This document shows, one piece after another, positions 1 to 64,000 of a stretch of 64,000 bases of DNA. Each line of letters begins with the position of its first letter. Position 1 is the stretch's first letter. The translations under genes and the position numbers were made by a program. Source of the DNA: Synergistaceae bacterium (GTDB lineage: Bacteria; Synergistota; Synergistia; Synergistales; Aminobacteriaceae). The stretch is taken from the NCBI GenBank assembly GCA_031267575.1, contig JAIRYN010000051.1, positions 1 to 64,000 of the forward strand. The letters are read 5' to 3'. Below the pieces are notes generated by a model. That model made no database searches. It saw only the letters and a program-made list of their open reading frames with translations, and was not told the origin of the DNA.

Positions 1-106
1 GGACCAGAGGACCAGAGGACCAGAGGACCAGAGGACCAGAGGACCAGAGGACCAGAGGACCAGAGGACCAGAGGACCAGAGGACCAGAGGACCAGAGGAC
101 CAGAGG
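1..106. repeat. Octamer tandem array (GGACCAGA, about 13 copies)
   Basis: Thirteen perfect copies of GGACCAGA plus a partial unit run from the window edge, so the full array is probably longer. The unit length is not a multiple of three, so a copy-number change would shift the frame of any gene reading through. No gene is seen on either side that clearly includes it. Confidence 0.95.
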
Positions 107-552
107 TAATTTTTACTACCTTTCAACGTTTTTTTCCTTCTCGTTTTCCCTTTTTCAATTTAGAAAATCAAAACGGGGATCACCGTCGATATCGCGCTGC
201 CAATCGGGATTTTCTTCTTCATATTTCAACTTTATATTTCAACTAATGTCCTACATGTTCGGTGTTTACCGAACTCCAGAACTCGCGCGGCGGCGCGCTT
301 AGCAGACGATCGATGAGGAGTGAAGCGTGTCGGTCGTCGAGTTTTTTCATTAATTGCTGATCTTTTTCTACGTTATTTTACACAAATAGGCTCCGCCCTT
401 CAGGGCTTGACAATTATAAGTTTTAAAGTAAAAGTAGTAAAATGCAATTATTAGTGTTAAACTACCCATGTAGTATTAACGACGTTTTATTAACTAATAT
501 GGATGAATGCAGTAGTGCCTGCATTTTAATTCTTGTGAAGGAGAGATTGCAC
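107..552. other. Gene-free stretch before the first chemoreceptor
   Basis: No convincing coding sequence. It holds a perfect 7-bp hairpin (GTTCGGT/ACCGAAC, 257-274), the terminator-like hairpin at 305-347 and a TTGACA box at 407-412. The TTGACA box may belong to the chemoreceptor promoter; the -10 is unclear, with weak candidates TAAAAG (429-434) and TAAAAT (438-443). Confidence 0.5.
305..347 (+). terminator. Putative Rho-independent terminator
   Basis: A 9-bp stem with one G-U pair (GACGATCGA at 305-313 with TCGGTCGTC at 330-338) is followed by six T residues (342-347). It would end rightward transcription entering from before the window. The 16-nt loop is long for a terminator. Confidence 0.45.
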
Positions 553-2715
553 ATGTGGAAAAATTTCAAACTTAGTTTCAAACTTTTGTTGGGATTCGGC
601 TTGCTCTTGGTGATATTCGTTGCGTCAATAGTCATATCCTGGAGCAATATGGCGGAAGTTCGTGAGGATAGTGATTTCCTGTCTACTCAAATTGTTCCGG
701 TAGTTGTGATGAATAGTGAGTTGGAGCGCGAAGCCTACGAGCTCTTTTTGGCGGTGCGCCAGATGCAATTCCTTGAAGACGCGGATTCGATGACGGCGGT
801 AAGGGCGGCGATCACTACTACAGGGAAAAAACTAGACGAAATCGGTACTTATCGTTCTTCTCACGCTAATCTTCAAACTCCGGCATATGTTATAGACAAT
901 GTTCTCCCTGTATTTAAAGATTACGTGAAAGACACCGAAAAAAACATGGATTTCATAACAAAGAAGAATGAGGCTTATAACGAGATGCTGGAGGGTATGA
1001 GGATACTATCCACCTCTGCTCAACGGACTAAAGACATAATATCTGAAGTTATGCTTGAAGAGATTAAAAACGGCGATACGGCTGGAATAATGCGAAGATT
1101 GGATTTGATGCATGTAGGTGAGGAGATCGCCTCTATCTCCTCGAATCTATGGGTGTCTATGATGTTGGCCATGGACGCCGGCGACGTCACAAAGATGCGC
1201 TCGACTTTCGATATGTTCGAACCTTTTGAAAAGAATATGCGAGTTCTGGATCAGTACACCAATACGGACGAGAAGACACAGTTGGTGGCGCGAATGCGTG
1301 CGGCGATTCGGACTTATGCGACCAACATGGAGGCGTATATTGAACTCTACAAGCAATTGCAAGACATTAACATCGAACGCCTCTCCCTTTTCAATCAATT
1401 CAATACGGCTTCCTCGAAAGCCACCACAATGGCTCAGGATCGAATCAGAAGCCTATCGAGGGCGGCCGTCGCTAGCCTGAGTGACGCTATCTTTCTTATG
1501 AACTCCTGCACGGGCCTCGCCATGATTTTAGGGATATTAATCGCGATCTTCATCTCCCGTAGCATCTCGAAGCCGTTGAACACGATTGTCCAACTCGCCA
1601 AACGCGTCGGAGACGGTGACATGACTGTTGAGTACAAAGAATTTGGTTATGAGGGTAAGGATGAATTGGGTACGCTCTCCCTGGCTCTGTCCCAAATGAT
1701 CACAGATCAAGAAAAGGCCATGCAGCAAATTCTTTCTGTGGCGGTAAAACTTTCAGATGAAGCAGTCGACCTTTCCGCCATTTCTCAGGAAACGGACGCC
1801 TCGATGATGGAAGTTAAGTCATCCATCGAACAAGTTGCTTCTTTGAGCGAGGCCAATGGTGCCGCTCTCGAAGAATGTAATGCTGGTGTTGAGGAGATGA
1901 GCGCAGGAGCGGATACCGTGGCTCAGTCGTCCACCGACAGCGCCGCTTTCCTTTCTCAGACCACGGGGGCTTCTCAAAAAGCTATTCAGACGGTGAGCGG
2001 CGTCATTTCGGGTATGCATAACGTGGATAAAAACGCCAAGGAAAGTGAAAACAAAATACGTCAGTTGGTTTCGTCTGTGGATAACGTCAGCAGTTTTGTA
2101 TCGGTCATCACGGGGATCGCGGATCAGACGAACCTCCTTGCCCTCAACGCGGCCATTGAGGCGGCGCGCGCCGGAGAGGTCGGGCGCGGGTTTGCTGTGG
2201 TCGCTGAAGAGGTTCGCAAGTTGGCAGAAGAGTCCGCTCGCGCGGCTCAAAACGTAAATGGAATCATCGTCGAGCTTCAGAATGGCGCGCACGAAAGTAT
2301 CAAGGCCACGATCGAGGCGGGGCGTGTGCTAGGGGATACCCTCGTCCAGGCGGAACAGGCGCAGGGAGAGCTGGATAGCGCTTTGCGGCAAATCAACAAA
2401 GCCAATGATTCCATACAGAATATCGCCGCTGTCGCGGAAGAACAGGCGGCTTCTTCCAAGGAAGTGGCAACGGCCATCGACAACGCAACCCAATCGACGA
2501 TGGAGGTTGTCGAGGCGATCAGCCATATTCGTCACGCGTCGGAGGATACGGCACAGGCCGCGCAGGGTATCGCGAAGCAGTCCGAGTCTTTGAGCTCGTA
2601 TGCTCATGACCTGTCAAATATCTTGTCCAAATTCAAGCTAGATGTCGCTGCTCCTGTTGTTAAAGTGACAAAAAGTTTGAAGCCTCAAAAAAAAGCAATA
2701 TTGAAGACGTCCTAA
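553..2715 (+). CDS. Methyl-accepting chemotaxis protein
   Basis: Transmembrane chemoreceptor of 720 residues that signals to the CheA/CheW array. An N-terminal membrane helix (about residues 10-33) is followed by a long helical periplasmic region of four-helix-bundle type. A second membrane helix lies near 310-335, then a HAMP segment ([15 protein letters not shown]) and the cytoplasmic signalling coiled coil. The hairpin tip, with [19 protein letters not shown], is near residue 520. The reading frame is open from 442, but the ATG at 553 is chosen because AAGGAGAG precedes it and the membrane helix follows directly. No CheR-docking pentapeptide is seen at the C-terminus (AILKTS). The gene stands alone, converging on the HAD gene across a terminator. 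The ligand cannot be told from sequence. Confidence 0.93.
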
Positions 2716-2776
2716 ACCGAATAGTTTCTCAGTCGAATAGCTTCTCAGTAAAGTGAAAAGAGCAAAGTGAAAAGTT
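2716..2776. repeat. Short direct repeats after the chemoreceptor gene
   Basis: Two diverged copies of GAATAGTTTCTCAGT and two of AAAGTGAAAAG follow the stop codon. They resemble the short slippage-type repeats found after many genes in this window. Confidence 0.6.
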
Positions 2777-2791
2777 AATATTCATGACTTT

Positions 2792-2821
2792 GGGCAAACG
2801 CGCTCTTACGCTCGTTTGCCC
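2792..2821. terminator. Bidirectional terminator hairpin
   Basis: A perfect 9-bp stem (GGGCAAACG/CGTTTGCCC) lies between the convergent chemoreceptor and HAD genes. The flanks are only mildly A/T rich, so termination strength is uncertain. Confidence 0.7.
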
Positions 2822-2827
2822 CATCAT

Positions 2828-3601
2828 TTAGATCAAACCTAAATCACAAAAAGCCGAAAAGATTCCTCCCTCGTCGATATCTTGGGTTATGAAGTCCGCG
2901 ACAGCCTTTAACTCCGGTTTGGCGCCTCCGACCGCGATGCCCAGTGAAGCGTTTTGTATCATATCCATGTCGTTCAAGCCATCTCCCACCGTCACAATGT
3001 CCTTCACGTCAAAACCCACCGCCGTCGCAAGCCTCACGATGCCGCTCCACTTGGAGGTTCCAGAAGGGCGAAACTCCGTTGAATTTGGAAACTCGACAAT
3101 GTCCAGATTCCAACTCTTCCGCCTCTTCCGCCACTGAGGAGGAAAGGAATCGGAATCAAAAACGCAGACCAAGTGAACCCGCTCCGCAGAGATCAGATTT
3201 TTTTTGCAACTGTGTCCCGCTTGTTCGAGGAGGTAGGCGTCGAGGTAATCCTCGTTCATGTTCGTGTAGACATTCTCCGCGTCGAGAGCATAGGACTTGC
3301 GAGAAGAAGACGAAAATTCTGATCGGAAATTTTGCGTAAAATCCTCACTGAGGAATACCTCGTAAAGCGACTCTCCCTTTCGGATCCCCTGCGCTCCGTT
3401 GCAGCACACCAAAGAGTCGATTCCCAGTGACGACGCCGTCTTACGGGTCAAGGCCAAGTTACGCCCCGTAGCTACAGCCGGCACGTGGCCTTTTTGGGCG
3501 AGGCGCTTCAATGCTTCCACCGTGGGCTCCGGAACGTGGGATTTGCCCGCATAGCTGACTAACGTCCCATCGATGTCAAAAAAAACGAGCTTACTTTTCA
3601 T
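2828..3601 (-). CDS. HAD-superfamily (Cof-type) hydrolase
   Basis: Predicted cytosolic Mg-dependent phosphatase of 257 residues. Motif I is FFDIDGTL close to the N-terminus and motif IV is VGDGLNDMDMI near residue 205, with a cap between them as in Cof-type enzymes. The frame is open further upstream (to 3709), but the ATG at 3601 is preceded by AAAGGT and puts motif I at residues 5-12, as is usual. It is the last gene of a leftward run cobS / CobU-like / HAD. Cof-type enzymes are promiscuous sugar-phosphate and nucleotide phosphatases. The neighbours suggest, as inference only, that it supplies the alpha-ribazole-phosphate phosphatase step for which no CobC is seen here. Confidence 0.88.
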   Translation of the reverse strand: MKSKLVFFDIDGTLVSYAGKSHVPEPTVEALKRLAQKGHVPAVATGRNLALTRKTASSLGIDSLVCCNGAQGIRKGESLYEVFLSEDFTQNFRSEFSSSSRKSYALDAENVYTNMNEDYLDAYLLEQAGHSCKKNLISAERVHLVCVFDSDSFPPQWRKRRKSWNLDIVEFPNSTEFRPSGTSKWSGIVRLATAVGFDVKDIVTVGDGLNDMDMIQNASLGIAVGGAKPELKAVADFITQDIDEGGIFSAFCDLGLI

Positions 3602-3678
3602 TATTAATATACCTTTATCCTTCCAAAATCTTTCCAAATTTCGCTCTCTCGGATTTTTATTTGAGGCGGTTCGGATTT

Positions 3679-4056
3679 TTATTTGAGACGGTAGGGAAAG
3701 CCGGCCCACACCCGATCCACCCGGCAGGCTCGCGCGGCCAAGGCCTGGTAGAGAAAGCCCGTCTCGTCACGCCAAAGCCGTTCAAAGGGATCAATAGGCA
3801 CGATCCCGCTTCCGATTTCGTCACCAATTAAAATTTTGTCCTCTAGGCGATGTAGGTTGACTTCAAAGAACTTCTGGACGGACATCCCCTTTTGGAGCAT
3901 ACGGCGCGTTCCGTCCTGGAGATTCGTCACGACGCGAGCGTCGAAAATTTCCTCCGGCTTCGCGACGGAGAAATCGCGGATAGAAACGTCTTCGCCATAG
4001 AGACTTTGGGCATATTTCAGTTTTCCCATGTATTTACCTCCAATGATCAGATGCAT
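3679..4056 (-). CDS. Truncated CobU-like protein
   Basis: A 125-residue protein related to CobU, the adenosylcobinamide kinase/guanylyltransferase (normally about 175-200 residues). The C-terminal half is typical: GDEIGSGIVPIDPFERLWRD followed by ALAARACRVDRVWAGFP, matching the family's VxNEVGxGIVP and terminal AGLP-like strand. The N-terminal P-loop is reduced to GGKYMGK, lacking the usual RSGKS, and the segment carrying the guanylylated histidine is missing. It sits directly after cobS. It may be a structural or regulatory partner of the second CobU at 4978-5589, whose weak half is the opposite one, or an inactive paralogue. CobU membership is well supported; activity is doubtful. Confidence 0.78.
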   Translation of the reverse strand: MHLIIGGKYMGKLKYAQSLYGEDVSIRDFSVAKPEEIFDARVVTNLQDGTRRMLQKGMSVQKFFEVNLHRLEDKILIGDEIGSGIVPIDPFERLWRDETGFLYQALAARACRVDRVWAGFPYRLK

Positions 4057-4089
4057 GGCCCGCCTCCTTTCGATTGTTCTATTGTCTTT

Positions 4090-4863
4090 TCATCTTGTCG
4101 CGACCAACGTTAGGAGCATCAGGGTTTCCGATAGTTCGAGGAAAGCGCCCAGAAGGTCGCCGGTAACTCCGCCGAAGGTTTTGATGCAGTAAAAACCATA
4201 CAGACAGAAAAAAAGGGCTCCCGTCACAGGCGCGCCGAAGAAAACAAAAGGAACCCCCGCAATGGAGTAAGTTATCAGTAGGACGAAACGACCTATTGGG
4301 GTGCTGGCGCTTCCCAAGGCTCGCGCGAGCCCATCCTTCCGCGCGAAAGGAAAGTACAACAAAAGGCCCAGGCCGGCGCGCGAGTAGACAGGGATCAGCG
4401 TCAATAAAACGACAACGGATTTTCCTCTCTCCGAATCAAGGCGAAAGGTCCCCAACAGCTCGGAAAAAATTCCCGTCTTCAATAGCAAGACGATTACGCA
4501 TCCCATAACAGCAAAAGCCCCAGTGTGGGTATCTGAAAGGATTTCGAGCCGGGCGTCTCGGTCTCGACGGGAAAAAACCGCGTCACAGGTGTCCATCAAT
4601 CCATCCATGTGAAGCCCCCCTGTGGCGGTCAGATAAAAAAGCGTCATCAGCGCGGCCCGAAGCGTTAGGGAAACTTCCCAAAACTGAAGCCAGGCGAAGA
4701 ACGCCGCGCCCAAAGCTCCGATCGCAAGCCCCACCAGGGGCAGTACAGCGGGAAAGTAACGAAGACGCGAGGGGGTCCAGTCCAATCGGGGAACGGGAAG
4801 CGTGGTCAAAAACGAAAAAGCGATCATCGTTGCCATTATAATGTTTATCATAAAATGGGACAT
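4090..4863 (-). CDS. cobS: Adenosylcobinamide-GDP ribazoletransferase (cobalamin synthase)
   Basis: Membrane enzyme of 257 residues that joins adenosylcobinamide-GDP to alpha-ribazole (phosphate) in the last step of cobalamin assembly. The family's opening FSFLTTLPVP is at residues 17-26. The conserved acidic segment GGLHMDGLMDTCDAVFS lies near residue 85, followed by DRDARLEILSDTHTGAFAV. Several hydrophobic helices follow. The length is normal. The start ATG at 4863 has AAAGGA upstream. It heads the leftward cobS / CobU-like / HAD group and is divergent from cobU across 114 bp. Confidence 0.95.
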   Translation of the reverse strand: MSHFMINIIMATMIAFSFLTTLPVPRLDWTPSRLRYFPAVLPLVGLAIGALGAAFFAWLQFWEVSLTLRAALMTLFYLTATGGLHMDGLMDTCDAVFSRRDRDARLEILSDTHTGAFAVMGCVIVLLLKTGIFSELLGTFRLDSERGKSVVVLLTLIPVYSRAGLGLLLYFPFARKDGLARALGSASTPIGRFVLLITYSIAGVPFVFFGAPVTGALFFCLYGFYCIKTFGGVTGDLLGAFLELSETLMLLTLVATR

Positions 4864-4977
4864 CGCGAAAAAGCATCCTTTCTCTAGGGGTGAATTCAGG
4901 GGTGAATTCCTGGTTATTTGTGGGCTTAAATATTTTTACTTCAGGTTTTTTATTTTAAATCATTATAAAGGAGTGAG

Positions 4978-5589
4978 ATGATGTTCGTGTTCATTTCCGG
5001 GGCGGCGCGTAGCGGCAAAAGCACCTGGGCCGAAAAGTACGCGCTCTCGCTTTCCCACGCGGAACAAATGGATACTCCACGGGTGTATCTCGCCACAGCT
5101 CGCATTCTCGACCAAGAGATGAAGGAGCGTGTTCTGCGTCACCAGGCGACGCGTCAGGAGAAGGGATTCGAGACCTGGGAACAGGATGTGGATATTTCGA
5201 GGATCCTTCCTCGGCTTGTCCAGTGCGTTCCCGCCGCGACTCTTTTGCTGGAGTGTCTAGGAACACTGTTGGCGAACGAAATGTTCGGTCGAGAAACAAC
5301 AATAAAAACAAGAAAAACAAGAAAAACGATAGCCTCCCGTGGAAGAGAAAAAGCGAACGTCCTGGTGGAAAAAATCTATGGAGAAATCCTGAGTTTGAAG
5401 GCCAATACGGCAAACCTGCTGGTGGTCTCCAACGATGTTTTCATGGACGGCTCGACCTACGACGAAGAAACGGAAAACTATCGGCGAGCCTTGGGAGCGC
5501 TTCACGTAAAACTGGCTCGCGAATCCCAACTGGCCGTGGAATGCGTCTGTGGGCAGGCGACGACAATTTACCGAAAAACACCCGCCTGA
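4978..5589 (+). CDS. cobU: Adenosylcobinamide kinase/guanylyltransferase, divergent
   Basis: CobU-type bifunctional enzyme of 203 residues acting on adenosylcobinamide before CobS. It has a good P-loop (ISGAARSGKSTWAEKYA, residues 6-22) and the histidine region (RHQATRQEKGFETWEQD, near 58-74), where the family is guanylylated. A LLLECLGTLLANE segment corresponds to the Walker B region. The C-terminal part (VVSNDVFMDGSTYDEETENY) departs from the usual VSNEVGxGIVP motif. A Thr/Arg/Lys repeat (TIKTRKTRKT, bases about 5301-5330) is inserted in the middle. The start is the first of two adjacent ATGs after AAGGAGTGAG. It is the only CobU here with an intact kinase half. Confidence 0.85.
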   Translation: MMFVFISGAARSGKSTWAEKYALSLSHAEQMDTPRVYLATARILDQEMKERVLRHQATRQEKGFETWEQDVDISRILPRLVQCVPAATLLLECLGTLLANEMFGRETTIKTRKTRKTIASRGREKANVLVEKIYGEILSLKANTANLLVVSNDVFMDGSTYDEETENYRRALGALHVKLARESQLAVECVCGQATTIYRKTPA

Positions 5590-5660
5590 GAGTGGGCGGG
5601 CAGATATCCCTTACGTCCATCCCTCACGCACCCTCACGCGGGAATTTAGGTGACTTCCGT

Positions 5661-5679
5661 CAACGCGTTCAACGCGTTG
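5661..5679. terminator. Hairpin between convergent cobU and thioredoxin genes
   Basis: A 7-bp stem (CAACGCG/CGCGTTG) lies in the 97-bp gap between two convergent genes. A second GC-rich hairpin (CCCGCC/GGCGGG, 5581-5600) overlaps the cobU stop. Neither has a clear T-run, so a terminator role is tentative. Confidence 0.35.
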
Positions 5680-5686
5680 GTGTTCG

Positions 5687-6067
5687 TCAGGATTCTATGT
5701 CGATCCCTACTTCCTTGAAGTTTTTCAGAACCTCGTCGAGGGGCATATAGCCGATTCCTTCCTTGAGCACATTACCGGAAGCGTCCATAAAAAGCAGATG
5801 GGGGACGTAGCGCACCTTGTATTTTTCCGCTATATCGCGGCGCTCGTAAAGGTCGATTTTTTCCGTGGAGAGTTTGCCCGCGTACTTACCGTTGATCTCG
5901 TCCACGACCCTGTACATCTGAGCGCAAGCGGGGCAAGAAGGCGTCGAAAGAACCTTGAGTGACGGAAGCTGAAGCTCCTCCGCCTGCGCTCGCCTTGGGA
6001 AAACAACTGGGAAAACGACCAGGAAAGTAAAAAGCGCGAACAAAAAAATTATATTCCACAACGACAT
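5687..6067 (-). CDS. Exported thioredoxin-like protein
   Basis: Small thioredoxin-fold protein of 126 residues with an N-terminal signal or anchor helix (MSLWNIIFLFALFTFLVVFP), so it should work in the periplasm. The redox motif is CPAC within STPSCPACAQMY, and the cis-proline loop is VRYVPHLLFMD. The frame is open further upstream, but the ATG at 6067 has a perfect TAAAGGAG and begins the signal sequence. In the Campylobacter p19 locus, thioredoxin-like genes close the operon that starts with FTR1 and P19. Here the rest of that operon ends about 600 bp upstream, and mobile-element and nuclease remnants lie between. It is therefore probably the displaced last gene of the iron uptake system. 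Confidence 0.85.
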   Translation of the reverse strand: MSLWNIIFLFALFTFLVVFPVVFPRRAQAEELQLPSLKVLSTPSCPACAQMYRVVDEINGKYAGKLSTEKIDLYERRDIAEKYKVRYVPHLLFMDASGNVLKEGIGYMPLDEVLKNFKEVGIDIES

Positions 6068-6109
6068 GAAAGCCACTCCTTTAAAATAAAATGATAACTC
6101 CAAGAATAT

Positions 6110-6200
6110 TATGACTCTCAATTGACAAAACTTGACATACTTCTGACAAAACTTGACATATTTCCACGATTCTTGACATACTTCCACGATTAAAGTTGTG
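6110..6200. repeat. Imperfect repeats beside the first TnpB remnant
   Basis: Several diverged copies of CTTGACATA(C/T)TTC and AAACTTGACATA, ending in two copies of TTCCACGATT, lie at the right-end side of the TnpB remnant. The last copy can pair weakly with GTGGGA (6198-6203) as a decayed form of the hairpin at 53963-53990. Confidence 0.6.
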
Positions 6201-6205
6201 GGATT

Positions 6206-6349
6206 CTAAGATCGACAAAGACAGCCGACTGAAACCAGTCTTACATCTTCTCCTTCAAGAGTGGATGCCCCCACTCTGAGAATATTTACAGCCACATTAA
6301 TATCCTGGTCGTGTTCCGCCCCGCATCTCACGTTGATAAGCCATAAAAG
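6206..6349 (-). pseudogene. TnpB (IS200/IS605-type) C-terminal remnant, copy 1
   Basis: From 6331 leftwards the frame reads VRCGAEHDQDINVAVNILRV and ends in a stop at 6206. This is the C-terminal zinc-finger/RuvC end of TnpB (CGxxHDRDxNAAxNIL). Nothing upstream of the homology encodes the rest of TnpB. The homology with copy 2 (53963-54155) stops in both just beyond CCATAAAA, so the two units share the same cut end. In intact elements this region overlaps the right-end guide RNA (omega RNA). No TnpA or other element end is seen. Confidence 0.75.
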
Positions 6350-6407
6350 GATTTTAACATGAAAGTAGACATATGGCAAGAAACCAAATACAAAACAAAC
6401 GCCGCCG

Positions 6408-6654
6408 TTGGATGAGAATCGCTTTATCGTAAACTATTTGGAGGAAGGGGAGAGAGAGATGTACGTCTTGGCGTTTGAAAGAGTCTACACGGCCAAAGGC
6501 GGAGAGGAAGAGAGGAAGAGAGGAAGGAAAGGAAGGACGAGCGGAGGAGCACGTAGAAGTAACCCGCAATATCTTGAGCGACGGCTTTCCTATCAATAAA
6601 ATCGTTAAATACACGATGCTGCCATGGGAAGAGGTGGAAAAGCTGTTGCATTGA
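6408..6654 (+). pseudogene. Rpn/PD-(D/E)XK nuclease-transposase family remnant, frameshifted
   Basis: Two frames together give the C-terminal part of an Rpn-type PD-(D/E)XK family protein. The first frame (from 6408) reads ENRFIVNYLEEGEREMYV then EEERKRGRK. After a +1 shift inside the purine-rich tract near 6496-6540, the second reads EGRAEEHVEVTRNILSDGF then VKYTMLPWEEVEKLLH and stops at 6654. The charged linker plus a terminal helix-turn of this kind is typical of these proteins. The nuclease core is absent. It interrupts the iron uptake locus. Confidence 0.6.
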
Positions 6655-6659
6655 CCTAT

Positions 6660-6697
6660 TTTCACGAGAAAGGTGGATCTTCGCCTTTCTCGTGAAA
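6660..6697. terminator. Strong hairpin at the end of the iron uptake operon
   Basis: A perfect 14-bp stem (TTTCACGAGAAAGG/CCTTTCTCGTGAAA) with a 10-nt loop lies 46 bp beyond the ATPase gene stop. On the leftward strand no long T-run follows; on the rightward strand the flank is A/T rich. It probably ends the iron operon and may also end the Rpn remnant transcript. Confidence 0.65.
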
Positions 6698-6748
6698 TTT
6701 AATTAAATTTAAATTAAATAAATTTAAATTAAATAAATTTAATTAAAT
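6696..6748. repeat. A/T-only repeat (AAATTTAATTAAAT units)
   Basis: About 50 bp made almost entirely of permuted AAATTTAAATTAAATA units, between the terminator hairpin and the ATPase stop codon. Confidence 0.8.
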
Positions 6749-7420
6749 TGAAGTATGCCGCTCTACTTTGACGATCCTGCCGTGTTCCAACACGATGGTC
6801 TTTTCCGCGTGTTCCGCCACCTCGGGATCATGGGTAACGACGATGATCGTGCTGCCCTCCCCGTGAAGCCGGCTCAGGAGGTCCAATACGATCATCTCAT
6901 TGTCCTCGTCTAAGTTACCCGTGGGTTCGTCCGCCAGAATCAGCCTCGGATAGTTGATCAAAGCGCGGGCGATGCAGACGCGTTGCTGTTCGCCGCCCGA
7001 AAGCTGGCGGGGAAGATGCTTCGCGCGATCCTTCAGCCCCACCCGTTCCAGGGCTTGCATGGCCTCGGATTCGTCGATCATGCTGTGGTAATACTGAGCG
7101 ACCATGACGTTTTCCAGAGCCGTCAGATAGGAGATCAGGTGAAACTGCTGAAAGATCAACCCTATCTTGTCACGCCGTATGGTGGTGAGGGCACGAGGAG
7201 AAAGCCTCGTGACATCTTGATTGTCCAGGATCACCGTGCCACTGGTGGGTTTGTCCATGCAGCCGATGATGTTCATCATCGTAGTCTTCCCCGACCCGGA
7301 CGGCCCCATGATCGCCAGCCATTCACCTTGGGCCACCGTCAGATCGATGTTTTGGAGCGCCTTGACCTGCCCTCCCGCTCCATAAATCATGGAGATGTTC
7401 TTGAGTTCTAGTATGTTCAT
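6743..7420 (-). CDS. ABC transporter ATP-binding protein of the p19-type iron locus
   Basis: Cytoplasmic ATPase of 225 residues, MacB/LolD type. It has Walker [11 protein letters not shown] (near residue 38), the signature LSGGEQQR and Walker [10 protein letters not shown]. It energises the two FtsX-like permeases encoded just upstream (gap of 10 bp). In Campylobacter and uropathogenic E. coli p19/fet loci, an ATPase in this position is part of the system that supports FTR1/P19 iron uptake. The exact transported species is not settled for the family. Confidence 0.92.
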
Positions 7421-7430
7421 GACATCTCTC

Positions 7431-8567
7431 CTATTCTCCGCGCAGAACCAAGGCCGGCTCTACGTCGGTAGCGCGTCGGACGGGCACCAGACACGCCAAC
7501 GCCGTTACGGCCATCGACGCCAACACGGTAGCGGGCGCCAAGGCAAAGCTGAAGGAAATCGAACGGCCAAAAACGTTTATGCTGATCGTCTGGGCAAACA
7601 TCCATCCAAACACGACTCCCAGCAACCCTCCTAGAATCCCTAGGAAAAGCCCCTCTCCCAGAAATTCCGCAACGATACTCCAGTTCTCCGCTCCGATGGC
7701 CTTCTTAAGGCCAATTTCCTTGCGCCTCTCCATGACCACCGTCATCATGGTGGTGGCGACACAGATCATCGTCAGCACCAACACCACCAGTGTCACCAAG
7801 TACACCAACGTCTGAAGTTTCGACAAAACGGAGGCCTCGGACTGAGTAACGCGCTTCACCAGCCGTGGCGCCACCGTGGGGACTTGCTCCCGAACCCGGG
7901 CCGCCATCGCTGAGAGCTCCACCTCGCTGCCCGCGACGCTCACTTCCGCCACCTCCGCCTCGCCCTCCTTGCCTGTCAGGCGTTCCATGGTATCCAGGTG
8001 CATAAAGAGAAAGCCGTCCTCTATGCTGCCCGTGCGGACGATCCCACTGATGGTCATCTCGCGGTTGAAGCGCCTCTGCCTGGCGTCGCGGCCGGATAGG
8101 GCCATCGTATCGCCCGGCGCGAGACGTGTGAACTCCGCCACGTCCGTTCCGATAAGGATCTCGTTTTCGCCTTCGGGCCACGCCCCTTCGATGTTCCAGT
8201 AAGGACTCGTCTTTTTCACCTGCGCGAAATCCGTTCCCACGGCCGTATAGGGCTGCATGTTGCTGCGCACCGCCTCGTACCGATAAGGCGCGACACCTAT
8301 GAGACTTTCTCGTGGTAGAAGAGCGACGGCCTTTTCGACATCCGTCAGCCGTAGCATAGCTTCCCCTCCCGAAGCGACGAAGACCATGTTAGCCCCGTAG
8401 GAGCGAAACTCCCGCTCCATCTGGCGCGGAATGTCGTAGGTGATCGTCGTCATTCCTAGAAGCACCGTGGCTCCTATCGCTACTGCCAAAAGCGCCACCG
8501 TCATGCGCGACCGGCGGCGCAAAAGAGAACTGAACAACATTTTCATGTACATCTGACGTTTTGTCAT
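7431..8567 (-). CDS. FtsX-like ABC permease, second of pair
   Basis: MacB/FtsX-family membrane protein of 378 residues. One N-terminal helix follows a basic segment (SSLLRRRSRMTVALLAVAIG). A large periplasmic MacB-type core domain comes next, then three C-terminal helices ending LVPVRRATDVEPALVLRGE, a typical family end. The frame is open to 8753, but the ATG at 8567 has GGGAGGTAA before it and lies 4 bp past the stop of the preceding permease, implying coupled translation. It pairs with the permease at 8572-9879. Confidence 0.9.
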   Translation of the reverse strand: MTKRQMYMKMLFSSLLRRRSRMTVALLAVAIGATVLLGMTTITYDIPRQMEREFRSYGANMVFVASGGEAMLRLTDVEKAVALLPRESLIGVAPYRYEAVRSNMQPYTAVGTDFAQVKKTSPYWNIEGAWPEGENEILIGTDVAEFTRLAPGDTMALSGRDARQRRFNREMTISGIVRTGSIEDGFLFMHLDTMERLTGKEGEAEVAEVSVAGSEVELSAMAARVREQVPTVAPRLVKRVTQSEASVLSKLQTLVYLVTLVVLVLTMICVATTMMTVVMERRKEIGLKKAIGAENWSIVAEFLGEGLFLGILGGLLGVVFGWMFAQTISINVFGRSISFSFALAPATVLASMAVTALACLVPVRRATDVEPALVLRGE

Positions 8568-8571
8568 TGGG

Positions 8572-9879
8572 TTACCTCCCGTGTAAAACCTCCGTAGGAC
8601 GGAGGGACAGCAGCATCCGTATGGCGGGGAGGCTGCCCAAAAGCGTGACAAGCAGAACCAGAAGCGTGACCATAGGAACGACCAACCCTTTGACCGCGAT
8701 GGCTGATCCAAAAACGGTTCTCCCGATAACTTGGGCGAAGCCCAGCCCCACAAAGTACCCCGCGGTTCCCCCCAACATGGAAGTCAGGACGATCTCCGTC
8801 AGGATCAAAAGGGCAACAGCCGCGCCCGTGGCACCGATGGCTTTCAGAAGACCGATCTCTGAACTGCGCTCCATGACGCTGGCCGTGACCAGGTTTGATA
8901 TGGCCAGAGCCGAGCAGACCAGGCTCAACACGGTCAAGAGCAGCATCAAAAGCTGAGTCTTCTGCAAAATGGCCCCCTCCGACTCCGCCACCTGCAAGAC
9001 AGGTTTGGCGCGAGACCCTGGGATAGCCTCCTCGATCTGGTAGGCAATGGAACTGATGTAGGCCGTGCAATACCAGGTATCCCATTCTTTGGGAGAAAGG
9101 CTCTTGGGGTTCTGGGCGGCGCGGCGCGCTAGGTCGTTTTCCGGTGTGGTCAGGGCACTGACGTCCACTCTCTGGACGAGTCCTGGTCGATTAGAGATGT
9201 TCTGCGCCAGCCGCAGGGGAACGAAGGCCTGGTCGTCTTCTTTGCCGCCGCTATAAAACACCGCTCGCACCGTCAAAGTCTCGTTTCGGCCATTGGCGGC
9301 AACCTGAAAGGCGTCTCCTATTTTCAAACCCAACTTCTCCGCCAGATTTTGCCCCAGCATAGCGCCATCGTCGTCATCGCGCGCCCACTCCCCGGTCACG
9401 TCCCACCAGGATTTCAAGCGTTTTATGCCCGTGTCCACAGTCTCACCCGTGGGCAGGTCCAGGTGTTTGTCGAACCAGGTTCCCACCAGAGTAACCATTT
9501 GACCGTCGGACAGGACCGGCGTCTCCAAAAAAGGAGCGAAGTCCACGATGTTGAAAGCCCAGAAGATCATTTTCATCTTGACTAGTTCGTCCTCAGGCAA
9601 ATATTTTTGTGAGTTTAACGCGCCCGACAGTTTTTCTGGAAACTCCTCGTCTTCGACGTCCTCCACGCCGTAGAGCTCGCTCAGAAGCGCCGTCTCTCTG
9701 GGAACGACGCTCAGGTTCGCTCCGTAGGTTTTCAGCTCCTGATTGACCTTGTCGCCCACGTCCATCATAACGCCCAACATCGCTGTCGCCAGCGAGACAC
9801 CCAGGGCCATCGTGAACGCGATCATTGACAATTTGCCTTTTTGGCGCATCAAAGCGCCCTTTAACATTTGCGTAAACAT
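8572..9879 (-). CDS. FtsX-like ABC permease, first of pair
   Basis: MacB/FtsX-family permease of 435 residues. The N-terminus (MLKGALMRQKGKLSMIAFTMALGVS) leads into a membrane helix, then an extended periplasmic domain. Three membrane helices follow, ending RMLLSLRPTEVLHGR. A periplasmic MacB-type core, with GANLSVVPRETALL early in it, resembles its partner. It belongs to the leftward iron operon, between the DUF2318 gene and the second permease. Confidence 0.9.
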   Translation of the reverse strand: MFTQMLKGALMRQKGKLSMIAFTMALGVSLATAMLGVMMDVGDKVNQELKTYGANLSVVPRETALLSELYGVEDVEDEEFPEKLSGALNSQKYLPEDELVKMKMIFWAFNIVDFAPFLETPVLSDGQMVTLVGTWFDKHLDLPTGETVDTGIKRLKSWWDVTGEWARDDDDGAMLGQNLAEKLGLKIGDAFQVAANGRNETLTVRAVFYSGGKEDDQAFVPLRLAQNISNRPGLVQRVDVSALTTPENDLARRAAQNPKSLSPKEWDTWYCTAYISSIAYQIEEAIPGSRAKPVLQVAESEGAILQKTQLLMLLLTVLSLVCSALAISNLVTASVMERSSEIGLLKAIGATGAAVALLILTEIVLTSMLGGTAGYFVGLGFAQVIGRTVFGSAIAVKGLVVPMVTLLVLLVTLLGSLPAIRMLLSLRPTEVLHGR

Positions 9880-9904
9880 AGATTCGACCGCCTTATGAAT
9901 TAAA

Positions 9905-9959
9905 TAAAAGGCCTAAAGTAAAAGGCCTAAAGTAAAAAGCCTAAAGTGAAAGGCCTAAA
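9905..9959. repeat. Tandem repeat between operon genes (about 14 bp, 4 copies)
   Basis: Four imperfect copies of AAAGGCCTAAAGTA fill half of the 112-bp gap between the DUF2318 gene and the first permease. Each copy contains the palindrome AGGCCT. No separate promoter is clear, so the operon is assumed to read through. Confidence 0.85.
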
Positions 9960-9991
9960 TAAATAGGAGAGACCCACAATTTGCGTCAATC

Positions 9992-11245
9992 TTATCTGAA
10001 CCTTCTTTTCTCCGCCTCCAGGGCCGAGGTCTCAATGACGAGACTGCCGCTCTCAATGACGTACTTCAGAGGTACGGGGTTGCAGCCTCCCGCGAAGCCG
10101 ATCGTCGAGATGTTCATCACCACGTCGCACAAAATACAAATGACCTGGTCCTTGCGCTGATAATAGCCCGTCGCCCCACAGACATCGCAGGCATCCAAAC
10201 CCACCCCGTAAGCCACGTCACTTTTGCGGATAACAATGTAACGAACCTCAGTGCCGTCCGAGGTTTTATACATAAAACGATAGAGTTTTCCATCGTTTAC
10301 ATTCTCGAGGGGAATGATAATTCTACCTTCCGTGGCGAGAAGCTCTACGGGAGGGGAAAGTTCGACCGTGCGGTTGGCGTAACTCTGCCCCACGGTAAGA
10401 ACCAAAAGTGAAAACAAAAGCCCTGTTAACACCACTCCACCGAAGCGTTTTTGACGCCGGGCACCGGTCTTCGCCTTGCGAAGCTGGGCTGGGTTTTCCC
10501 CCGTGGGCGGCATGGAGCGTAGCCGAGCGAAAAGGATCAGAGAGAGAATCAGGGCAAGCCCCATGAGGGCGTACATGAACCCGTTCACCCTGGGCAGAAA
10601 CCACATGACCGGTCCCATCAGCCATTTGTAGCGAGGAATCAGGTTGCGCCCCAAAAGAATCTGAGCGACGGTCAAGGACTGAAAAGCTCCCATGACCAAA
10701 ACCTCCAGAGCTAAAATGCTCTTCAAGCCCAGAAGAGGGAGTTTTTCCGAACTTGCCGCGAAAAAATAGGCTAACCCGATCAGGAAAAGCACCAAGAGAC
10801 CCAGAACGTACCCGATGACCTTGTACATGAAATCCGTGTTGAAAATCGTGTCCATCCCCACGGCAAACTCGAAGGGATAGAGCAAAAGGTCAGGCAAACA
10901 ATAGGCCGTCCAGGTAGCAACGACGCACAAAATGAAAAAGTGAAGCGTGAGCCGGTAGACTTTGTTGTTACCCCAAAAGATCCACCAGAGGATGCAAAGA
11001 AAACAAAAAGACGCGACGATGGAAGGCAAGAGGGCTCCCAGGTCATAGTATTCGCGCACCGCGAAGCCGGTGTTACGCTTCAGTACGGCGTAAATCAGGG
11101 CGGCGGCGAACCCCAAAGCCCAACCCCACCTCAAATACGTTTTCTTCTCTGTCGGTTCCGCGCGAAAAAGAACGGCCAACAACAAAGACATGACGAGAAC
11201 CGTCGAAAGAGAGTTGTTTGTGACTTTTATCAGGTATTGCAGCAT
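9992..11245 (-). CDS. DUF2318 membrane protein with cysteine-rich C-terminal domain
   Basis: Protein of 417 residues with about eight membrane helices in the first 300 residues. A periplasmic DUF2318 domain follows, carrying CDVCGATGYYQRKDQVICILC, a CxxC...CxxC centre thought to bind metal or an iron-sulfur cluster. Orthologues occupy the same place in p19/FTR1 loci, just after the P19 gene, and probably take part in electron transfer or iron reduction during uptake (inferred from family context). The start ATG at 11245 has AGGAGG 11 bp upstream. Confidence 0.88.
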   Translation of the reverse strand: MLQYLIKVTNNSLSTVLVMSLLLAVLFRAEPTEKKTYLRWGWALGFAAALIYAVLKRNTGFAVREYYDLGALLPSIVASFCFLCILWWIFWGNNKVYRLTLHFFILCVVATWTAYCLPDLLLYPFEFAVGMDTIFNTDFMYKVIGYVLGLLVLFLIGLAYFFAASSEKLPLLGLKSILALEVLVMGAFQSLTVAQILLGRNLIPRYKWLMGPVMWFLPRVNGFMYALMGLALILSLILFARLRSMPPTGENPAQLRKAKTGARRQKRFGGVVLTGLLFSLLVLTVGQSYANRTVELSPPVELLATEGRIIIPLENVNDGKLYRFMYKTSDGTEVRYIVIRKSDVAYGVGLDACDVCGATGYYQRKDQVICILCDVVMNISTIGFAGGCNPVPLKYVIESGSLVIETSALEAEKRRFR

Positions 11246-11418
11246 GAAAAGGCATTCCTCCTAAAATTCTGCAAGAGCGAATAGAAGACATAATTCTGGA
11301 CAGAACATATCAGTCCCCCGATATCCTCTGTCCATCGCGTTATTACAACATTATTTTAACCTTCGGCTGGCGGAAAAGAACGCGCCTCTGGCCGAAAAGT
11401 TATTTTTGAATTTTCCCG

Positions 11419-11979
11419 TTACCAGGAGCGCGGAATATAGTCGAAGTCCCAGGTCGCCTCGATCGGCTGAGCCCAAAAACGACCAGTTACGCCTGTTTCT
11501 TTGTCCACATGCAGCAGGTAACTTTGTTTTTCAGGATTTTCGATGATGAAGGTGATTCTGTATTTACCCGCGCCATCCAGCTTCACGTTGTTGCCGTAGT
11601 GAGGGCCATCGGAGGCGCTCATGGGCATGAAAGTCCCCTCGATGGTTTTACCGCCCGCTTTCTGAGCGACATATCTCACTGTCAAATAAGGCACGAAGTC
11701 GCCCGCGCCGTAACCCAGATTGTTCCCCTCATTGGCGGAAATATCTGCTTCCAAGTGCATGTCGGCTTCGGCGGCGGGAATCCCACCCAATCCGGCCGGC
11801 TCCATATCCACGGGCTGGAAGTACACCCCCGCGATGTGAAGGGGTCCCACATCGTGGTCGTCGCCGATGGGAAACTCCTCGAAGCCAGCGGTATCCTCAC
11901 CGGGCGCGGGAGCGGCGGCAAACGCGCAGGAAGCGAACAACACGAACACGCACACCAACAACACACCAAACTTTTTCAT
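11419..11979 (-). CDS. P19/Tp34-family periplasmic iron-binding protein
   Basis: Secreted protein of 186 residues with signal peptide MKKFGVLLVCVFVLFASCAFA. The mature part has the family's metal-site elements: HDVGPLHIAGVYF, MHLEADI and DGPHYGNNV. P19 and Tp34 are cupredoxin-like dimers that bind copper and iron and cooperate with FTR1-type permeases. The ATG at 11979 (GGAGGG upstream, signal peptide following) is chosen over the first in-frame start at 12018. It lies 46 bp after the FTR1 gene in the same operon. Confidence 0.93.
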   Translation of the reverse strand: MKKFGVLLVCVFVLFASCAFAAAPAPGEDTAGFEEFPIGDDHDVGPLHIAGVYFQPVDMEPAGLGGIPAAEADMHLEADISANEGNNLGYGAGDFVPYLTVRYVAQKAGGKTIEGTFMPMSASDGPHYGNNVKLDGAGKYRITFIIENPEKQSYLLHVDKETGVTGRFWAQPIEATWDFDYIPRSW

Positions 11980-12025
11980 GACAAACCCTCCATAATAATA
12001 GTGATAGATGTATTTCAACCCGCCG

Positions 12026-13258
12026 TCAAGCGTTGCCGTTCGCTGCGGCCAGCCCTTTTTTGGCCTTGTTGTGGTAATATAACACCGAGACCACAGCCAA
12101 GATCAAAAGCACCGCCTGAGGTAACAACGTCTCCACAGTAGGATAAATACCTAAAATATCGATGGACTCCACGAAATTCACCGGCGTCACGCTGATCACG
12201 TCGGCTTCTTGCAACTCCTTTACCCCGCCGCCGGCGAAGGCGATGGACATGATGTACATGAGAATGCTGGTTCCCAAGAAGAAAGCCCGGATGGGAATAG
12301 CCAGAGACCCATAACGTACAAGTGCGAATATCGCCACCAGCGCCACGCAACCTACGGCGAATCCTCCCCACACCATACTACCGTAGGTCTCCGTCTCGGC
12401 CAGAAGCGCTTGGTAAAACAGAATGGTTTCCGCTCCTTCTCGAAAGACCGCCAGAAAGGCGGCGGCTCCCAGAGCAAAGCTATTGCCTGTTTCCACGGCA
12501 GTCTGCACCTTTCCCTCAATGTAACTTTTCCAGGCCTCGGCCTCCGCTTTGGACACCATCCAATTGCTGACAAAGAAAAGAACGAACACGGCCAAAAGCA
12601 TCGCCGCGCCTTCCAAGATCTCCTGATTTGCCCCGCTGACCTCGAAAATGTATTGGATGGCCACGGCCGCCGCAGCGCTGGCGACTAGAGCCGCCACTGC
12701 GCTGGCGTAGACGACGCGAGTTTGTCGCCTGTTCCCGGACCGGATGAGGTAGGCAGCAATGGCGGCGATGACTAGAATGGCCTCGAAACCCTCCCGCAAA
12801 ATGATCACCAATGATGCCAAGAACACACCCCAAGAACTTTCTTCTTTTCCGTCCAACTTGTCGGCGTCTTCATGGAGCATCTTACTCAGAAGATCTAGAG
12901 AGGTCCGAACCTCTCGGTTGCTGACCTGTTCCGTCATCAGCTTCTTCACGATTCCGAACTGGTACTCCACAGTGGAAGCTCGCTTACCCGATACGTAAGA
13001 CAACACCGCGCGCTCAACGCCTTCTTTTTCGTAGTAACCGAAGTACGCGTCGTTCACCCAGTTTTTCGCACCATCAATATCCTTCTGGAAATAAGCGTCA
13101 TAAGCCTTGTTTAACGAGACGTCCATCTGATCGACGATCTCGTTCCAATTGCTCCACCGACTCGCCCCTTTTGCCTCAAAAGGAAAGGTGAACAAACTCA
13201 AAAAAAGTAACGAAACCACCATAGACAAAATCGCGATTTTACGCCTTTGCGCTTGCAT
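12026..13258 (-). CDS. FTR1-family iron permease
   Basis: Iron permease of 410 residues. A signal peptide and a helical periplasmic region (about residues 30-140) precede a seven-helix FTR1 domain. Both iron-path motifs are intact: REGFE (near 155) and REGAE (near 273). The ATG at 13258 with AAAGGGG upstream is chosen over a TTG at 13321 because the signal peptide follows directly. It is the first gene of the leftward operon FTR1, P19, DUF2318, permease, permease, ATPase. This order matches the Campylobacter p19 locus. A strong promoter lies at 13406-13434. Confidence 0.93.
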   Translation of the reverse strand: MQAQRRKIAILSMVVSLLFLSLFTFPFEAKGASRWSNWNEIVDQMDVSLNKAYDAYFQKDIDGAKNWVNDAYFGYYEKEGVERAVLSYVSGKRASTVEYQFGIVKKLMTEQVSNREVRTSLDLLSKMLHEDADKLDGKEESSWGVFLASLVIILREGFEAILVIAAIAAYLIRSGNRRQTRVVYASAVAALVASAAAAVAIQYIFEVSGANQEILEGAAMLLAVFVLFFVSNWMVSKAEAEAWKSYIEGKVQTAVETGNSFALGAAAFLAVFREGAETILFYQALLAETETYGSMVWGGFAVGCVALVAIFALVRYGSLAIPIRAFFLGTSILMYIMSIAFAGGGVKELQEADVISVTPVNFVESIDILGIYPTVETLLPQAVLLILAVVSVLYYHNKAKKGLAAANGNA

Positions 13259-13405
13259 ATTGCGAGAAACCCCTTTCTCATTAAAAACCACATACACACG
13301 CACGGCCGTGCGCTTCTTCAAACATCCCCTCGTCCTCGAGTCGCCCTTAGGGCACTTTCATGAAACCAAGAGGTTTTTCCAATCAAACTTTTAGAACCGC
13401 GTATT

Positions 13406-13434
13406 ATATTATCCTAAAAAGTATGTGATGTCAA
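13406..13434 (-). promoter_or_regulatory. Sigma70-type promoter of the FTR1/P19 operon
   Basis: On the minus strand, TTGACA (13434-13429) and TAATAT (13411-13406) are separated by 17 bp. A TATAAT overlaps just downstream with 20-bp spacing. I could not identify a convincing Fur box, though iron control would be expected for this operon. Confidence 0.8.
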
Positions 13435-13437
13435 ACA

Positions 13438-13489
13438 CGCTTCTAAAGAAAGCACACTTCTAAAGAAAGTACGCTTCTTAAAGAAAGAT
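13438..13489. repeat. Tandem repeat upstream of the FTR1 promoter (about 16-17 bp, 3 copies)
   Basis: Three copies of TTCTAAAGAAAG(C/T)AC(A/G)C lie just upstream of the -35 box. Each contains the near-palindrome TTCTAAAGAA. They could be protein-binding half-sites or simple slippage products. The remaining gap down to 13582 holds nothing else recognisable. Confidence 0.75.
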
Positions 13490-13582
13490 AGATGTAACTA
13501 TAAAAATAGGCATTAACATTATCTCTTTACCAGAGATGAGCGATCTTCATAAAAATAGCTAACGATAAAACAGCCAACAATT

Positions 13583-14071
13583 TTAACGGCGAAATTCAGT
13601 TTTTGCCGTTTGCACTAAAGCGTCGCAGCGGTTGTTGTAAACGTCCGATTCGTGTCCTTTCGTCCAGCGCCACTCCACATCGTGCTGGCAGGACAGCTCC
13701 CAAAGGTTTTCCCATAGGTCGCGGTTAAGAACGGATTCCTTCTTCGAGGTGACCCAACCGTTCTTTTGCCACTTTTCCAGCCAGCCTTTGACAAAAGCAT
13801 TTTGCAGGTACGTGGAGTCTGTGTGCAGTTCCACGGAGCAAGGGAACTTTAGCGCCCGCAAAGCCATGATCGCCGCGGTCAACTCCATGCGGTTGTTGGT
13901 GGTATCGTTTTCGAAGCCGTAAATCTCCTGCTCTCGGTTGCCGTGGGCGGGGGAGATCAAAATGGCGGCCCACCCCCCCAAACCCGGGTTGGGCGACGCG
14001 CCTCCGTCCGTGTAGATCACGACTTTGGCTTTTTTAGGGACTTTCTTTTCGGAGGTTATTAGCTCAGACAT
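13583..14071 (-). CDS. rnhA: Ribonuclease HI
   Basis: Cytosolic endonuclease of 162 residues that cuts RNA in RNA-DNA hybrids. The catalytic acidic residues are all visible: YTDGGASPNPG (Asp near 21), MELTAAI (Glu near 62), LHTDSTYL (Asp near 84) and the final Asp in NNRCDALV. The basic-protrusion-like segment WLEKWQKNGWVTSKK is present, as in E. coli RNase HI. A 15-residue extra N-terminal tail is unremarkable. The gene follows the GNAT gene with a 12-bp gap. Confidence 0.95.
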   Translation of the reverse strand: MSELITSEKKVPKKAKVVIYTDGGASPNPGLGGWAAILISPAHGNREQEIYGFENDTTNNRMELTAAIMALRALKFPCSVELHTDSTYLQNAFVKGWLEKWQKNGWVTSKKESVLNRDLWENLWELSCQHDVEWRWTKGHESDVYNNRCDALVQTAKTEFRR

Positions 14072-14083
14072 TTTTCAGTTAGG

Positions 14084-14521
14084 TTAGGAGTACTCAATGG
14101 GGCGACGTAGCACAACCATCGCTCCCTCTCGGCTCTCGAAGCCCCGAGAGGTCATGAAGGGAATCCATTCGTCCGTGTATGTAATGACCATCGGAATATT
14201 CTTGATGGCAGGGTGAGTCAAAGCGTAGTCCACCAAAGCGCTCCCTAGACCTCTGCCTTGGTGCTCCGGATGAACCACCACGTCCCACAGAGACGCCCGG
14301 TAGATGAAATCCGTCACGGCGCGGCAAAATCCCACCAACTTTTCTTGACTCCGGGCGGAAAAGCACATGCCGCTGCCCCTCAGCATCGCGTCGATGCCCT
14401 CTACGGACCGGCTACGTCCCCACGTGGTGTAGCGGTAGAGATCTTGCAGCTCGACGGCGTTTAATGCCAGCTTGCTGTCGTAAAACAAATAGTCGTCCTT
14501 CACTTTATCATTCCCAATCAT
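14084..14521 (-). CDS. GNAT-family N-acetyltransferase
   Basis: Acetyl-CoA-dependent acetyltransferase of 145 residues. The acetyl-CoA loop is HPEHQGRGLGSALVDYAL and a fourth-motif segment is WIPFMTSRGFESREG. The frame is open to 14659, but the ATG at 14521 overlaps the stop of the preceding gene as ATGA, arguing for translational coupling; ATG 14527 is the alternative. The substrate is unknown. Confidence 0.85.
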   Translation of the reverse strand: MIGNDKVKDDYLFYDSKLALNAVELQDLYRYTTWGRSRSVEGIDAMLRGSGMCFSARSQEKLVGFCRAVTDFIYRASLWDVVVHPEHQGRGLGSALVDYALTHPAIKNIPMVITYTDEWIPFMTSRGFESREGAMVVLRRPIEYS

Positions 14522-14739
14522 TCCCATTCTAGAAGTACGCGTTCTGCTCGGACTTCCATTGTCATCCCCAGGACGATACTTTTCAGGTCGCCGCGTCCAT
14601 CCGTGGGAACCTCCAATTGCACCACCTGACCTGAGCCACAACAAGGACAGATCCAACATGTCCTTGCTAACCCGTCCTCGTCGGGAGCACCAGCCAAAAC
14701 TTTACTATCCCCACAGACCTGACACGTTACGATCAGCAT
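14518..14739 (-). CDS. Small zinc-ribbon protein
   Basis: Protein of 73 residues with two CxxC pairs, TCQVCGD near the N-terminus and CWICPCCGSG about 25 residues later, as in a zinc ribbon. I recognise no named family. The ATG at 14739 is chosen because GGAGGT lies 8 bp upstream; an earlier in-frame ATG at 14772 lacks a ribosome site. It overlaps the GNAT gene by ATGA, so the two proteins are probably made together. Confidence 0.6.
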   Translation of the reverse strand: MLIVTCQVCGDSKVLAGAPDEDGLARTCWICPCCGSGQVVQLEVPTDGRGDLKSIVLGMTMEVRAERVLLEWE

Positions 14740-14834
14740 CACACCGCACCTCCACACCGCCATACTAGACATTCAAGTTCAGGAAGACGGGGCTCGTTCG
14801 GCACGAACGTGTGGAATTTGAACGTTCCCCCGGC

Positions 14835-15989
14835 CTATTCCAGAATTATTTTAATCCTTACAGGACCTTCCGTATAGATGTCTTCTAACGCTACCGCGTT
14901 AATGATCGTTGGTCCCCAAACGGTTTTCAATTTCTCCACCGTTTCGAAAAAGTCCTCTCCTTCTAGAGAACCGACGCTGTTCGTAGCAGGGTCAGGTCTC
15001 ACACCGTTTTCGATGGCATGGTTTTTCAGCCTCCGCAAAAAATTGTGCAACGCCTCTTCCGCGCCAAACCCCGGCGTTCTCGGATCGATGAGGGTGCGGT
15101 AAAGGGTCTCACCTTCGCTGTACAAAAGATAGCTTCTGTCGCTTTCCAGGCGGATCTTGACGTTTTCGCCAGCCGCGATGTTCTCCGCCGCCAGAAGCCG
15201 TATGTACAGGCGATCCGGGAAGTCAGTGGCCCGCGTCATCACCTCGGATTCCTCCAGTACGTCGAGAGCAAGTCTCACGTCCCCGGGGGCTACATTGCGC
15301 TGTTTGGCGACCGCTATCCGTGCTACGTCTTCCAAGGAGGATAAGATCGACTGAACCAGCGGTCGCGAAGTCTCAGGCGGGACTACTGCCTGCGCCAAAA
15401 GGGCGTTGGCCTGAACCGTTATCGGACCCAAGCGCATGACATCCAACTCTCTCCGCAGCTCCTGAGACTCCTCTCTCAAGGAAACCACTGACGCCTCTAA
15501 GTCGTTTTTTTCGCTGGTGAGCAGGTCTCGGTCGTTGCGCAAAGTTTCGAGGTCGAAACGCGTCAAGTCGAGGCTCAACGTCGCCGTCTGCAAAAGCGCC
15601 TGTTGGTCCATCAGACGTTCTAGATTAGACCTCAGCTCCAGCCGGTTGGACAGGAGTTCATTTTGCGCCTCCTCCAAATCTACGCGATTGTTCTGCAACT
15701 GGACGGAAATCCTGTCTAACTCCTGTCGGAGGTATTTCATTGTGAAAAGCGCGGTGCGCACGTTCTCGGAGAAAAAAGACATAATCGTAAGAACCGTCAC
15801 GGAGATGAAAATGCCGGTGAAGGCCGTGATCAAACGGCTGGTGTACTTGGGACGGAGGCCGAAAATGGAAATTCTCTGTTTCCCGTACTTGGAGCCAAGC
15901 ACATCCCCCAGGTAGGCGAGAACCGCGCTACCTGCGATGATGGAAACGATAAGAGTCCAGTTGGCTCCTGAAAAAATCTGCGGCTGCAC
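14835..15989 (-). CDS. DUF3084 domain protein
   Basis: Inner-membrane protein of 384 residues. Two N-terminal helices (about 12-30 and 52-72) flank the conserved stretch LGSKYGKQRISIFGLRPKYT. A long coiled coil follows (about 85-190) and then a soluble C-terminal domain. This is the DUF3084 arrangement found in Synergistota, Cyanobacteria and related lineages; its function is unknown. The start is GTG at 15989 with GGAGAGGAGAGG upstream. It follows the small gene at 16025-16213 by 35 bp. Confidence 0.82.
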   Translation of the reverse strand: MQPQIFSGANWTLIVSIIAGSAVLAYLGDVLGSKYGKQRISIFGLRPKYTSRLITAFTGIFISVTVLTIMSFFSENVRTALFTMKYLRQELDRISVQLQNNRVDLEEAQNELLSNRLELRSNLERLMDQQALLQTATLSLDLTRFDLETLRNDRDLLTSEKNDLEASVVSLREESQELRRELDVMRLGPITVQANALLAQAVVPPETSRPLVQSILSSLEDVARIAVAKQRNVAPGDVRLALDVLEESEVMTRATDFPDRLYIRLLAAENIAAGENVKIRLESDRSYLLYSEGETLYRTLIDPRTPGFGAEEALHNFLRRLKNHAIENGVRPDPATNSVGSLEGEDFFETVEKLKTVWGPTIINAVALEDIYTEGPVRIKIILE

Positions 15990-16024
15990 AAGCCTCTCCT
16001 CTCCTTTAGCCCCTTACGCTCTGC

Positions 16025-16213
16025 TCAAGATTGGCGTGGACTCTCAAATGCGCTTAAGCACCCGTTTTTTACTTGGCGTATCTCCTCAATGGCCCGGCGT
16101 GCTTTTTCTGCGCTCCGCTGAAAATCTATCTCGGCTTCTTCCGGAGACATCCGCGCGTACCGCTCTGCCCTCGCTACACGTGCTTTGTGAATATCGTCAC
16201 AGTTGAAAATCAC
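16025..16213 (-). CDS. Small helical protein of unknown function
   Basis: Sixty-two residues, highly charged, predicted helical (RVARAERYARMSPEEAEIDF). The GTG start at 16213 has a good GAGGAG 6-9 bp upstream. Its 5' flank is the copied tail of the acyltransferase gene (16222-16344), just as the TacA-like remnant at 18469-18636 follows the original tail. It could be a stray antitoxin-like gene, but I do not recognise a family. Confidence 0.45.
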   Translation of the reverse strand: MIFNCDDIHKARVARAERYARMSPEEAEIDFQRSAEKARRAIEEIRQVKNGCLSAFESPRQS

Positions 16214-16583
16214 GCCTCACTCCTCCTCGCATTCCCAACTTTACTTCCACCTGTTGTGGAGCCAAAACCATAGGTCCGGGCGGGGGGGCGATCATCTTTT
16301 CGAGGGCTTCGTTGACTCGGCGCGTCAAAAGCTCCGTTTTGAGGCGATTGTCGCTCGCGAGAGTTCATTATCGTCAAGCTCCGACAGCACAAAGCTATTA
16401 TACCTCAACTTTCGCGGCGATTTTTCTACACTTAGACATTGCAATTACAGATTTTTATGGCAATAAAAAGATTAAAAATACTTTGTGATGTTTAAGGTCT
16501 TTCAAAACAAAAACTTGTAACCACTAATTCCATTATTTGTATGATGACAAAGGTGACAGCAGTGCTATCCTATCTCCTCGATT
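16214..16583. other. Gap holding a copied gene tail
   Basis: Apart from the acyltransferase tail fragment (16222-16344), nothing recognisable is seen. From 16345 to 16583 the sequence becomes A/T rich without a clear gene or site. Confidence 0.5.
16222..16344 (-). pseudogene. Duplicated 3' tail of the LpxL-like acyltransferase gene
   Basis: About 120 bp match the 3' end of the gene at 18662-19522 plus about 12 bp beyond its stop. The frame starts RLKTELLTRRVNEALEKMI like the parent. A one-base insertion in a run of C residues (minus strand) then shifts it, so the terminal LWFWLHNRWK is out of frame. Nothing upstream of the tail is copied. Confidence 0.85.
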
Positions 16584-17018
16584 TTAGTTCTGATTTGTCA
16601 AAGAGCTATAGTCCTCCAGTATCTGCTTCAGTGTATAGCTGGACATCATCTTCTGGGCAGAATCCGCGATCAGGTTAAATGGTTTTTCCAGCAATTGATG
16701 AATTTTACTTCCCACGGGACACTTGGGAGAAGGGTTGGGGTGCACTCCAATCAGTTCGTTTAAGGAAACGGTGTCCACAGCCTGATATACATCCCAAATA
16801 GTGACGGTCTCCGGTGCGGCAATCAAAGACGTGCCACCCGAGCCGCGCTGTACATTCACGATTCCCGCCTTTTTTAGATTTCCGACTAAATTTCTCACAA
16901 TAACAGGGTTGCAGCCGATACTCTTAGCTAAACTTTCGCTCGTCTTTTTTTTATCCTTAAATACTTCGAGCAAAACAAGCAGATGAAGAGCAATTGAACA
17001 CTTGGTGCTGATACGCAT
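16584..17018 (-). CDS. Rrf2-family transcriptional regulator
   Basis: Winged-helix repressor of 144 residues starting MRISTKCSIALHLLVLLEVF, typical of Rrf2/YwnA proteins. A recognition-helix region (SESLAKSIGCNPVIVRNLV) and a wing (RGSGGTSL) follow. The three-cysteine iron-sulfur cluster motif of IscR or NsrR is absent, so it more likely senses through single cysteines or a ligand. The ATG at 17018 has GGGGAGGGG upstream, so the first in-frame start at 17042 is not used. It is divergent from the Old Yellow Enzyme gene, whose promoter carries a likely operator. Confidence 0.9.
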   Translation of the reverse strand: MRISTKCSIALHLLVLLEVFKDKKKTSESLAKSIGCNPVIVRNLVGNLKKAGIVNVQRGSGGTSLIAAPETVTIWDVYQAVDTVSLNELIGVHPNPSPKCPVGSKIHQLLEKPFNLIADSAQKMMSSYTLKQILEDYSSLTNQN

Positions 17019-17077
17019 GGATACCCCTCCCCACAAAATCATACCAGAAAACTTCGTGATAATTTTTATTGTAAGTA

Positions 17078-17106
17078 TTGGAATTACGATTGAACTGTGC
17101 TATGCT
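17078..17106 (+). promoter_or_regulatory. Promoter of the Old Yellow Enzyme gene
   Basis: TTGGAA (17078-17083) and TATGCT (17101-17106) are spaced by 17 bp, 41 bp before the ATG at 17147. Confidence 0.6.
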
Positions 17107-17109
17107 ATA

Positions 17110-17128
17110 TGTAATAACAAATATTACA
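17110..17128. promoter_or_regulatory. Likely Rrf2 operator
   Basis: A perfect inverted repeat TGTAATA-N5-TATTACA lies immediately after the -10 box of the rightward promoter. Binding there would block transcription start. The neighbouring divergent Rrf2 repressor is the obvious candidate ligand. Confidence 0.65.
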
Positions 17129-17146
17129 TCAGGGGGGAATTAAAAA

Positions 17147-18223
17147 ATGAAATCCGTGTTCGATGAAATCACCTTGGGCAATATTCAAGTGCAAAACCGG
17201 CTTGTGCGAAGTGCGACGTTCGAGAGCGGAGCCGATGCGGAAGGGCGTTACGATCAGAAAATGTTTGATTTGTACCGGAAACTTGCTGACGGAGGAGTCG
17301 GGTTGATCATAACGGGTATGGTTGGAGTTGATGCAAATTCGCGGATAGCGCCTTCTATGGTAAAGACCTATAACGATACATTCACCGAGCGATTGCGTCA
17401 GCTCACCGAATTGGTCCACGACCACGGGAGTAGGTTGGTTATCCAACTCGCTCATTGTGGAATCAAAGTTTCCAAGACGGATTCAGGAGAACCGCCTCTA
17501 GGAATATCGAGTCTTCCTGGGCAAAATATCCGCGAAATGTCCAAAGAAGATCTTTACCGGCTGGCCGACAGCTTCGCCGACGCGGCGCTTCGCTGTAAAA
17601 AAGCAGGGGCCGACGGTGTGCAGATGCACGCCGCGCATGGTTATTTGTTGAGTCAAGCGTTGAGTCCGATTTTCAACAAGCGCACCGATGATTATGGCGG
17701 ATCTCTCGAAAAACGCGCAAAGCTGCTTTTTGATGTTTACAAATCAATTCGAGACGCAGTCGGCGACGACTACCCCGTATGGATCAAGATCAATTCCAGT
17801 GACCTTGTCGACGGCGGACTTACACTGGATGAAAGTCAGGCAATATGTGAACAACTATCAAAAGCGGGTATGGACGCTATCGAAGTCAGCGGAGGCATTG
17901 CTGTCTCCAAGGAAAGTCTGCCGATGAAAGGCGTTCGCGACGCGCAGCAAGAGGGGTATTTTTATAAGGAGGCTGTTTCTATCGCGGGAAAAGTCGAAGC
18001 CGATACGGATGTGATCAGCGTAGGCGGGTACCGCACACCGGAACTACTGGAGCGAAAGCTGAATGAAGGAAATTTCAAAGGCTTTAGCCTGTGCCGTCCT
18101 TTTATTGTCGAGCCTGGGTTGGCGAACCGGTGGCGTTCCGGCCAAATGGAGAAAGCCAAGTGTATTTCGTGCAATCGGTGTTTTGCGCCGGGCGAATTGA
18201 GCTGTAAGCAAAGGACTGTGTAA
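17147..18223 (+). CDS. Old Yellow Enzyme-family NADH:flavin oxidoreductase
   Basis: FMN-dependent TIM-barrel oxidoreductase of 358 residues, of the class that reduces activated C=C bonds. It starts VFDEITLGNIQVQNRLVRSAT. It has QLAHCGIKV for the active-site strand, DGVQMHAAHGYLLSQALSP and NKRTDDYGGSLEKRAKL. It ends with a cysteine-rich tail (CISCNRCFAPGELSCKQ), as in the single-domain relatives of 2-enoate reductases. The second Fe-S/flavodoxin-like half of 2,4-dienoyl-CoA reductases is absent, so this is a short form. It is divergent from the Rrf2 gene and probably induced when that repressor is relieved. Confidence 0.92.
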   Translation: MKSVFDEITLGNIQVQNRLVRSATFESGADAEGRYDQKMFDLYRKLADGGVGLIITGMVGVDANSRIAPSMVKTYNDTFTERLRQLTELVHDHGSRLVIQLAHCGIKVSKTDSGEPPLGISSLPGQNIREMSKEDLYRLADSFADAALRCKKAGADGVQMHAAHGYLLSQALSPIFNKRTDDYGGSLEKRAKLLFDVYKSIRDAVGDDYPVWIKINSSDLVDGGLTLDESQAICEQLSKAGMDAIEVSGGIAVSKESLPMKGVRDAQQEGYFYKEAVSIAGKVEADTDVISVGGYRTPELLERKLNEGNFKGFSLCRPFIVEPGLANRWRSGQMEKAKCISCNRCFAPGELSCKQRTV

Positions 18224-18234
18224 ATGACGCGAGA

Positions 18235-18485
18235 GATCGCTCTCCAAATTGGATGTAAAAGCCAATAGCGTCGGCTTTTACATCCACAACAAAAACTGCC
18301 ATGCTATGGGGATTTGAAGCGCTCGATGCATGGCGTCCAGAAGCATGAATTTTCCCAACCTCTGGCCTCGACATGAAAGATCTACGGCCAGTCAACTGTC
18401 GTAAATAGTGGTCTAGCGCCTCTGTACCGCAAGAGAAAAAAGATCTATCGTGGCGCTTTTGCAACGGTTCAATGACGAACAACAA
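18235..18485 (-). pseudogene. TacT-type GNAT toxin remnant
   Basis: The start reads MLFVIEPLQKRHDRSFFSCG then TEALDHYLRQ, the typical opening of TacT-class acetyltransferase toxins. The next recognisable part, AVDLSCRGQRLGKFMLLDAM then HRALQIP, is the acetyl-CoA motif but in another frame and without the usual intervening region. A second shift restores AVFVVDVKADAIGFYIQFGE. One internal deletion and two frameshifts therefore disable it. It follows a TacA-like antitoxin remnant on the same strand. Confidence 0.75.
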
Positions 18486-18636
18486 GTTTACCTTCTTCTA
18501 TTGCTTTTTCATAGTCTGCTGCCGCCTTTTGCATCCTTTCGTTCGGTTCGAGAGCCGGAGCGTTCAGAGCCTCCAGTAAGGTCATCTGATCCCGTACCGT
18601 CAAGTGAATCTCCGACACTTCCGCTTGTTTTGGCAT
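18469..18636 (-). pseudogene. TacA-type (DUF1778) antitoxin C-terminal remnant
   Basis: A 55-codon frame from ATG 18636 contains HLTVRDQMTLLEALNAPALE then PNERMQKAAADYEK, matching the C-terminal toxin-wrapping region of DUF1778 antitoxins (LxALxNPPEPNExLKxAAxxY). The N-terminal DNA-binding half is missing; family members are about 90 residues long. It overlaps the start of the TacT remnant by 17 bp, the normal gene order for the pair. Its 5' part abuts the acyltransferase gene end. Confidence 0.7.
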
Positions 18637-18661
18637 ACAAAAACACCTCGCATTCCCAACT

Positions 18662-19522
18662 TTACTTCCACCTGTTGTGGAGCCAAAACCATAGGTCTGG
18701 ACGAGGAACGATCATCTTTTCGAGTGCCTCGTTGGCTCGGCGCGTCAGTAACTCCGTTTTGAGGCGCCGATCTTTTTCCTCCGGCACGGAAAGCGGAGGA
18801 AAAAACTCCACCATGTGGCGAAAAGGAGCCTTCCGATAGATACCCACCGGGATAATCGGCACAGAAGCTAGGATTCCCAGAACGGCTGGGCCGGTGGTGT
18901 TCGTGCAAGGATGCCCCATAAAGGGCAGGGAAATCCCCCCCAGCCAAGAAATATCCGCCAATGCTGCCACGTGAGCGCCTGACTTCAAAAGTTTCACCAT
19001 CTCCAGCACGGAGGTTTTCTTGGGTAGGAGATTGACTCCAGCGTTCCTCCGATATCGGGCGATCAGATGGGAGATGTCTTTGTCCCTCATGTCCTGGGAG
19101 ACAATATGAAAATTGTGAAAGCCTTTTTGGCTCAGCCACTGAGCGTACCAGGCAGACAACAACTCCCAGTTGCCATAATGGCCGCTCAGGAAAAGAGCGC
19201 CTTTGCCTTTGGCGAGAAGTCCCTCTACGAGACCCAAGTTACGCGTTTCCTCGACCCATTGAAGAGCCTGAGCGGAATCCCGCTGCAAGGTCAATATCTC
19301 CGTCACCGTCCAGCCCAGGTGTTCGTAGACACGTCGGCGCAAGGTCCCGCGCCACGCCTCGTCGGTATCAGGGTAGACCAGAGAAAGGTTTGAAAGAACC
19401 CTTTTCCCCCTGGGAGCTACGACCTTCAAGATTCCGCAAAGCACAGAGGCGACGCAAGACGCGCGCAACCCCCGTTTTGCCGCCATACGCAGGCCCTCGA
19501 TCGCCCATGCCGCCAGCTTCAA
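18662..19522 (-). CDS. LpxL/HtrB-type lysophospholipid acyltransferase
   Basis: Membrane-associated acyltransferase of 286 residues, of the family that adds secondary acyl chains to lipid A. The catalytic motif is HYGNWE (HxxxxE form, near residue 115). Later conserved parts are LADISWLGGISLPFMG and PDLWFWLHNRWK at the C-terminus. It overlaps the preceding glycosyltransferase gene by 4 bp. The 3' tail of this gene is duplicated at 16222-16344. Confidence 0.9.
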   Translation of the reverse strand: MKLAAWAIEGLRMAAKRGLRASCVASVLCGILKVVAPRGKRVLSNLSLVYPDTDEAWRGTLRRRVYEHLGWTVTEILTLQRDSAQALQWVEETRNLGLVEGLLAKGKGALFLSGHYGNWELLSAWYAQWLSQKGFHNFHIVSQDMRDKDISHLIARYRRNAGVNLLPKKTSVLEMVKLLKSGAHVAALADISWLGGISLPFMGHPCTNTTGPAVLGILASVPIIPVGIYRKAPFRHMVEFFPPLSVPEEKDRRLKTELLTRRANEALEKMIVPRPDLWFWLHNRWK

Positions 19523-20433
19523 CGATTCTCTTTTCTCGCCGCCGAGACGGAGGACGCGGCAACCGAACGATAAAGCTCCGTCAGCGTCTCTGTCGCTCCA
19601 CGAACCGAGTAATTTTCCTTCAAAAAGCGCCGGGCGCTGGCCGAGGTCGAACGGCCCTTTTCGGACAAAGCCTCCTGGAGGACCGCTCTCCAGTCCTCTT
19701 TCGCCCCACCTTGGAGCGTCAGATATCCTCCCGGCCCCAGCACGGATCGGGATAAAGGACCGTCACGGGTTATCACGGGCACTCCCTGCATCGTCAGGTA
19801 CGCGGCCAGAAGCGCGTTCGAGGGACTGTCGTCGATAAAGAGGACTCGGCACTTTTTGAGAAGCTCCGACTGGAACATCTCCGACCCATCGATAGCAATA
19901 CCTTCGACGCCCCCTTCGGGAAGCACCTCCTCCATAATTTTCTTAATTTCCTTCAAATTTTCTTTTAGGGCTTCGTCTAGGGCTTTGTCAGGTTGGAGCG
20001 CCAGAAGGAGAACAGAGGTAGGACTTCCTTCTCGGTCTGTCCAGGCTACTTTGATCTCGAAGGAGGGGATGATCCGGCTCTCTCCCTCCTGGACCTGCTC
20101 CGCGAAAAGGCGAGTGGGGTGTCCTCGCCACTGGGGTTGGACGTCCAAGGAGGTGTGTAGCGTCCGGGCGCGAAGCCGCACCCACCCCCACCAGAAAGGA
20201 GCGTCTCCCCAAAGGTGCCAGAGCCTGCCCTTGAAAAGCACGATCACCGCGCGCTCGAAAAAAGTGAGGGACTTCCAGGACAAAACTCCCTCTACTCGAA
20301 AATTCGCCGTTCCGCTCTCTGCGTAGACTCGCGGGGAAAATTCACCGCCTGCCCCCAGTGCCACCGCTAGGTTACCAACCACGGCCGCCTCCCAGGGGCG
20401 GCGAAAGCCGGAAATATACCAAATGCACTCCAT
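19519..20433 (-). CDS. Putative GT-B glycosyltransferase
   Basis: Protein of 304 residues. The C-terminal half resembles family 4 glycosyltransferases: VLFIDDSPSNALLAAYLTMQ, GVPVITRDGPL and an ENYSVRGATETLTELYR tail. The N-terminal half (MECIWYISGFRRPWEAAVVG) matches poorly, and the total length is shorter than the usual 350-400. It lies between tyrS and the LpxL-like gene with a 4-bp overlap to the latter, which suggests a role in cell-envelope glycan or lipid A decoration. Confidence 0.6.
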   Translation of the reverse strand: MECIWYISGFRRPWEAAVVGNLAVALGAGGEFSPRVYAESGTANFRVEGVLSWKSLTFFERAVIVLFKGRLWHLWGDAPFWWGWVRLRARTLHTSLDVQPQWRGHPTRLFAEQVQEGESRIIPSFEIKVAWTDREGSPTSVLLLALQPDKALDEALKENLKEIKKIMEEVLPEGGVEGIAIDGSEMFQSELLKKCRVLFIDDSPSNALLAAYLTMQGVPVITRDGPLSRSVLGPGGYLTLQGGAKEDWRAVLQEALSEKGRSTSASARRFLKENYSVRGATETLTELYRSVAASSVSAARKENR

Positions 20434-20454
20434 TTGTGGCGACCTATCGTGAAA

Positions 20455-21753
20455 TCACTTGAAAGCGACGAGGTGGAAGCGCTTTTTTCCCACTCTCACG
20501 AAAACGTATTTGCCGAACAAGAGCGACTCTCGTGACAGAAGATCTCCTTCGCTCCCCACGCGAAGATCGTTCATCGAGACGCCGCCCTGCTTGATGGTTC
20601 TCCTGGCCTCGCTCTTGCTCTCGCTGGCGTCGCAGGACGTCAGGATGTCCACCACCGTGGCGGGTAGAGGTAGGGAAAGCGTCGCAAAGGGAATCTCTTC
20701 CTTCAACAAGGCGAAGGTCTCCTCCTTCACTTCGAACAGGGAACCCGACCCGAAAAGGACGCCACTGGCCGCGACAACGCTTTGAGCCGTGGCTTCCCCG
20801 TGGACGAGCTTCGTCACGTTGAAAGCTAGTTGACGTTGGGCTTCCCTGAGGCCCGGTTCTTTTTCGTGCGTTTCCATGATGAAGGTGATTTCCTCCAAGG
20901 GCAAGAAGGTGAAAAGTTTCAAGAGGCGCTCCACATCTTTATCGTCGGTGTTGATCCAGAATTGATAGAACTTGTAGGGGCTCGTTTTTTCGGCGTCGAG
21001 CCACACGGCGCCTTCCTCAGTCTTGCCAAACTTGGTTCCAGTGGAGGTCAAAAGCAGGGGTTGCGTCAGGCCGAAGACCTCGCCCCCTGTGGTCTTCCGC
21101 ACGTAATCAGCCCCTGCCACCAGGTTGCCCTGCTGATCGTTGCCCCCCATTTGGAGCCGGCACCCGTAGGTCTCGTAAAGGTGTTTGAAGTCCATGGACT
21201 GCAACAGCACATAGGAAAACTCCGTGTAAGAAATGCTTTTATCGGGGTCGTTCAGACGGCTTTTGACGTACTCCCGAGCGATCAGTGCGTTGACCGAAAA
21301 GTACTTGCCCACGTCGCGTAAAACATCAATAAAAGAAAAGGTCGATAGCCAGTCGTAATTATTGACTAGAATAGCGGAGTTCTCCCCGCAATTGAAATTT
21401 AAAAAATGCGCAAGCTGAGGACGGACTTTTTCGACGTTCTTTCGGACCTCCTCGATGGTGATGAGGTTGCGTTCCTTGCTTTTGCCGGAGGGGTCCCCGA
21501 TCAGGCCGGTTCCCCCGCCCGCCACGGCGATAGGGCGATGTCCTGTTCGCTGAATCCAAGCCAGGCCCATGAGGGGAATAAGGTGCCCCACGTGTAGGCT
21601 GTCCGCCGTGGGGTCAAACCCCACGTAGGCCGTCGTCTTCTCTTTTTGAAAAAGCTCCCGCAATTTTTCGGGCTGACTGCACCACTCCACGAAACCGCGT
21701 TTTCGCAAAACTTCATAAGCGTCAGTATAGGTGTTGCTATCAGTATTGACAGG
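20455..21753 (-). CDS. tyrS: Tyrosyl-tRNA synthetase
   Basis: Class I aminoacyl-tRNA synthetase of 432 residues that charges tRNA-Tyr. The HIGH-type motif is HVGHLIPLMG (near 45), and GGGTGLIGDPSGKSKER follows. The KMSKS loop is KFGKTEEGAVW, the TyrS variant. A C-terminal S4 domain (SEARRTIKQGGVSMND) binds the tRNA. The ATG at 21753 has GGGGAGG upstream. The gene sits in a leftward operon after a NarL-type two-component pair, an unusual setting. No T-box leader is visible in the 36-bp gap. Confidence 0.96.
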   Translation of the reverse strand, partial: PVNTDSNTYTDAYEVLRKRGFVEWCSQPEKLRELFQKEKTTAYVGFDPTADSLHVGHLIPLMGLAWIQRTGHRPIAVAGGGTGLIGDPSGKSKERNLITIEEVRKNVEKVRPQLAHFLNFNCGENSAILVNNYDWLSTFSFIDVLRDVGKYFSVNALIAREYVKSRLNDPDKSISYTEFSYVLLQSMDFKHLYETYGCRLQMGGNDQQGNLVAGADYVRKTTGGEVFGLTQPLLLTSTGTKFGKTEEGAVWLDAEKTSPYKFYQFWINTDDKDVERLLKLFTFLPLEEITFIMETHEKEPGLREAQRQLAFNVTKLVHGEATAQSVVAASGVLFGSGSLFEVKEETFALLKEEIPFATLSLPLPATVVDILTSCDASESKSEARRTIKQGGVSMNDLRVGSEGDLLSRESLLFGKYVFVRVGKKRFHLVAFK

Positions 21754-21789
21754 CATACGAAAAAACCTCCCCAATTATTATAGCCCCGT

Positions 21790-23148
21790 TTATCGCATAC
21801 TTTCCCAGGCGGAAAAATTCCGACCCAGATGGCACAAGATCGTCGTCCCTTCGCCTACCGCCGAACGCACCTCCAAAGATCCCCCCATCAAGGACATGCG
21901 TTCCGTCATGTTGGCGAGGCCGCGATGGCCTTCGAGACGCAGAGCTTCGTGGTCCACCCCGGAGTCGAAGCCTTTACCGTTGTCCTTGATCTCGAAGACG
22001 AGTTGACCGTCTTGCTCGTACATCTGCCCGTGGACCTCCGTGGCGTCTCCATGCCGCACCGCGTTGGAAACCGCCTCCTGGAAAATCCGCAGGAGGGAAA
22101 GGGTCCGTTCGGGGCCCAGATCGAACGCCTCGTCCATATCTGCCGAGACATGTATATCATAGTTTTGAGAGAGGCGTTCCGCAAGCTCCGTCAAAGCCTG
22201 AGCTAGACCTAAATCCACCCAAGGCGGAGCCAGCGCGTCGCAGAGCCCTCGGAGCTCGCGGACTACTACTCGCGCCAGCCGTTCCGTTTTTTTGACACGT
22301 TCCCGGATGTTCTCGCCTTCTTCCATCGACATGTGGATTTGCTGCAAAAGCGCGGTGATGTCTTGGAGGGGGCCGTCGTGGATTTCCCTGGCCATGTCCA
22401 AACGCTCCGCTTCTTGGACCAGAACAATGTCCCTGACATAACGGTTCCGCAGGTTGTCTCGGTCGATAGCGGCCCGGGCCAAGCGGATCAAAGCGCTGTG
22501 GACGCTGTCGATTTCCTTCACGGCCCGGGGGTCCAGAGTGGGGGGCATGTCTTTGCCCATTCGGAGGTCGTCGATCTCGGCGGCCAATCCCCTTAAGGGA
22601 GCGATCAGCCTACACCACAACAGGCGAATCGCCCAGAAACTGCCCAGAGAAAGCGCGGAAAACAGAACAGGCCACAAGCGTCCGACTCGAACCAAGTTGC
22701 CCAAGAGGAAATCCCAGGAGACCGCCGCGATCACGTAGCCCTGACCTTTTCTCAAAGGTTGGATGGCCAAGGTGTATTGACGCCCCTCCTCGTCTTTCAC
22801 TCGGACGGCAATGCCGACGGGAAGGTTCTGCCGCCACAGCGATTGAATATCGGCCACGCCGTTCGACGCCAGGAGGACCTTTCCCTCGTTATCGACACGG
22901 GCAACCCATCCGGGCATGGAGGGGCCCCACGAAAAGAGTCGGTAACGGTCGTTGGACGAAAAAGGTTTTTCAGGCAAATTCCAGAGGTGGATCTCGGAGT
23001 TCAGCCGATAGGCAGCGCCTTCAGCCAGTTCCAGCACATAGGCGCTCACCGTGGCATCCATGACCTCTTCCTGACGGAAATGCGCAAATGCTGCCACCAG
23101 GAGAACAACAACGGGGGGCAGCATTAACGCGCACACAAGAAGCGCCAA
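21790..23148 (-). CDS. NarX/DegS-type sensor histidine kinase
   Basis: Membrane sensor kinase of about 452 residues. One N-terminal helix leads to a periplasmic sensing domain (about 35-160), a second helix (about 165-195) and a HAMP-like stretch. A HisKA_3 domain follows with phosphorylatable His in REIHDGPLQDI. The ATPase domain shows N-box FQEAVSNAVRHG and G1 DNGKGFDSG. The start is uncertain. TTG at 23148 gives a usable signal helix but has no ribosome site. An ATT at 23186 sits 9 bp after GGAGG inside the regulator's 3' end, which would couple the two. It partners the response regulator just upstream. Confidence 0.88.
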   Translation of the reverse strand: MALLVCALMLPPVVVLLVAAFAHFRQEEVMDATVSAYVLELAEGAAYRLNSEIHLWNLPEKPFSSNDRYRLFSWGPSMPGWVARVDNEGKVLLASNGVADIQSLWRQNLPVGIAVRVKDEEGRQYTLAIQPLRKGQGYVIAAVSWDFLLGNLVRVGRLWPVLFSALSLGSFWAIRLLWCRLIAPLRGLAAEIDDLRMGKDMPPTLDPRAVKEIDSVHSALIRLARAAIDRDNLRNRYVRDIVLVQEAERLDMAREIHDGPLQDITALLQQIHMSMEEGENIRERVKKTERLARVVVRELRGLCDALAPPWVDLGLAQALTELAERLSQNYDIHVSADMDEAFDLGPERTLSLLRIFQEAVSNAVRHGDATEVHGQMYEQDGQLVFEIKDNGKGFDSGVDHEALRLEGHRGLANMTERMSLMGGSLEVRSAVGEGTTILCHLGRNFSAWESMR

Positions 23149-23182
23149 GAGATGAGTTTTTAACGATACCAGCTTGGGGCGT

Positions 23183-23821
23183 CTAATCTTCCAACAACTC
23201 CTCCAACGTCACCACACCGTATTTCAGAGCCAGGAGTAGGGCCTCCGTCTTGTTCTTTGAGCCCAACTTGTCGTAGATCGAAGCCAAGTGCGTCTGCACC
23301 GTGCGTTCGCTGATAAAGAGCTTGCCAGCGACTTCTTTGCTGGAGAGCCCCTTGGCCGCCAGCACTAAAACCTCGCGCTCTCGGGTCGAAAGCTGTTCGG
23401 GGTCGAACTCCCTTTCTCCCATGACCGAAGCCACTTCGGGGTCTAGGTAAAGACCGCCTCGGGCCACGGTGGCGATGGCCGTCGTCAGTTCCTTAGGGCT
23501 CACGGTTTTGAGGACAAATCCGCGGGCACCCGCACGCAGGGAGGCCATGACGTATTGTTGCGCGTCGTAAGAGGTCAGCATCACCGTCGCCGTCGTCAGA
23601 CCTGCTTCTTTGACCTTCTGGGCTACGGCGACTCCATCCAATCCCGGCATACGAATATCCAGTAACGCCACATCAGGCTTAAGGTCCTGGATCAACTGCC
23701 ATGCCTTCAACCCATCCTCCGCCTCGCCCAAGAGTTCAAGAGAACTTTCGCGCTTCAGGTACTCCGCTATTCCGGCCCTTGTCAAGGGATGGTCATCCGC
23801 TAACACTACTCTTATCGGCAT
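23183..23821 (-). CDS. NarL/FixJ-family response regulator
   Basis: Two-domain regulator of 212 residues. The receiver domain shows VVLADDHPLTRAGI (acidic pocket), phospho-acceptor Asp in VALLDIRMPGLDG and Lys in FVLKTVSPKEL. A LuxR-type HTH follows (LSTREREVLVLAAKGLSSKE and ISERTVQTHLASIYDKL). The ATG at 23821 has AAGGAG upstream and puts the acidic pocket at residues 7-9. It is the first gene of the leftward operon with the kinase, tyrS, a glycosyltransferase and the LpxL-like gene. Confidence 0.93.
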   Translation of the reverse strand: MPIRVVLADDHPLTRAGIAEYLKRESSLELLGEAEDGLKAWQLIQDLKPDVALLDIRMPGLDGVAVAQKVKEAGLTTATVMLTSYDAQQYVMASLRAGARGFVLKTVSPKELTTAIATVARGGLYLDPEVASVMGEREFDPEQLSTREREVLVLAAKGLSSKEVAGKLFISERTVQTHLASIYDKLGSKNKTEALLLALKYGVVTLEELLED

Positions 23822-24252
23822 GAAAATCGGTACTCCTTCCTCGTCAACTTCCCTTGTCAAATTCTCTCGCCAAACTCCTTGCTCTTACCAAATTCGCGCG
23901 TTGCCCCCTCTCAAACTCATTCATTCCTTGCTTTGCCCTTGCGTGTTTTAAACGCGTTTCACTTTTGATTTTTCACAAACTTCTACTTCTTGCAAACACT
24001 AGCAGCAGTATACGCTGAAGACAACGGCAAAGATACTTACGAAATAGTTCCGCCAGCTGGCTATGATCGATTTCGGATCGTTTTGAAGACGCGACGCTCT
24101 TATAGTACAATGGAACCGCGAACATACGAATACGACGAGTCAGAGGCCAGGCTTCGATCTGGCGTGGGTATGATGAATTTTTGTGAAGATAGTGTCGAGG
24201 GGGTTCAGTTTCGTTTTAATCATTTTGTTTAAACCACTGGGGAGGGATGGAA
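23822..24252. other. Divergent intergenic region
   Basis: No convincing gene. A TTG-started frame at 23990-24232 is open but overlaps the promoter at 24083-24111 and has no family resemblance. The region must hold the leftward promoter for the response regulator operon, which I could not place. Confidence 0.45.
24083..24111 (+). promoter_or_regulatory. Promoter for the YvyF-like / prepilin peptidase / MutS2 run
   Basis: TTGAAG (24083-24088) and TACAAT (24106-24111) with a 17-bp spacer, about 140 bp before the first gene of the rightward run. Confidence 0.6.
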
Positions 24253-24666
24253 ATGCCTCTGTTTTCTTGCAGGTTGTGTGGAACAATTTTTACCTCGGCA
24301 GGGGGGAGAACATGTCCTGCGTGTTTGCAACGTATCGACGCTCTGTATCCGAAGGCTCGCGAATACCTGAGAGATCATCCCAAAGACGCCCTCGACGTGG
24401 AAGGTCTGTCTGAGGAAATGGACGTCGACATTCGGGATATCCAAGCTCTAGTGGATATGGGATATTTGGATCGCGACTTCAACCGAACCAGCGATAAACG
24501 GGCGCTCAACAGGCAGCGGCTGGTCAAGGAGCTTGAGACTTCTCTGCGACAGATGAAGAACGAGTCAAGCGTTCGGAATGAGGCAAAAGACACCGCGTCC
24601 TATGGGCAACTGCGCTACGGCGAAAAAGAAAAAAAAGAAAAAGAAAAGAAAAGAAACATCTTCTAA
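24253..24666 (+). CDS. YvyF-like zinc-ribbon/HTH protein
   Basis: Protein of 137 residues. Two cysteine pairs (CRLCGTIF and CPACL) form a likely zinc ribbon at residues 6-25. A winged-helix-like segment follows: LDVEGLSEEMDVDIRDIQAL then VDMGYLDRDF. The layout matches the YvyF family of flagellar-operon proteins, whose role is unclear. The C-terminus ends in a Lys/Glu repeat (EKKEKEKKRN) encoded by an A/G microsatellite. ATG 24253 is preferred to 24247 because GGGGAGGG then has normal spacing. Confidence 0.6.
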   Translation: MPLFSCRLCGTIFTSAGGRTCPACLQRIDALYPKAREYLRDHPKDALDVEGLSEEMDVDIRDIQALVDMGYLDRDFNRTSDKRALNRQRLVKELETSLRQMKNESSVRNEAKDTASYGQLRYGEKEKKEKEKKRNIF

Positions 24667-24699
24667 TACTTACGAAAAGTCCCGTTTAGGAGCATTGTT

Positions 24700-25500
24700 A
24701 TGGATATTTTTTCTCTTTTTCAAATTGTGTTTTCCACTCTTCTCGGCGCTTCCTTAGGATCTTTTCTCAATGTGGTGGCCCATCGCAGTGTGGAAGGGCG
24801 TCGCTGGTGGGGAAAAGAGCGTTCCGTTTGCGAGTCCTGCGGCAGGGAACTCACCGTCCAGGAGCTGATTCCTATCCTCTCCTGGGTCCTACAAAGGGGA
24901 CGCTGCCGAGGATGCAAGGCCCCTGTTTCCCCCCGTTACGTGCTGGTGGAGCTCATTGGAGCGACGGGGGCAGGGCTTGTTGCTTGGCGCTGGGGTTTCA
25001 CTTGGGCTTACGCCTTTTCTATGGTGGGGATCTTCGGATTTTTTCTGAACGCGCTGACCGATTACGAAAGTGGGGACGTTTTCGACGTTTTTGCCCTCGC
25101 GATGGGAGGCTGTGGTTTGCTGCTCCGCCTTTTCGGCGGACAAGACGCCTTTATTGATGGGCTCTTGGGCACCGTGGTGGGGTGGAGCGTTTTCGCTGTC
25201 ATCATTTTGGTGAGTCGAGGCGGAATGGGGTGGGGCGACGCCTGTCTCATGGCTGGAGCTGGAGCTGTACTGGGCTGGAAAATGACACTTCTCGCCTTCT
25301 ACCTAGGGATCATGGCCGGCGGGGCGGGCATCGCGTGGTTGATGTTCCGCGGAAAAATCAAGTGGGGACGGGGAGACTCCATTCCCCTCGTTCCCTATCT
25401 CGCTGTGGGAGGACTGTTGACATTTTTGCAGGGTCCCTGGATTCTAGATCTTGTGGGATCTCACTTTCAGTATTTTTTCCAAGCCGGGTGGCCCTGGTAA
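24700..25500 (+). CDS. Prepilin peptidase (A24 family)
   Basis: Integral membrane aspartyl peptidase of 266 residues that cleaves type IV prepilin-like leaders, usually with an N-methyltransferase activity. The N-terminal GSFLNVVAHR and the zinc-binding CESCGR...CRGCKAPVSPRY segment are typical. The two catalytic aspartates lie in LTDYESGDVFD and MGWGDACLMAG. The length is normal and about seven helices are expected. Its presence implies type IV pili or a type II-like system elsewhere in the genome. RBS AGGAGC precedes ATG 24700. Confidence 0.94.
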   Translation: MDIFSLFQIVFSTLLGASLGSFLNVVAHRSVEGRRWWGKERSVCESCGRELTVQELIPILSWVLQRGRCRGCKAPVSPRYVLVELIGATGAGLVAWRWGFTWAYAFSMVGIFGFFLNALTDYESGDVFDVFALAMGGCGLLLRLFGGQDAFIDGLLGTVVGWSVFAVIILVSRGGMGWGDACLMAGAGAVLGWKMTLLAFYLGIMAGGAGIAWLMFRGKIKWGRGDSIPLVPYLAVGGLLTFLQGPWILDLVGSHFQYFFQAGWPW

Positions 25501-25533
25501 AAGCGAAATAAAGGAGGAGGCAAAGGCAAAGAA

Positions 25534-26055
25534 ATGTCTGTCGCTAACATATTCGACATCGGCACCGCGTGTTTATTGGCGTTTTTCATCGTAAGGGGAG
25601 GGCTGAGAGGTCTGACGGGGGAGATTGTATCTTTGCTGGGCCTGGTTGCCAGCGTGACCTGTGGGTGGACCTTCGCCCAACCCCTGGCTGCCGCGGTATT
25701 GGAGCGTTATCCAAATTGGGATCGAACTATCACCGAACTGGCCTGTGCCGTGATTGTCTTCATGGCCGTGTCCCTGGTTTTCGCGGTTCTGGGCAAGATG
25801 CTGCGCGTCTTGGTCAAGGCAGCTAATTTGTCGCTGCTGGACCACCTGGTGGGAGCCGTGGCGGGGGGGCTGCGCGCGCTTCTCGTCATTCTTTTCATTT
25901 ACGGCGTTCTTTCCATTTTTACGCCCGTGCTCCAGAGCGAATGGGTGGCTGAAAGCCTGGTCATGAAGCAGGCTGCCGTGGTGTGGCCTTTCGTCCTGGA
26001 CTTTCTGACAGCTCGCGGTTGGGTGGACCTTTCTCATTTGATGCCAAGAGTCTGA
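25534..26055 (+). CDS. CvpA family membrane protein
   Basis: Membrane protein of 173 residues with four predicted helices. The family opening is FDIGTACLLAFFIVRGGLRG. The conserved LSLLDHLVGAVAGGLRALLV comes later. CvpA proteins are linked to colicin V export and envelope stress tolerance, with unclear mechanism. It lies directly before mutS2, a widely conserved arrangement. RBS AAAGGAGGAGG is strong. Confidence 0.88.
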   Translation: MSVANIFDIGTACLLAFFIVRGGLRGLTGEIVSLLGLVASVTCGWTFAQPLAAAVLERYPNWDRTITELACAVIVFMAVSLVFAVLGKMLRVLVKAANLSLLDHLVGAVAGGLRALLVILFIYGVLSIFTPVLQSEWVAESLVMKQAAVVWPFVLDFLTARGWVDLSHLMPRV

Positions 26056-26065
26056 CAACGAGAAT

Positions 26066-28465
26066 ATGAACGTATCCGCCTCCGTGCTGAACCTACTGGA
26101 GTTTGCAAAGTCGCTCTTTCCTTTCGCGGAAAACTTGAGGGGTGAGCTGGGAAAGGGTATCCTCGCCTCCCTCGTTCCGTGTAAAACCCTGGAGCAGCTA
26201 GAAGGGCGCCATCAACTCCTGAGGGAATGGGCGGACTGCTCCGACCGGCGCGGAGACAAGGAGATCCCCTGGAACCCGGCCGCTGTTCCCGTGACGGACC
26301 TTTTCCCTTTGGCGAAAAAAAGCGGGATTCTAACAGGCGGGGAGCTGTTGAAGGTCAAGACACTGCTCTCCCTGGCGACCCGAGTGAAGGAAGCCCTGGG
26401 GAAACTGAAAAACGATTACCCCGCCTTTCAGGGCCCGGAACGGCGTATCCGAGACTTCGGTCACGAGCTGGAGGCCTTGTCAGTGGTAGAGGACACGGGC
26501 CGCCTGGCGGACAACGCCTCGCCCCGGCTTCAGGCCATTCGCAACGACCTTGAAAACCTGAAGCGCGCCGGTCGCAAGACCGCCAATCGTCTCATGGAGG
26601 ACGCGAGTATTCTGAACATGTTGCAGGAACGCGCGCTTTCCTACCGGGATGGGCGTTTTCTTTTGCTGGTCCGGCAGGAGTATGTCAACCGTTTCCCTGG
26701 GCTTTTGGTTGATCGGTCGGCGTCGGGGAACTCTGTGTACATGGAACCGCGGATGCTCTCCTCCATCAATAACGGCATGATGCTAAAAGCCCGGGACGAA
26801 CAGGACGAGGAAACGCGCGTTCTGATGGAAATCGCGGGGAAAATTTTAGCGCGCGAGCGGGCCATCGCAGAGGCTCAGGAGGTTTTGGGGGAAATCGACA
26901 TGCTCTACGCTTGTCGGGAAGTTATGCGCAAAAAACGCTGGACCCTGCCGAACCTGTCACGCCAAACGCAGTTCGACTTAGTAGAGGCGTGTCATCCTCT
27001 CTTGGGAGACTCTGCTGTTCCCGTAAACGTGTACTGCTGTGTCAAGGGCAAGACGAATCGCCCTCCATTCACCTCCCTGGTGATCACGGGTCCCAACACC
27101 GGCGGTAAAACAGTGGTGTTGAAAACCGCGGGGCTCTGTGTGGCAATGGGGTGGTCGGGGTTGCCGTTGCCTGTTCGAGATGGTTCCCTTGTGGGAAATA
27201 TCGATGCGATTTACGCGGATATCGGCGACGAACAGAGCATCGAGCAGAATCTCTCCACTTTCAGCGCCCATTTGAAAAACATCGTCAGGATTTTAAAATC
27301 CGCCACCTCAAAGTCTCTCGTGCTGCTGGATGAACTCGGCGCGGGCACGGATCCCCAGGAGGGCGCGGCACTGGGGGTGGCGATTCTAGAAACCCTCAAG
27401 AACAATCGCGTCCCGACCCTGGCGTCCACCCATCACAATCCCATCAAACAATACGCTTTGACCACTCCATCGGTGGAGACTGCGAGCATGGAATTCGACG
27501 CGGACAAATTGGCGCCCACCTATCACCTTTTGATGGGGGTTCCCGGTAAGAGTAACGCTCTCCTAATCGCGCGGAGATGGGGCATGCCAGAGGACGTTTT
27601 GGAACTAGCCCATTTGTCTTTGGAGGCCCGAGACATTTCAGCGGAGGACCTGATGGGGCAATTAAACGAGCGTGGGGCAGCCCTGGACGCAATGGAGGAA
27701 CGGTTCGAGGTTGAGAGGACGGAGACGACTCGGCTCAAAAAAATTTACGAGGATCGGATGTCGGAAATCGAGCGCCAAAGGGATAAAATTATCGAGGCCG
27801 CGGACAGACGCGCGGACGATTTGATCGCTAAGGCGGAGGCCGTCTCCCGGGACCTGATCAAGGGATTGGAGGAGGCGACGAGATCGGCGGTCTACAAAGC
27901 TCTCGAACCCAGGCGGCAGAATATTCAGAAACTCCGCATAGGAATGGAAACGCGTCACGCCAAGCGCGTCGCCCAGGAACTGAAGAACAAACCAGAGGCG
28001 TTTGTCCCAAGGGAAGGCGTGACGGCTCAGGTCGCGGGCAGTGGTGTCGTAGGGGTGATCGAGTCCGTTAGGAACGGCAAGGCAAAGCTCGTGGCGGGTC
28101 CCATGCACATGGAAGTCCCTCTGGACCAACTTATGGAGACACAAAAAGTGGCGAAGATCGCCGTTCCCCCACTGGACACATCCGCCGCCATGAAGCGAGA
28201 GACCGTCCCCAGTTCTCTGATGGTAAGGGGGATGACCGTGGACGAGGCGTTGCCTTTGACTGGCGCTTACCTGGACAGAGCCTACCGGGCTGGTCACTCC
28301 AGCGTCCTCGTCATTCACGGTCGAGGGGAGGGGATTTTGCGCCGCGAGGTTCACGCCCTTTGCGCGAGACTAAAGTACGTGTCCCGTTATCGTCTGGGCG
28401 AAATAGGAGAGGGCGGTTACGGAGTTACGGTGGTAGAGTTCAGAAGTAGTAGAGTTCAGAAGTAG
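26066..28465 (+). CDS. mutS2: Endonuclease MutS2
   Basis: MutS-family ATPase/nuclease of 799 residues, implicated in suppressing recombination and, in some bacteria, in splitting collided ribosomes. It has an N-terminal helical lever/clamp region, Walker A ITGPNTGGKTVVLKTAG (near 340) and Walker B LVLLDELGAGTDPQEGAALG. A coiled coil follows (about 545-620). The C-terminal Smr nuclease domain has VDEALPLTGAYLDRAYRAG and HGRGEGILRREV. The extreme C-terminus and stop lie inside a 16-bp tandem repeat, so the last residues (EFRSSRVQK) are probably not conserved. It starts 10 bp after cvpA. Confidence 0.95.
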   Translation: MNVSASVLNLLEFAKSLFPFAENLRGELGKGILASLVPCKTLEQLEGRHQLLREWADCSDRRGDKEIPWNPAAVPVTDLFPLAKKSGILTGGELLKVKTLLSLATRVKEALGKLKNDYPAFQGPERRIRDFGHELEALSVVEDTGRLADNASPRLQAIRNDLENLKRAGRKTANRLMEDASILNMLQERALSYRDGRFLLLVRQEYVNRFPGLLVDRSASGNSVYMEPRMLSSINNGMMLKARDEQDEETRVLMEIAGKILARERAIAEAQEVLGEIDMLYACREVMRKKRWTLPNLSRQTQFDLVEACHPLLGDSAVPVNVYCCVKGKTNRPPFTSLVITGPNTGGKTVVLKTAGLCVAMGWSGLPLPVRDGSLVGNIDAIYADIGDEQSIEQNLSTFSAHLKNIVRILKSATSKSLVLLDELGAGTDPQEGAALGVAILETLKNNRVPTLASTHHNPIKQYALTTPSVETASMEFDADKLAPTYHLLMGVPGKSNALLIARRWGMPEDVLELAHLSLEARDISAEDLMGQLNERGAALDAMEERFEVERTETTRLKKIYEDRMSEIERQRDKIIEAADRRADDLIAKAEAVSRDLIKGLEEATRSAVYKALEPRRQNIQKLRIGMETRHAKRVAQELKNKPEAFVPREGVTAQVAGSGVVGVIESVRNGKAKLVAGPMHMEVPLDQLMETQKVAKIAVPPLDTSAAMKRETVPSSLMVRGMTVDEALPLTGAYLDRAYRAGHSSVLVIHGRGEGILRREVHALCARLKYVSRYRLGEIGEGGYGVTVVEFRSSRVQK

Positions 28466-28477
28466 TCGAGTTCAGAA
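28434..28477. repeat. 16-bp tandem repeat across the mutS2 stop codon
   Basis: Three copies of (T/C)(A/C)GAGTTCAGAAGTAG-type units cover the last codons and stop of mutS2 and continue into the gap. Confidence 0.85.
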
Positions 28478-28573
28478 AATGAATTGATTTTTGAATACTT
28501 AAAAAAGCTGGTTTTTAGATATTCTAACGTCAGAGCTTTTATCTTAAATCAGTATAAGAGAAGTGAGATATGG

Positions 28574-29305
28574 ATGGTAAGAAATTTGCTGTATTGGCTG
28601 GCGAGCCTGTTTCATATTGAGGTTGTATGGGTCGATAAAGGGCAGGGAAAATGGGTGAAGCGGCGTCGTTACCATCCCGTGATAAGGGGACTGCTGATCG
28701 TGATGACGCTGACGGTGTGTATCACCTGGAGCGTGAATTTTTTCCATAACGTGATGGATTCGGGAGAAGCCCAGCGCGCGCCCTCGCTTCCCGCGGACCC
28801 GTCGAGGACCATCGAGTTCAACCCCAACAATTTTTTCCCGGAGCTCACCTCGATAGACACCCTTCCCGGCCCCATTCCCATTGAACTGAATGTAGACGAC
28901 AACGAATATTGGGTGCGGATCAACAAAAGACTTTACATGCTCTATCTCTATCGCGGTGACGAGGTAGAGAAGACTTATGAGATTGCGGTGGGGAAGAACC
29001 CCGGTAACAAGGAAAGGGTGGGCGATAATAGGACACCGAACGGCATCTTCACGGTTCAATCTATCGAAAACGCCAGCTCCTGGAGCCATGATTTTCGGGA
29101 TGGCAAGGGCGTGATCAGAGGCGCTTACGGTCCCTGGTTCATTCGTCTCCGCACGGGTTGGAAGGGCATCGGCATCCACGGCACTCACGACCCCAATTCT
29201 CGGGGCTCTATGGTTTCGGAGGGGTGTATTCGAATGCTGAACGACGAACTGGAGGAGCTAAGGCGATTTACCTTCAGGAATATGAAAGTGGTGATCGAGG
29301 AATGA
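28574..29305 (+). CDS. L,D-transpeptidase (YkuD family)
   Basis: Periplasmic, membrane-anchored transpeptidase of 243 residues that makes 3-3 peptidoglycan cross-links or attaches proteins to peptidoglycan. A membrane helix lies near 40-58 (LLIVMTLTVCITWSVNFF). The YkuD domain includes GDNRTPNGIF, IGIHGTHDPNSRGS and the catalytic cysteine in SEGCIRM, where the usual His before GC is replaced by Glu. The frame is open from TTG 28484; ATG 28574 is chosen as the first ATG, although its ribosome site is weak. It overlaps the next gene by ATGA. Confidence 0.88.
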   Translation: MVRNLLYWLASLFHIEVVWVDKGQGKWVKRRRYHPVIRGLLIVMTLTVCITWSVNFFHNVMDSGEAQRAPSLPADPSRTIEFNPNNFFPELTSIDTLPGPIPIELNVDDNEYWVRINKRLYMLYLYRGDEVEKTYEIAVGKNPGNKERVGDNRTPNGIFTVQSIENASSWSHDFRDGKGVIRGAYGPWFIRLRTGWKGIGIHGTHDPNSRGSMVSEGCIRMLNDELEELRRFTFRNMKVVIEE

Positions 29306-30396
29306 ACCCTATCGACGAGCGAAAAACGACGGTTCAGCGCGGAATCGACAGAAGGGGCTCGGACGGAAGAGCCGACGTTCAGACCGCCGCCGAATGGACA
29401 GAAGAGGAGCGGAAGAAGTCGGAACGGCGGCTCCTCGAAGGGCGAGTGATTTTTCCCGAAAAATTACACCTGCTGGACCTTCCCCAATTCCGGCCAGGTT
29501 TTCGCCAGTTCATTGCCTCATGGTTTTTTATCGATTCTCTAGGAAGAAGAATGGTGGTCGATCCCGGTCCGGCGAGCACCATCCCTCTTCTGTTGCGCAA
29601 ACTTTCCTTTTTGACCAACGACGTGGATTATGTTCTTCTGACCCATATTCATCTAGACCACTCTGGAGGGATTGGACAGTTCTGCCAGCAGTACAAGAAC
29701 GCCAAGGTGTTGGTCCACCCTAAGGCTAGGAGATACCTGCTCGATCCGGGAAAGCTCTGGAAGTCCTCGCTCGAAATCTTGGGGGATATTGCCGTCATGT
29801 ACGGCACTCCCGTGCCTCTGGCCCCCGATTCCCTATTGGATCGCGACGACTTATCGGGCGTGACGATTCTCGAAACGCCGGGACACGCTCCTCATCACCT
29901 TTCCTTCATCGTCCAGTTGGCTAGTGAAAAAAGTGAAGAAAACGAAAAAAGTGAAAAAAGTGAAAAGGTCGTTTTTGTGGGAGAAGCCGCCGGGCTTTTT
30001 CTTCCTCTGGGCTCGTCCTCCGCTTTACCCTACTTACGCCCCACAACCCCGCCCAAGTTTGATGGAGTCGCGGCGCGGGCATCTCTTCGCAAAATCTCAG
30101 AATCCCTACGAGGAGATGAACTTCTGTGCTACGCTCACTGGGGCGCGGCCCGACACGCACGAAACCAAATGGCCCTGGCAAGAGGGCAGTTCGACGATTG
30201 GACCACCCTCTTTTCCAGGATGAAAGACCAGACCGAGAGGGCCATTACGAATAGCCTATTTGAGCAAGATTCCCTTCTGAGCGGATATTTCCGGCTGCCA
30301 GAGGACCTGCGGACGCGGGAACTCTTTTTTATCCGCAACAGTGTGAAGGGTTTTTTGCAATATATTCGGAAAACCGAAAAAACAAGTGAAGAGTGA
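29302..30396 (+). CDS. Metallo-beta-lactamase-fold hydrolase
   Basis: MBL-fold enzyme of 364 residues with metal-binding motif THIHLDHSGG (near residue 113). Later metal ligands are probably in TPGHAPHHLSF and AHWGAARHA. The N-terminal 45 residues are charged and poorly conserved. A Ser/Glu/Lys microsatellite insertion (SEENEKSEKSEK, bases about 29928-29968) sits in a loop after GHAPHH. The ATG at 29302 overlaps the transpeptidase stop as ATGA. The substrate is unknown. Confidence 0.88.
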   Translation: MNPIDERKTTVQRGIDRRGSDGRADVQTAAEWTEEERKKSERRLLEGRVIFPEKLHLLDLPQFRPGFRQFIASWFFIDSLGRRMVVDPGPASTIPLLLRKLSFLTNDVDYVLLTHIHLDHSGGIGQFCQQYKNAKVLVHPKARRYLLDPGKLWKSSLEILGDIAVMYGTPVPLAPDSLLDRDDLSGVTILETPGHAPHHLSFIVQLASEKSEENEKSEKSEKVVFVGEAAGLFLPLGSSSALPYLRPTTPPKFDGVAARASLRKISESLRGDELLCYAHWGAARHARNQMALARGQFDDWTTLFSRMKDQTERAITNSLFEQDSLLSGYFRLPEDLRTRELFFIRNSVKGFLQYIRKTEKTSEE

Positions 30397-30408
30397 GGAT
30401 GAGCATTT

Positions 30409-31122
30409 ATGAAGATAGAGATCGCGCCTGAGGTATTCGCTCTTTTTCCCAGTTACGCGCGTCATGTTCTTGTGGTGAATGGAGCGGACAATACGAAAGA
30501 GGTTTTAGAGCTGGCCGAGCTTCTGGTCGAGGCCCAAGAGCGAGTACGGAGAGACGAGGCGTTTTCGGATTTGAAGACCCATCCTCGTATTGCCTCATGG
30601 CGCGACGCTTTTCAGTCTTTTGGAACAAACCCCAACAAGTGTCCTCCCTCCATCGCCAACCTCATCAAGCGCGTGCGTGGAGGCAAGGACCTTCCCTACG
30701 TGAACAGCCTAGTGTCGATTTTCAACGTGATCAGTATGAGGCACGTTCTGCCGGCCGGAGGTGACGACTTGGACACGGTGAAGGGAGATATCCGCCTGAC
30801 TCTTGCCCGTGGTCATGAAAACTATACGCCCCTAGGTTCCCCCGAACAAAAAGAGCGTCCGGTGCCCGGTGAGGTCGTTTTGCTGGACACGGGGAACGAC
30901 GAGGTTTTTTGCCGCGCCTGGTGCTGGAAAAACGGCGACGTCAGCAAGATCGAGGCGACAACCCGCCGCGTGGCCATCAACATCGACACCCTGCCCCCCG
31001 GAACCCCGGAGGAAGGAAAAGCCGCCGCCCTGGAAACGCTGGAGTTGGTGAAGCGGTTTTGCGGCGGGAGCGCCGAGCTCCACAGGCTGGACCCGGAGCA
31101 CGGGAGCGTGGAGATTGGATAG
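30409..31122 (+). CDS. B3/B4 tRNA-binding domain protein
   Basis: Free-standing protein of 237 residues carrying the B3/B4 domain of the phenylalanyl-tRNA synthetase beta chain. Conserved parts include FGTNPNKCPPSIANLIKRV, LPYVNSLVSIFNVISM and RRVAINIDTLPP. In the synthetase this domain edits mischarged tRNA. Stand-alone versions are common but not well characterised, so trans-editing is only a possibility. It follows the MBL gene by 12 bp. Confidence 0.85.
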   Translation: MKIEIAPEVFALFPSYARHVLVVNGADNTKEVLELAELLVEAQERVRRDEAFSDLKTHPRIASWRDAFQSFGTNPNKCPPSIANLIKRVRGGKDLPYVNSLVSIFNVISMRHVLPAGGDDLDTVKGDIRLTLARGHENYTPLGSPEQKERPVPGEVVLLDTGNDEVFCRAWCWKNGDVSKIEATTRRVAINIDTLPPGTPEEGKAAALETLELVKRFCGGSAELHRLDPEHGSVEIG

Positions 31123-31204
31123 GCGCGACGGAAGTAAATTTCAGATATAATATTTGATAAGGTGATGGACTTCGATGAGAAGATGAGAAGGAGATTTTTT
31201 GAGC

Positions 31205-31642
31205 ATGAGGGGACGTATCGTTGCCGTGTGTCGAGCGCCGGTGAAAGGTATGCAGAAAACCGACATTGGCGAAGCTCTTTTGATAGAAGATAAGGGATTG
31301 GAAGGAGACGCTCATTTCGGGTTTCAACACCGTCAGGTAAGTTTGCTCAGCGCGGAAGAAGCTGAGAAAATCAAGAAGAAAGTGCCTCTGTTGAAAGCGG
31401 GAGATTTTGCGGAAAATCTTTTGGTCGAAGGTTTTGATCTCGCGCGGTTGGCCCTGGGCGACCAGATTCAAGTGGGCGGAGCGATATTAGAGGTCACTCA
31501 AAAAGGAAAGGAATGTCACTCCCATTGCGCTATTTACGAGGCGGCGGGAGATTGTATTATGCCTCGTCTTGGCGTGTTTTGTCGCGTGACCCGGGGTGGC
31601 AGGGTGCGCAATGGCGATATGATCCAACGCGTAGTATATTAA
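31205..31642 (+). CDS. MOSC domain protein
   Basis: MOSC-domain protein of 145 residues, of the family that handles sulfur carried on molybdenum cofactor. It has VCRAPVKGMQKTD, GLEGDAHFGFQHRQVSLLS and the conserved cysteine in KGKECHSHCAIY. AAGGAG at 31188-31193 could serve either a TTG at 31199 (5-bp spacing) or the ATG at 31205 (11-bp spacing). Members this small are often fused to, or adjacent to, MoaB/MogA genes, but none is seen here. Confidence 0.85.
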   Translation: MRGRIVAVCRAPVKGMQKTDIGEALLIEDKGLEGDAHFGFQHRQVSLLSAEEAEKIKKKVPLLKAGDFAENLLVEGFDLARLALGDQIQVGGAILEVTQKGKECHSHCAIYEAAGDCIMPRLGVFCRVTRGGRVRNGDMIQRVVY

Positions 31643-31963
31643 TAAGCTATATTAATATTCATATCTGATAAACTATTATAAAGCGTCATAATGTATTATG
31701 ATCAAGTTATATACGGTGTATCAAGCGGTATAGGTAATAAGGTTATGCATTTCGACAATTTCGACAATAAGGAGGTAGCAAAGTCTATCAAAGATGAAAA
31801 TATTGTTGTAGATCGGAACTATAACGGCGCTTGTGGAATATTTCCGCGAGCTTTGCGAGATTCAGCTTTTTCTTTGGCTTCATAGTCGAAGAAATACTAT
31901 GCGGAATATATCTAACTAGCTATAAGTAGGTATTAGTACGCTGAAAGGATCGGTTAAGAGAGT
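31643..31963. other. A/T-rich gap before the PEP carboxykinase gene
   Basis: A 64-codon frame (31691-31885) starts at ATG but has no good ribosome site and no recognisable family; I do not count it as a gene. A palindrome CATAATGTATTATG spans its start. The direct repeat ATTTCGACA is present twice near 31749. The shared leader element is at 31921-31951. Confidence 0.4.
31921..31951 (+). promoter_or_regulatory. Shared leader element, copy 1 (PEP carboxykinase)
   Basis: Thirty-one bases beginning TATAAGTAGGTATTAGTACG and ending TGAAAGGATC, 12 bp before the ATG. The same sequence with one mismatch lies 10 bp before the chemoreceptor start at 51143 on the other strand. The AAAGGAT part can act as the ribosome site; the rest is unexplained. 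Confidence 0.75.
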
Positions 31964-33622
31964 ATGGCTACTATTGGTTACTACGAACCGGAAAATTTTA
32001 AGAAGATTCACCAAACCCCCATCCGAACAACAGTGGAATCTCTATTTTACGGCAACAACGTCACGAAGGTTCCCGACCTGAAAGTCGCCTACGAGTTGGC
32101 CAAGGCCAGTCCGGGCACGGTGGAACTGACGGGAATGCCTGTCTATTTGCCGGAAGAGCAGGGTCTTCCGGTGGGAGCGAATGTCCTTCTTTTCAACGAT
32201 GGGGCTTTTTATGGCCGCACCGCCGCGGCGCGCCGCATCATTGGATATCCCAACGTCAAGCCCGAAGAGATGGCCACCCTCATCCGTGAGGCCGTTTACA
32301 AACTGCGTGACCGTAAGCTCTACACGGCGGACGCCTATATCGGTTTGGAAGAGGACTTCATGGTCGCCGCTCATCTTCTGGTGCCTCAAGGATTTGAAAA
32401 CAACCTTTATAGCTGGCTTTTCAACTTTCAATATATCAACGAAAAATACAAAGAGATGTACAATCGATCACGAAAAGTTTCGGACACGGATGGAGACGTC
32501 CTCATCTTCGCCGACCCGGACTGGACGCACCCAGATTATCCGCTGGGCCTGGCCTTCTTTTCGCCCAAAGAAAACTGTGCTGTGGTGCTGGGGCTCCGTT
32601 ATTTTGGGGAACTCAAAAAGGGCACCTTGACCCTGGGCTGGGGAATCGGCGCGCGCAACGGTTACGCCTCTTGCCACGGGGGACTCAAGCGCTACACCAC
32701 CCAAAACGATAAAAAGTTTGTGCTAGCCGCTTTCGGTCTCTCAGGATCGGGTAAATCGACGATTACCCACGCCACTCACGGTGGCAAGTACAACATCACC
32801 GTCTTGCACGATGACGCGTTCGTGGTAAACGTGAAGGACAAATATGCCATCGCCTTGGAGCCCGCTTACTTCGACAAGGTGCAGGACTATCCCATTGGAT
32901 GCCCGGCCAACAAGTTTCTGGTGACGATGCAGAATTGCGGTGTTACGCGTACAGCGGATGGCAAGTTGATCGCCGTAACCGAAGACGTCCGCAACGGCAA
33001 CGGCCGCGCGATGAAATCCAAGTTCTGGTCCCCAAATCGCATTGATCGCATCGATGAGCCTTTGAACGCCATCTTCTGGCTGATGCGAGACCCGACCATT
33101 CCCCCCGTTCTGAAACTGACGGGCCCGGAACTGGGATCTGTTCTGGGAGCCACTCTCGCGACGAAGCGCACCAGCGCCGAACGCCTGGCGCCTGGAGTCG
33201 ACCCCAACGCCCTGGTTTGCGAACCCTATGCCAACCCCTTCCGTACCTATCCTCTCGCGATGGACTACGAACGTTTCAAACAATTGATCGCGGATGGAGT
33301 TGACTGCTACATCCTGAACACGGGAGATTTCATGGGTACGAAGGTCAAGCCTGTCCATACCCTTTCGATTCTGGAATCCGTCATCGAGGGTACGGCAAAA
33401 TGGGCCCCCTTCGGAAACTTCAGCGGCATGCAAATCCTGCCATTGGACGATTTCAAAATCGACTTGAACGACAAGAACTATCGGGAACAGCTTCTGGCGC
33501 GTTTCAAAGATCGTTTGAATTTTGTGAAATCGCGCGATACGGAGCTGGGTGGCTTGGACAAGTTGCCTGAGGATGCCCATAAAGCGATAACTCTCGCGGT
33601 AGAGGAAATGTCGAAGTTTTAG
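31964..33622 (+). CDS. pckA: Phosphoenolpyruvate carboxykinase (ATP)
   Basis: Cytosolic enzyme of 552 residues interconverting oxaloacetate + ATP and PEP + CO2 + ADP. The kinase-1 P-loop is FGLSGSGKSTITHA (near 257). LHDDAFVVN supplies the kinase-2 aspartates. The substrate-binding part includes RNGYASCHGG. It is somewhat longer and more divergent than E. coli PckA but of the ATP type, not the GTP type. In fermenting anaerobes it often runs toward oxaloacetate. It shares its 5' leader with a chemoreceptor gene. Confidence 0.93.
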   Translation: MATIGYYEPENFKKIHQTPIRTTVESLFYGNNVTKVPDLKVAYELAKASPGTVELTGMPVYLPEEQGLPVGANVLLFNDGAFYGRTAAARRIIGYPNVKPEEMATLIREAVYKLRDRKLYTADAYIGLEEDFMVAAHLLVPQGFENNLYSWLFNFQYINEKYKEMYNRSRKVSDTDGDVLIFADPDWTHPDYPLGLAFFSPKENCAVVLGLRYFGELKKGTLTLGWGIGARNGYASCHGGLKRYTTQNDKKFVLAAFGLSGSGKSTITHATHGGKYNITVLHDDAFVVNVKDKYAIALEPAYFDKVQDYPIGCPANKFLVTMQNCGVTRTADGKLIAVTEDVRNGNGRAMKSKFWSPNRIDRIDEPLNAIFWLMRDPTIPPVLKLTGPELGSVLGATLATKRTSAERLAPGVDPNALVCEPYANPFRTYPLAMDYERFKQLIADGVDCYILNTGDFMGTKVKPVHTLSILESVIEGTAKWAPFGNFSGMQILPLDDFKIDLNDKNYREQLLARFKDRLNFVKSRDTELGGLDKLPEDAHKAITLAVEEMSKF

Positions 33623-33629
33623 AAACTTT

Positions 33630-33680
33630 AACTGAACTGTACTGTATTGAACTGAACTAAACTGAACTGAACTGAACTGA
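33630..33680. repeat. Pentamer tandem repeat (ACTGA)
   Basis: About ten imperfect copies of ACTGA or related ACTGT/ACTAA units directly after the pckA stop codon. Confidence 0.9.
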
Positions 33681-33769
33681 GAAAAATACACGAGCTCGCT
33701 CATTGCTGGGGCGAGCTTTAGGATTTTGAGCACAGCAATGACAATACTCGACACAGGTGGGTGTGAATA

Positions 33770-34735
33770 ATGAAAATAGTCATACTTGACGGTTATACGG
33801 AAAACCCCGGCGACCTTACTTGGGCCGAACTGGAAAAACTGGGAGAACTTGTCGTATACGACCGCACCTCTCTCACGGACCAAGAGGAAGTAATTTCTCG
33901 TATTGGAAACGCGGAGGTCGCCATCACCAATAAGACGCCGATCAGCCGGGAAGCCATAACGCGGTGCGCTAACCTGAAATATATCGGTGTGCTTGCCACC
34001 GGCTACAACATCGTGGATGTCAACGCCGCAAAGGAGAAAAAAATTCCTGTCTGCAACATCCCCACTTACGGTACAGCCGCGGTTGGGCAGTTCGCCATTG
34101 GTTTGCTGCTGGAGATATGTCATCACATAGGGCACCACGATAAAGTTGTCCATGAGGGCAAGTGGGCGGCCAGCAACGATTGGTGTTTCTGGGATTATCC
34201 GTTGATTGAATTGGCCGACAAGACCATGGGAATCATCGGTTTTGGCCGCATTGGGCAAACTACGGGCAAGATAGCCAAAGCCTTGGGCATGAAGGTCATC
34301 GCCAACGATGAGTTTCCGAACGACGCGGGAGCTCAAATCGCGAAATATGTTTCGTTGGATGAGCTTTTCACCGAATCGGATGTTGTTGTCCTGCACTGTC
34401 CTCTTTTCCCATCCACGCAGGGAATCGTTAATAAAGAAAATATCGCCAAAATGAAAGACGGCGTTATCCTGATCAACAACTCCCGCGGACCTCTCATTGT
34501 CGAACAAGACCTTACCGATGCTTTGAATAACGGTAAAGTCTTCGCGGCAGGCTTGGATGTGGTGTCCAGCGAGCCCATTAAAGGCGACAATCCCTTACTC
34601 AAAGCAAAAAATTGTATTATCACACCGCACATCTCCTGGGCGCCCAAAGAGAGCCGTCAGCGTTTAATGGACGTTACCGTCGATAACCTGAAAGCCTTTG
34701 TGAGCGGAACCCCCATCAATGTGGTTAATAACTGA
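33770..34735 (+). CDS. D-2-hydroxyacid dehydrogenase (hydroxypyruvate/glycerate type)
   Basis: NAD-dependent dehydrogenase of 321 residues. The NAD fold is MGIIGFGRIGQTTGKIAKAL (near 150). Catalytic residues are Arg in LINNSRGPLIV, Glu in SSEPIKGDNPL and His in ITPHISWAPKESR. Its length and the ATGYNIVDVNAAKEKKIPVC segment fit glycerate/hydroxypyruvate reductases of the HprA group, but the substrate cannot be fixed from sequence. It follows pckA and is ended by a clear terminator. Confidence 0.92.
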   Translation: MKIVILDGYTENPGDLTWAELEKLGELVVYDRTSLTDQEEVISRIGNAEVAITNKTPISREAITRCANLKYIGVLATGYNIVDVNAAKEKKIPVCNIPTYGTAAVGQFAIGLLLEICHHIGHHDKVVHEGKWAASNDWCFWDYPLIELADKTMGIIGFGRIGQTTGKIAKALGMKVIANDEFPNDAGAQIAKYVSLDELFTESDVVVLHCPLFPSTQGIVNKENIAKMKDGVILINNSRGPLIVEQDLTDALNNGKVFAAGLDVVSSEPIKGDNPLLKAKNCIITPHISWAPKESRQRLMDVTVDNLKAFVSGTPINVVNN

Positions 34736-34771
34736 ATGAATGTGAAAGCATGTGAAAGAATCTAAAAAAAG

Positions 34772-34800
34772 GCGGTTCCCCTAAAGGGAGCCGCTTTCTT
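34772..34800 (+). terminator. Rho-independent terminator
   Basis: A 9-bp stem with one G-U pair (GCGGTTCCC/GGGAGCCGC, 34772-34794) and a T-rich tail (TTTCTT) follows the dehydrogenase gene. Confidence 0.85.
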
Positions 34801-34880
34801 TGTCTTTGTGATGCTTGTGATTGGTTGTTTTGCTAGGTTCAGCTTCAGCTTCAGCTTCTGGCGTCTATCTTCCCATTAGT

Positions 34881-36188
34881 TTAGGTTCTTTCATCCACTA
34901 CGCGCTTCGCTTTGTGCGTGCTGCGTTCGATAGAACCGTCCGGCAGGACGACGACCCGCGCCGGCTTCACTCCGATTCGCGCTTTAAGAGCGTTGGACAC
35001 CCTTGCGGCAACCTCTTCGTCGCTCTTTTCGCTGGCGTTTTCAACTGTGACTTCAAATTTGCACGTGAGATCTTGTTCGTAAACACGAATCTTGTACTCT
35101 CCCGTCACTTCGGTCAATCCGCGAATGACGTACTCGATATCGCTGGGATACACGTTGACCGCGCTGACTATGAACATGTCGTCCTTGCGTCCGTCCACAT
35201 GTATCCTCCCGTGGGTGCGCCCACAAGGACAGGGCGTGTAATCGATCCAGCCAATATCACCCGTGCGGAAACGGATCATCGGGCGAGCTTTCTTCCTCAG
35301 CGTCGTGTAAACCAGCTCGCCACGCTTACCTGGTTCAATGACCTCGCCGGTCTCCAGGTCGACGGTCTCCACGAGTATGTGGTCCTCAGCAATGTGAAGG
35401 CCATCGTGAACCTCGCACTGCGCGGCGCACGCGCCGAAAATATCCGACAGACCATAAAAGTCAAAAAGTTCGGCACCCCAAAGGTCTTCGATCACTTTCC
35501 GGGTCGCTCCTATGCTTCCACCCATCTCCCCCGCGACGAAAATTTTATTGATCGACAGGTCCTTTCTGGGGTTGACGCCGTTTTTCACGCAAGTTTCCCC
35601 CAGGTACCAAGCATAACTTGGGCTCGTCCAGATGCAGGTTGGCTGGTAGGCTTTAAGGATGAAAATCAACCTCTCGCTGGGAAGCGTCCCGCCCCAGATG
35701 CAAAGAGCGCCGAGATTTTGTGCTCCTATCACGTCGGGGCCGCCCACGTACAGCGAAAAATTCAGGGCGTGGACATATCTGTCGTTCGGCCGCATGGATG
35801 CCTGCCAGAACCAGCGGCTCTCCACGTCCTGAAATTCGTCGAAGTCCTTCTTCGTGAACGGAGACATGGTCGGAACCCCGGTTGACCCGCTCGAAGTGCT
35901 CACGAACACGACATCTTCTTCTGGAACGGCGGCGAGCTCACCGAGAAACGAACCGACCCCCTGGGTGTCGCGCTGCGTCTTTTTATCTATGAAGGGAAAC
36001 TTCGCTATATCAGAAAGAGATTTCACGTCCTCGGGTTTCAAGCCCACGGTATCAAAAGAACGCCTGTAGTACGGGCTGTTCGTATACGCGTGAGCAAGTT
36101 CCTCCCTCAGTGACCTCAGTTGCAGGGCTTCGAGCTTCGAGCGTGGAAGCGTTTCAATTTCCGGATCCCAGTATTTGCCTTTTGACAT
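34881..36188 (-). CDS. Phenylacetate-CoA ligase family enzyme
   Basis: AMP-forming aryl-acid:CoA ligase of 435 residues, PaaK type. The nucleotide loop is VFVSTSSGSTGVPT (near 92). Others are YGLSDIFGACAAQCEVHDGL, RTGDIGWIDYTPCPCGRTHG and a C-terminal KRVVDER-type lysine segment. It would activate phenylacetate or a related aryl acid to the CoA thioester. It is the last gene of a leftward operon whose other members form a TauABC/SsuABC-type uptake system, suggesting an imported aromatic acid as substrate (inference). RBS GGAGGAG. Confidence 0.93.
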   Translation of the reverse strand: MSKGKYWDPEIETLPRSKLEALQLRSLREELAHAYTNSPYYRRSFDTVGLKPEDVKSLSDIAKFPFIDKKTQRDTQGVGSFLGELAAVPEEDVVFVSTSSGSTGVPTMSPFTKKDFDEFQDVESRWFWQASMRPNDRYVHALNFSLYVGGPDVIGAQNLGALCIWGGTLPSERLIFILKAYQPTCIWTSPSYAWYLGETCVKNGVNPRKDLSINKIFVAGEMGGSIGATRKVIEDLWGAELFDFYGLSDIFGACAAQCEVHDGLHIAEDHILVETVDLETGEVIEPGKRGELVYTTLRKKARPMIRFRTGDIGWIDYTPCPCGRTHGRIHVDGRKDDMFIVSAVNVYPSDIEYVIRGLTEVTGEYKIRVYEQDLTCKFEVTVENASEKSDEEVAARVSNALKARIGVKPARVVVLPDGSIERSTHKAKRVVDERT

Positions 36189-36232
36189 TTTTTATCTCCT
36201 CCAAATTATTTATAGTTTTTATAAAATTTATA

Positions 36233-37117
36233 TTATGCCTGCCAGCGCAGCATGAATTTTTGTAGCCGGCTGACCGCGAGGTATACGACGCTGATCACAA
36301 TTCCGATCAGGAAAACACCGACCATCGTTCGCGTGTAGTCGCCCAGGTCCGAGAAATAATTCACGTAGTAGCCCATGCCGCTTCGCGCGCCAATCATCTC
36401 CGCCGAAGTCAACAAAATGAACGACACCGAGAGGCCCTGGTTGCAACCCGTGAATATTTGAGGCAGCGCGCTCGGTAGTACGACGTGGAACAACGTTCCG
36501 CACTTTCCACAGCCGAGGTTTTTGGCGACGTCGAGATACTTTCTCTCGGTGTACATGACGCCGGAGACAGTGGCCGATAACACCGGCCAAAAGGTCGCAA
36601 GAAAGATGACCATGACGCTGACGCTCCTAAAAGTAGGCAACAGAGCTATGCCGTAAGGTATGTACACGATCGGCGGTATCGACGACAGAAACTTGGATAT
36701 CAGTGTCGCCGCCCTGCCAACTCGCGCGCTATACCCGATAAAAAGCCCCAAAGGGATGGCCGCCGCCAGACCGAGCGTGTAGCCATTAAAGATGAGCCCC
36801 AGAGAACTGAAAATATGCCTAATCAAGCTCTGGTAATCCAGTATAAATTGCCGCAAGACCTTACCCGGCGGAGCGAAAAGAAACTCCCTGAGCAGGTTAA
36901 ATTTCGATGTGGCGAGCATCCACGCGATGAGAAGCGCGAGCGTGAAAAAGGCCAAATCTTTCATGACAAGTTTTTTTCCCGACACGACGATAATAGACTC
37001 CAGCACAACCGCGAGAGCGATCGCGTAAAGCGCGAAACTTTCCCCTTTGATCCTGTCCGGTAGCAGATTAATCAGCAAAAACGCCGCGAACAGAATGTGT
37101 GGGCATATGCTCTTCAT
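36233..37117 (-). CDS. TauC/SsuC-type ABC transporter permease
   Basis: Membrane permease of 294 residues with about six to seven helices. The ATPase-contact EAA-like loop is AKNLGCGKCGTLFHVVLPSA. The frame is open to 37336, but the region before the ATG at 37117 is not membrane-like and overlaps the preceding gene, so 37117 is chosen. It works with the binding protein and ATPase encoded upstream. A strong hairpin lies between it and the binding-protein gene. Confidence 0.88.
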   Translation of the reverse strand: MKSICPHILFAAFLLINLLPDRIKGESFALYAIALAVVLESIIVVSGKKLVMKDLAFFTLALLIAWMLATSKFNLLREFLFAPPGKVLRQFILDYQSLIRHIFSSLGLIFNGYTLGLAAAIPLGLFIGYSARVGRAATLISKFLSSIPPIVYIPYGIALLPTFRSVSVMVIFLATFWPVLSATVSGVMYTERKYLDVAKNLGCGKCGTLFHVVLPSALPQIFTGCNQGLSVSFILLTSAEMIGARSGMGYYVNYFSDLGDYTRTMVGVFLIGIVISVVYLAVSRLQKFMLRWQA

Positions 37118-37133
37118 TTTTCGCGATGGAATA

Positions 37134-37163
37134 TGGAGCGTTTTTTGATGAGAAAACGCTCCA
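37134..37163. terminator. Intercistronic hairpin (partial terminator or mRNA stabiliser)
   Basis: A perfect 11-bp stem (TGGAGCGTTTT/AAAACGCTCCA, 8-nt loop) fills the 58-bp gap between the binding-protein and permease genes. No T-run follows on the operon strand. Such hairpins often protect the upstream binding-protein transcript. Confidence 0.7.
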
Positions 37164-37175
37164 TGTGAGACCAGC

Positions 37176-38285
37176 TCAAAAACGTTGCTGAGCCGTGCCA
37201 TTCGAGTTCTCGAAGCGCTCCAAAAGCTCAGCGTATATCTTGTCGCCGGGACTGTCTTTGAGCAAGGACCGAAGGGCCGCCTCGTAGACATTTGTGTTGT
37301 ATAACGGTTCGATATCGTAGTCTTTGGTGTAACCAAACTCGACTACGCTGGATTTCAGCGCGACCATCGCGGTTTTGTCCGGGTCAGGGATGGACTGCGA
37401 GTATCCACCGTAAACTTCGGTTTTTATTAGACTTCGGTCGATTTGAATGTACTTGGCAACGTCGTCGATTGTCTTCTCCCGGCTTTCCTGAGAGAACTTG
37501 TACGCTTTGATCAGAGCGCGCTCAAACGCTTTGAAGGTATCAGGTTTGGCGGTAAGCGCGGAAGATTCGGCTACCTGGCGGCAGCAGGGTTGATTCAGAA
37601 ATTCCTCCTCTTGAGAGCAGTAGTAGATCACTCTATACCCCTCGCTGATGGCGCGGGACGCATAGGGGCTGTACACGCTGACGGCGTCGATCTCCGCGCT
37701 CAAAATAGCGTTGTACGCGTCTTTCTGACTGTCAAAGTACACTATTGTGACATCCGCTTTGCCTTTCTCGGTTGAATAGGTAAGGCCGGCGTTCGTGAGA
37801 AGTATCTGCAGTTCGAGGTCTTGCACGCTGGGCTTTGTCGTAGCCACCCGCAGACCTTTCAGCACGGAGATGTCGATTTCATCATCGCTGAGTCCCTCGA
37901 CAAATTTTTGCTTCACCACATAGCCGTGGCCATTTGTCATCGCGCCTCCGAAAATGGTGAGCGGCTGTCCCTGGCTCTGGAATGCGATCACCGGGACTGA
38001 GCCGATGAACGCGGCATCGAGCTTGCCGGTGGTCAACCCGGCCGCGAGGTCACTGGCACTCGCGAACTGCGTGAGTATAACGTTGAGACTTTCTTCGTTG
38101 AAAAACCCTTCCTCGGCTGCAACGAAAGCCAACAGGTGAGCTGTCGAGTTTAGGTGACCGAGATTGAATTTGGTTTGTTCGAGACTGGCGGCCGGCGCAC
38201 TGGCCGGGACGCGGATCCATTCATACGTGGTAAACGCCACGACTAGCGCTAACATGAGCATGGCGGCAAAAATTTTCTTTTTCAT
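37176..38285 (-). CDS. ABC transporter substrate-binding protein (SsuA/TauA/ThiY-like)
   Basis: Exported binding protein of 369 residues with an N-terminal signal or anchor helix (KKKIFAAMLMLALVVAFTTY). The fold's early motif is FNLGHLNSTAHLLAFVAAEE then GFFNEE, and the hinge region FASASDLAAGLTTGKLDAAF follows. ATG 38285 (AAAGGG 8 bp upstream) is preferred to an in-frame GTG at 38294. The family binds sulfonates, nitrate, thiamine precursors or aromatic acids; the CoA ligase neighbour favours an aromatic or other organic acid. Confidence 0.9.
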   Translation of the reverse strand: MKKKIFAAMLMLALVVAFTTYEWIRVPASAPAASLEQTKFNLGHLNSTAHLLAFVAAEEGFFNEESLNVILTQFASASDLAAGLTTGKLDAAFIGSVPVIAFQSQGQPLTIFGGAMTNGHGYVVKQKFVEGLSDDEIDISVLKGLRVATTKPSVQDLELQILLTNAGLTYSTEKGKADVTIVYFDSQKDAYNAILSAEIDAVSVYSPYASRAISEGYRVIYYCSQEEEFLNQPCCRQVAESSALTAKPDTFKAFERALIKAYKFSQESREKTIDDVAKYIQIDRSLIKTEVYGGYSQSIPDPDKTAMVALKSSVVEFGYTKDYDIEPLYNTNVYEAALRSLLKDSPGDKIYAELLERFENSNGTAQQRF

Positions 38286-38334
38286 AGGATACACCCTTTC
38301 TTATTCGCTGATTTTTGATCCTTCCTTCAGTCAT

Positions 38335-38382
38335 ACATGCATGCATTCATTTCTTTAATTTCTTTAATTTCTTCATGCATGT
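38335..38382. repeat. Inverted repeat enclosing a tandem repeat
   Basis: ACATGCATG (38335-38343) and CATGCATGT (38374-38382) flank three TTTCTTTAA-like units in the gap between the ATPase and binding-protein genes. It may form a hairpin that modulates the transcript. Confidence 0.6.
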
Positions 38383-38439
38383 CGGTAAATGGAACGTGGT
38401 AAAGTCAACATCGCTCGTCGGGGTACATTCGATAATTCC

Positions 38440-39240
38440 TCATATCGTGTAATCCTCCTGAATAGTTTTGGCGAATTCCAACTGTTTCAGAATGTGGACT
38501 CGAAGCCCCATAAAATCGCCGGAAGCCCGGTCGCGTGGATAATTCATCGGGATATCCAGAATGTTTTTGACGCGCCCGGGGCGAGGCGACATCAGTATGA
38601 CGCGCTGGCTGAGATAGATGGCTTCGTCCACGTCATGTGTTACCATAATCATCGTACTGCGACGCTCCCGCCAAAGCCTGATCAGCTCGTCCTGCAAAGT
38701 CATTCGCGTAAAGTTGTCAAGCGCGCCGAGAGGTTCGTCGAGCAGTACGACATCGGGCGCGACGGCCAATGTCCGCACTAGGGAAGCCCTTTGTCGCATC
38801 CCTCCGCTGAGTTGATGAGGATAGCTGCCCGCGAAGCTTTCAAGGTCGGCGAGGTTTAGCCATTCGGCTATTTCGTGTTGTTTTTCCCTATATTGATTGG
38901 TGGATTTCAGCGCAAATTCAATATTGCCTCGCACGGTCATCCACGGAAACAGCGTATGTTCCTGAAAGACGAGCCCGCGTCTGGGATTAGGACTCATCAC
39001 GAGCTCTCCGTCGCAATATATCGTTCCAGAGGTCGCCTTATCAAGCCCCGCGATGATCCGCAGCAAGGTACTTTTGCCACAGCCACTGGCGCCCAGAATT
39101 GAAACGAACTCGCCCGGTATGATGCCAGCGTTTATATTATCCAGCGCGATAAGTCCAGTGTCTTTATCACGCTCCTCAAAAACTTTGCTCACTCCCCTGA
39201 TTTCAATACTCGCGCCCACGTTCCACTCACCACATAACAT
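38440..39240 (-). CDS. ABC transporter ATP-binding protein (SsuB/TauB-type)
   Basis: ATPase of 266 residues with Walker A GASGCGKST, signature LSGGMRQR and Walker B VVLLDEPLGALD. It is the first gene of the leftward operon ATPase, binding protein, permease, PaaK-type ligase. ATG 39240 gives a short extra N-terminus (MLCGEWN); the next usable start is GTG at 39219. Confidence 0.93.
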   Translation of the reverse strand: MLCGEWNVGASIEIRGVSKVFEERDKDTGLIALDNINAGIIPGEFVSILGASGCGKSTLLRIIAGLDKATSGTIYCDGELVMSPNPRRGLVFQEHTLFPWMTVRGNIEFALKSTNQYREKQHEIAEWLNLADLESFAGSYPHQLSGGMRQRASLVRTLAVAPDVVLLDEPLGALDNFTRMTLQDELIRLWRERRSTMIMVTHDVDEAIYLSQRVILMSPRPGRVKNILDIPMNYPRDRASGDFMGLRVHILKQLEFAKTIQEDYTI

Positions 39241-39269
39241 CTAAAATATATTTAATATATATATTTTAT

Positions 39270-39298
39270 AAAATATATTATAATCATATAATTGTCAA
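39270..39298 (-). promoter_or_regulatory. Possible promoter of the transporter/CoA-ligase operon
   Basis: On the minus strand TTGACA (39298-39293) is followed after 17 bp by TATTTT (39275-39270) in a very A/T-rich stretch. The -35 is perfect; the -10 is poor and could lie elsewhere in the A/T tract. Confidence 0.55.
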
Positions 39299-39449
39299 GG
39301 CAGAGGCAGAACTCAAATCGCGGGAAAAGGAAAGATAGGCGTCATATGTCTACAGCGCTGCGAGATACTTTCTTCTATAATGTTTTTATTAATGTTTTAT
39401 TGGTTGATAGGCCTGTTCCGATAGCTTGAATCTCTTATAAAGTTCTAAA

Positions 39450-40928
39450 CTAAGATGACGTAAGATCATGTTTTTTGAGCATTCCGCTTTCAAAACGAAT
39501 GACGTGATACCGCTTGTTGGTTTTCCAGAAAGCGCAGGCATTGCGCCCTGTGGCTTTGGCGTAATAGAGAGCCTCGTCGGCACGCATCATGAGCTGTTGG
39601 GGATGATCTCCGTCATCGGGGCAGATACTGATACCAAAAGACGCGCTAATGGTAATTTCTTTGTCTTTCAAGATCATGGGTTTTTTTAAAGACGCCATTG
39701 TGCGGGTTAAAAGTTTTGTGATACTCTGCCACTCATCCTTCCCAAAAGCCAGAATCATGGCAAATTCATCTCCTCCGAAGCGGGAGACCATGTCGCTTTC
39801 TCTCAGATTTTTCTGGAGGCGCTGCGCCACTTCCACCAACAGAGTATCGCCCGCGAGATGTCCTAGGGTATCGTTGACGGACTTGAACTTGTCCAAATCT
39901 ACCATGATAACGGCCAGGTGCGTTCCGTTTCGTTTTGCGTATTCAATGCTGTTCTTCAAATGTTCGTCGAAAAATATCCTATTTGGCAATTCCGTCAAAG
40001 CGTCGTGGGTAGCCCGGTGCGAAAAAAACTCCTCGCGTTCTTTTCGGTCCTGAATATCGGCCGTAACTCCGATGATCCGCGTGGGTTCCTGGGTAATGAG
40101 GTCTTTGAGTACCATCCCCCGCGTCTGGAACCAGCGGTAAACGCCATCGGCGCAAAGGAGTTTGTGGTCGAGTTCGAAATACCCCGGAGGATTTTCGTCG
40201 AGAAAAAAACTCCGGTACAGTTGCAATATTTCTTGGTCGTCCGGGTGAAAGAGTTTCGGCCAATCGTGAACGCCGGGGATGTCTTCCAATCGAAATTTCG
40301 TCAGTTCAGCCAGGCGCTGAGAATAATAAGGAAGAGTTTGGTTTTTCAGATTGATTTCCCAAATTCCATCCCGACTGCACTGAACCGCTAGTTTCCATCG
40401 TTCCTTTTCCACTCGGAGGCGCTGTTCTGTGTGTTTGCGCGCCTCCACTTCCTGTTGCAGCTCTTCCGTCAAAGCCGTCAAACTTTCCTGTTTATGTCTC
40501 AACGCGTCCAGAGTGGTCGAGAGCTGCTCGACCATTGAGTTGAAGGAATCCGAAAAATCTCCCATGAAATCCATACGCTGACTCAAGTCTCCATCCGCGA
40601 CCCGGCGCGTCAACCACGCCACATGACTCAAATTTGCCTGAAGGGCCTTTAGCGCCCCTCCCATAAAACCTTTGAATTGGATTTTATAAGAAAAATCACC
40701 CTTGCGAGCCATTTGTAGAACTTCACGAAGTCCCAGGAGAGCAGTCGTTATCTCTTTCATCGTTTGAGTTTCATCGATGAAGGTAGAAGTTTCGGGTGGC
40801 AAAACCGAAGAAAACAAAAGCGCATGATAAAACTTCAGCACCCGATCCCGCTCCTCGGCAGAGGAAACATTCTCGCAAGATGCCGAAGATAAAATGACAG
40901 TTTCTTTATTTTCTCTTCCGATTTCCAA
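39450..40928 (-). CDS. PAS-GGDEF diguanylate cyclase
   Basis: Predicted c-di-GMP-producing protein of 492 residues. A HAMP-like helical part (about 75-165) is followed by a PAS domain (WEINLKNQTLPYYSQRLAEL, then DGVYRWFQTRGM). The GGDEF domain has an intact active site RFGGDEF and an RxxD inhibitory site (RESD) five residues before GGDEF. Its frame is continuous with the V4R gene upstream except for one TAA (40959-40961). The only nearby start is TTG at 40928, with no good ribosome site. It may be the second half of a V4R-PAS-GGDEF protein broken by that stop. Confidence 0.85.
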   Translation of the reverse strand: MEIGRENKETVILSSASCENVSSAEERDRVLKFYHALLFSSVLPPETSTFIDETQTMKEITTALLGLREVLQMARKGDFSYKIQFKGFMGGALKALQANLSHVAWLTRRVADGDLSQRMDFMGDFSDSFNSMVEQLSTTLDALRHKQESLTALTEELQQEVEARKHTEQRLRVEKERWKLAVQCSRDGIWEINLKNQTLPYYSQRLAELTKFRLEDIPGVHDWPKLFHPDDQEILQLYRSFFLDENPPGYFELDHKLLCADGVYRWFQTRGMVLKDLITQEPTRIIGVTADIQDRKEREEFFSHRATHDALTELPNRIFFDEHLKNSIEYAKRNGTHLAVIMVDLDKFKSVNDTLGHLAGDTLLVEVAQRLQKNLRESDMVSRFGGDEFAMILAFGKDEWQSITKLLTRTMASLKKPMILKDKEITISASFGISICPDDGDHPQQLMMRADEALYYAKATGRNACAFWKTNKRYHVIRFESGMLKKHDLTSS

Positions 40929-40958
40929 CTCGCTCTTTCGCTCTCGGTGTTGCTCGAT

Positions 40959-41480
40959 TTAGTCGGCAGCTCTATCCGCCGTGAAGCGGCACGTGCGATC
41001 TCCTGTGCACCAGCAGTCTATTTCCTTTACAATATATTGTTTTCCCGAAAAATTTTCGAGAATACCCGCAATGAAACCCTCGTCATAAACGCAGATTTCA
41101 TAGTCCATTTCCGGCAATCCAGCGCAATCCAAGTCTTCATCGACGGTAAGAATGATTTTTTCCGCCCCGTCCGTCATGGACTCAACACGCAAAACGCCAA
41201 TTTTCATCTCTTTCAAAACGCTTTGCAATTTTTTAACAAAGTCTCCAACATCATTGTTTCCTGCCAAAAAGTGTTCGGAAAAGGCGATGCCCGCCTTTTT
41301 TCCCGCTTCGTAAAAAACCTTGTCCGCCTCTTCCGTCCCGAATCTGGCTTCGATAATGTCTCGCAACGTAAACTGCATCAGGCGATAGATCTCGACGCGC
41401 GTAGAATTTCCTAAATTCGGACGTCCCACTTCGAGATTGCCAAGAAGGTCCCACGAAAAAGCATATTTTCTTTCCTCCAT
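40959..41480 (-). CDS. V4R domain sensor protein
   Basis: Protein of 173 residues made of a V4R domain (4-vinyl-reductase/heme-NO-binding-like fold), a small-molecule sensor module. The conserved C-terminal part is KEIDCWCTGDRTCRF, with cysteines that may bind metal or ligand. ATG 41480 is preferred to TTG 41489. The stop TAA (40959-40961) is followed in the same frame by the GGDEF protein. V4R domains are often fused to signalling output domains, so the two were probably one protein. Confidence 0.82.
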   Translation of the reverse strand: MEERKYAFSWDLLGNLEVGRPNLGNSTRVEIYRLMQFTLRDIIEARFGTEEADKVFYEAGKKAGIAFSEHFLAGNNDVGDFVKKLQSVLKEMKIGVLRVESMTDGAEKIILTVDEDLDCAGLPEMDYEICVYDEGFIAGILENFSGKQYIVKEIDCWCTGDRTCRFTADRAAD

Positions 41481-41541
41481 CGTTTTCAACGCTCCTTTTC
41501 AACGCCAGTTTTGATAAAGGCTTAAACCGCCTCCTTTTATT

Positions 41542-41568
41542 ATTATAGACTAATTATGTAGCATAATT
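41542..41568 (-). promoter_or_regulatory. Possible promoter and palindromic operator of the V4R/GGDEF unit
   Basis: On the minus strand a TATAAT (41547-41542) is preceded at 4 bp by a perfect palindrome AATTATG-TAG-CATAATT (41568-41552), where the spacer and -35 would lie. No good -35 is seen, so an activator site is possible. Confidence 0.5.
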
Positions 41569-41601
41569 TTTTTCTCATTTGTTACATTTCACAAAAGGGC
41601 A

Positions 41602-42780
41602 TCATGAGCTCTCTTGAGGCTGGTTCTCTTCCACAGCGTCGCACAGGCGGGAGGCAGCGCCTTGCGGCCCGGAAAGCGCCAGAAGCTCTTTACGGACGCG
41701 AGAAAGTTTTTCCTTGTCTTGCAGAGACGCCGCGATTCGAGCAGCCAGCTCATTGGGAGCGATATTGCCCGTCGCCTCGTCCAGAAGCATCTGGTTCGCG
41801 ATCCGGTTCGGCCAGGAGATGAACCCGTTGTAGCGCTCCAAATTTCTGCGTATGGCCTGTTCCTTGAGCCATGAACCCATCAAGGGTACCCCCGACAAAA
41901 ACCCACCGATCCCAGATATGGGGACGGTTCTCAGAAAATTCATAGGGGCGGCGACCAGGGCGGGTAAACCACAGTGCATCATTTCGAGAACGTTGGTTCC
42001 TGGTTGGGTCAAGGCATAGTCCGCGCTTCTCATCACCACTCCCGCGCCGGCTCTCAGGGGGTTCAATCCCGCGTTGGCCCAAACGGAAAACTCATTCTCC
42101 GGAACAAAGGGCGAAAAAAGGGCGCCGACCTGAATCTGGCCAAGCTGAACCCGCAAGTGCCGAAGAACGGCCTGAAGCCACCCCAGAGACAGTCGCCGGA
42201 TGTTCGGCCGGCTTCCGGGGAAAATTAACAACCGCGGGGGAGCGTTTTTTTCCTCTTCTTTTTCCTCTTCTTTTTCCTCTTCGCCATGCTCCTTTTCGTC
42301 ATCTTTTTCTTCGTCCCACTTGAACGTTCCCGTGTCGAGGGCCAGAGAATCCTTAACCAAATCTCCGATGGGTTGCGCTTTTGGCGTTTTAAGGCGCATG
42401 TCGATATTCTCCGCCATATAAAAGTAGGCGGTGAAAACCCTGGCGTGCTCCATGCCTTTTTTGAACCCATAGGCGTAACTGATCAACGGAGCCCCCGCGC
42501 AATTGGCGATTCGGCGTCCGAAGAGCAAGTCTCCCCCCAATTGCAGGACACAGTCCGTTTTTTCCTGCCCCAAAGCACGCCACGTCCACGCGCTTCCGCT
42601 GGGCCCCTCCAGCTTATCGACGCCCAGCCGGGAGGCTACGGTTCGCTCGGATCCCGAAGCGAATTGGCAAGGGAGCAACCATAAAGAAACAGAATGCCCT
42701 CGCCGGCGCAACTCCATAACGACAGGCCGAGCCCAACCCCAAAGCTCTCCGGGACCATTGGTCAAGATAGAGACCTTCAT
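41602..42780 (-). CDS. Lipid-A-disaccharide-synthase-related protein
   Basis: LpxB-like glycosyltransferase relative of 392 residues. It opens ILTNGPGELWGWARPVVMEL. It carries the GT-B features VLQLGGDLLFGRRIA, LLIFPGSRPNIRRLSLGW, and TQPGTNVLEMMHCGLPALVA (sugar-nucleotide site). An acidic Glu/Lys repeat (EEEKEEEKEEEK, bases about 42241-42300) interrupts it between the two domains. It overlaps lpxB by 4 bp (ATGA). A similar LpxB-related family occurs in Cyanobacteria and other phyla; its acceptor is unknown. Confidence 0.8.
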   Translation of the reverse strand: MKVSILTNGPGELWGWARPVVMELRRRGHSVSLWLLPCQFASGSERTVASRLGVDKLEGPSGSAWTWRALGQEKTDCVLQLGGDLLFGRRIANCAGAPLISYAYGFKKGMEHARVFTAYFYMAENIDMRLKTPKAQPIGDLVKDSLALDTGTFKWDEEKDDEKEHGEEEKEEEKEEEKNAPPRLLIFPGSRPNIRRLSLGWLQAVLRHLRVQLGQIQVGALFSPFVPENEFSVWANAGLNPLRAGAGVVMRSADYALTQPGTNVLEMMHCGLPALVAAPMNFLRTVPISGIGGFLSGVPLMGSWLKEQAIRRNLERYNGFISWPNRIANQMLLDEATGNIAPNELAARIAASLQDKEKLSRVRKELLALSGPQGAASRLCDAVEENQPQESS

Positions 42781-43952
42781 GGCTTTTTCACTCCTTCCGG
42801 CACATCATAAACCAAAATATCAACGACGCGTTTTTTTATTATCGCTTCCTCGATCACGCGCGCCCAAAACGCTGCGGCATTAACAGCGCCCATGGCATTT
42901 TGAGCTATCTCCAAGCGTCGATCAATCTCCGCCTTTTCGGCGGGATCGTCCAGGTAGGCGAGCAATTCATGTACAATGCGCTCCGGCCGCGCGGCGGTCC
43001 TCAAAAGCTCAGGGTAGACGGGGCGGTCGGTCAGATAATTAGGGATAGAAATATAGGGAACGCGGACGAGAGTACGCAAGATAAGCCACGAAAGCAGGTT
43101 CACGTCGTAAATCACCACCATAAAACACCGCATGAGCATCGCCTCCACGGCCACCGTTCCACTGACGCCCGCCACGGCCTCCGAGACCGCCATCAGGTCA
43201 CGCCCTTCTCCTTCCCATCGCTCAAACCCCGCGACGCGTTCCAGTAGTTCTCGACGCAAAGGCTCGGAGAGGCCCGGCGCCACGGAAAAAACTGGCAAGA
43301 ATCCCTGCTCCCCAAGGATCCTAGCCGTTCCCAGCAGACAGTCGATGTGATATTTTATGTCATAGCGGCGGCTGCCCGCCATCAACGCGATCACACGCTC
43401 GCCACGATAGCGCCTCGATAGCTCCTCCGGCACGGTATGGCCCGCTAGGTCCGAGACGAGAGGATGGGCTGCCCATTGGGAGTGGACGCCCCGCGCGGTC
43501 AGAAAGTCATGTTCAAAAGAAAAAAGCGGAAGACAGAGGTCGAAGTCGTTCCGAAGGATTCGAGTTCGACCCCTGCGCCATGCCCATACCGTGGGCGTGA
43601 CCAGGCATACCGTGAGTCCTCGATAGCCGACTCGCCGAAGTTTTTTGACAAGACCCAGGTGAAAATCGGGGCTGTCCACCACCACAACCGCGGCTGGATC
43701 GCGCCGAAGGACTTCGTTCACGATCCGGTCGCGCAGCTTCAAGATGCGCGGAATAGCCGGAATGACCTCCGTAATTCCCATGAGTTTCAGCTCTTCGTAG
43801 CTCCAGATGGCTTCTCCACCCGCCTTCACGCCCCGAGGCCCCATCATGCCCCAAATTTCCTGAGCGTCGCCCCGCGACCGTAAAAACTCCCGGATCAGAT
43901 CGGAGGCGTAGAGGTCTCCGCTGACTTCTCCACAACTCATAAAGATTGACAT
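42777..43952 (-). CDS. lpxB: Lipid-A-disaccharide synthase
   Basis: Inner-membrane-associated glycosyltransferase of 391 residues that joins UDP-diacylglucosamine and lipid X. It opens MSIFMSCGEVSGDLYASDLI. Other parts are PAAVVVVDSPDFHLGLVKKL, LVTPTVWAWRRGR and AGVSGTVAVEAMLM. The frame is open to 44357, but that extension lies over lpxI; ATG 43952 starts at the normal N-terminus and overlaps the lpxI stop by 16 bp. It is flanked by lpxI and an lpxB relative in one operon. Confidence 0.95.
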   Translation of the reverse strand: MSIFMSCGEVSGDLYASDLIREFLRSRGDAQEIWGMMGPRGVKAGGEAIWSYEELKLMGITEVIPAIPRILKLRDRIVNEVLRRDPAAVVVVDSPDFHLGLVKKLRRVGYRGLTVCLVTPTVWAWRRGRTRILRNDFDLCLPLFSFEHDFLTARGVHSQWAAHPLVSDLAGHTVPEELSRRYRGERVIALMAGSRRYDIKYHIDCLLGTARILGEQGFLPVFSVAPGLSEPLRRELLERVAGFERWEGEGRDLMAVSEAVAGVSGTVAVEAMLMRCFMVVIYDVNLLSWLILRTLVRVPYISIPNYLTDRPVYPELLRTAARPERIVHELLAYLDDPAEKAEIDRRLEIAQNAMGAVNAAAFWARVIEEAIIKKRVVDILVYDVPEGVKKP

Positions 43953-44764
43953 GGTAAGCCCCACAGAGCGATGTTGTAACGCTTTGCCAAAGCGAAAGTT
44001 TTTTCTACATCGATGATCAACGTCCGGTTTGCTTCCACAGCCAGACAGGTCAACCCCGCTTGAGCCATGTTTTCGATGGTTTCCGGCCCCACCGTGGGAA
44101 TATCGTATCGGGAATCCTGATCTGCCCGCATCATCTTGACCAACACGCCTTTGGGAACCAGTTCTCCAGCTCGCCGTATGACGGCGTCCGTGCCCTCCAT
44201 TGCCTCCACGGCCACCACGGCGCCATCCGCCACTATCAGGGCCTGACCGAAAGAGCAGGGCAGTGTCACCTTTAGCACCATCATGCCGTATTCGAAGTCT
44301 CGGACCTCGTCTGCCGTGGGCCTCCGATGGCCCAATGCCCCCTCGGAAGCTAAGCATTCGGGCAAAATATGCCAGTAGGGTGACACCGTAATGCCTTCTT
44401 CCTCCAAAACATTGACCACAGCCGCCAACAACGAGTGATCATCCCGTCTAGTTCTCGCCAGGAGCTTCAGGATGAGGGGGTCGAATAAAGCCGGAACGTA
44501 AATGAGCTTTTTGGGAACCTGGCCCGCTAAAATGACGTTTTGAGCCCCATGCCGCCGAATCTCCTTTATCACTCGGCTCAGGCTGGGATAGCGCAGGCGC
44601 ACCAGCGGGTCGGAGATGCCTTTGAAAACCTGCCCGTCATCGCGCAAGGTAAGAACAAGAGGGGTAAGACCTTGTGATGCCAAACGCTTGGCGATCTCGA
44701 CGGGAAGAAGTCCTTCGCCCGCGATGATGGCGCTCTTGGTGTCTAGCATGTTCGCCGGAGACAT
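43937..44764 (-). CDS. lpxI: UDP-2,3-diacylglucosamine pyrophosphatase LpxI
   Basis: Enzyme of 275 residues that hydrolyses UDP-2,3-diacylglucosamine to lipid X, replacing LpxH in many phyla. It opens with KSAIIAGEGLLPVEIAKRLA. Conserved later parts are GAQNVILAGQVPKK, DDHSLLAAVVNVLEEEGI and DVPTVGPETIENMAQAGL-like DIPTVGPETI. The start ATG at 44764 has GGAGGG upstream and begins 1 bp after the LptF/G stop. Confidence 0.94.
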   Translation of the reverse strand: MSPANMLDTKSAIIAGEGLLPVEIAKRLASQGLTPLVLTLRDDGQVFKGISDPLVRLRYPSLSRVIKEIRRHGAQNVILAGQVPKKLIYVPALFDPLILKLLARTRRDDHSLLAAVVNVLEEEGITVSPYWHILPECLASEGALGHRRPTADEVRDFEYGMMVLKVTLPCSFGQALIVADGAVVAVEAMEGTDAVIRRAGELVPKGVLVKMMRADQDSRYDIPTVGPETIENMAQAGLTCLAVEANRTLIIDVEKTFALAKRYNIALWGLPCQSL

Positions 44765-44765
44765 A

Positions 44766-45878
44766 TCAATCGACCCTCCGTGAGAAGAAAAGCCCCGCCG
44801 CTAGAAAAAGACCATTCGGAAGCCAGGCAGCCAGCGCCGGAGACATATTTCCCGCTTCTCCCAGGGCACGGCAAAGGGACATGACCACATAGTAGGCGAA
44901 GACGAAGATGACGCTAATCCCGAACCCGATCCCCGAACCAGATCGTCCCTGGCGAGAGGCCCCGAAACTAGCCCCCAGAAGAGCCATGATGACACAAGCC
45001 CAAGGCACGGCCAGCTTCAGGTGAAAAAGAACCCAGAGCTGAGAAAGGTTAGTCCCTCCCATACGTGCTTGTTCGATGTACTCCCAAAGTTCGCGAGCGC
45101 TCATGTCCACGGGACGCCTGGACGTGCGCTGAAGTTGCTGGGGTGAAAGGTTCAACGCCAGTCTCTGCCGCTCGAAGCGAAAAAGCAGACGAACCTCTCC
45201 TCTTTCCAAAACCTCGAAGACCCGACCATTCTCGATCCACCACTCGCCGCCTTTCCATGTCCCGCTCTGGGCTAAAGACGTGCGGACCAGGCGCCCGTCC
45301 TCGAACTCATGAAACATGACACCACTCATGATGCCCTTGTCCACATCCAGGTGATCAAGATAAATAACGCGCCGTAACTCTCCGTCACTCTCATCGCGTA
45401 AAAAAACCTTTTCCTGGAGGGCAGAGGCTTGATTTTTCAGGATCTCGTATCTCATGAGATTCTCGGCGGCATGAGTAGTGAAGGGTACGACGGTTTCGTT
45501 AAAGAGGAGCGCCCCCCCGGCCACCAAGAAAGAGGCCCACATGATCGGGCGCAGTATCCGATAGAAGGACACCCCCAGGGATTTGAGGGCGATCAGTTCG
45601 CTGTTGCCTGAAAGTCGTGTCATACCCAAAAGCGTCGAAAGAAGGCAGGACATGGGTAAAGTCATTCCCACCACCTCGGGCAAACGATAGAGAAAAAGCC
45701 GCACAACGACCCCCAGGGAAATACCTCTTTCGATCATCAGTTTCGCCGCTTGAAAAAGGAGGTCGCCAGCCACGAAAATCATGGTAAAAATGAGCACTCC
45801 AAAGACGAAGGGACCCGATATCTCCCCCAACACGAAACGATCTAAAGTGCGCAATCCTGGAAACGACTTCATCCGCAA
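44766..45878 (-). CDS. LptF/LptG family LPS export permease
   Basis: Inner-membrane permease of 370 residues of the YjgP/YjgQ family, which drives LPS extraction with LptB. It opens TLDRFVLGEISGPFVFGVLI. Helices follow near 20-40, 60-80 and 105-125, then a periplasmic beta-jellyroll domain (about 135-270) and three C-terminal helices. Only one such gene is in the window; E. coli needs two. TTG 45878 (GGAG 8 bp upstream) is preferred to ATG 45872. Confidence 0.92.
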   Translation of the reverse strand: MRMKSFPGLRTLDRFVLGEISGPFVFGVLIFTMIFVAGDLLFQAAKLMIERGISLGVVVRLFLYRLPEVVGMTLPMSCLLSTLLGMTRLSGNSELIALKSLGVSFYRILRPIMWASFLVAGGALLFNETVVPFTTHAAENLMRYEILKNQASALQEKVFLRDESDGELRRVIYLDHLDVDKGIMSGVMFHEFEDGRLVRTSLAQSGTWKGGEWWIENGRVFEVLERGEVRLLFRFERQRLALNLSPQQLQRTSRRPVDMSARELWEYIEQARMGGTNLSQLWVLFHLKLAVPWACVIMALLGASFGASRQGRSGSGIGFGISVIFVFAYYVVMSLCRALGEAGNMSPALAAWLPNGLFLAAGLFFSRRVD

Positions 45879-45918
45879 GTGATTTTCTCCCTAAAAAACA
45901 TCAAAATCTCTCAATTTT

Positions 45919-46974
45919 TTAACGATCCTCATACCGCATCGTTCCCCAGCATAGGACGGGAGCGATAAACGCGAAGTTCATTCCGGTACCGTCCCAGGAA
46001 ATGGGAAGAAACTCGAACAGAAAGCCCGTCAAGAAATAGAGGCCAATAGCGGCGACAAGAGACAAAAAGACAAGCATCCCATGCGTCGCATTGTTTTCCG
46101 CGGGTTGAGCCAGGAAAAAAAAACGTGTAACAATCGGCAGGGGGAGAGCGCAGCAAAAAAGGCGCGTCGTGGAGATAAAAGCCGACACAATCCACGTAAG
46201 CGTAGAAGGAGACGACATCACGATCTTTTTCATGAATTCCATATCCAGCGCGCCCACCCATTTCGCTCCCAAAGAAAGACGCATGATCAATTCGAAGAAT
46301 GCGAACAACAAATAGCTTTTCACGTAATAGCGTAAAAGGCGATCCTGAATCCCCAAGGTGAAAAACTCGTTTTCTTCTTCCTGTTCCTGTGGAGCGTAAC
46401 TTTGCCTCAACTGCGTGATATCCATATTCAACAGTTCCGCGTCGGAGAAAGAGGCGGGTACTTCCTCCACCAGACCCTCCAGTTCGGGATCTGAAAAAAA
46501 CGACGGAATCTGCTGAGAGGGAAATGAAGGAGCCACCTTCGCGGGTTGAGTCTGTGACGGCGCCTCTACAGACGTCTGCAAGAGCGAAGCCTCCTGAAGC
46601 CGAACTTGGACTTGCGGAGGCGCAGGCTGAACTGGAGTCTGGATCTCCGCGGACTTTTGGTTTACCTGAGCCTGCGAAGGTTCATGAGGCGTTTCCGCCA
46701 GCCATGGCTTTGCCACACCGTCTTGTGGGGTCGCGATTTTAGGCATGGGGCCAGAAAAAGCTTGTATCGGAACGAAAGTCGCCATAATCGCGTTATCATA
46801 GGCCGTATCCAGTTCTTTTAGCGTCGCAAAAGCACGCACCCATTCCAGAGTCCCCTGCTCGAAGCGATCTATTACGTATTCGCGTTTTTTGTTTTGGTAA
46901 GCATCCTCTATTTTCTCGGCGGTCGCGGTTGGCAGAACCCCCAACAAAGTATAACACTTTTCCATGTTCTCCAT
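45919..46974 (-). CDS. J-domain-like membrane protein
   Basis: Protein of 351 residues. The first 60 resemble a DnaJ J-domain (CYTLLGVLPTATAEKIEDAY) but lack the HPD motif, so Hsp70 stimulation is unlikely. A Pro/Gln-rich linker (about 80-200) is followed by three or four membrane helices at the C-terminus. The start is uncertain: ATG 46974, with GGAGGG 12 bp before, or TTG 46980. It heads the leftward lipid A operon with a 40-bp gap to the LptF/G gene. No named family is recognised for the whole. Confidence 0.6.
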   Translation of the reverse strand: MENMEKCYTLLGVLPTATAEKIEDAYQNKKREYVIDRFEQGTLEWVRAFATLKELDTAYDNAIMATFVPIQAFSGPMPKIATPQDGVAKPWLAETPHEPSQAQVNQKSAEIQTPVQPAPPQVQVRLQEASLLQTSVEAPSQTQPAKVAPSFPSQQIPSFFSDPELEGLVEEVPASFSDAELLNMDITQLRQSYAPQEQEEENEFFTLGIQDRLLRYYVKSYLLFAFFELIMRLSLGAKWVGALDMEFMKKIVMSSPSTLTWIVSAFISTTRLFCCALPLPIVTRFFFLAQPAENNATHGMLVFLSLVAAIGLYFLTGFLFEFLPISWDGTGMNFAFIAPVLCWGTMRYEDR

Positions 46975-47166
46975 GTTCAAAATCAGCCCTCCCAATCGCA
47001 TTTAAGTCAATATGAGTCAATCTAAAGCGTGCTCCTTCGCAAGAATACCACAATCCCCCTCCCGACAGAACAACTCTATATGCTATCGTTATACTGTTAT
47101 TTTTGTCCCCAAGCGCTTTTCTTAAGCTAGTAAGAAAGCGGGAAGAAAGAGAGGTATCGTGGCACC

Positions 47167-49014
47167 GTGCACAGCGTGACCGTCATGCCGGAAAACAAAA
47201 TCCTTTTTTATGAATCGGGAAAAAACCTGCTAACCATTTTGCGGGAAGGAGGTATTTTTGTCGAGAGTTCTTGTGGTGGAGGGGGGACCTGCGGCAAATG
47301 TAAGGTGACACTCATTGTTCAAGATCAGGAGGGTAGAGCTCATTCGGCCCAAAGCGACCTCATTGCCCCCCATGAAACCCCCTCAATGAAAAACCCGCTC
47401 AGGGCAGAATCGAGCGAGAGGAGGCTTGAACGGTTACAAATGACGCTTCTCTCGGAAGAGTCGGAATCGGAAGAGCCGGAATCGGAAGAGGAGGATTTTC
47501 TCTCGAAAGAGGAGGATTTGTCCTCAGCCTCCGGCAATGAGCTGAGACGGCCGTGCCCGAAGGAAAAGACGGCGCGTGTCTGTCTGGCGTGTGTTTTTTT
47601 CCCATCGGGTAACTTAACGGTGAAAGTTCCGCCGAAACGACAAAAAGACGAACTTTTTGTTCCCTCACGCTTTTCCGCGAAGCCGAGGAGAACGGAGCGG
47701 AAGAAAGCGAGGCGGAGGACGCCGTTGGGTTTAGCGTTGGACGTCGGCACCACCACCTTGGAAGTAGTGCTGGTGGACAGGGAAACGGAAGAGGAACTAG
47801 CCAACCGGTCGGCGGTCAACCCTCAGGTCCAATACGGCATGGATATCCTGTCTCGAATTTCTCACGTCATGCGATACCCGAAGGAAGTGCGCGCTATGCA
47901 GCGGGTCTTGCTCGAGAAGGTTAACGCGATAACGGAGGACCTGTGCCGAGAGGCCCAGGTGTATTCCTCTTCTATCGACACCGTGGCCGTGGCGGCCAAC
48001 TGCACCATGCTTCACTTTCTTTTGGGGATTAGTCCCACGTCTCTGGGGACCTTTCCCTTCACACCCGTGTTCTTGGAGAGCCGAGAGCTTCCAGTCCATG
48101 AGATCGGCCTGACGGCATTGAGGAGAAACGCTCGTTTGTTTTGTTTGCCCTCCGTATCGGCTTTTATTGGCGCGGATATCGTCGCCGGTGTCTACGCAAC
48201 AGGACTGGTCCGGAAAAAGGGTAATGTGCTTTTTCTTGACATCGGCACCAATGGGGAGATGGTCTTGTCCCGTCAAGGAACTCTCGTCTCCTGTTCCTGT
48301 GCAGCAGGACCGGCCCTAGAAGGCATGAACATCAGTTGCGGGATGCGCGCCGAACCTGGGGCTGTCGAAGACGTTTCCATCGATTATCGAATCGATGATC
48401 GAGGCGATTATCGAGGCGCTGTTCAGTTTCAGGTCATTGGAGGCGAACCCCCCGTTGGAATTTGTGGCAGCGGCATTCTCGCCGTCATACGGGAGCTACT
48501 TCGCGTCGGGCTTCTTCGGAGGGATGGTTCTTTGCTGACGGAAGCGGAGGTGAAGGCGGAACTACCCTCCGCGAGAGAGGCACTCACCGCTCTTTGCCGT
48601 GAAGAAAACGGTATTCCGGCGGTCTGCCTGTTTGGGGACATCGTCGTGACTCAGAAAGACGTCCGTCAGGTACAGTTGGCCAAAGGCGCTCTGCTTTCCG
48701 GTTTGCTCGCTCTTTTGAACCAGGCCGGTCTGAGCGTGGAGGACATCGACAAGGTCTTGATCGCGGGGCAATTTGGCGCTCATCTTTCTGTGGAGAGCTT
48801 GATGGGATGTGGTATCCTTCCGCATGAACCGTCTTTTGCGGCGGAAAAAGTTGAATACGTTGGAAACACCTCAAAAAAGGGTGCTCTCATGGCGTTGACA
48901 TCCTCTTCCGCCCTAGCAGAGATGAGCACCCTGGCCCAGAGTATCGCCTATGTCGAACTCGGCGCTACTCCGAGATACGAGGAACTCTTCATGCGATGCC
49001 TCGAATTTCCCTAA
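47167..49014 (+). CDS. [2Fe-2S] ASKHA ATPase, corrinoid-activator (RACE/DUF4445) type
   Basis: Protein of 615 residues. An N-terminal plant-type ferredoxin domain holds [12 protein letters not shown], with a later cysteine likely in RRPCPKE or RVCLAC. The C-terminal ASKHA ATPase domain has [32 protein letters not shown] and [13 protein letters not shown]. Such proteins reduce corrinoid cofactors of methyltransferases at the expense of ATP. The linker is expanded by an acidic repeat ([16 protein letters not shown], bases about 47449-47525). A small [11 protein letters not shown] repeat is near 48380-48424. No corrinoid protein or methyltransferase gene is nearby. The start is GTG at 47167. Confidence 0.88.
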
Positions 49015-51143
49015 CCTTCCCTATCCTGCCCTTCCCTTCTCTTTCCTTTTCTTCTCTTTCCTTCTCTTTCCTTCTCTTCTTTCCCCTGAGCGTCGATGGT
49101 GAAGACGTCAAATATCGCTTTCATGCCGTCGGCAAGGACGGAGAGATTTTCTGCCCCTTTTGCCATGGATTCGGCGGAAGACGCGACGTCTCCGATGCTG
49201 TTGTGGATATTTTCGCCTGCCTGAGCCGTGGTTGAAACCTCTTGGGCAATATTGTGCACGGCTCTCGCGATTTCCCCGCTCGACGACGCTTGTTCCTCGG
49301 AGACGACCGCCAGGTCCTGCGTAGCCCCGGCAATGCTTCCGAGATAGGTGATCATGTTGCCGATGATTTCTTCCGTCTCGGTGGAAAGGTCTCTCACTTT
49401 CTGCGTCGCGTCCAGATTGCTTTTGGAAACGCCGACCGTTTTTTCGAGGTCTTTCGAAATGGTATTGGCCAGAGTGGCGATGTTTTTCGCCGCCGCGTCG
49501 CTGTCCTCTGCAAGCTTGCGAACTTCCTCGGCAACCACGGCAAATCCACGTCCCGCTTCTCCGGAGCGAGACGCCTCGATCGCCGCGTTTAGCGCCAGAA
49601 GGTTGGTTTGAGCCGCGATACCGCTGATTTGCGCTACAAAATTCTGAATCTGATGTGTCCTTGTCCCCAGTTCTTGAATGCTGTGGGCGGAGTCAGAGAC
49701 GTCCTGAGCGACCTTTTCGATGTCCTTGACAACCTGCCGCACCGCGTTCATTCCATTTTCACTGGCTTTCATCGCCGCGTCGATCTGTTTTGCGATGTCC
49801 GAGCCTTTTTCTGCCGCGGACTGCGCTCCAGACGCGACCGTGTTGGCCGCGATATTGACTTTCTCTCCAGTTGACGCGAGCGAGTTAAGGCTTGATCCCA
49901 TTTCGTCCACATTGACGCGGACAAGAGCGACCAAGTTCTTCGTCTGCTGCGCCAACGACGAGAAGTGCTTCGCGGTATCGACGATATTGTCGTTCGTCTC
50001 CATCGACTCCACATATATGGAACACACGTGTTCCATCATTTGGTTGAGGTGTTCTTCCAGATCACCAAATTCGTCGCGTTCTGTTATCTCTATTCTTTTT
50101 GAAAAATCGCCCCCGGCGGCCACCATCGCGAAGCGGTTGATTTTTTTCGCGATTCTGCGTAGGTAGACGGCGACGAAGAAAAGAAAGAGCGTCGCGATCA
50201 AAAGACCGATAAGCGGAACAACAGCGCTTCTCGATACAAGGCTAAAGATGCTGTGGGAGATTTCGCTGTTGTCGACCATGAGAACCAATAGCCAGCCCGT
50301 TGCCTCGATTTCGCTATAGAACGTGCGCATGGAACCGCCGGCTGTCTCTACCATCGCGATCCCTTTCCTGGTTTGCAATGCCTGATTTCCAAACGCGGCG
50401 AGATTCGCGTCTTGTTCCCTGGTGATGGTGTCGTCGATTTTTCTGCTGTCGTCGTAAAAGGTGATATATTCGCCCGCTCTCCCCAGAATGAAAACTTTAC
50501 TCGTGGTGCCCACGGAAACTCCATCCACGATCTTTTGAATATCCGTCAGAGCCATGTCGCTTGTCGCGACACCCCTCATTTTTCCCGCTTCGTCGAAAAA
50601 CGGAACCGTCGCGGTGATCATCGTCGCTGTCGTCAAAGGGTCGTAGAACACACTCGACCAGATCGGATCTCCCTTCGATTTGCCACCATTGATATACCAC
50701 TCTTCCTTGTAAAAATCGACGATATTCTCATAATTCGGCTCGTAAACGGCCTTTCCGCTGCTATCTTTATAAGCGTAGAGACCATAGGTTTCTATATTAC
50801 TGTAGCAGGCGTAAGGCTCATACCAGATTCCGCCGCCTAACGTATTTTTGTTTAGAAGGATTGATTTCATCAGAAAAAATTTCACCTCGCCCCTGTCAAA
50901 GGTGGCGAGGCTACTCGTTTCCGCATAGACCGCAAAGCTTTTAGCGATTTCCGCGTTCTGAGAGAATTCTTTCTGAATCGCTAAGTCCAGTTTTTCCAGA
51001 GATTCTTCTATCTTGTTGTTTACCTGGGCATTGATCTGCGACTTCATTAGGCTGTTTATTATCAGCATAAATAGAACCATAGAAAGCGCGATGACCGGAA
51101 CGACCGAAACGATAATACGTGACATGATACCTTTAAATTTCAT
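49011..51143 (-). CDS. Methyl-accepting chemotaxis protein with dCache-type sensor
   Basis: Chemoreceptor of 710 residues. A membrane helix at about 8-32 is followed by a large periplasmic dCache-type domain (about 35-290; [20 protein letters not shown], then [17 protein letters not shown]). A second helix near 300, a HAMP segment ([20 protein letters not shown]) and the signalling domain follow; the tip has [20 protein letters not shown]. The C-terminal 20 residues are a Lys/Glu/Arg/Gly repeat from a purine-rich microsatellite. The ATG at 51143 lies 10 bp after the shared leader element. It converges on the preceding activator gene, overlapping 4 bp, and follows cheC. Confidence 0.92.
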
Positions 51144-51153
51144 AGAATATTCT

Positions 51154-51184
51154 GATCCTTTCAACGTACTAATACCTACTTATA
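51154..51184 (-). promoter_or_regulatory. Shared leader element, copy 2 (dCache chemoreceptor)
   Basis: On the minus strand it begins TATAAGTAGGTATTAGTACG and ends TGAAAGGATC, identical to the pckA leader except at one position. It lies 10 bp before the ATG. Confidence 0.75.
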
Positions 51185-51286
51185 ATGAGTAGATACGTTT
51201 CGTCCAGTTTTCCAGCATGGAGATGGAGGCAATCACAAGAGCGAAATGTGTCTCACTCTCTTTTACTGGGTCGGCTTTCCACGCCT

Positions 51287-51328
51287 CATATTGCTGTCTT
51301 CATATTGCTGTCTTCATTTTGCTGTCTT
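51287..51328. repeat. 14-bp tandem repeat (CATATTGCTGTCTT, 3 copies)
   Basis: Three copies, the third with one change, lie in the 209-bp gap between cheC and the chemoreceptor gene. Confidence 0.9.
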
Positions 51329-51352
51329 CATTCAGCCCGCCAACGCGCCCAC

Positions 51353-52000
51353 TTATACGCATATTCCTAATTTTCGCAAAAGCGCTTCGAGGGCGGCGGG
51401 TTCACTTGCTAGAAGGATGTGGGCGTCAAGAGGGTCAGATTGCGTCCTTCCCTCAGGCATGACGTTCAGGCTCGATTGCGTCACGAGCGCGATGTCTCCA
51501 TACTGTCCGAACATAGCGGAAACGACGCTCAAAATCGAGCCAAGCATGTCGTGGGTCACGCTTGGCGTGCTGATCCCGCTAACGACTCCCAACAGGGTGT
51601 TTACGGAGTTTAGGAAAGAGCCCAATAAAATGTTACCTATCTCGCCCAACGCGCTATCTATCATCTCTTCAGACATGGAGGAGAATTCCATCTGCATTCC
51701 AAACTGTTTCAACACGAGCAGCGTCACCAGTTTGTCGACATCCTTTTCTTTGATCAGGAGCATGAAGTTCATGGACGCATCGTTGTCGGATGCCGCGAAT
51801 ACGGCGGTATAACTCGCGTCGGGATTATCGTAGTAGCTGTTCAGTTCGTATATCGATACGAGCTCCGCCCTGGGAACATCAATCTCTACCAAGCATCCTA
51901 ACATGGCGGACAGCGCAGTCGCAGCATGCCCCGCGCCAATATTACCGATTTCCCGGATCGCGTCGAGGTGCATCTGATTCATCGATTTGAGGTCAAGCAT
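51353..52000 (-). CDS. cheC: CheC-type chemotaxis phosphatase
   Basis: CheC/CheX-family protein of 215 residues that removes phosphate from CheY. Two active-site motifs are visible: AIREIGNIGAGHAATALS (near 15-32) and SALGEIGNILLGSFLNSV (near 115-132), each with the E(I)GN core. ATG 52000 has GGGAGGATAATT upstream. It precedes a chemoreceptor gene, which suggests co-regulation, although the downstream gene has its own leader. Confidence 0.92.
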   Translation of the reverse strand: MLDLKSMNQMHLDAIREIGNIGAGHAATALSAMLGCLVEIDVPRAELVSIYELNSYYDNPDASYTAVFAASDNDASMNFMLLIKEKDVDKLVTLLVLKQFGMQMEFSSMSEEMIDSALGEIGNILLGSFLNSVNTLLGVVSGISTPSVTHDMLGSILSVVSAMFGQYGDIALVTQSSLNVMPEGRTQSDPLDAHILLASEPAALEALLRKLGICV

Positions 52001-52166
52001 AATTATCCTCCCAACCTTCCTGAGAACTTGTTGCGTCGATTATATTACTCCTACAATTTTCACATATAGTCTAGCATATTATATGCAGAAATAGAAACAG
52101 TTAGTTACCTTGATTTCACGGCGTCGAGATATTACATAAGCAAAGTTAATAGTTAAATTATTGGTA

Positions 52167-52195
52167 TTGCTTATTTTAAAGATATTCCCTACAAT
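52167..52195 (+). promoter_or_regulatory. Promoter of hutH
   Basis: TTGCTT (52167-52172) and TACAAT (52190-52195) with a 17-bp spacer. The rest of the 297-bp gap between cheC and hutH holds no other recognisable site. Confidence 0.6.
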
Positions 52196-52297
52196 AAAAT
52201 CATCATTTTAACTTTTCTCTAAAGTAGTGACCTTGGTATAAAACCCTGTAAAAAAGACTTTAAAAAAGAAAGCTTTTATGAAGGAGGAAAAAATATT

Positions 52298-53833
52298 ATG
52301 GCTAAAGATACGGTGGTGTTGAACGGGCTATCTCTTTCCCTTGAGGACGTCGCCAAGGTCGCACGGGAAGGCTGCGAAGCGAAATTGGATCTAGAAGCGG
52401 CCGAGGCAGTGGAGGAGGCTGCCGCCCTCGTGGAAACTTGGGCCTCCTCGGATCAAGTGGTCTATGGCATCACCACAGGATTTGGAGACTTGGCCTCCGT
52501 CAAAATCTCCCCCAAAGACCGTCGCATCCTTCAGGAAAACTTGCTCCGTAGTCACGCCTGCGGAGTGGGTACCCCCTACCCTGTGGATGTGACCCGCGCC
52601 ATCATGCTTCTGCGCGTTAATACCCTCAGCCGCGGATATTCTGGAATAAGTCTCGCCACTTTAAACGGACTCGTCAAGCTCCTGAACGCTAACATCCATC
52701 CACTGATTCCCCGCCAGGGATCTGTCGGGGCTTCGGGGGATCTGTGCCCCCTGTCGCATTTGGCCATCGCGCTACTGGGCGATGGGGACGCGGAGTACAA
52801 GGGAAAGATTATCCCCGTAAAAGAAGCTCTGGCCCAAGAGGGCCTCAAACCCATTGCCCTGGGAGCCAAAGAGGGTTTGGCGCTCAACAACGGTACGACC
52901 GTCATGAACGCGGTAGGCGCGCTCGCGCTCTTGGACGCGGAAAAGCTCGCCAAAACGGCGGACATCGTCGCGGCCCTATCTCTGGAGGCCCTCCACGGAG
53001 TGCCCTACGCCTACGACGCCCGCACCCATGCCCTACGCGCTTATAGAGGGCAAGGCAACGTCGCCTCCAATATCCGCCGGCTCATCGAAGGTAGCGAAAT
53101 CATAGAACGCTATAAACAAAACCGAGTGCAGGATGCGTATTCCCTACGTTGCGCGCCTCAGGTTCATGGAGCCAGCCGCGACGCGCTCTCCTACATCCGA
53201 TCCGTCCTTGAAACCGAGATCAACTCCGTGACGGACAATCCACTGATCTTCCCCAAGGAAAAAGAGGCTTTGAGTGGAGGCAATTTTCACGGACAACCCT
53301 TAGCTTTGGCGATGGATTTCTTCGGTATCGCGATGGCGGAGTTCGCCAGCATCTCCGAACGTCGTCAAGCTCGCATGGTCGACGCTTCTCTCTCCGGTCT
53401 GCCACCCTTTATCATTGAGGACTGCGGCCTCAACAGCGGCTTCATGATTCCCCAGTACACCTCCGCCGCGCTGGTGTCCGAAAACAAAGTTCTCGCTCAT
53501 CCCTCCTCCGTTGATTCGATCCCTACATCGGCGAACCAGGAGGATCATGTTTCCATGGGCGGGTACGCCGCCAGAAAGGCGGTCTCCATTTTGGAGAACA
53601 CCCGCAAAGTTTTGGCCATCGAGATGCTCCTGGCTGCCCAGGCCCTCAACTTCAGTCTTTTATACCTCAAGCCGGGGCGCGGCACTCTGGCAGCGCACAG
53701 TTGTATCCGCCGCGTCGTGCCCTACATCCGAAAAGACGAGTATCTTCATCCTCTGATGCAGCGTATCATCGAGCTGACGGAGCGCGGTAGCGTCGTCGAA
53801 GCGGTGGAGTCCGAAATTGGGGAACTGGCTTAA
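52298..53833 (+). CDS. hutH: Histidine ammonia-lyase
   Basis: Cytosolic enzyme of 511 residues converting histidine to urocanate and ammonia, the entry step of histidine fermentation. The MIO prosthetic group forms from Ala145-Ser146-Gly147 in GSVGASGDLCPLSH. Conserved YGITTGFGDLA and DAYSLRCAPQVHGASRD are present, as is SGGNFHGQPLA. AAGGAGG lies before the ATG. No hutU, hutI or hutG gene is nearby, so the rest of the pathway is elsewhere or absent. Confidence 0.96.
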   Translation: MAKDTVVLNGLSLSLEDVAKVAREGCEAKLDLEAAEAVEEAAALVETWASSDQVVYGITTGFGDLASVKISPKDRRILQENLLRSHACGVGTPYPVDVTRAIMLLRVNTLSRGYSGISLATLNGLVKLLNANIHPLIPRQGSVGASGDLCPLSHLAIALLGDGDAEYKGKIIPVKEALAQEGLKPIALGAKEGLALNNGTTVMNAVGALALLDAEKLAKTADIVAALSLEALHGVPYAYDARTHALRAYRGQGNVASNIRRLIEGSEIIERYKQNRVQDAYSLRCAPQVHGASRDALSYIRSVLETEINSVTDNPLIFPKEKEALSGGNFHGQPLALAMDFFGIAMAEFASISERRQARMVDASLSGLPPFIIEDCGLNSGFMIPQYTSAALVSENKVLAHPSSVDSIPTSANQEDHVSMGGYAARKAVSILENTRKVLAIEMLLAAQALNFSLLYLKPGRGTLAAHSCIRRVVPYIRKDEYLHPLMQRIIELTERGSVVEAVESEIGELA

Positions 53834-53938
53834 ATCGACCTGAATTTATACATCCTGAATTTATACATCAAATACTCCCGTGACCGGACGCAGAGCTGTC
53901 ATTTACTCTTAGCGCTCGGTCAAGCGTTTATGTGGTTA

Positions 53939-54155
53939 TCAAGATAAAACAATTCCTTGACACACTCCCACGACAAAAGTCGTGGGAGTGTAAGATCGAC
54001 AAAGACAGCCGACTGAAACCGGTCTTACATCTTTTCCTTTAAGAGTGGATGTCCCTACTCTGAGAATATTTACAGCCGCCTTGATATCCCGATTGATATC
54101 CCGATTGATATCCCGGTCGTGTTCCGCCCCGCACCTCACGTTGATAAACCATAAA
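53939..54155 (-). pseudogene. TnpB (IS200/IS605-type) C-terminal remnant, copy 2
   Basis: From a GTG at 54139 the frame reads MRCGAEHDRDINRDINRDIK then AAVNILRVG, the C-terminal zinc finger/RuvC end of TnpB. The HDRDIN motif is expanded by two extra RDIN units (12-bp repeats at 54082-54117). About 80% of TnpB is missing. The left part is a perfect hairpin resembling an IS605 right end. The 5' limit (just after CCATAAAA) matches copy 1 at 6206-6349 and abuts the inverted mini-copy at 54156. Confidence 0.75.
53963..53990. repeat. Perfect hairpin at the TnpB remnant right end
   Basis: A 12-bp stem (CACTCCCACGAC/GTCGTGGGAGTG) with an AAAA loop. In IS200/IS605 elements such a hairpin marks the right end bound by TnpA and forms part of the TnpB guide RNA scaffold. 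Confidence 0.8.
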
Positions 54156-54352
54156 ATGAATCATGAAACACATCCGCACAAAAAAGTCTCTGAAAAAAGT
54201 TTTGATCTTTTACAATAGAGTTATTTTGCAAAAACGTTCTGCTGAGACTATATATACCTTCTTCTATCGAAAAAAATTCCACTTGCTGAGACGACATGCT
54301 CATCAGCATGTAAATTCACTAACTGAGACTATCAAAAAGCGTACTTTTTGAT
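54156..54352 (-). pseudogene. Inverted, internally deleted copy of the F420-hydrogenase-beta-like gene
   Basis: Read on the minus strand, 54352-54280 matches the 5' region of the gene on the other side (54459-54532) almost base for base. It then joins at a GGA microhomology to the equivalent of 55580-55705, giving FCKITLL(stop)KIKTFFRDFF against FCKITLLRKIKTFFRDFF in the full gene. About 1.05 kb between those points is absent. The copy and the gene are head to head, with about 105 bp between the arms. Confidence 0.85.
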
Positions 54353-54527
54353 AAAACCTCAGAATTGAAATTTGGACTCAAAATTTTGGAATAATTATGG
54401 TAGAATACTTAGGAAAAAATTAGCTATTTTGCTGTTGCTAACCAGTGATAGAGTGACTGTCAAAAAGTACACATTTTGATAGTTTCTTAGTGAATTTACA
54501 TGCTGATGAGCATGTCATCTCGGCAAG
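54282..54527. repeat. Long inverted repeat, about 70-bp arms around a 105-bp spacer
   Basis: The arms at about 54282-54352 and 54457-54527 share long identical runs such as TGAATTTACATGCTGATGAG. They arise from the inverted mini-copy. The A/T-rich spacer holds promoter-like boxes for the rightward gene (TTGGAC 54372-54377, TATGGT 54396-54401, 18-bp spacing). Confidence 0.85.
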
Positions 54528-54544
54528 TGGAGGTCTTGGTTAAT

Positions 54545-55729
54545 TTGCATATCAATCCTATGCGGAAGGAATTATGCACCGGTTGCTGTGCTTGCGCAAC
54601 TCGTTGTCCACGCCAATGCATCGCTATGCATGCGGATGAAGAGGGTTTTCTGTATCCTGTCACAAACGAGGAAAAGTGTGTGAAGTGTGGTGTCTGTGAA
54701 TCTCTCTGTCCTGTATTCAATAAACCCTCAATATCGATAGATCCATTCAACGCGGTAGCGTTTGCTTGCGTTAACAAGAATCAAAATGTTCGATTGAAGA
54801 GTTCTTCCGGGGGTATTTTTTCATTGATTGCGGAGCGGGTATTGGCCAGTGGCGGGGTTGTTTTCGGGGTTGCTTTTGATGAGAATTTTCACGTTGAACA
54901 TCGATATGCTGAAACGAGAGAAAACGCGATGGCGTTTCGGCAATCTAAGTATGTTCAGAGTTGGATCGGAGATGTTTATCGCCAGGTAGAAATTTTCTTA
55001 AAGCAAAGACGGCTGGTTTTATTTTGCGGGACTCCATGTCAAACGGCTGGGCTTCACGCTTATCTAGGCGGAACACATGATCTTTTGCTTACGCAGGATC
55101 TGATTTGTCACGGCGTTTCAAGCCCAAGGGTGTGGGAAAGCTATTTAGCGATGCATAAACGTAGAGCTGCTTCTGTTATAAAAGATGTGCATTTCCGAAA
55201 TAAAAGCAGGGGATGGCGGCAAATTTCAGTAAAGATCACGTTCGAAAGCGGGAAAGAATATTGTCGAACATATAGCACAGATCTTTTTATGCGAGGTTTT
55301 CTGGCCGGGTTATATCTTCGGCCATCGTGCTACGCCTGTGCTTTTAAAACAATACACCGCCAAACGGATTTTACCTTGGCCGATTTTTGGGGGGTACAAC
55401 ATCTCTGCCCTGAGTTGGACGACAATAAAGGAACTTCACTTGTCTTTGTCAATACCTTGAAAGGCATAGATTTATTTAGATCTATTATGGATGACATGCT
55501 GGCCATGCCGGTGGATACCGTTAATTCGGCGCGATTTAACCCTTCCATGGAGCATTCAGCAGCCCTTCCTAAAGATAGAGGAATTTTTTTCGATAGGTTT
55601 CGTGAAGAAGGTATAGCCGCAGTCAAAGGTTTTTGCAAAATAACCCTATTGCGAAAGATAAAAACTTTTTTCAGAGACTTTTTTAGGCGGGTGTATTTCA
55701 TGTTTCATTCCGGATTACCGGAAAAATAA
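54545..55729 (+). CDS. F420 hydrogenase/dehydrogenase beta-subunit-like iron-sulfur protein
   Basis: Protein of 394 residues. Two 4Fe-4S motifs open it: CTGCCACATRCPRQC and CVKCGVCESLCPVF. The Coenzyme F420 hydrogenase beta-subunit domains follow (SSSGGIFSLIAERVL, FCGTPCQTAGLHAYL, DLICHGVSSP). Outside methanogens, such proteins are common in polysaccharide gene clusters beside flippases and pyruvyltransferases, with unproved redox roles. The start is uncertain: TTG 54545 lies 10 bp after GGAGGT, and ATG 54560 is the next; the frame is open from 54500 inside the inverted repeat. Base composition is lower in G+C than the surroundings, fitting transfer. Confidence 0.8.
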   Translation: MHINPMRKELCTGCCACATRCPRQCIAMHADEEGFLYPVTNEEKCVKCGVCESLCPVFNKPSISIDPFNAVAFACVNKNQNVRLKSSSGGIFSLIAERVLASGGVVFGVAFDENFHVEHRYAETRENAMAFRQSKYVQSWIGDVYRQVEIFLKQRRLVLFCGTPCQTAGLHAYLGGTHDLLLTQDLICHGVSSPRVWESYLAMHKRRAASVIKDVHFRNKSRGWRQISVKITFESGKEYCRTYSTDLFMRGFLAGLYLRPSCYACAFKTIHRQTDFTLADFWGVQHLCPELDDNKGTSLVFVNTLKGIDLFRSIMDDMLAMPVDTVNSARFNPSMEHSAALPKDRGIFFDRFREEGIAAVKGFCKITLLRKIKTFFRDFFRRVYFMFHSGLPEK

Positions 55730-55819
55730 GCTTAGATTCTTATCCGAAAAAGAAACAAGGTATGGTATTATGTTGTGGAAATAAATTGATTTTGAGGTAG
55801 TGGATCAAAAAATGTTGCA

Positions 55820-57388
55820 TTGGAGGAGAGATTCAATAGACTACTTAAAAAATGTTTCAGATGTTTTATCTGTGATATGAAAATCAGCGCAATTATGGCG
55901 TATGCCAATCTTTTTGTAAATCTACTTTATCATGTATTGATTACTCCCGTTGTCATACGGTTGTACGGGCAAAGCGAATACGGAATATTCAGCGTATGTA
56001 CCTCGGTGATTCAATATCTCAACCTCTTTCAATTCGGGTTCGGGACGACGTATATGCGTTACTTCATCAAGTTCGAACAGCAGGAGAATCAGCGCAAAGC
56101 TGAGGAACTTAACGGTATGTTCCTTTTAATTTATGCGATAATCATTGTTGTTGTGATTGTCGCAGGGATATTTCTTGTCGTAAACATAGAATCCGTTTTG
56201 GGTGAAAAAATTACCACCAGCGAATACGCTACGGCAAAAAAGCTCTTGGTTTTGATGCTTATCAATATGACGGTTACGTTGTCCACAACACAGTTTACAA
56301 TCTTTGCAATGATCCGTGAAAAATTTGTTTTTCAAAAGGGACTCACTCTATGCGTCTCCGCGGTTAAGCCGTTCGCAGTACTTTTAATCGTTCTTTTAGG
56401 GTATAAATCCGTGGAGGTGACAATGTTCATAACTTTCTTGACATTGTTTTCCTCGGTCATTTCAGCCTGGTATTGCTTCGCAAGGTTAAAAATGAAATTT
56501 CGTTTCTCCGGTTTCGATATCCAACTCTTTTCGGAGATGAGTAGTTTTACATTTTTTATCTTCTTGCAGCAAATTATGGACATAATCAACTGGCAGATCG
56601 ACAAATTTCTGGTAGCCCGATTTTGGGGAGCGAAAGAAGCGGCCGTTTATGCGGTAGGCGCACTTTTTTGTAACGTATATCTACAATTTTCCACGGCCAT
56701 TACTCAACTGTTTGTGCCGAGGGCAAATAGAATCGTAGCACAAAAATTGGGAGATGAGCCTTTATCTGATTTGCTCATTAAAACAGGGCGAATCCAATTT
56801 TTCATTGTTACGTTTGTAATGCTTTCCTTTATTGTTTTCGGCCAAAGCGGGATACATTTTTTCGTGGGGAAAGGGTACGAGAACGTGTATTACGTGGGAT
56901 TGTTTCTGATGCTCCCTCTCATAATGCCGCTATCGATGAACCTTGCCATCCACATCTTACGAGCGAAAGCAAAACACAAAGTACAATCTGTTATCTATAT
57001 ATTGGTAGCTTTTTTAAACTTCCTTGTCAGCATTCCCCTCTGTAGATTTTATGGCGAGGTAGGAGCTGCTTTTGGTACATTTATAGGAATGATTGTGGCA
57101 AATAACATTATCCAGATAATATATATTCAAAAAGTCGGCGGCCTTGATATAAAACGATGGTTCAGAGAAATTTTTTCAATTTGCCAGTCTTTTGTGATCC
57201 CAATAGTCGTCGGAATGTTTATAATGATATTTATAGATACTATGTACATTCCTGCATTTCTGGTATCAGGAGTTTTTTTTACAATGGTGTATATGGGCTC
57301 GGCATGGCGTTTGGGGATGAACGCAGAAGAAAAAAAGATCATTTCTACTTCTATTGGAATCATATTTAAAAACGTAGGTAAAAAATGA
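55820..57388 (+). CDS. Wzx-type oligosaccharide flippase
   Basis: Polytopic membrane protein of 522 residues with about 12-14 helices, of the MOP/Wzx superfamily that flips lipid-linked oligosaccharide. The opening is ANLFVNLLYHVLITPVVIRL then YGQSEYGIFSV, typical of Wzx. The start is uncertain: TTG 55820 overlaps a GGAGGAG sequence, and ATG 55877 (MKISAIMAYANL) fits the usual flippase N-terminus better but lacks a near ribosome site. The gene is A/T rich like its neighbour, marking a surface-glycan island. Confidence 0.87.
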   Translation: MEERFNRLLKKCFRCFICDMKISAIMAYANLFVNLLYHVLITPVVIRLYGQSEYGIFSVCTSVIQYLNLFQFGFGTTYMRYFIKFEQQENQRKAEELNGMFLLIYAIIIVVVIVAGIFLVVNIESVLGEKITTSEYATAKKLLVLMLINMTVTLSTTQFTIFAMIREKFVFQKGLTLCVSAVKPFAVLLIVLLGYKSVEVTMFITFLTLFSSVISAWYCFARLKMKFRFSGFDIQLFSEMSSFTFFIFLQQIMDIINWQIDKFLVARFWGAKEAAVYAVGALFCNVYLQFSTAITQLFVPRANRIVAQKLGDEPLSDLLIKTGRIQFFIVTFVMLSFIVFGQSGIHFFVGKGYENVYYVGLFLMLPLIMPLSMNLAIHILRAKAKHKVQSVIYILVAFLNFLVSIPLCRFYGEVGAAFGTFIGMIVANNIIQIIYIQKVGGLDIKRWFREIFSICQSFVIPIVVGMFIMIFIDTMYIPAFLVSGVFFTMVYMGSAWRLGMNAEEKKIISTSIGIIFKNVGKK

Positions 57389-57439
57389 ATGCCGACGATT
57401 GCGGATATTTTGGGCAGCGGATATTTTGGGCAGTGGGAC

Positions 57440-57489
57440 AAATCTGTTGAAATCTGTTGAAATCTGTTGAAGTTGAAATCTGTTGAAAT
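57440..57489. repeat. Decamer tandem repeat (AAATCTGTTG, 4-5 copies)
   Basis: Four AAATCTGTTG units, one followed by an extra AAGTTG, lie in the gap between the convergent flippase and aminotransferase genes. A neighbouring GCGGATATTTTGGGCA is also present twice (about 57401-57432). Confidence 0.9.
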
Positions 57490-57531
57490 TGGAGAGAACG
57501 TGAAAAAATTGGGAATGTCTCTATTACAATA

Positions 57532-57564
57532 GACCGCGGTCCCCGCTTTGCGAATAGCGCGGTC
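57532..57564. terminator. GC-rich hairpin between convergent genes
   Basis: A 7-bp stem (GACCGCG/CGCGGTC) with a long loop lies 20 bp beyond the aminotransferase stop. There is no strong T-run; a terminator role is tentative. Confidence 0.4.
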
Positions 57565-57583
57565 CGCGGAGGAGTCTTCGAAT

Positions 57584-58744
57584 TTATCCGTTGATAAATT
57601 TTTTGATGCAGTCCACCACTCGTATAACGTCATCTTCCTCCATCAGCGGGAAAAGCGGTAAAGAAATCGCGCTCTCGTAAAAACGCTCCGCCTCTGGAAA
57701 GTCGCCTTTCTTGTAGTTGAAGCGCTTTTTATAATAAGGATGCAGTGGAACAGGTGGGTAATGTACCTGGAGCCGGACGTCGTTTTCGGCCAGATAAGAA
57801 AAAAGCGCGCCTCGAATCTCCGGGGATACGCGAATGGGGAAAAGATGATAGGCGTGTCCGTCGTTGGCCGGCGGCTGTAAAACACCCCGCAACCCTGCTA
57901 TGAGTCCCCGATAGAGAGCCACCAGCTCGTGTCTTTTTCCGAGAAAAGCGTCGAGACGCTTCAACTGACTCAGTCCCAGCGCACAGTGAATGTCCGATAG
58001 GCGATAGTTGTAGCCTAGAGTGAGCATCTCGCTATGCCAGGGGCCATCCGCGGCTTCCGTAAATTGAGCGGGGTCTCGAGTGATGCCATGGTTGCGGAAA
58101 AGTCTCAAGCGCTTGGCAAAGGCATCTTGATTGGTCGCAACCGCCCCTCCCTCGCCGGTGGTGATCTGCTTCACCGGGTGGAAGCTGAAAGCCGTCATAT
58201 CCGCGTCGTAACCAATCTTATGAGGAGAATTGTAGTTCCGATAGCTTCCCCGGTATCCGCCCAAAGCGTGGCAGGCATCCTCGATCAAAACCGCGCCATA
58301 CTCTTGGGCCATAAACTTGAAGGGCTCAATGTCGAAAGGGTAACCCGCGAAACTGACGGGAAGGATTACCTTGATCTTTCGAGGCAGTTCTTCAAGCTTC
58401 CGTTCCGCCTTGATGGGATCCATACAGAGCGTCCCGCGATCAATATCCGCGAAAACAGGCTCCGCCCCTACGTAAAGCGCCGCGTTTGCCGTCGCCGCAA
58501 AGGTCAAGGGCGTGGTCAACAGCCAGTCTCCTTCTTTTAATCCAGCCGCCGCCACGGCGCCATGTAACGCGGCGGTTCCACTAGAAAACACAATGACATG
58601 GCGTACTCCGATGTACTCCGCCAATGCTTTTTCGAAACGATCAACGACGGGTCCTTGTGTGAGCCAGTCTCCCTGCAGAGCTTCTGTCACCTCGGAGATA
58701 TCGTCACAGTCGATCCACTGTCGTCCGTAAGATAAGGACTTCAA
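57584..58744 (-). CDS. PseC-type UDP-sugar aminotransferase (DegT/DnrJ/EryC1 family)
   Basis: PLP-dependent aminotransferase of 386 residues. It opens with SYGRQWIDCDDISEVTEALQ and GDWLTQGPVVDRFE, and the PLP lysine is in FSFHPVKQITTGEGGA. These features and the length match PseC, which makes UDP-4-amino-4,6-dideoxy-AltNAc in pseudaminic acid synthesis for flagellin or surface glycans. No PseB, PseH, PseG, PseI or PseF gene is in the window, so the exact sugar is not certain. ArnB-like activity is the alternative. Confidence 0.85.
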   Translation of the reverse strand: MKSLSYGRQWIDCDDISEVTEALQGDWLTQGPVVDRFEKALAEYIGVRHVIVFSSGTAALHGAVAAAGLKEGDWLLTTPLTFAATANAALYVGAEPVFADIDRGTLCMDPIKAERKLEELPRKIKVILPVSFAGYPFDIEPFKFMAQEYGAVLIEDACHALGGYRGSYRNYNSPHKIGYDADMTAFSFHPVKQITTGEGGAVATNQDAFAKRLRLFRNHGITRDPAQFTEAADGPWHSEMLTLGYNYRLSDIHCALGLSQLKRLDAFLGKRHELVALYRGLIAGLRGVLQPPANDGHAYHLFPIRVSPEIRGALFSYLAENDVRLQVHYPPVPLHPYYKKRFNYKKGDFPEAERFYESAISLPLFPLMEEDDVIRVVDCIKKFING

Positions 58745-58774
58745 CTTTCCAACCTCCCATGAATAAGCAATTTG

Positions 58775-58856
58775 TTCTATTCTTCCAATCTATTCTTCCA
58801 ATCTATTTTTCCAACTCTATTCTTCCAACACTATTCTTCGAATCTATTTTTCCAAA
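58775..58856. repeat. 13-bp tandem repeat (TTCTTCCAATCTA, about 6 copies)
   Basis: Six imperfect copies of TTCTTCCAATCTA/TTTTTCCAACTCTA run from the gap into the last codons of the SH3-domain gene. Confidence 0.9.
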
Positions 58857-59848
58857 GTCACCAGAGAGCCGCTGATCCAGCCTTGCTTGTCGCCTACCTC
58901 GTAGCGAATCCGGTACCAGGTGCTACCATCTCTAGCCGCACCTTTCTCCAAAACCCAAAAACGGTCTCCATTGGTTCCCCATCCAATGATATTATCATTG
59001 CGAGAGGTATCGGGAGCAGAGCGTAGCCTCACACTTCGGCCTGAGACAACACCGCGTTGAAGTCCTTCTTCTATCTTTTGGTTCCGTCGAGGGGAAACCT
59101 CTATGATCATCACATCCGGCTCCTGAGGGGTCGAGGGAGAAACGGAATCAAGGTCGCCCATATCAGGTAACGAAAAGATCCGCGCGTCCAGAGGAGGTAA
59201 AACAGGTTCTGCGTATGAAGCGGTTTCCGGAGCGGGAGGGAGAGATGAAACCTCCAACCCCGAAAGGACATTCAACAACGATTCCCCGGACACGATACGT
59301 TCGGGCAAAGAAAACTCGGACAAGGGTAAATCGGAAGAAAGATTATTAGAAGAAAGATTAGAAGAAAGCGCTGGAGAAGTTGACCCTTGCTGAACGTTTT
59401 TTTCGCTTCCGGCGACAACGGTCATCGACGGAAGAATCACGCTGGGCACGAGATCCGATGCCAGATTTGGCTCTTCCGAGAAAAAAAGAGCCAAAATCCA
59501 CTGCCGCCCCGCCTGAACGTAAGAACCTCCAAAACTTTCGGGCCAGTTGGGGATAGCTAGAATAGCGCCAAATGTAAGAAAAACAATCAAGAACACGCTC
59601 GTCAAAAAACAACCGCATCCTTTAGACTTCTCTTCTTCTTCTTTCTCTTCTTTCTCTTCTTCTCTCTCTTTCTCTTCCTCTTCTTTCTCCTGCGGGCGAG
59701 TGACAATATCAATGCCCCCCTCCCTGAGGGCGTTGAGGCGAGCAACGCGATACTCATTTTCTGTAATATAACTCGCCTGCAACAAATCTTGAAGCTCGTC
59801 CAGGCGATCTTTCGTTCCCTTCATGTCTCTTACTTCTTTTATTTCCAT
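58844..59848 (-). CDS. Membrane protein with C-terminal SH3 domain
   Basis: Protein of 334 residues. An N-terminal helical hairpin (RLDELQDLLQASYITENEYR) resembles a SHOCT motif. A Glu/Lys repeat (bases about 59627-59690) and a short Cys-rich stretch (SKGCGCFL) come before a single membrane helix (about 82-105). A Ser/Pro-rich linker leads to a bacterial SH3 domain (VVSGRSVRLRSAPDTSRNDN, then GDKQGWISGSLV). The SH3 domain is presumably periplasmic and may bind peptidoglycan. ATG 59848 has GAGGAG upstream. It follows the AsmA/TamB-like gene by 36 bp. Confidence 0.7.
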   Translation of the reverse strand: MEIKEVRDMKGTKDRLDELQDLLQASYITENEYRVARLNALREGGIDIVTRPQEKEEEEKEREEEKEEKEEEEKSKGCGCFLTSVFLIVFLTFGAILAIPNWPESFGGSYVQAGRQWILALFFSEEPNLASDLVPSVILPSMTVVAGSEKNVQQGSTSPALSSNLSSNNLSSDLPLSEFSLPERIVSGESLLNVLSGLEVSSLPPAPETASYAEPVLPPLDARIFSLPDMGDLDSVSPSTPQEPDVMIIEVSPRRNQKIEEGLQRGVVSGRSVRLRSAPDTSRNDNIIGWGTNGDRFWVLEKGAARDGSTWYRIRYEVGDKQGWISGSLVTLEK

Positions 59849-59884
59849 GAGAGCAACTCCTCGAAAAATAGTCTGGAAAAAGTT

Positions 59885-62800
59885 TTACCTCTTTTTGAAT
59901 AAATTGTCGAGCCCTTTTCGGAGTTGATTCTGGACTTCCTCTTCTATTTGCTTCTCTATTTGTTTTTCCGGCGACTTAGGAGACTGTTCTCCTTGCTGCG
60001 AGTTCTGGTTTTGCGACTCTTGAACATCTCGCGGCTGCACCGTGTCTGGTTTTTTGGTCGGAATGATCACGTCAATGATCTTTTCTTTGAGGATATCCTC
60101 GGGTTTCACGGGATTCTCTGAGGAAACAGCAGGGGATGCCGCAGGTTTTTCCTTCGCTTGTGTCGAGGACGGACCCACTTTCCCCAAGGAGATCGACGGT
60201 TTCTCGAAGGTGCCGGCTACCTTGACGGTGACGTCGCGAAAATCCGCTTCTTTGCTTTGTTCTCTTCCACCGCTAATCGCGCCTTTCAGGGCGGATTCGA
60301 GATTTTTCCCGCTGAAAACGTTCTGAAGATTGCCGCCTTTGAGCAAAGCCTCAATGCCACTCGTAGCCCCTCCCAACAGCGCGTTGATCAACTGGAAGTT
60401 CACATTAAGATCGGCCGTGAAATTGATTTTTTTATCGAAAGTGATTACGCCGTCTTCGGCAAGTTTGGCGCTTTTATACACTGGATCGTTGGCAGGGGGA
60501 ACGACCGAGGTCCCCTTGCCAACCACGAGCTTGTCCATCGCGAGCCGCAAGGGCGCGGTGACTTTAGTGTAACGGATGCCTTCCACCCCATAAAGGGCAC
60601 TCAGCAGGTTCAAACCGGAAAAACCGGTGATACTGCCCTCACCCATATCGAACTGTCCGCTGCCGGAGTAAGAAAACTTGCCGGCTGCGCTCCCGTCGAT
60701 CTTCAGAGACAGATTGCCCTTGCCCGTGATCTTACCGGAAAGCCCTCCCGCCGCGTCCTGGACCAGTGTGTTCACGTCCACACCGCTGACCTTCAGTGTG
60801 TCGCTGAACTTCAGACTCTTTAAGTCGAAGGTCAGGTTGTTCGACACCTTTCCGCCATAGAGATCCAGGGCTCCCCCTGTCGATTTCACAGAACCGCCCC
60901 CAGAGAACCACTCCAGCGACAAGGGGAAAGATAAATTGCTCGTTTTGATACCAAAAGCCGTGACTGCGGTGGACCGAAGGCTGCCGGCTCCGCTGACGCC
61001 CTTGCTCGTGGATTTGACGGCAAGCTTCAGATCTGTTTTACCCGTCACTTGTCCTTTCAGGTCAGGCATCCCTGCCATCAAAGCCGCCAGGTCCAACCCG
61101 TCTCCCGCCACGTCGATATCCACCCCAAAGGGATCAGTCAGAGAGACGGTCCCTTTGGCGGAAAGAGGAGCACCCCCCAGATTGGCTTTGAACTCGTTGA
61201 TTTTGATGGTCTTTGTGTTTCCCGACAGATTCGCTGCGAGCCCCGTCAGAGCCACTCCCTCGACGGAAACGCTCGGAACCTGTGCTGTAAAGGAAATCGC
61301 GGGATTGGAGGAGGGACCCGTCACGCTGGCTTTCCCAGAAAGAACGCCTGTGAGGTCCACACCTAGGCCTCCTGTTCGGGCCAAGGGCGCTAGGTCCAGT
61401 TGTTGAAACTCGAAAGCCAGATTCAGCGAGGCATCTTTTCCTGGGGACCCCATCGCCACCGTTCCTCCTCCTCGAACCGAACCTTCACCGCTTTTGGCCG
61501 AGACATTTTCAAGCCGCACTTGCTGACCATTCTTCCGAAGAAGGGCGGAAAGATTCTGCAACCCCACTCCTCCGGCGGCGATGGAAGCGGCTTTGAAGGA
61601 GAGATCGACCTTATCGAGTTTTGTTAGGTCTCCGGCCAGAGCCGTGGAGATCTCTAGATTTTTCGCGTCCACCAAGCCAAAAGCCGAGAGGGCTGGCGAT
61701 GAAGCCAACAGGTCGATCTGGGGCTGAGGCAAATTGCCTCTGATTCTCACCCCCGCGTTGATAGTTCCCTGTAACTTGTAGTCAGCCAGATCGGGAACAA
61801 ACTGTTTCAGGTTCTCCGGCTTAAAAGCCAGTTGGGCCGTCATATCTATTGTCGGCGTACTGGAGGACAAGGGTCCCAGCGTACCGCTGGCCTCGATGGG
61901 CAAGCCGTTCCAACTGCCGCTGCTTTTCCTCAATGTGAATCTGTCTTTGTCGTATGCGAAGGACAAAGAGGGTTTATCCAGAGTGTAGCCCGCAGCGGTA
62001 AATTTGGGACTGCTCAGGCTGCCGCTCAGCGAGGGGGAGGTGGGTTTGCCCTTGATGGCTAGATCGGCGGTGAGAAGCCCTGCGAGACCGTACTTTTTCC
62101 CGTCTGGGATCAAATCATCTACCTTCTTGATGTCCAGGTTCAGCAATTTCGCGGTCAAGTCCAGGTTCGCGCTGGTTAAGATCGACCCGATGGTTCCTTG
62201 TATGTAGGCCTGAGAGCCTTCCAGAACGAACTTACCGTTGAGGGTCGCTTTGTCGCTTTTTGCCAGCTTGATCTGGACGGCGAAGTTCTCGATACGTTTT
62301 CCAAGAAGGAGAATGTTTGGAGCCGAGAGTTCCACCGCGCCCGAAAGAGCGTTGGTCGGTCCTTGAATGTTGACCGAGAAGCGCTCCACCTTGCCGCCGA
62401 CCTTTCCTAATCCAGGATAGAGTTTAGCCAGCTCCGCAAGAGGGGTATCGCCGCCCCTCAACTTGATCATAACGGAGGGCGTCTGGTTGTCTCGTACTGC
62501 CAGAGCGGCCTCACCCTCGATGGGAATGCCCAAAGACGTCACCCTCACGTTCTCCGCACTGAGCCGCGTGTTAGCGTACCGGAGTTGAGCGTCGATGGTC
62601 TCGACGGGGTATCCCCCTAGCTTGGAACCTTTAAAAGCCACGTTCGCCGCTATCAACAGATTGCTTCCAGCTCCCTCTACCGTAAAGCTCAAGTTCAGAT
62701 TTCCGTCGTAGTCCTCCGTGGACAGAAAGTCAGGCCAAAAGGCGGTGAGTTCCGAAACGTCCAGGCCCGTGATTGATCCTTGAAAATCGAGAGGCACTCC

Positions 62801-63616
62801 CTCCGCTCCAGTCAGGCCCACGTTGCCGGATGTGGTGACGAGCCCCTTACCCAAGCGAAGCTCCGCCTTGTTGACGCCGACGGCTGTTTGCTGAATATCC
62901 ACGTCCGCTATTCCCTTTACGGGAACCGCATTGACGGCACCGTTCAGAGTGACGTTCATCCGAGATCCGTTGATGGCGGCTTCAATTTCAGTTACGTCCA
63001 CCGCGCCCCACTTGGAGGTGAAACGGCTGCTCAGAAGGCTGACGCGGTCAATGGGAAGTTCGCCCCCGTCCGAAGAACTCTGAAACTGGATTTTAGAGAT
63101 TTCCTCGACAAAACGGTCCAGGTCCATCTCCACGCCGCTCACCGCCAGTCGCGCCAAACGGGGAGAAGCTCGAAAAAGGGACGCGAAATTGATGCTTGCT
63201 TGAAGGGTTTGGGCTGAAAACAGCGTCGTCTCCTGGTCGGATGGTGTCTTCTCTTGGTCGGATGTGTCGGATGTGTCGGATGTGTCGGATGGGGAAGACG
63301 GCGCCGAGGCGAGGGTTATGCCGTTGAAGGTATAACCTCGCACGGGGTTTCCGCTCGCACCGTGAATGGCAAGAAGCATCCCCGTCTGCTCCTTTACCGT
63401 TTTCGCCACCATGCCCGCCACCACCCCCCCGCCGATGTCGACGGTGGCGAGTACCCCTATCCCCACGGCGGCGATTCCCAGCAGCGCCAGGAGGACACAC
63501 GCGAAGATCCTGCTCCTTGCGTACTTTTTTCTCAAAACCGATTTTTTTGAAGAAGATCTTGTGGAAGATCTTGTGGAAGATCTTGGAGACCTCGGCGATA
63601 TCGAACGCTTGTCCAC
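59885..63616 (-). CDS. AsmA/TamB-like envelope protein
   Basis: Protein of 1243 residues with an N-terminal membrane helix (about 38-60, FACVLLALLGIAAVGIGVLA) and a very long periplasmic part. That part is made of repeated beta-strand units, with many LxGxxxLxxxxxxP and xVSVEGVALTGLAA-type segments. It resembles AsmA/TamB proteins that bridge the envelope and move phospholipids or assemble outer-membrane proteins. Near the N-terminus, a Ser/Arg/Thr repeat (STRSSTRSS) and an Asp-Thr-Ser repeat (DTSDTSDTSD, bases about 63241-63292) are insertions. GTG 63616 with AAGGAGGG is the start. The C-terminal tail is Gln/Glu/Lys rich. Confidence 0.82.
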   Translation of the reverse strand: MDKRSISPRSPRSSTRSSTRSSSKKSVLRKKYARSRIFACVLLALLGIAAVGIGVLATVDIGGGVVAGMVAKTVKEQTGMLLAIHGASGNPVRGYTFNGITLASAPSSPSDTSDTSDTSDQEKTPSDQETTLFSAQTLQASINFASLFRASPRLARLAVSGVEMDLDRFVEEISKIQFQSSSDGGELPIDRVSLLSSRFTSKWGAVDVTEIEAAINGSRMNVTLNGAVNAVPVKGIADVDIQQTAVGVNKAELRLGKGLVTTSGNVGLTGAEGVPLDFQGSITGLDVSELTAFWPDFLSTEDYDGNLNLSFTVEGAGSNLLIAANVAFKGSKLGGYPVETIDAQLRYANTRLSAENVRVTSLGIPIEGEAALAVRDNQTPSVMIKLRGGDTPLAELAKLYPGLGKVGGKVERFSVNIQGPTNALSGAVELSAPNILLLGKRIENFAVQIKLAKSDKATLNGKFVLEGSQAYIQGTIGSILTSANLDLTAKLLNLDIKKVDDLIPDGKKYGLAGLLTADLAIKGKPTSPSLSGSLSSPKFTAAGYTLDKPSLSFAYDKDRFTLRKSSGSWNGLPIEASGTLGPLSSSTPTIDMTAQLAFKPENLKQFVPDLADYKLQGTINAGVRIRGNLPQPQIDLLASSPALSAFGLVDAKNLEISTALAGDLTKLDKVDLSFKAASIAAGGVGLQNLSALLRKNGQQVRLENVSAKSGEGSVRGGGTVAMGSPGKDASLNLAFEFQQLDLAPLARTGGLGVDLTGVLSGKASVTGPSSNPAISFTAQVPSVSVEGVALTGLAANLSGNTKTIKINEFKANLGGAPLSAKGTVSLTDPFGVDIDVAGDGLDLAALMAGMPDLKGQVTGKTDLKLAVKSTSKGVSGAGSLRSTAVTAFGIKTSNLSFPLSLEWFSGGGSVKSTGGALDLYGGKVSNNLTFDLKSLKFSDTLKVSGVDVNTLVQDAAGGLSGKITGKGNLSLKIDGSAAGKFSYSGSGQFDMGEGSITGFSGLNLLSALYGVEGIRYTKVTAPLRLAMDKLVVGKGTSVVPPANDPVYKSAKLAEDGVITFDKKINFTADLNVNFQLINALLGGATSGIEALLKGGNLQNVFSGKNLESALKGAISGGREQSKEADFRDVTVKVAGTFEKPSISLGKVGPSSTQAKEKPAASPAVSSENPVKPEDILKEKIIDVIIPTKKPDTVQPRDVQESQNQNSQQGEQSPKSPEKQIEKQIEEEVQNQLRKGLDNLFKKR

Positions 63617-63699
63617 CAGATTCCCTCCTTGTTTTGTATTCTGGAAGTTCCAATGTCATTATACGGCGATTTTCGGCAGTCGGGTACGCCGTTTCAAAT

Positions 63700-63738
63700 A
63701 AAAATCGAGCGTACATGTTTCTCATACGCTCGATTTTT
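63700..63738. terminator. Terminator downstream of the TAXI receptor gene
   Basis: A perfect 14-bp stem (AAAAATCGAGCGTA/TACGCTCGATTTTT) with an 11-nt loop. The A/T ends of the stem supply T-runs on both strands. It lies between the TAXI gene stop and the AsmA-like gene start, isolating the latter. Confidence 0.85.
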
Positions 63739-63778
63739 GGGGGTTTGAAAATGTGTTGCGGCTAAAACTTGATAAAAA

Positions 63779-64000
63779 TTATAGCGTCGGCACCGAGAGT
63801 CCTTTTTCCTTATAATATTTCGCCGCGCCGGGGTGAACCGTCACAGCTGCGGCGTCCAGCGCCTTGTCGAGGGAAACCAACTGCGCTTTATCATGAACGG
63901 GTCTCAGTTCGTCGAGATTCTCGAAAATAGCTTTGGTAATGTTGTATACCAAATCCTCCGATAGTTCTGCGTCACAGACCAACACCGCTAGAACGGCGGG
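63779..64000 (-). CDS. TAXI-family TRAP transporter substrate-binding protein (C-terminal part)
   Basis: The last 73 residues of a TAXI-type TRAP binding protein; the rest lies beyond the window. The family's end is clear: YNITKAIFENLDELRPVHDK then VHPGAAKYYKEKG. Such proteins deliver dicarboxylates, glutamate-like acids or other organic anions to a TRAP permease. Confidence 0.85.
   Translation of the reverse strand, partial: PAVLAVLVCDAELSEDLVYNITKAIFENLDELRPVHDKAQLVSLDKALDAAAVTVHPGAAKYYKEKGLSVPTL

What the first reader, a model, noticed from the sequence alone, without database searches (positions are those of the whole stretch)
54156..55729. Head-to-head, internally deleted inverted copy of an iron-sulfur protein gene
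The segment 54156-54352, read leftward, is the 5' leader of the gene at 54545 joined to its last part, with about 1.05 kb removed at a GGA microhomology. The arrangement gives about 70-bp inverted arms around a 105-bp promoter-bearing spacer, plus a second pair of arms at the 3' ends. It looks like inverted duplication followed by deletion. It might affect expression through a large hairpin, antisense pairing with the gene's 3' end, or inversion of the spacer.
Basis: seen in the sequence. Interest (0 to 1): 0.62.

Follow-up and report, generated by a model that had tools for sequence, protein, structure and literature searches.

The report
Flippable promoter before polysaccharide genes
The 'spacer' between the inverted arms is one of about 14 near-identical DNA switches in this bacterium, each a promoter between two matching recombination sites that a serine recombinase can probably flip to turn a neighbouring gene, usually a surface-polysaccharide gene, on or off; the same kind of switch occurs in many gut Clostridia and other phyla.

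Summary
54155-54351, read leftward, is the gene's leader joined to its 3' end, with 1051 bp missing at a GGA. The important part is the 'spacer'. Segment 54330-54481 is one of about 14 copies of a ~152-bp module in this Synergistaceae genome, bounded by near-palindromic 24-bp sites TATCAAAARGYGTACTTTTTGATA. Paralogous loci carry the same near-gene flank but the module in opposite orientation. The same site pair occurs in at least 119 stretches of other genomes, mostly Clostridia. About half the sampled loci have a conserved serine recombinase whose 3' end abuts the pair. In 110 non-redundant pairs the central dinucleotide is always identical and inverted (0 mismatches, 57 and 39 expected) while neighbouring bases vary, as a serine recombinase's 2-bp crossover predicts. 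Site spacing follows the DNA helix (period 10.55 bp). I conclude it is an invertible promoter, drawn here ON for an FrhB-type iron-sulfur protein plus flippase operon. The mini-copy is a decayed head-to-head relic, probably without function. Inversion in living cells was not observed directly; no reads were available.

The parts
54330..54353 (.). Left recombination site TATCAAAAAGCGTACTTTTTGATA; crossover dinucleotide GT at 54341-54342
   Evidence: site family and core rule
54458..54481 (.). Right recombination site TGTCAAAAAGTACACATTTTGATA; crossover dinucleotide AC at 54469-54470, i.e. GT on the other strand (inverted)
54342..54469 (+). Invertible segment, 128 bp centre to centre; as assembled its promoter points right, toward the FrhB-type gene (ON)
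   Evidence: inverting this segment raises identity with the C38 paralogous locus from 155/246 to 214/247
54378..54406 (+). Inferred promoter: -35 TCAAAA (54378-54383), 17-bp spacer, extended -10 TGG TAGAAT (54398-54406); other copies have TATAAT, relatives TTGAAA-17-TGTAAT
   Evidence: conserved across copies; the strict consensus scan does not call it in this copy
54482..54544 (+). Leader (5' UTR) of the FrhB-type gene with GGAGG at 54529-54533
   Evidence: sequence; leader conserved at C38
54545..55729 (+). FrhB/FdhB beta-subunit-like protein with 4Fe-4S domains (ORF open from 54500; TTG 54545 is a plausible start)
   Evidence: Pfam PF04432, PF04422, Fer4
55820..57388 (+). Polysaccharide flippase-like gene (Polysacc_synt), presumed same operon
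54278..54322 (-). Relic leader, inverted copy of 54487-54531 (96%)
54155..54283 (-). Relic 3' end of a second FrhB-type gene, inverted copy of 55577-55709 (80-85%), joined to the relic leader at GGA
53939..54139 (-). Remnant of a TnpB C-terminal end (IS200/IS605 group) to the left of the relic; similar remnants lie near several other module copies
   Evidence: ORF text; repeats

Best explanation
The 'spacer with arms' is an invertible promoter (phase-variation switch). Two near-palindromic 24-bp sites in inverted orientation, 128 bp apart, bound a segment with one outward promoter. A small serine recombinase, probably the intact one at contig C25:22340 acting in trans on about 14 such modules, cuts both sites at the central dinucleotide and rejoins them with the segment flipped. 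As assembled, the promoter faces the FrhB-type gene and flippase (ON). Flipped, it would fire into the relic and the 3' end of the histidine ammonia-lyase gene (OFF). The mini-copy is the remnant of a second, head-to-head FrhB-type gene that lost its middle by a deletion at GGA. Recombination between sites of different modules could have created that head-to-head arrangement. Shown by sequence: site family, core rule, helical spacing, opposite orientations at paralogous loci, linkage to the recombinase. Inferred: active flipping in this strain, transcription from the promoter, identity of the trans-acting enzyme, origin of the mini-copy.
For: (1) About 14 copies in the genome; 27 sites, control 0. 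(2) Two paralogous pairs keep the near-gene flank but have the module inverted: FrhB window vs C38, 151/265 rising to 210/266 after inversion; glycosyltransferase C25 vs C65, 131/267 rising to 194/268. (3) Both ends of contig C73 share an identical 119-bp flank ending in the site, followed by the module in opposite orientations. (4) In 110 non-redundant pairs from several phyla the central dinucleotide has 0 mismatches at both positions (57 and 39 expected) while adjacent positions vary; all non-palindromic cores are inverted, none direct. (5) Spacing phase-locked at 10.55 bp, R = 0.71 against a null maximum of 0.34. (6) A serine recombinase, 40-85% identical to the C25 one, sits at about half the sampled loci, in 38 of 39 full-length cases with its 3' end at the pair; catalytic motifs are conserved. 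(7) Genes beside the modules are glycosyltransferases, TupA-like, GHMP kinase, flippase, typical targets of phase variation.
Against: No reads or strains of this species were available, so both orientations at this very locus were not seen. The promoter in the window copy is weak by consensus (TCAAAA, TAGAAT) and the scan does not call it. The inversion evidence within the genome rests on paralogous rather than orthologous loci. The C73 fork could be a two-copy repeat instead of a mixed population. The C25 recombinase's own adjacent module is degraded, so its activity is unproven.
Confidence: 0.88

Rival explanations
1. The module is a MITE: a small non-autonomous transposon with terminal inverted repeats that spread in the genome by transposition.
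For: About 14 copies of ~152 bp with terminal inverted repeats, and gene remnants nearby.
Against: No target-site duplication seen in the aligned flanks; several copies share flanks for ~50 bp beyond the supposed ends; in other phyla the same site pair bounds unrelated sequence; the core-dinucleotide rule and helical spacing are not expected of transposon ends.
Confidence: 0.05
2. The two palindromes are operators of a DNA-looping repressor, which would explain helical phasing without recombination.
For: Palindromic sites around a promoter, spaced in helical phase.
Against: A symmetric repressor gives no reason for non-palindromic centres to be identical and always inverted (0 of 110 mismatches while neighbours vary), nor for inverted modules at paralogous loci. 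A second role as operator is not excluded.
Confidence: 0.05
3. A fossil switch: the module was invertible in the past but is now frozen here, so the window shows a constitutively oriented promoter and a decayed inverted duplicate.
For: The two sites of the window differ at three positions outside the core; the mini-copy is decayed; the C25 recombinase's own module is degraded.
Against: Core dinucleotides match and both sites stay within the consensus; one recombinase ORF is intact with its catalytic motifs; the identical 119-bp flank with opposite orientations at C73 suggests a recent flip.
Confidence: 0.12
4. One reading: the mini-copy acts on the gene through antisense RNA or a large hairpin.
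For: Real 80-96% inverted similarity.
Against: A flipped promoter would make sense-like RNA; antisense needs read-through from upstream; no Rfam family or terminator found; inverted flanks recur at other modules where no such pairing gene exists.
Confidence: 0.04

Closest known systems
Bacteroides fragilis Mpi system (serine recombinase flipping many capsule promoters)
   Same: A serine recombinase thought to act in trans on many short invertible promoters before surface-polysaccharide operons.
   Different: This recombinase is not an Mpi equivalog (46.6 bits, cut-off 272); different phylum, site sequence and promoter.
Hin/Gin/Cin DNA invertases with hix/gix/cix sites
   Same: Small serine recombinases, 24-26-bp near-palindromic sites in inverted orientation, 2-bp core; Gin is 36% identical over 152 aa; half-site TATC-AAAA resembles gix.
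   Different: Segment is 128-148 bp instead of kilobases; no Fis enhancer is known or sought here; full-site similarity to gix is no better than shuffled sequence; the recombinase lies outside the segment, its 3' end at a site.
Sin / Tn552 resolvase family
   Same: Best solved relative of the recombinase (2r0q, E = 8e-32).
   Different: Sin resolves direct repeats; here sites are inverted and the expected product is inversion.
Invertons of gut Firmicutes found by PhaseFinder (PMC11892184)
   Same: Short inverted repeats around promoters near surface genes; novel motifs reported in Firmicutes_A.
   Different: Its main text links the Firmicutes_A group 139 to tyrosine-type recombinases; no text match to this site in the held library. 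Its supplements could not be read.

Membership tests
Invertible promoter (inverton) | Inverted repeats flanking a promoter | tested here: met
   Sites 54330-54353 and 54458-54481; promoter by conservation, not by consensus scan
Invertible promoter (inverton) | Both orientations occur | tested here: met
   At paralogous loci of the same genome and at the two ends of C73; not at the same locus in reads
Invertible promoter (inverton) | Orientation changes transcription | not testable with these tools
   No RNA data
Serine-recombinase site (2-bp crossover) | Central dinucleotide identical in both sites and inverted | tested here: met
   0 mismatches at both positions in 110 non-redundant pairs
Hin/Gin invertase | Catalytic serine recombinase domain with C-terminal DNA-binding region | tested here: met
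   PF00239; alignment to Sin runs into the C-terminal region; conserved motifs in 39 relatives
Hin/Gin invertase | hix/gix-like site over its whole length | tested here: not met
   Best match in the Mu G region 15 of 24, same as shuffles; only one half-site resembles gix
Hin/Gin invertase | Fis-bound recombinational enhancer | not tested
   -
Mpi family | Matches the Mpi equivalog model above cut-off | tested here: not met
   46.6 bits against 272
MITE | Target-site duplication and fixed ends | tested here: not met
   None visible in aligned flanks; flanks shared beyond the ends

The most novel reading that the evidence does not exclude
One recombinase serves ~14 interchangeable modules and recombines them with each other as well as within themselves. 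Promoter flips would then be coupled to exchange of gene leaders between loci and to large chromosomal inversions: C73, 118 kb, carries the same flank in inverted orientation at both ends, and C38 is a hybrid of two flank types. The head-to-head mini-copy in the window would be a scar of such an exchange.
Probability: 0.25. Interest if true: 0.75.

Novelty: new variant of a known kind. Interest (0 to 1): 0.6.

Why it matters
Promoter inversion is a known kind of switch, best studied in Bacteroides. Here a single, sharply defined site family with its own serine recombinase is traced across Synergistota, Clostridia, Negativicutes, Coriobacteriia and Desulfovibrio. Two rules read straight from the sequences (identical inverted core dinucleotides; site spacing locked to the helical repeat) make the mechanism directly testable and let such switches be found in any genome by pattern alone. 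It predicts surface-polysaccharide phase variation in Synergistaceae, on which I found no paper.

Tried and rejected
MITE reading: rejected for lack of target duplications and because of the core rule. Strict promoter/terminator scan: nothing called. Rfam: nothing at 52000-58000. Plasmid collection with the locus: no match. hix/gix identity: only a half-site resemblance; the phage P1 record fetched first held a Tn21 resolvase, not Cin, and was of no use. Promoter orientation relative to the recombinase in unrelated loci: 9 away, 13 toward, 17 ambiguous by a crude score, too weak to lean on. An attempt to centre a family search on a locus failed, replaced by searches of 39 named genomes. IS607-type recombinases at C9, C73, C36, C17 and C58 were set aside as transposases by sequence (C36 confirmed).

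Full report
Check of the observation. The inverted arms are present as described. Reading 54351 to 54155 on the minus strand gives the leader of the FrhB-type gene followed directly by the gene's last ~130 bp; the join is at GGA, and 1051 bp (54532-55582) are missing. The 3' relic aligns at 80% with E = 3e-28, the whole at 173/210 identities. This is not chance.

What the spacer is. Searching the own genome with 54150-54560 gave many further matches, nearly all to 54329-54483. That stretch recurs at about 14 loci, 67-95% identical. Its ends are near-palindromic 24-mers TATCAAAARGYGTACTTTTTGATA: 27 in the genome, 0 for the reversed-pattern control, almost all in pairs 128 bp apart. So the 'arms' are composite. 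The inner 24 bp are sites of a dispersed module; only the outer part (54278-54322 / 54487-54531) and the 3' relic are the duplicated gene.

Inversion within the genome. The C38 locus has a fragment of the same FrhB-type gene with the same leader, but its module is reversed: identity with the window rises from 155/246 to 214/247 when the window's 54342-54469 is inverted in silico. The glycosyltransferase genes at C25 and C65 show the same (131/267 to 194/268). In both comparisons the near-gene flank is conserved and the far flank is not. Oriented toward their gene: window and C25. Oriented away: C38, C65, both TupA-like loci, the GT2 locus and the GHMP-kinase locus. The two ends of contig C73 share 119 identical bases that end inside the site, then continue into the module in opposite orientations. 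That flank occurs identically nowhere else in the assembly. The length equals a common assembler k, so this looks like an assembly-graph fork at the site, though a two-copy repeat would look alike (inference).

Distribution. The paired-site pattern found at least 119 stretches in GTDB genomes (scan stopped at its limit): mainly Lachnospiraceae and Oscillospiraceae and other Clostridia, also Selenomonas, Coriobacteriales, Synergistaceae and Desulfovibrio. In the window's own class, 7 of 183 genomes have it, control 0. The window genome shares a family with a genome whose locus coincides with Synergistaceae bacterium Im510_bin125 (L090 = L168). In other phyla the sequence between the sites is unrelated, so the sites are what is conserved.

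The enzyme. Of 95 loci, 47 hold a homolog of the C25 serine recombinase. Of 39 near-full-length cases, 38 have the gene's 3' end at the site pair. The C25 protein matches Pfam Resolvase; its best solved relative is Sin, then gamma-delta resolvase and Gin. It is far below the Mpi equivalog cut-off. Catalytic motifs (Y.RVS, SG, SIdRlgR) are conserved in 39 relatives. In the own genome it is the only intact recombinase of this kind among nine PF00239 matches; most of the others are IS607 transposases, remnants or disrupted.

Mechanism from sequence statistics. In 110 non-redundant pairs the two central bases never differ between one site and the reverse complement of the other (57 and 39 mismatches expected if independent), whereas positions around them differ freely (for example 44, 9, 4, 8 and 20 mismatches). 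All non-palindromic cores are in inverted orientation. This is the requirement of a 2-bp staggered exchange by a serine recombinase giving inversion (established knowledge of the Hin/Gin/resolvase class). One pair of neighbouring sites 82 bp apart in L046 has direct cores; there a third site lies next to a normal pair. The distance between sites clusters at 123-129, 134-139 and 145-148 with nothing between; best period 10.55 bp, R = 0.71 for 112 non-redundant pairs. In 39 genomes there were 54 pairs at 118-148 bp, one at 156 bp and none at 87-117 bp. Such phasing fits synapsis of two sites on one short DNA loop. Caveat: the first scan itself was limited to 118-148 bp, and the 39 genomes were picked because they held a pair in that range.

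Targets. Window: FrhB-type iron-sulfur protein and a flippase; elsewhere in the genome glycosyltransferases, a TupA-like protein and a GHMP kinase. In other phyla: BspA-type leucine-rich repeats, S-layer, Ig-like, Wzz, LicD and other surface genes, plus a TnpB-like family.

The mini-copy. It is the remnant of a second head-to-head copy. Several modules have inverted flanks extending ~50 bp beyond the sites, and C38 has the FrhB leader on one side and the common flank on the other. Site-to-site recombination between loci would produce both (inference, about 0.5). I see no good evidence that the relic has a function.

Literature. Promoter inversion is well known (PMC11868660, PMC11892184). The site sequence occurs in no held paper on this subject (the single text match is an unrelated mouse paper), and no paper on invertible promoters in Synergistota was found. 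Subscription journals and supplements were out of reach, so a prior description cannot be excluded; hence 'new variant of a known kind'.

Noticed in passing
L049 2766-4076 -, L061 3119-4465 -, L079 5895-7205 +, L081 2140-3531 -, L083 2326-3654 -, L092 6021-7382 +, L114 2684-4030 +: In seven Clostridia loci the gene right after the invertible promoter is a TnpB homolog (zinc finger kept, 55-64% identical to the first) whose RuvC motifs lack the acidic residues, so probably nuclease-dead like TldR. The shared promoter motif points toward the gene in L081 and L114 and away in the other five: a phase-variable RNA-guided regulator is possible..
   Followed up: partly
G000 contig C73, both ends (L010 1-119, L014 2215-2333): Identical 119-bp inverted ends, each leading into a module in opposite orientation; possible 118-kb inversion or assembly fork.
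   Followed up: partly
window 53939-54139: TnpB C-terminal remnant with a hairpin end (53962-53991); ~175-bp relatives lie near modules at C47, C25, C65 and C53.
   Followed up: no
window 54415-54440 and Synergistaceae relatives L168, L173, L176: TAGCTATTTTGCTGTTG just downstream of the promoter is conserved between genera; a possible leader or antitermination signal.
   Followed up: no
phage records MT836372, MT835780, MT836284, MT836625; L181-L185: Human-gut phage contigs encode relatives of the recombinase (45-64% identity), and five IMG/VR contigs hold the paired sites.
   Followed up: no
window 57400-57490: Short tandem repeats (GCGGATATTTTGGGCAG and AAATCTGTTG units) after the flippase gene.
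   Followed up: no
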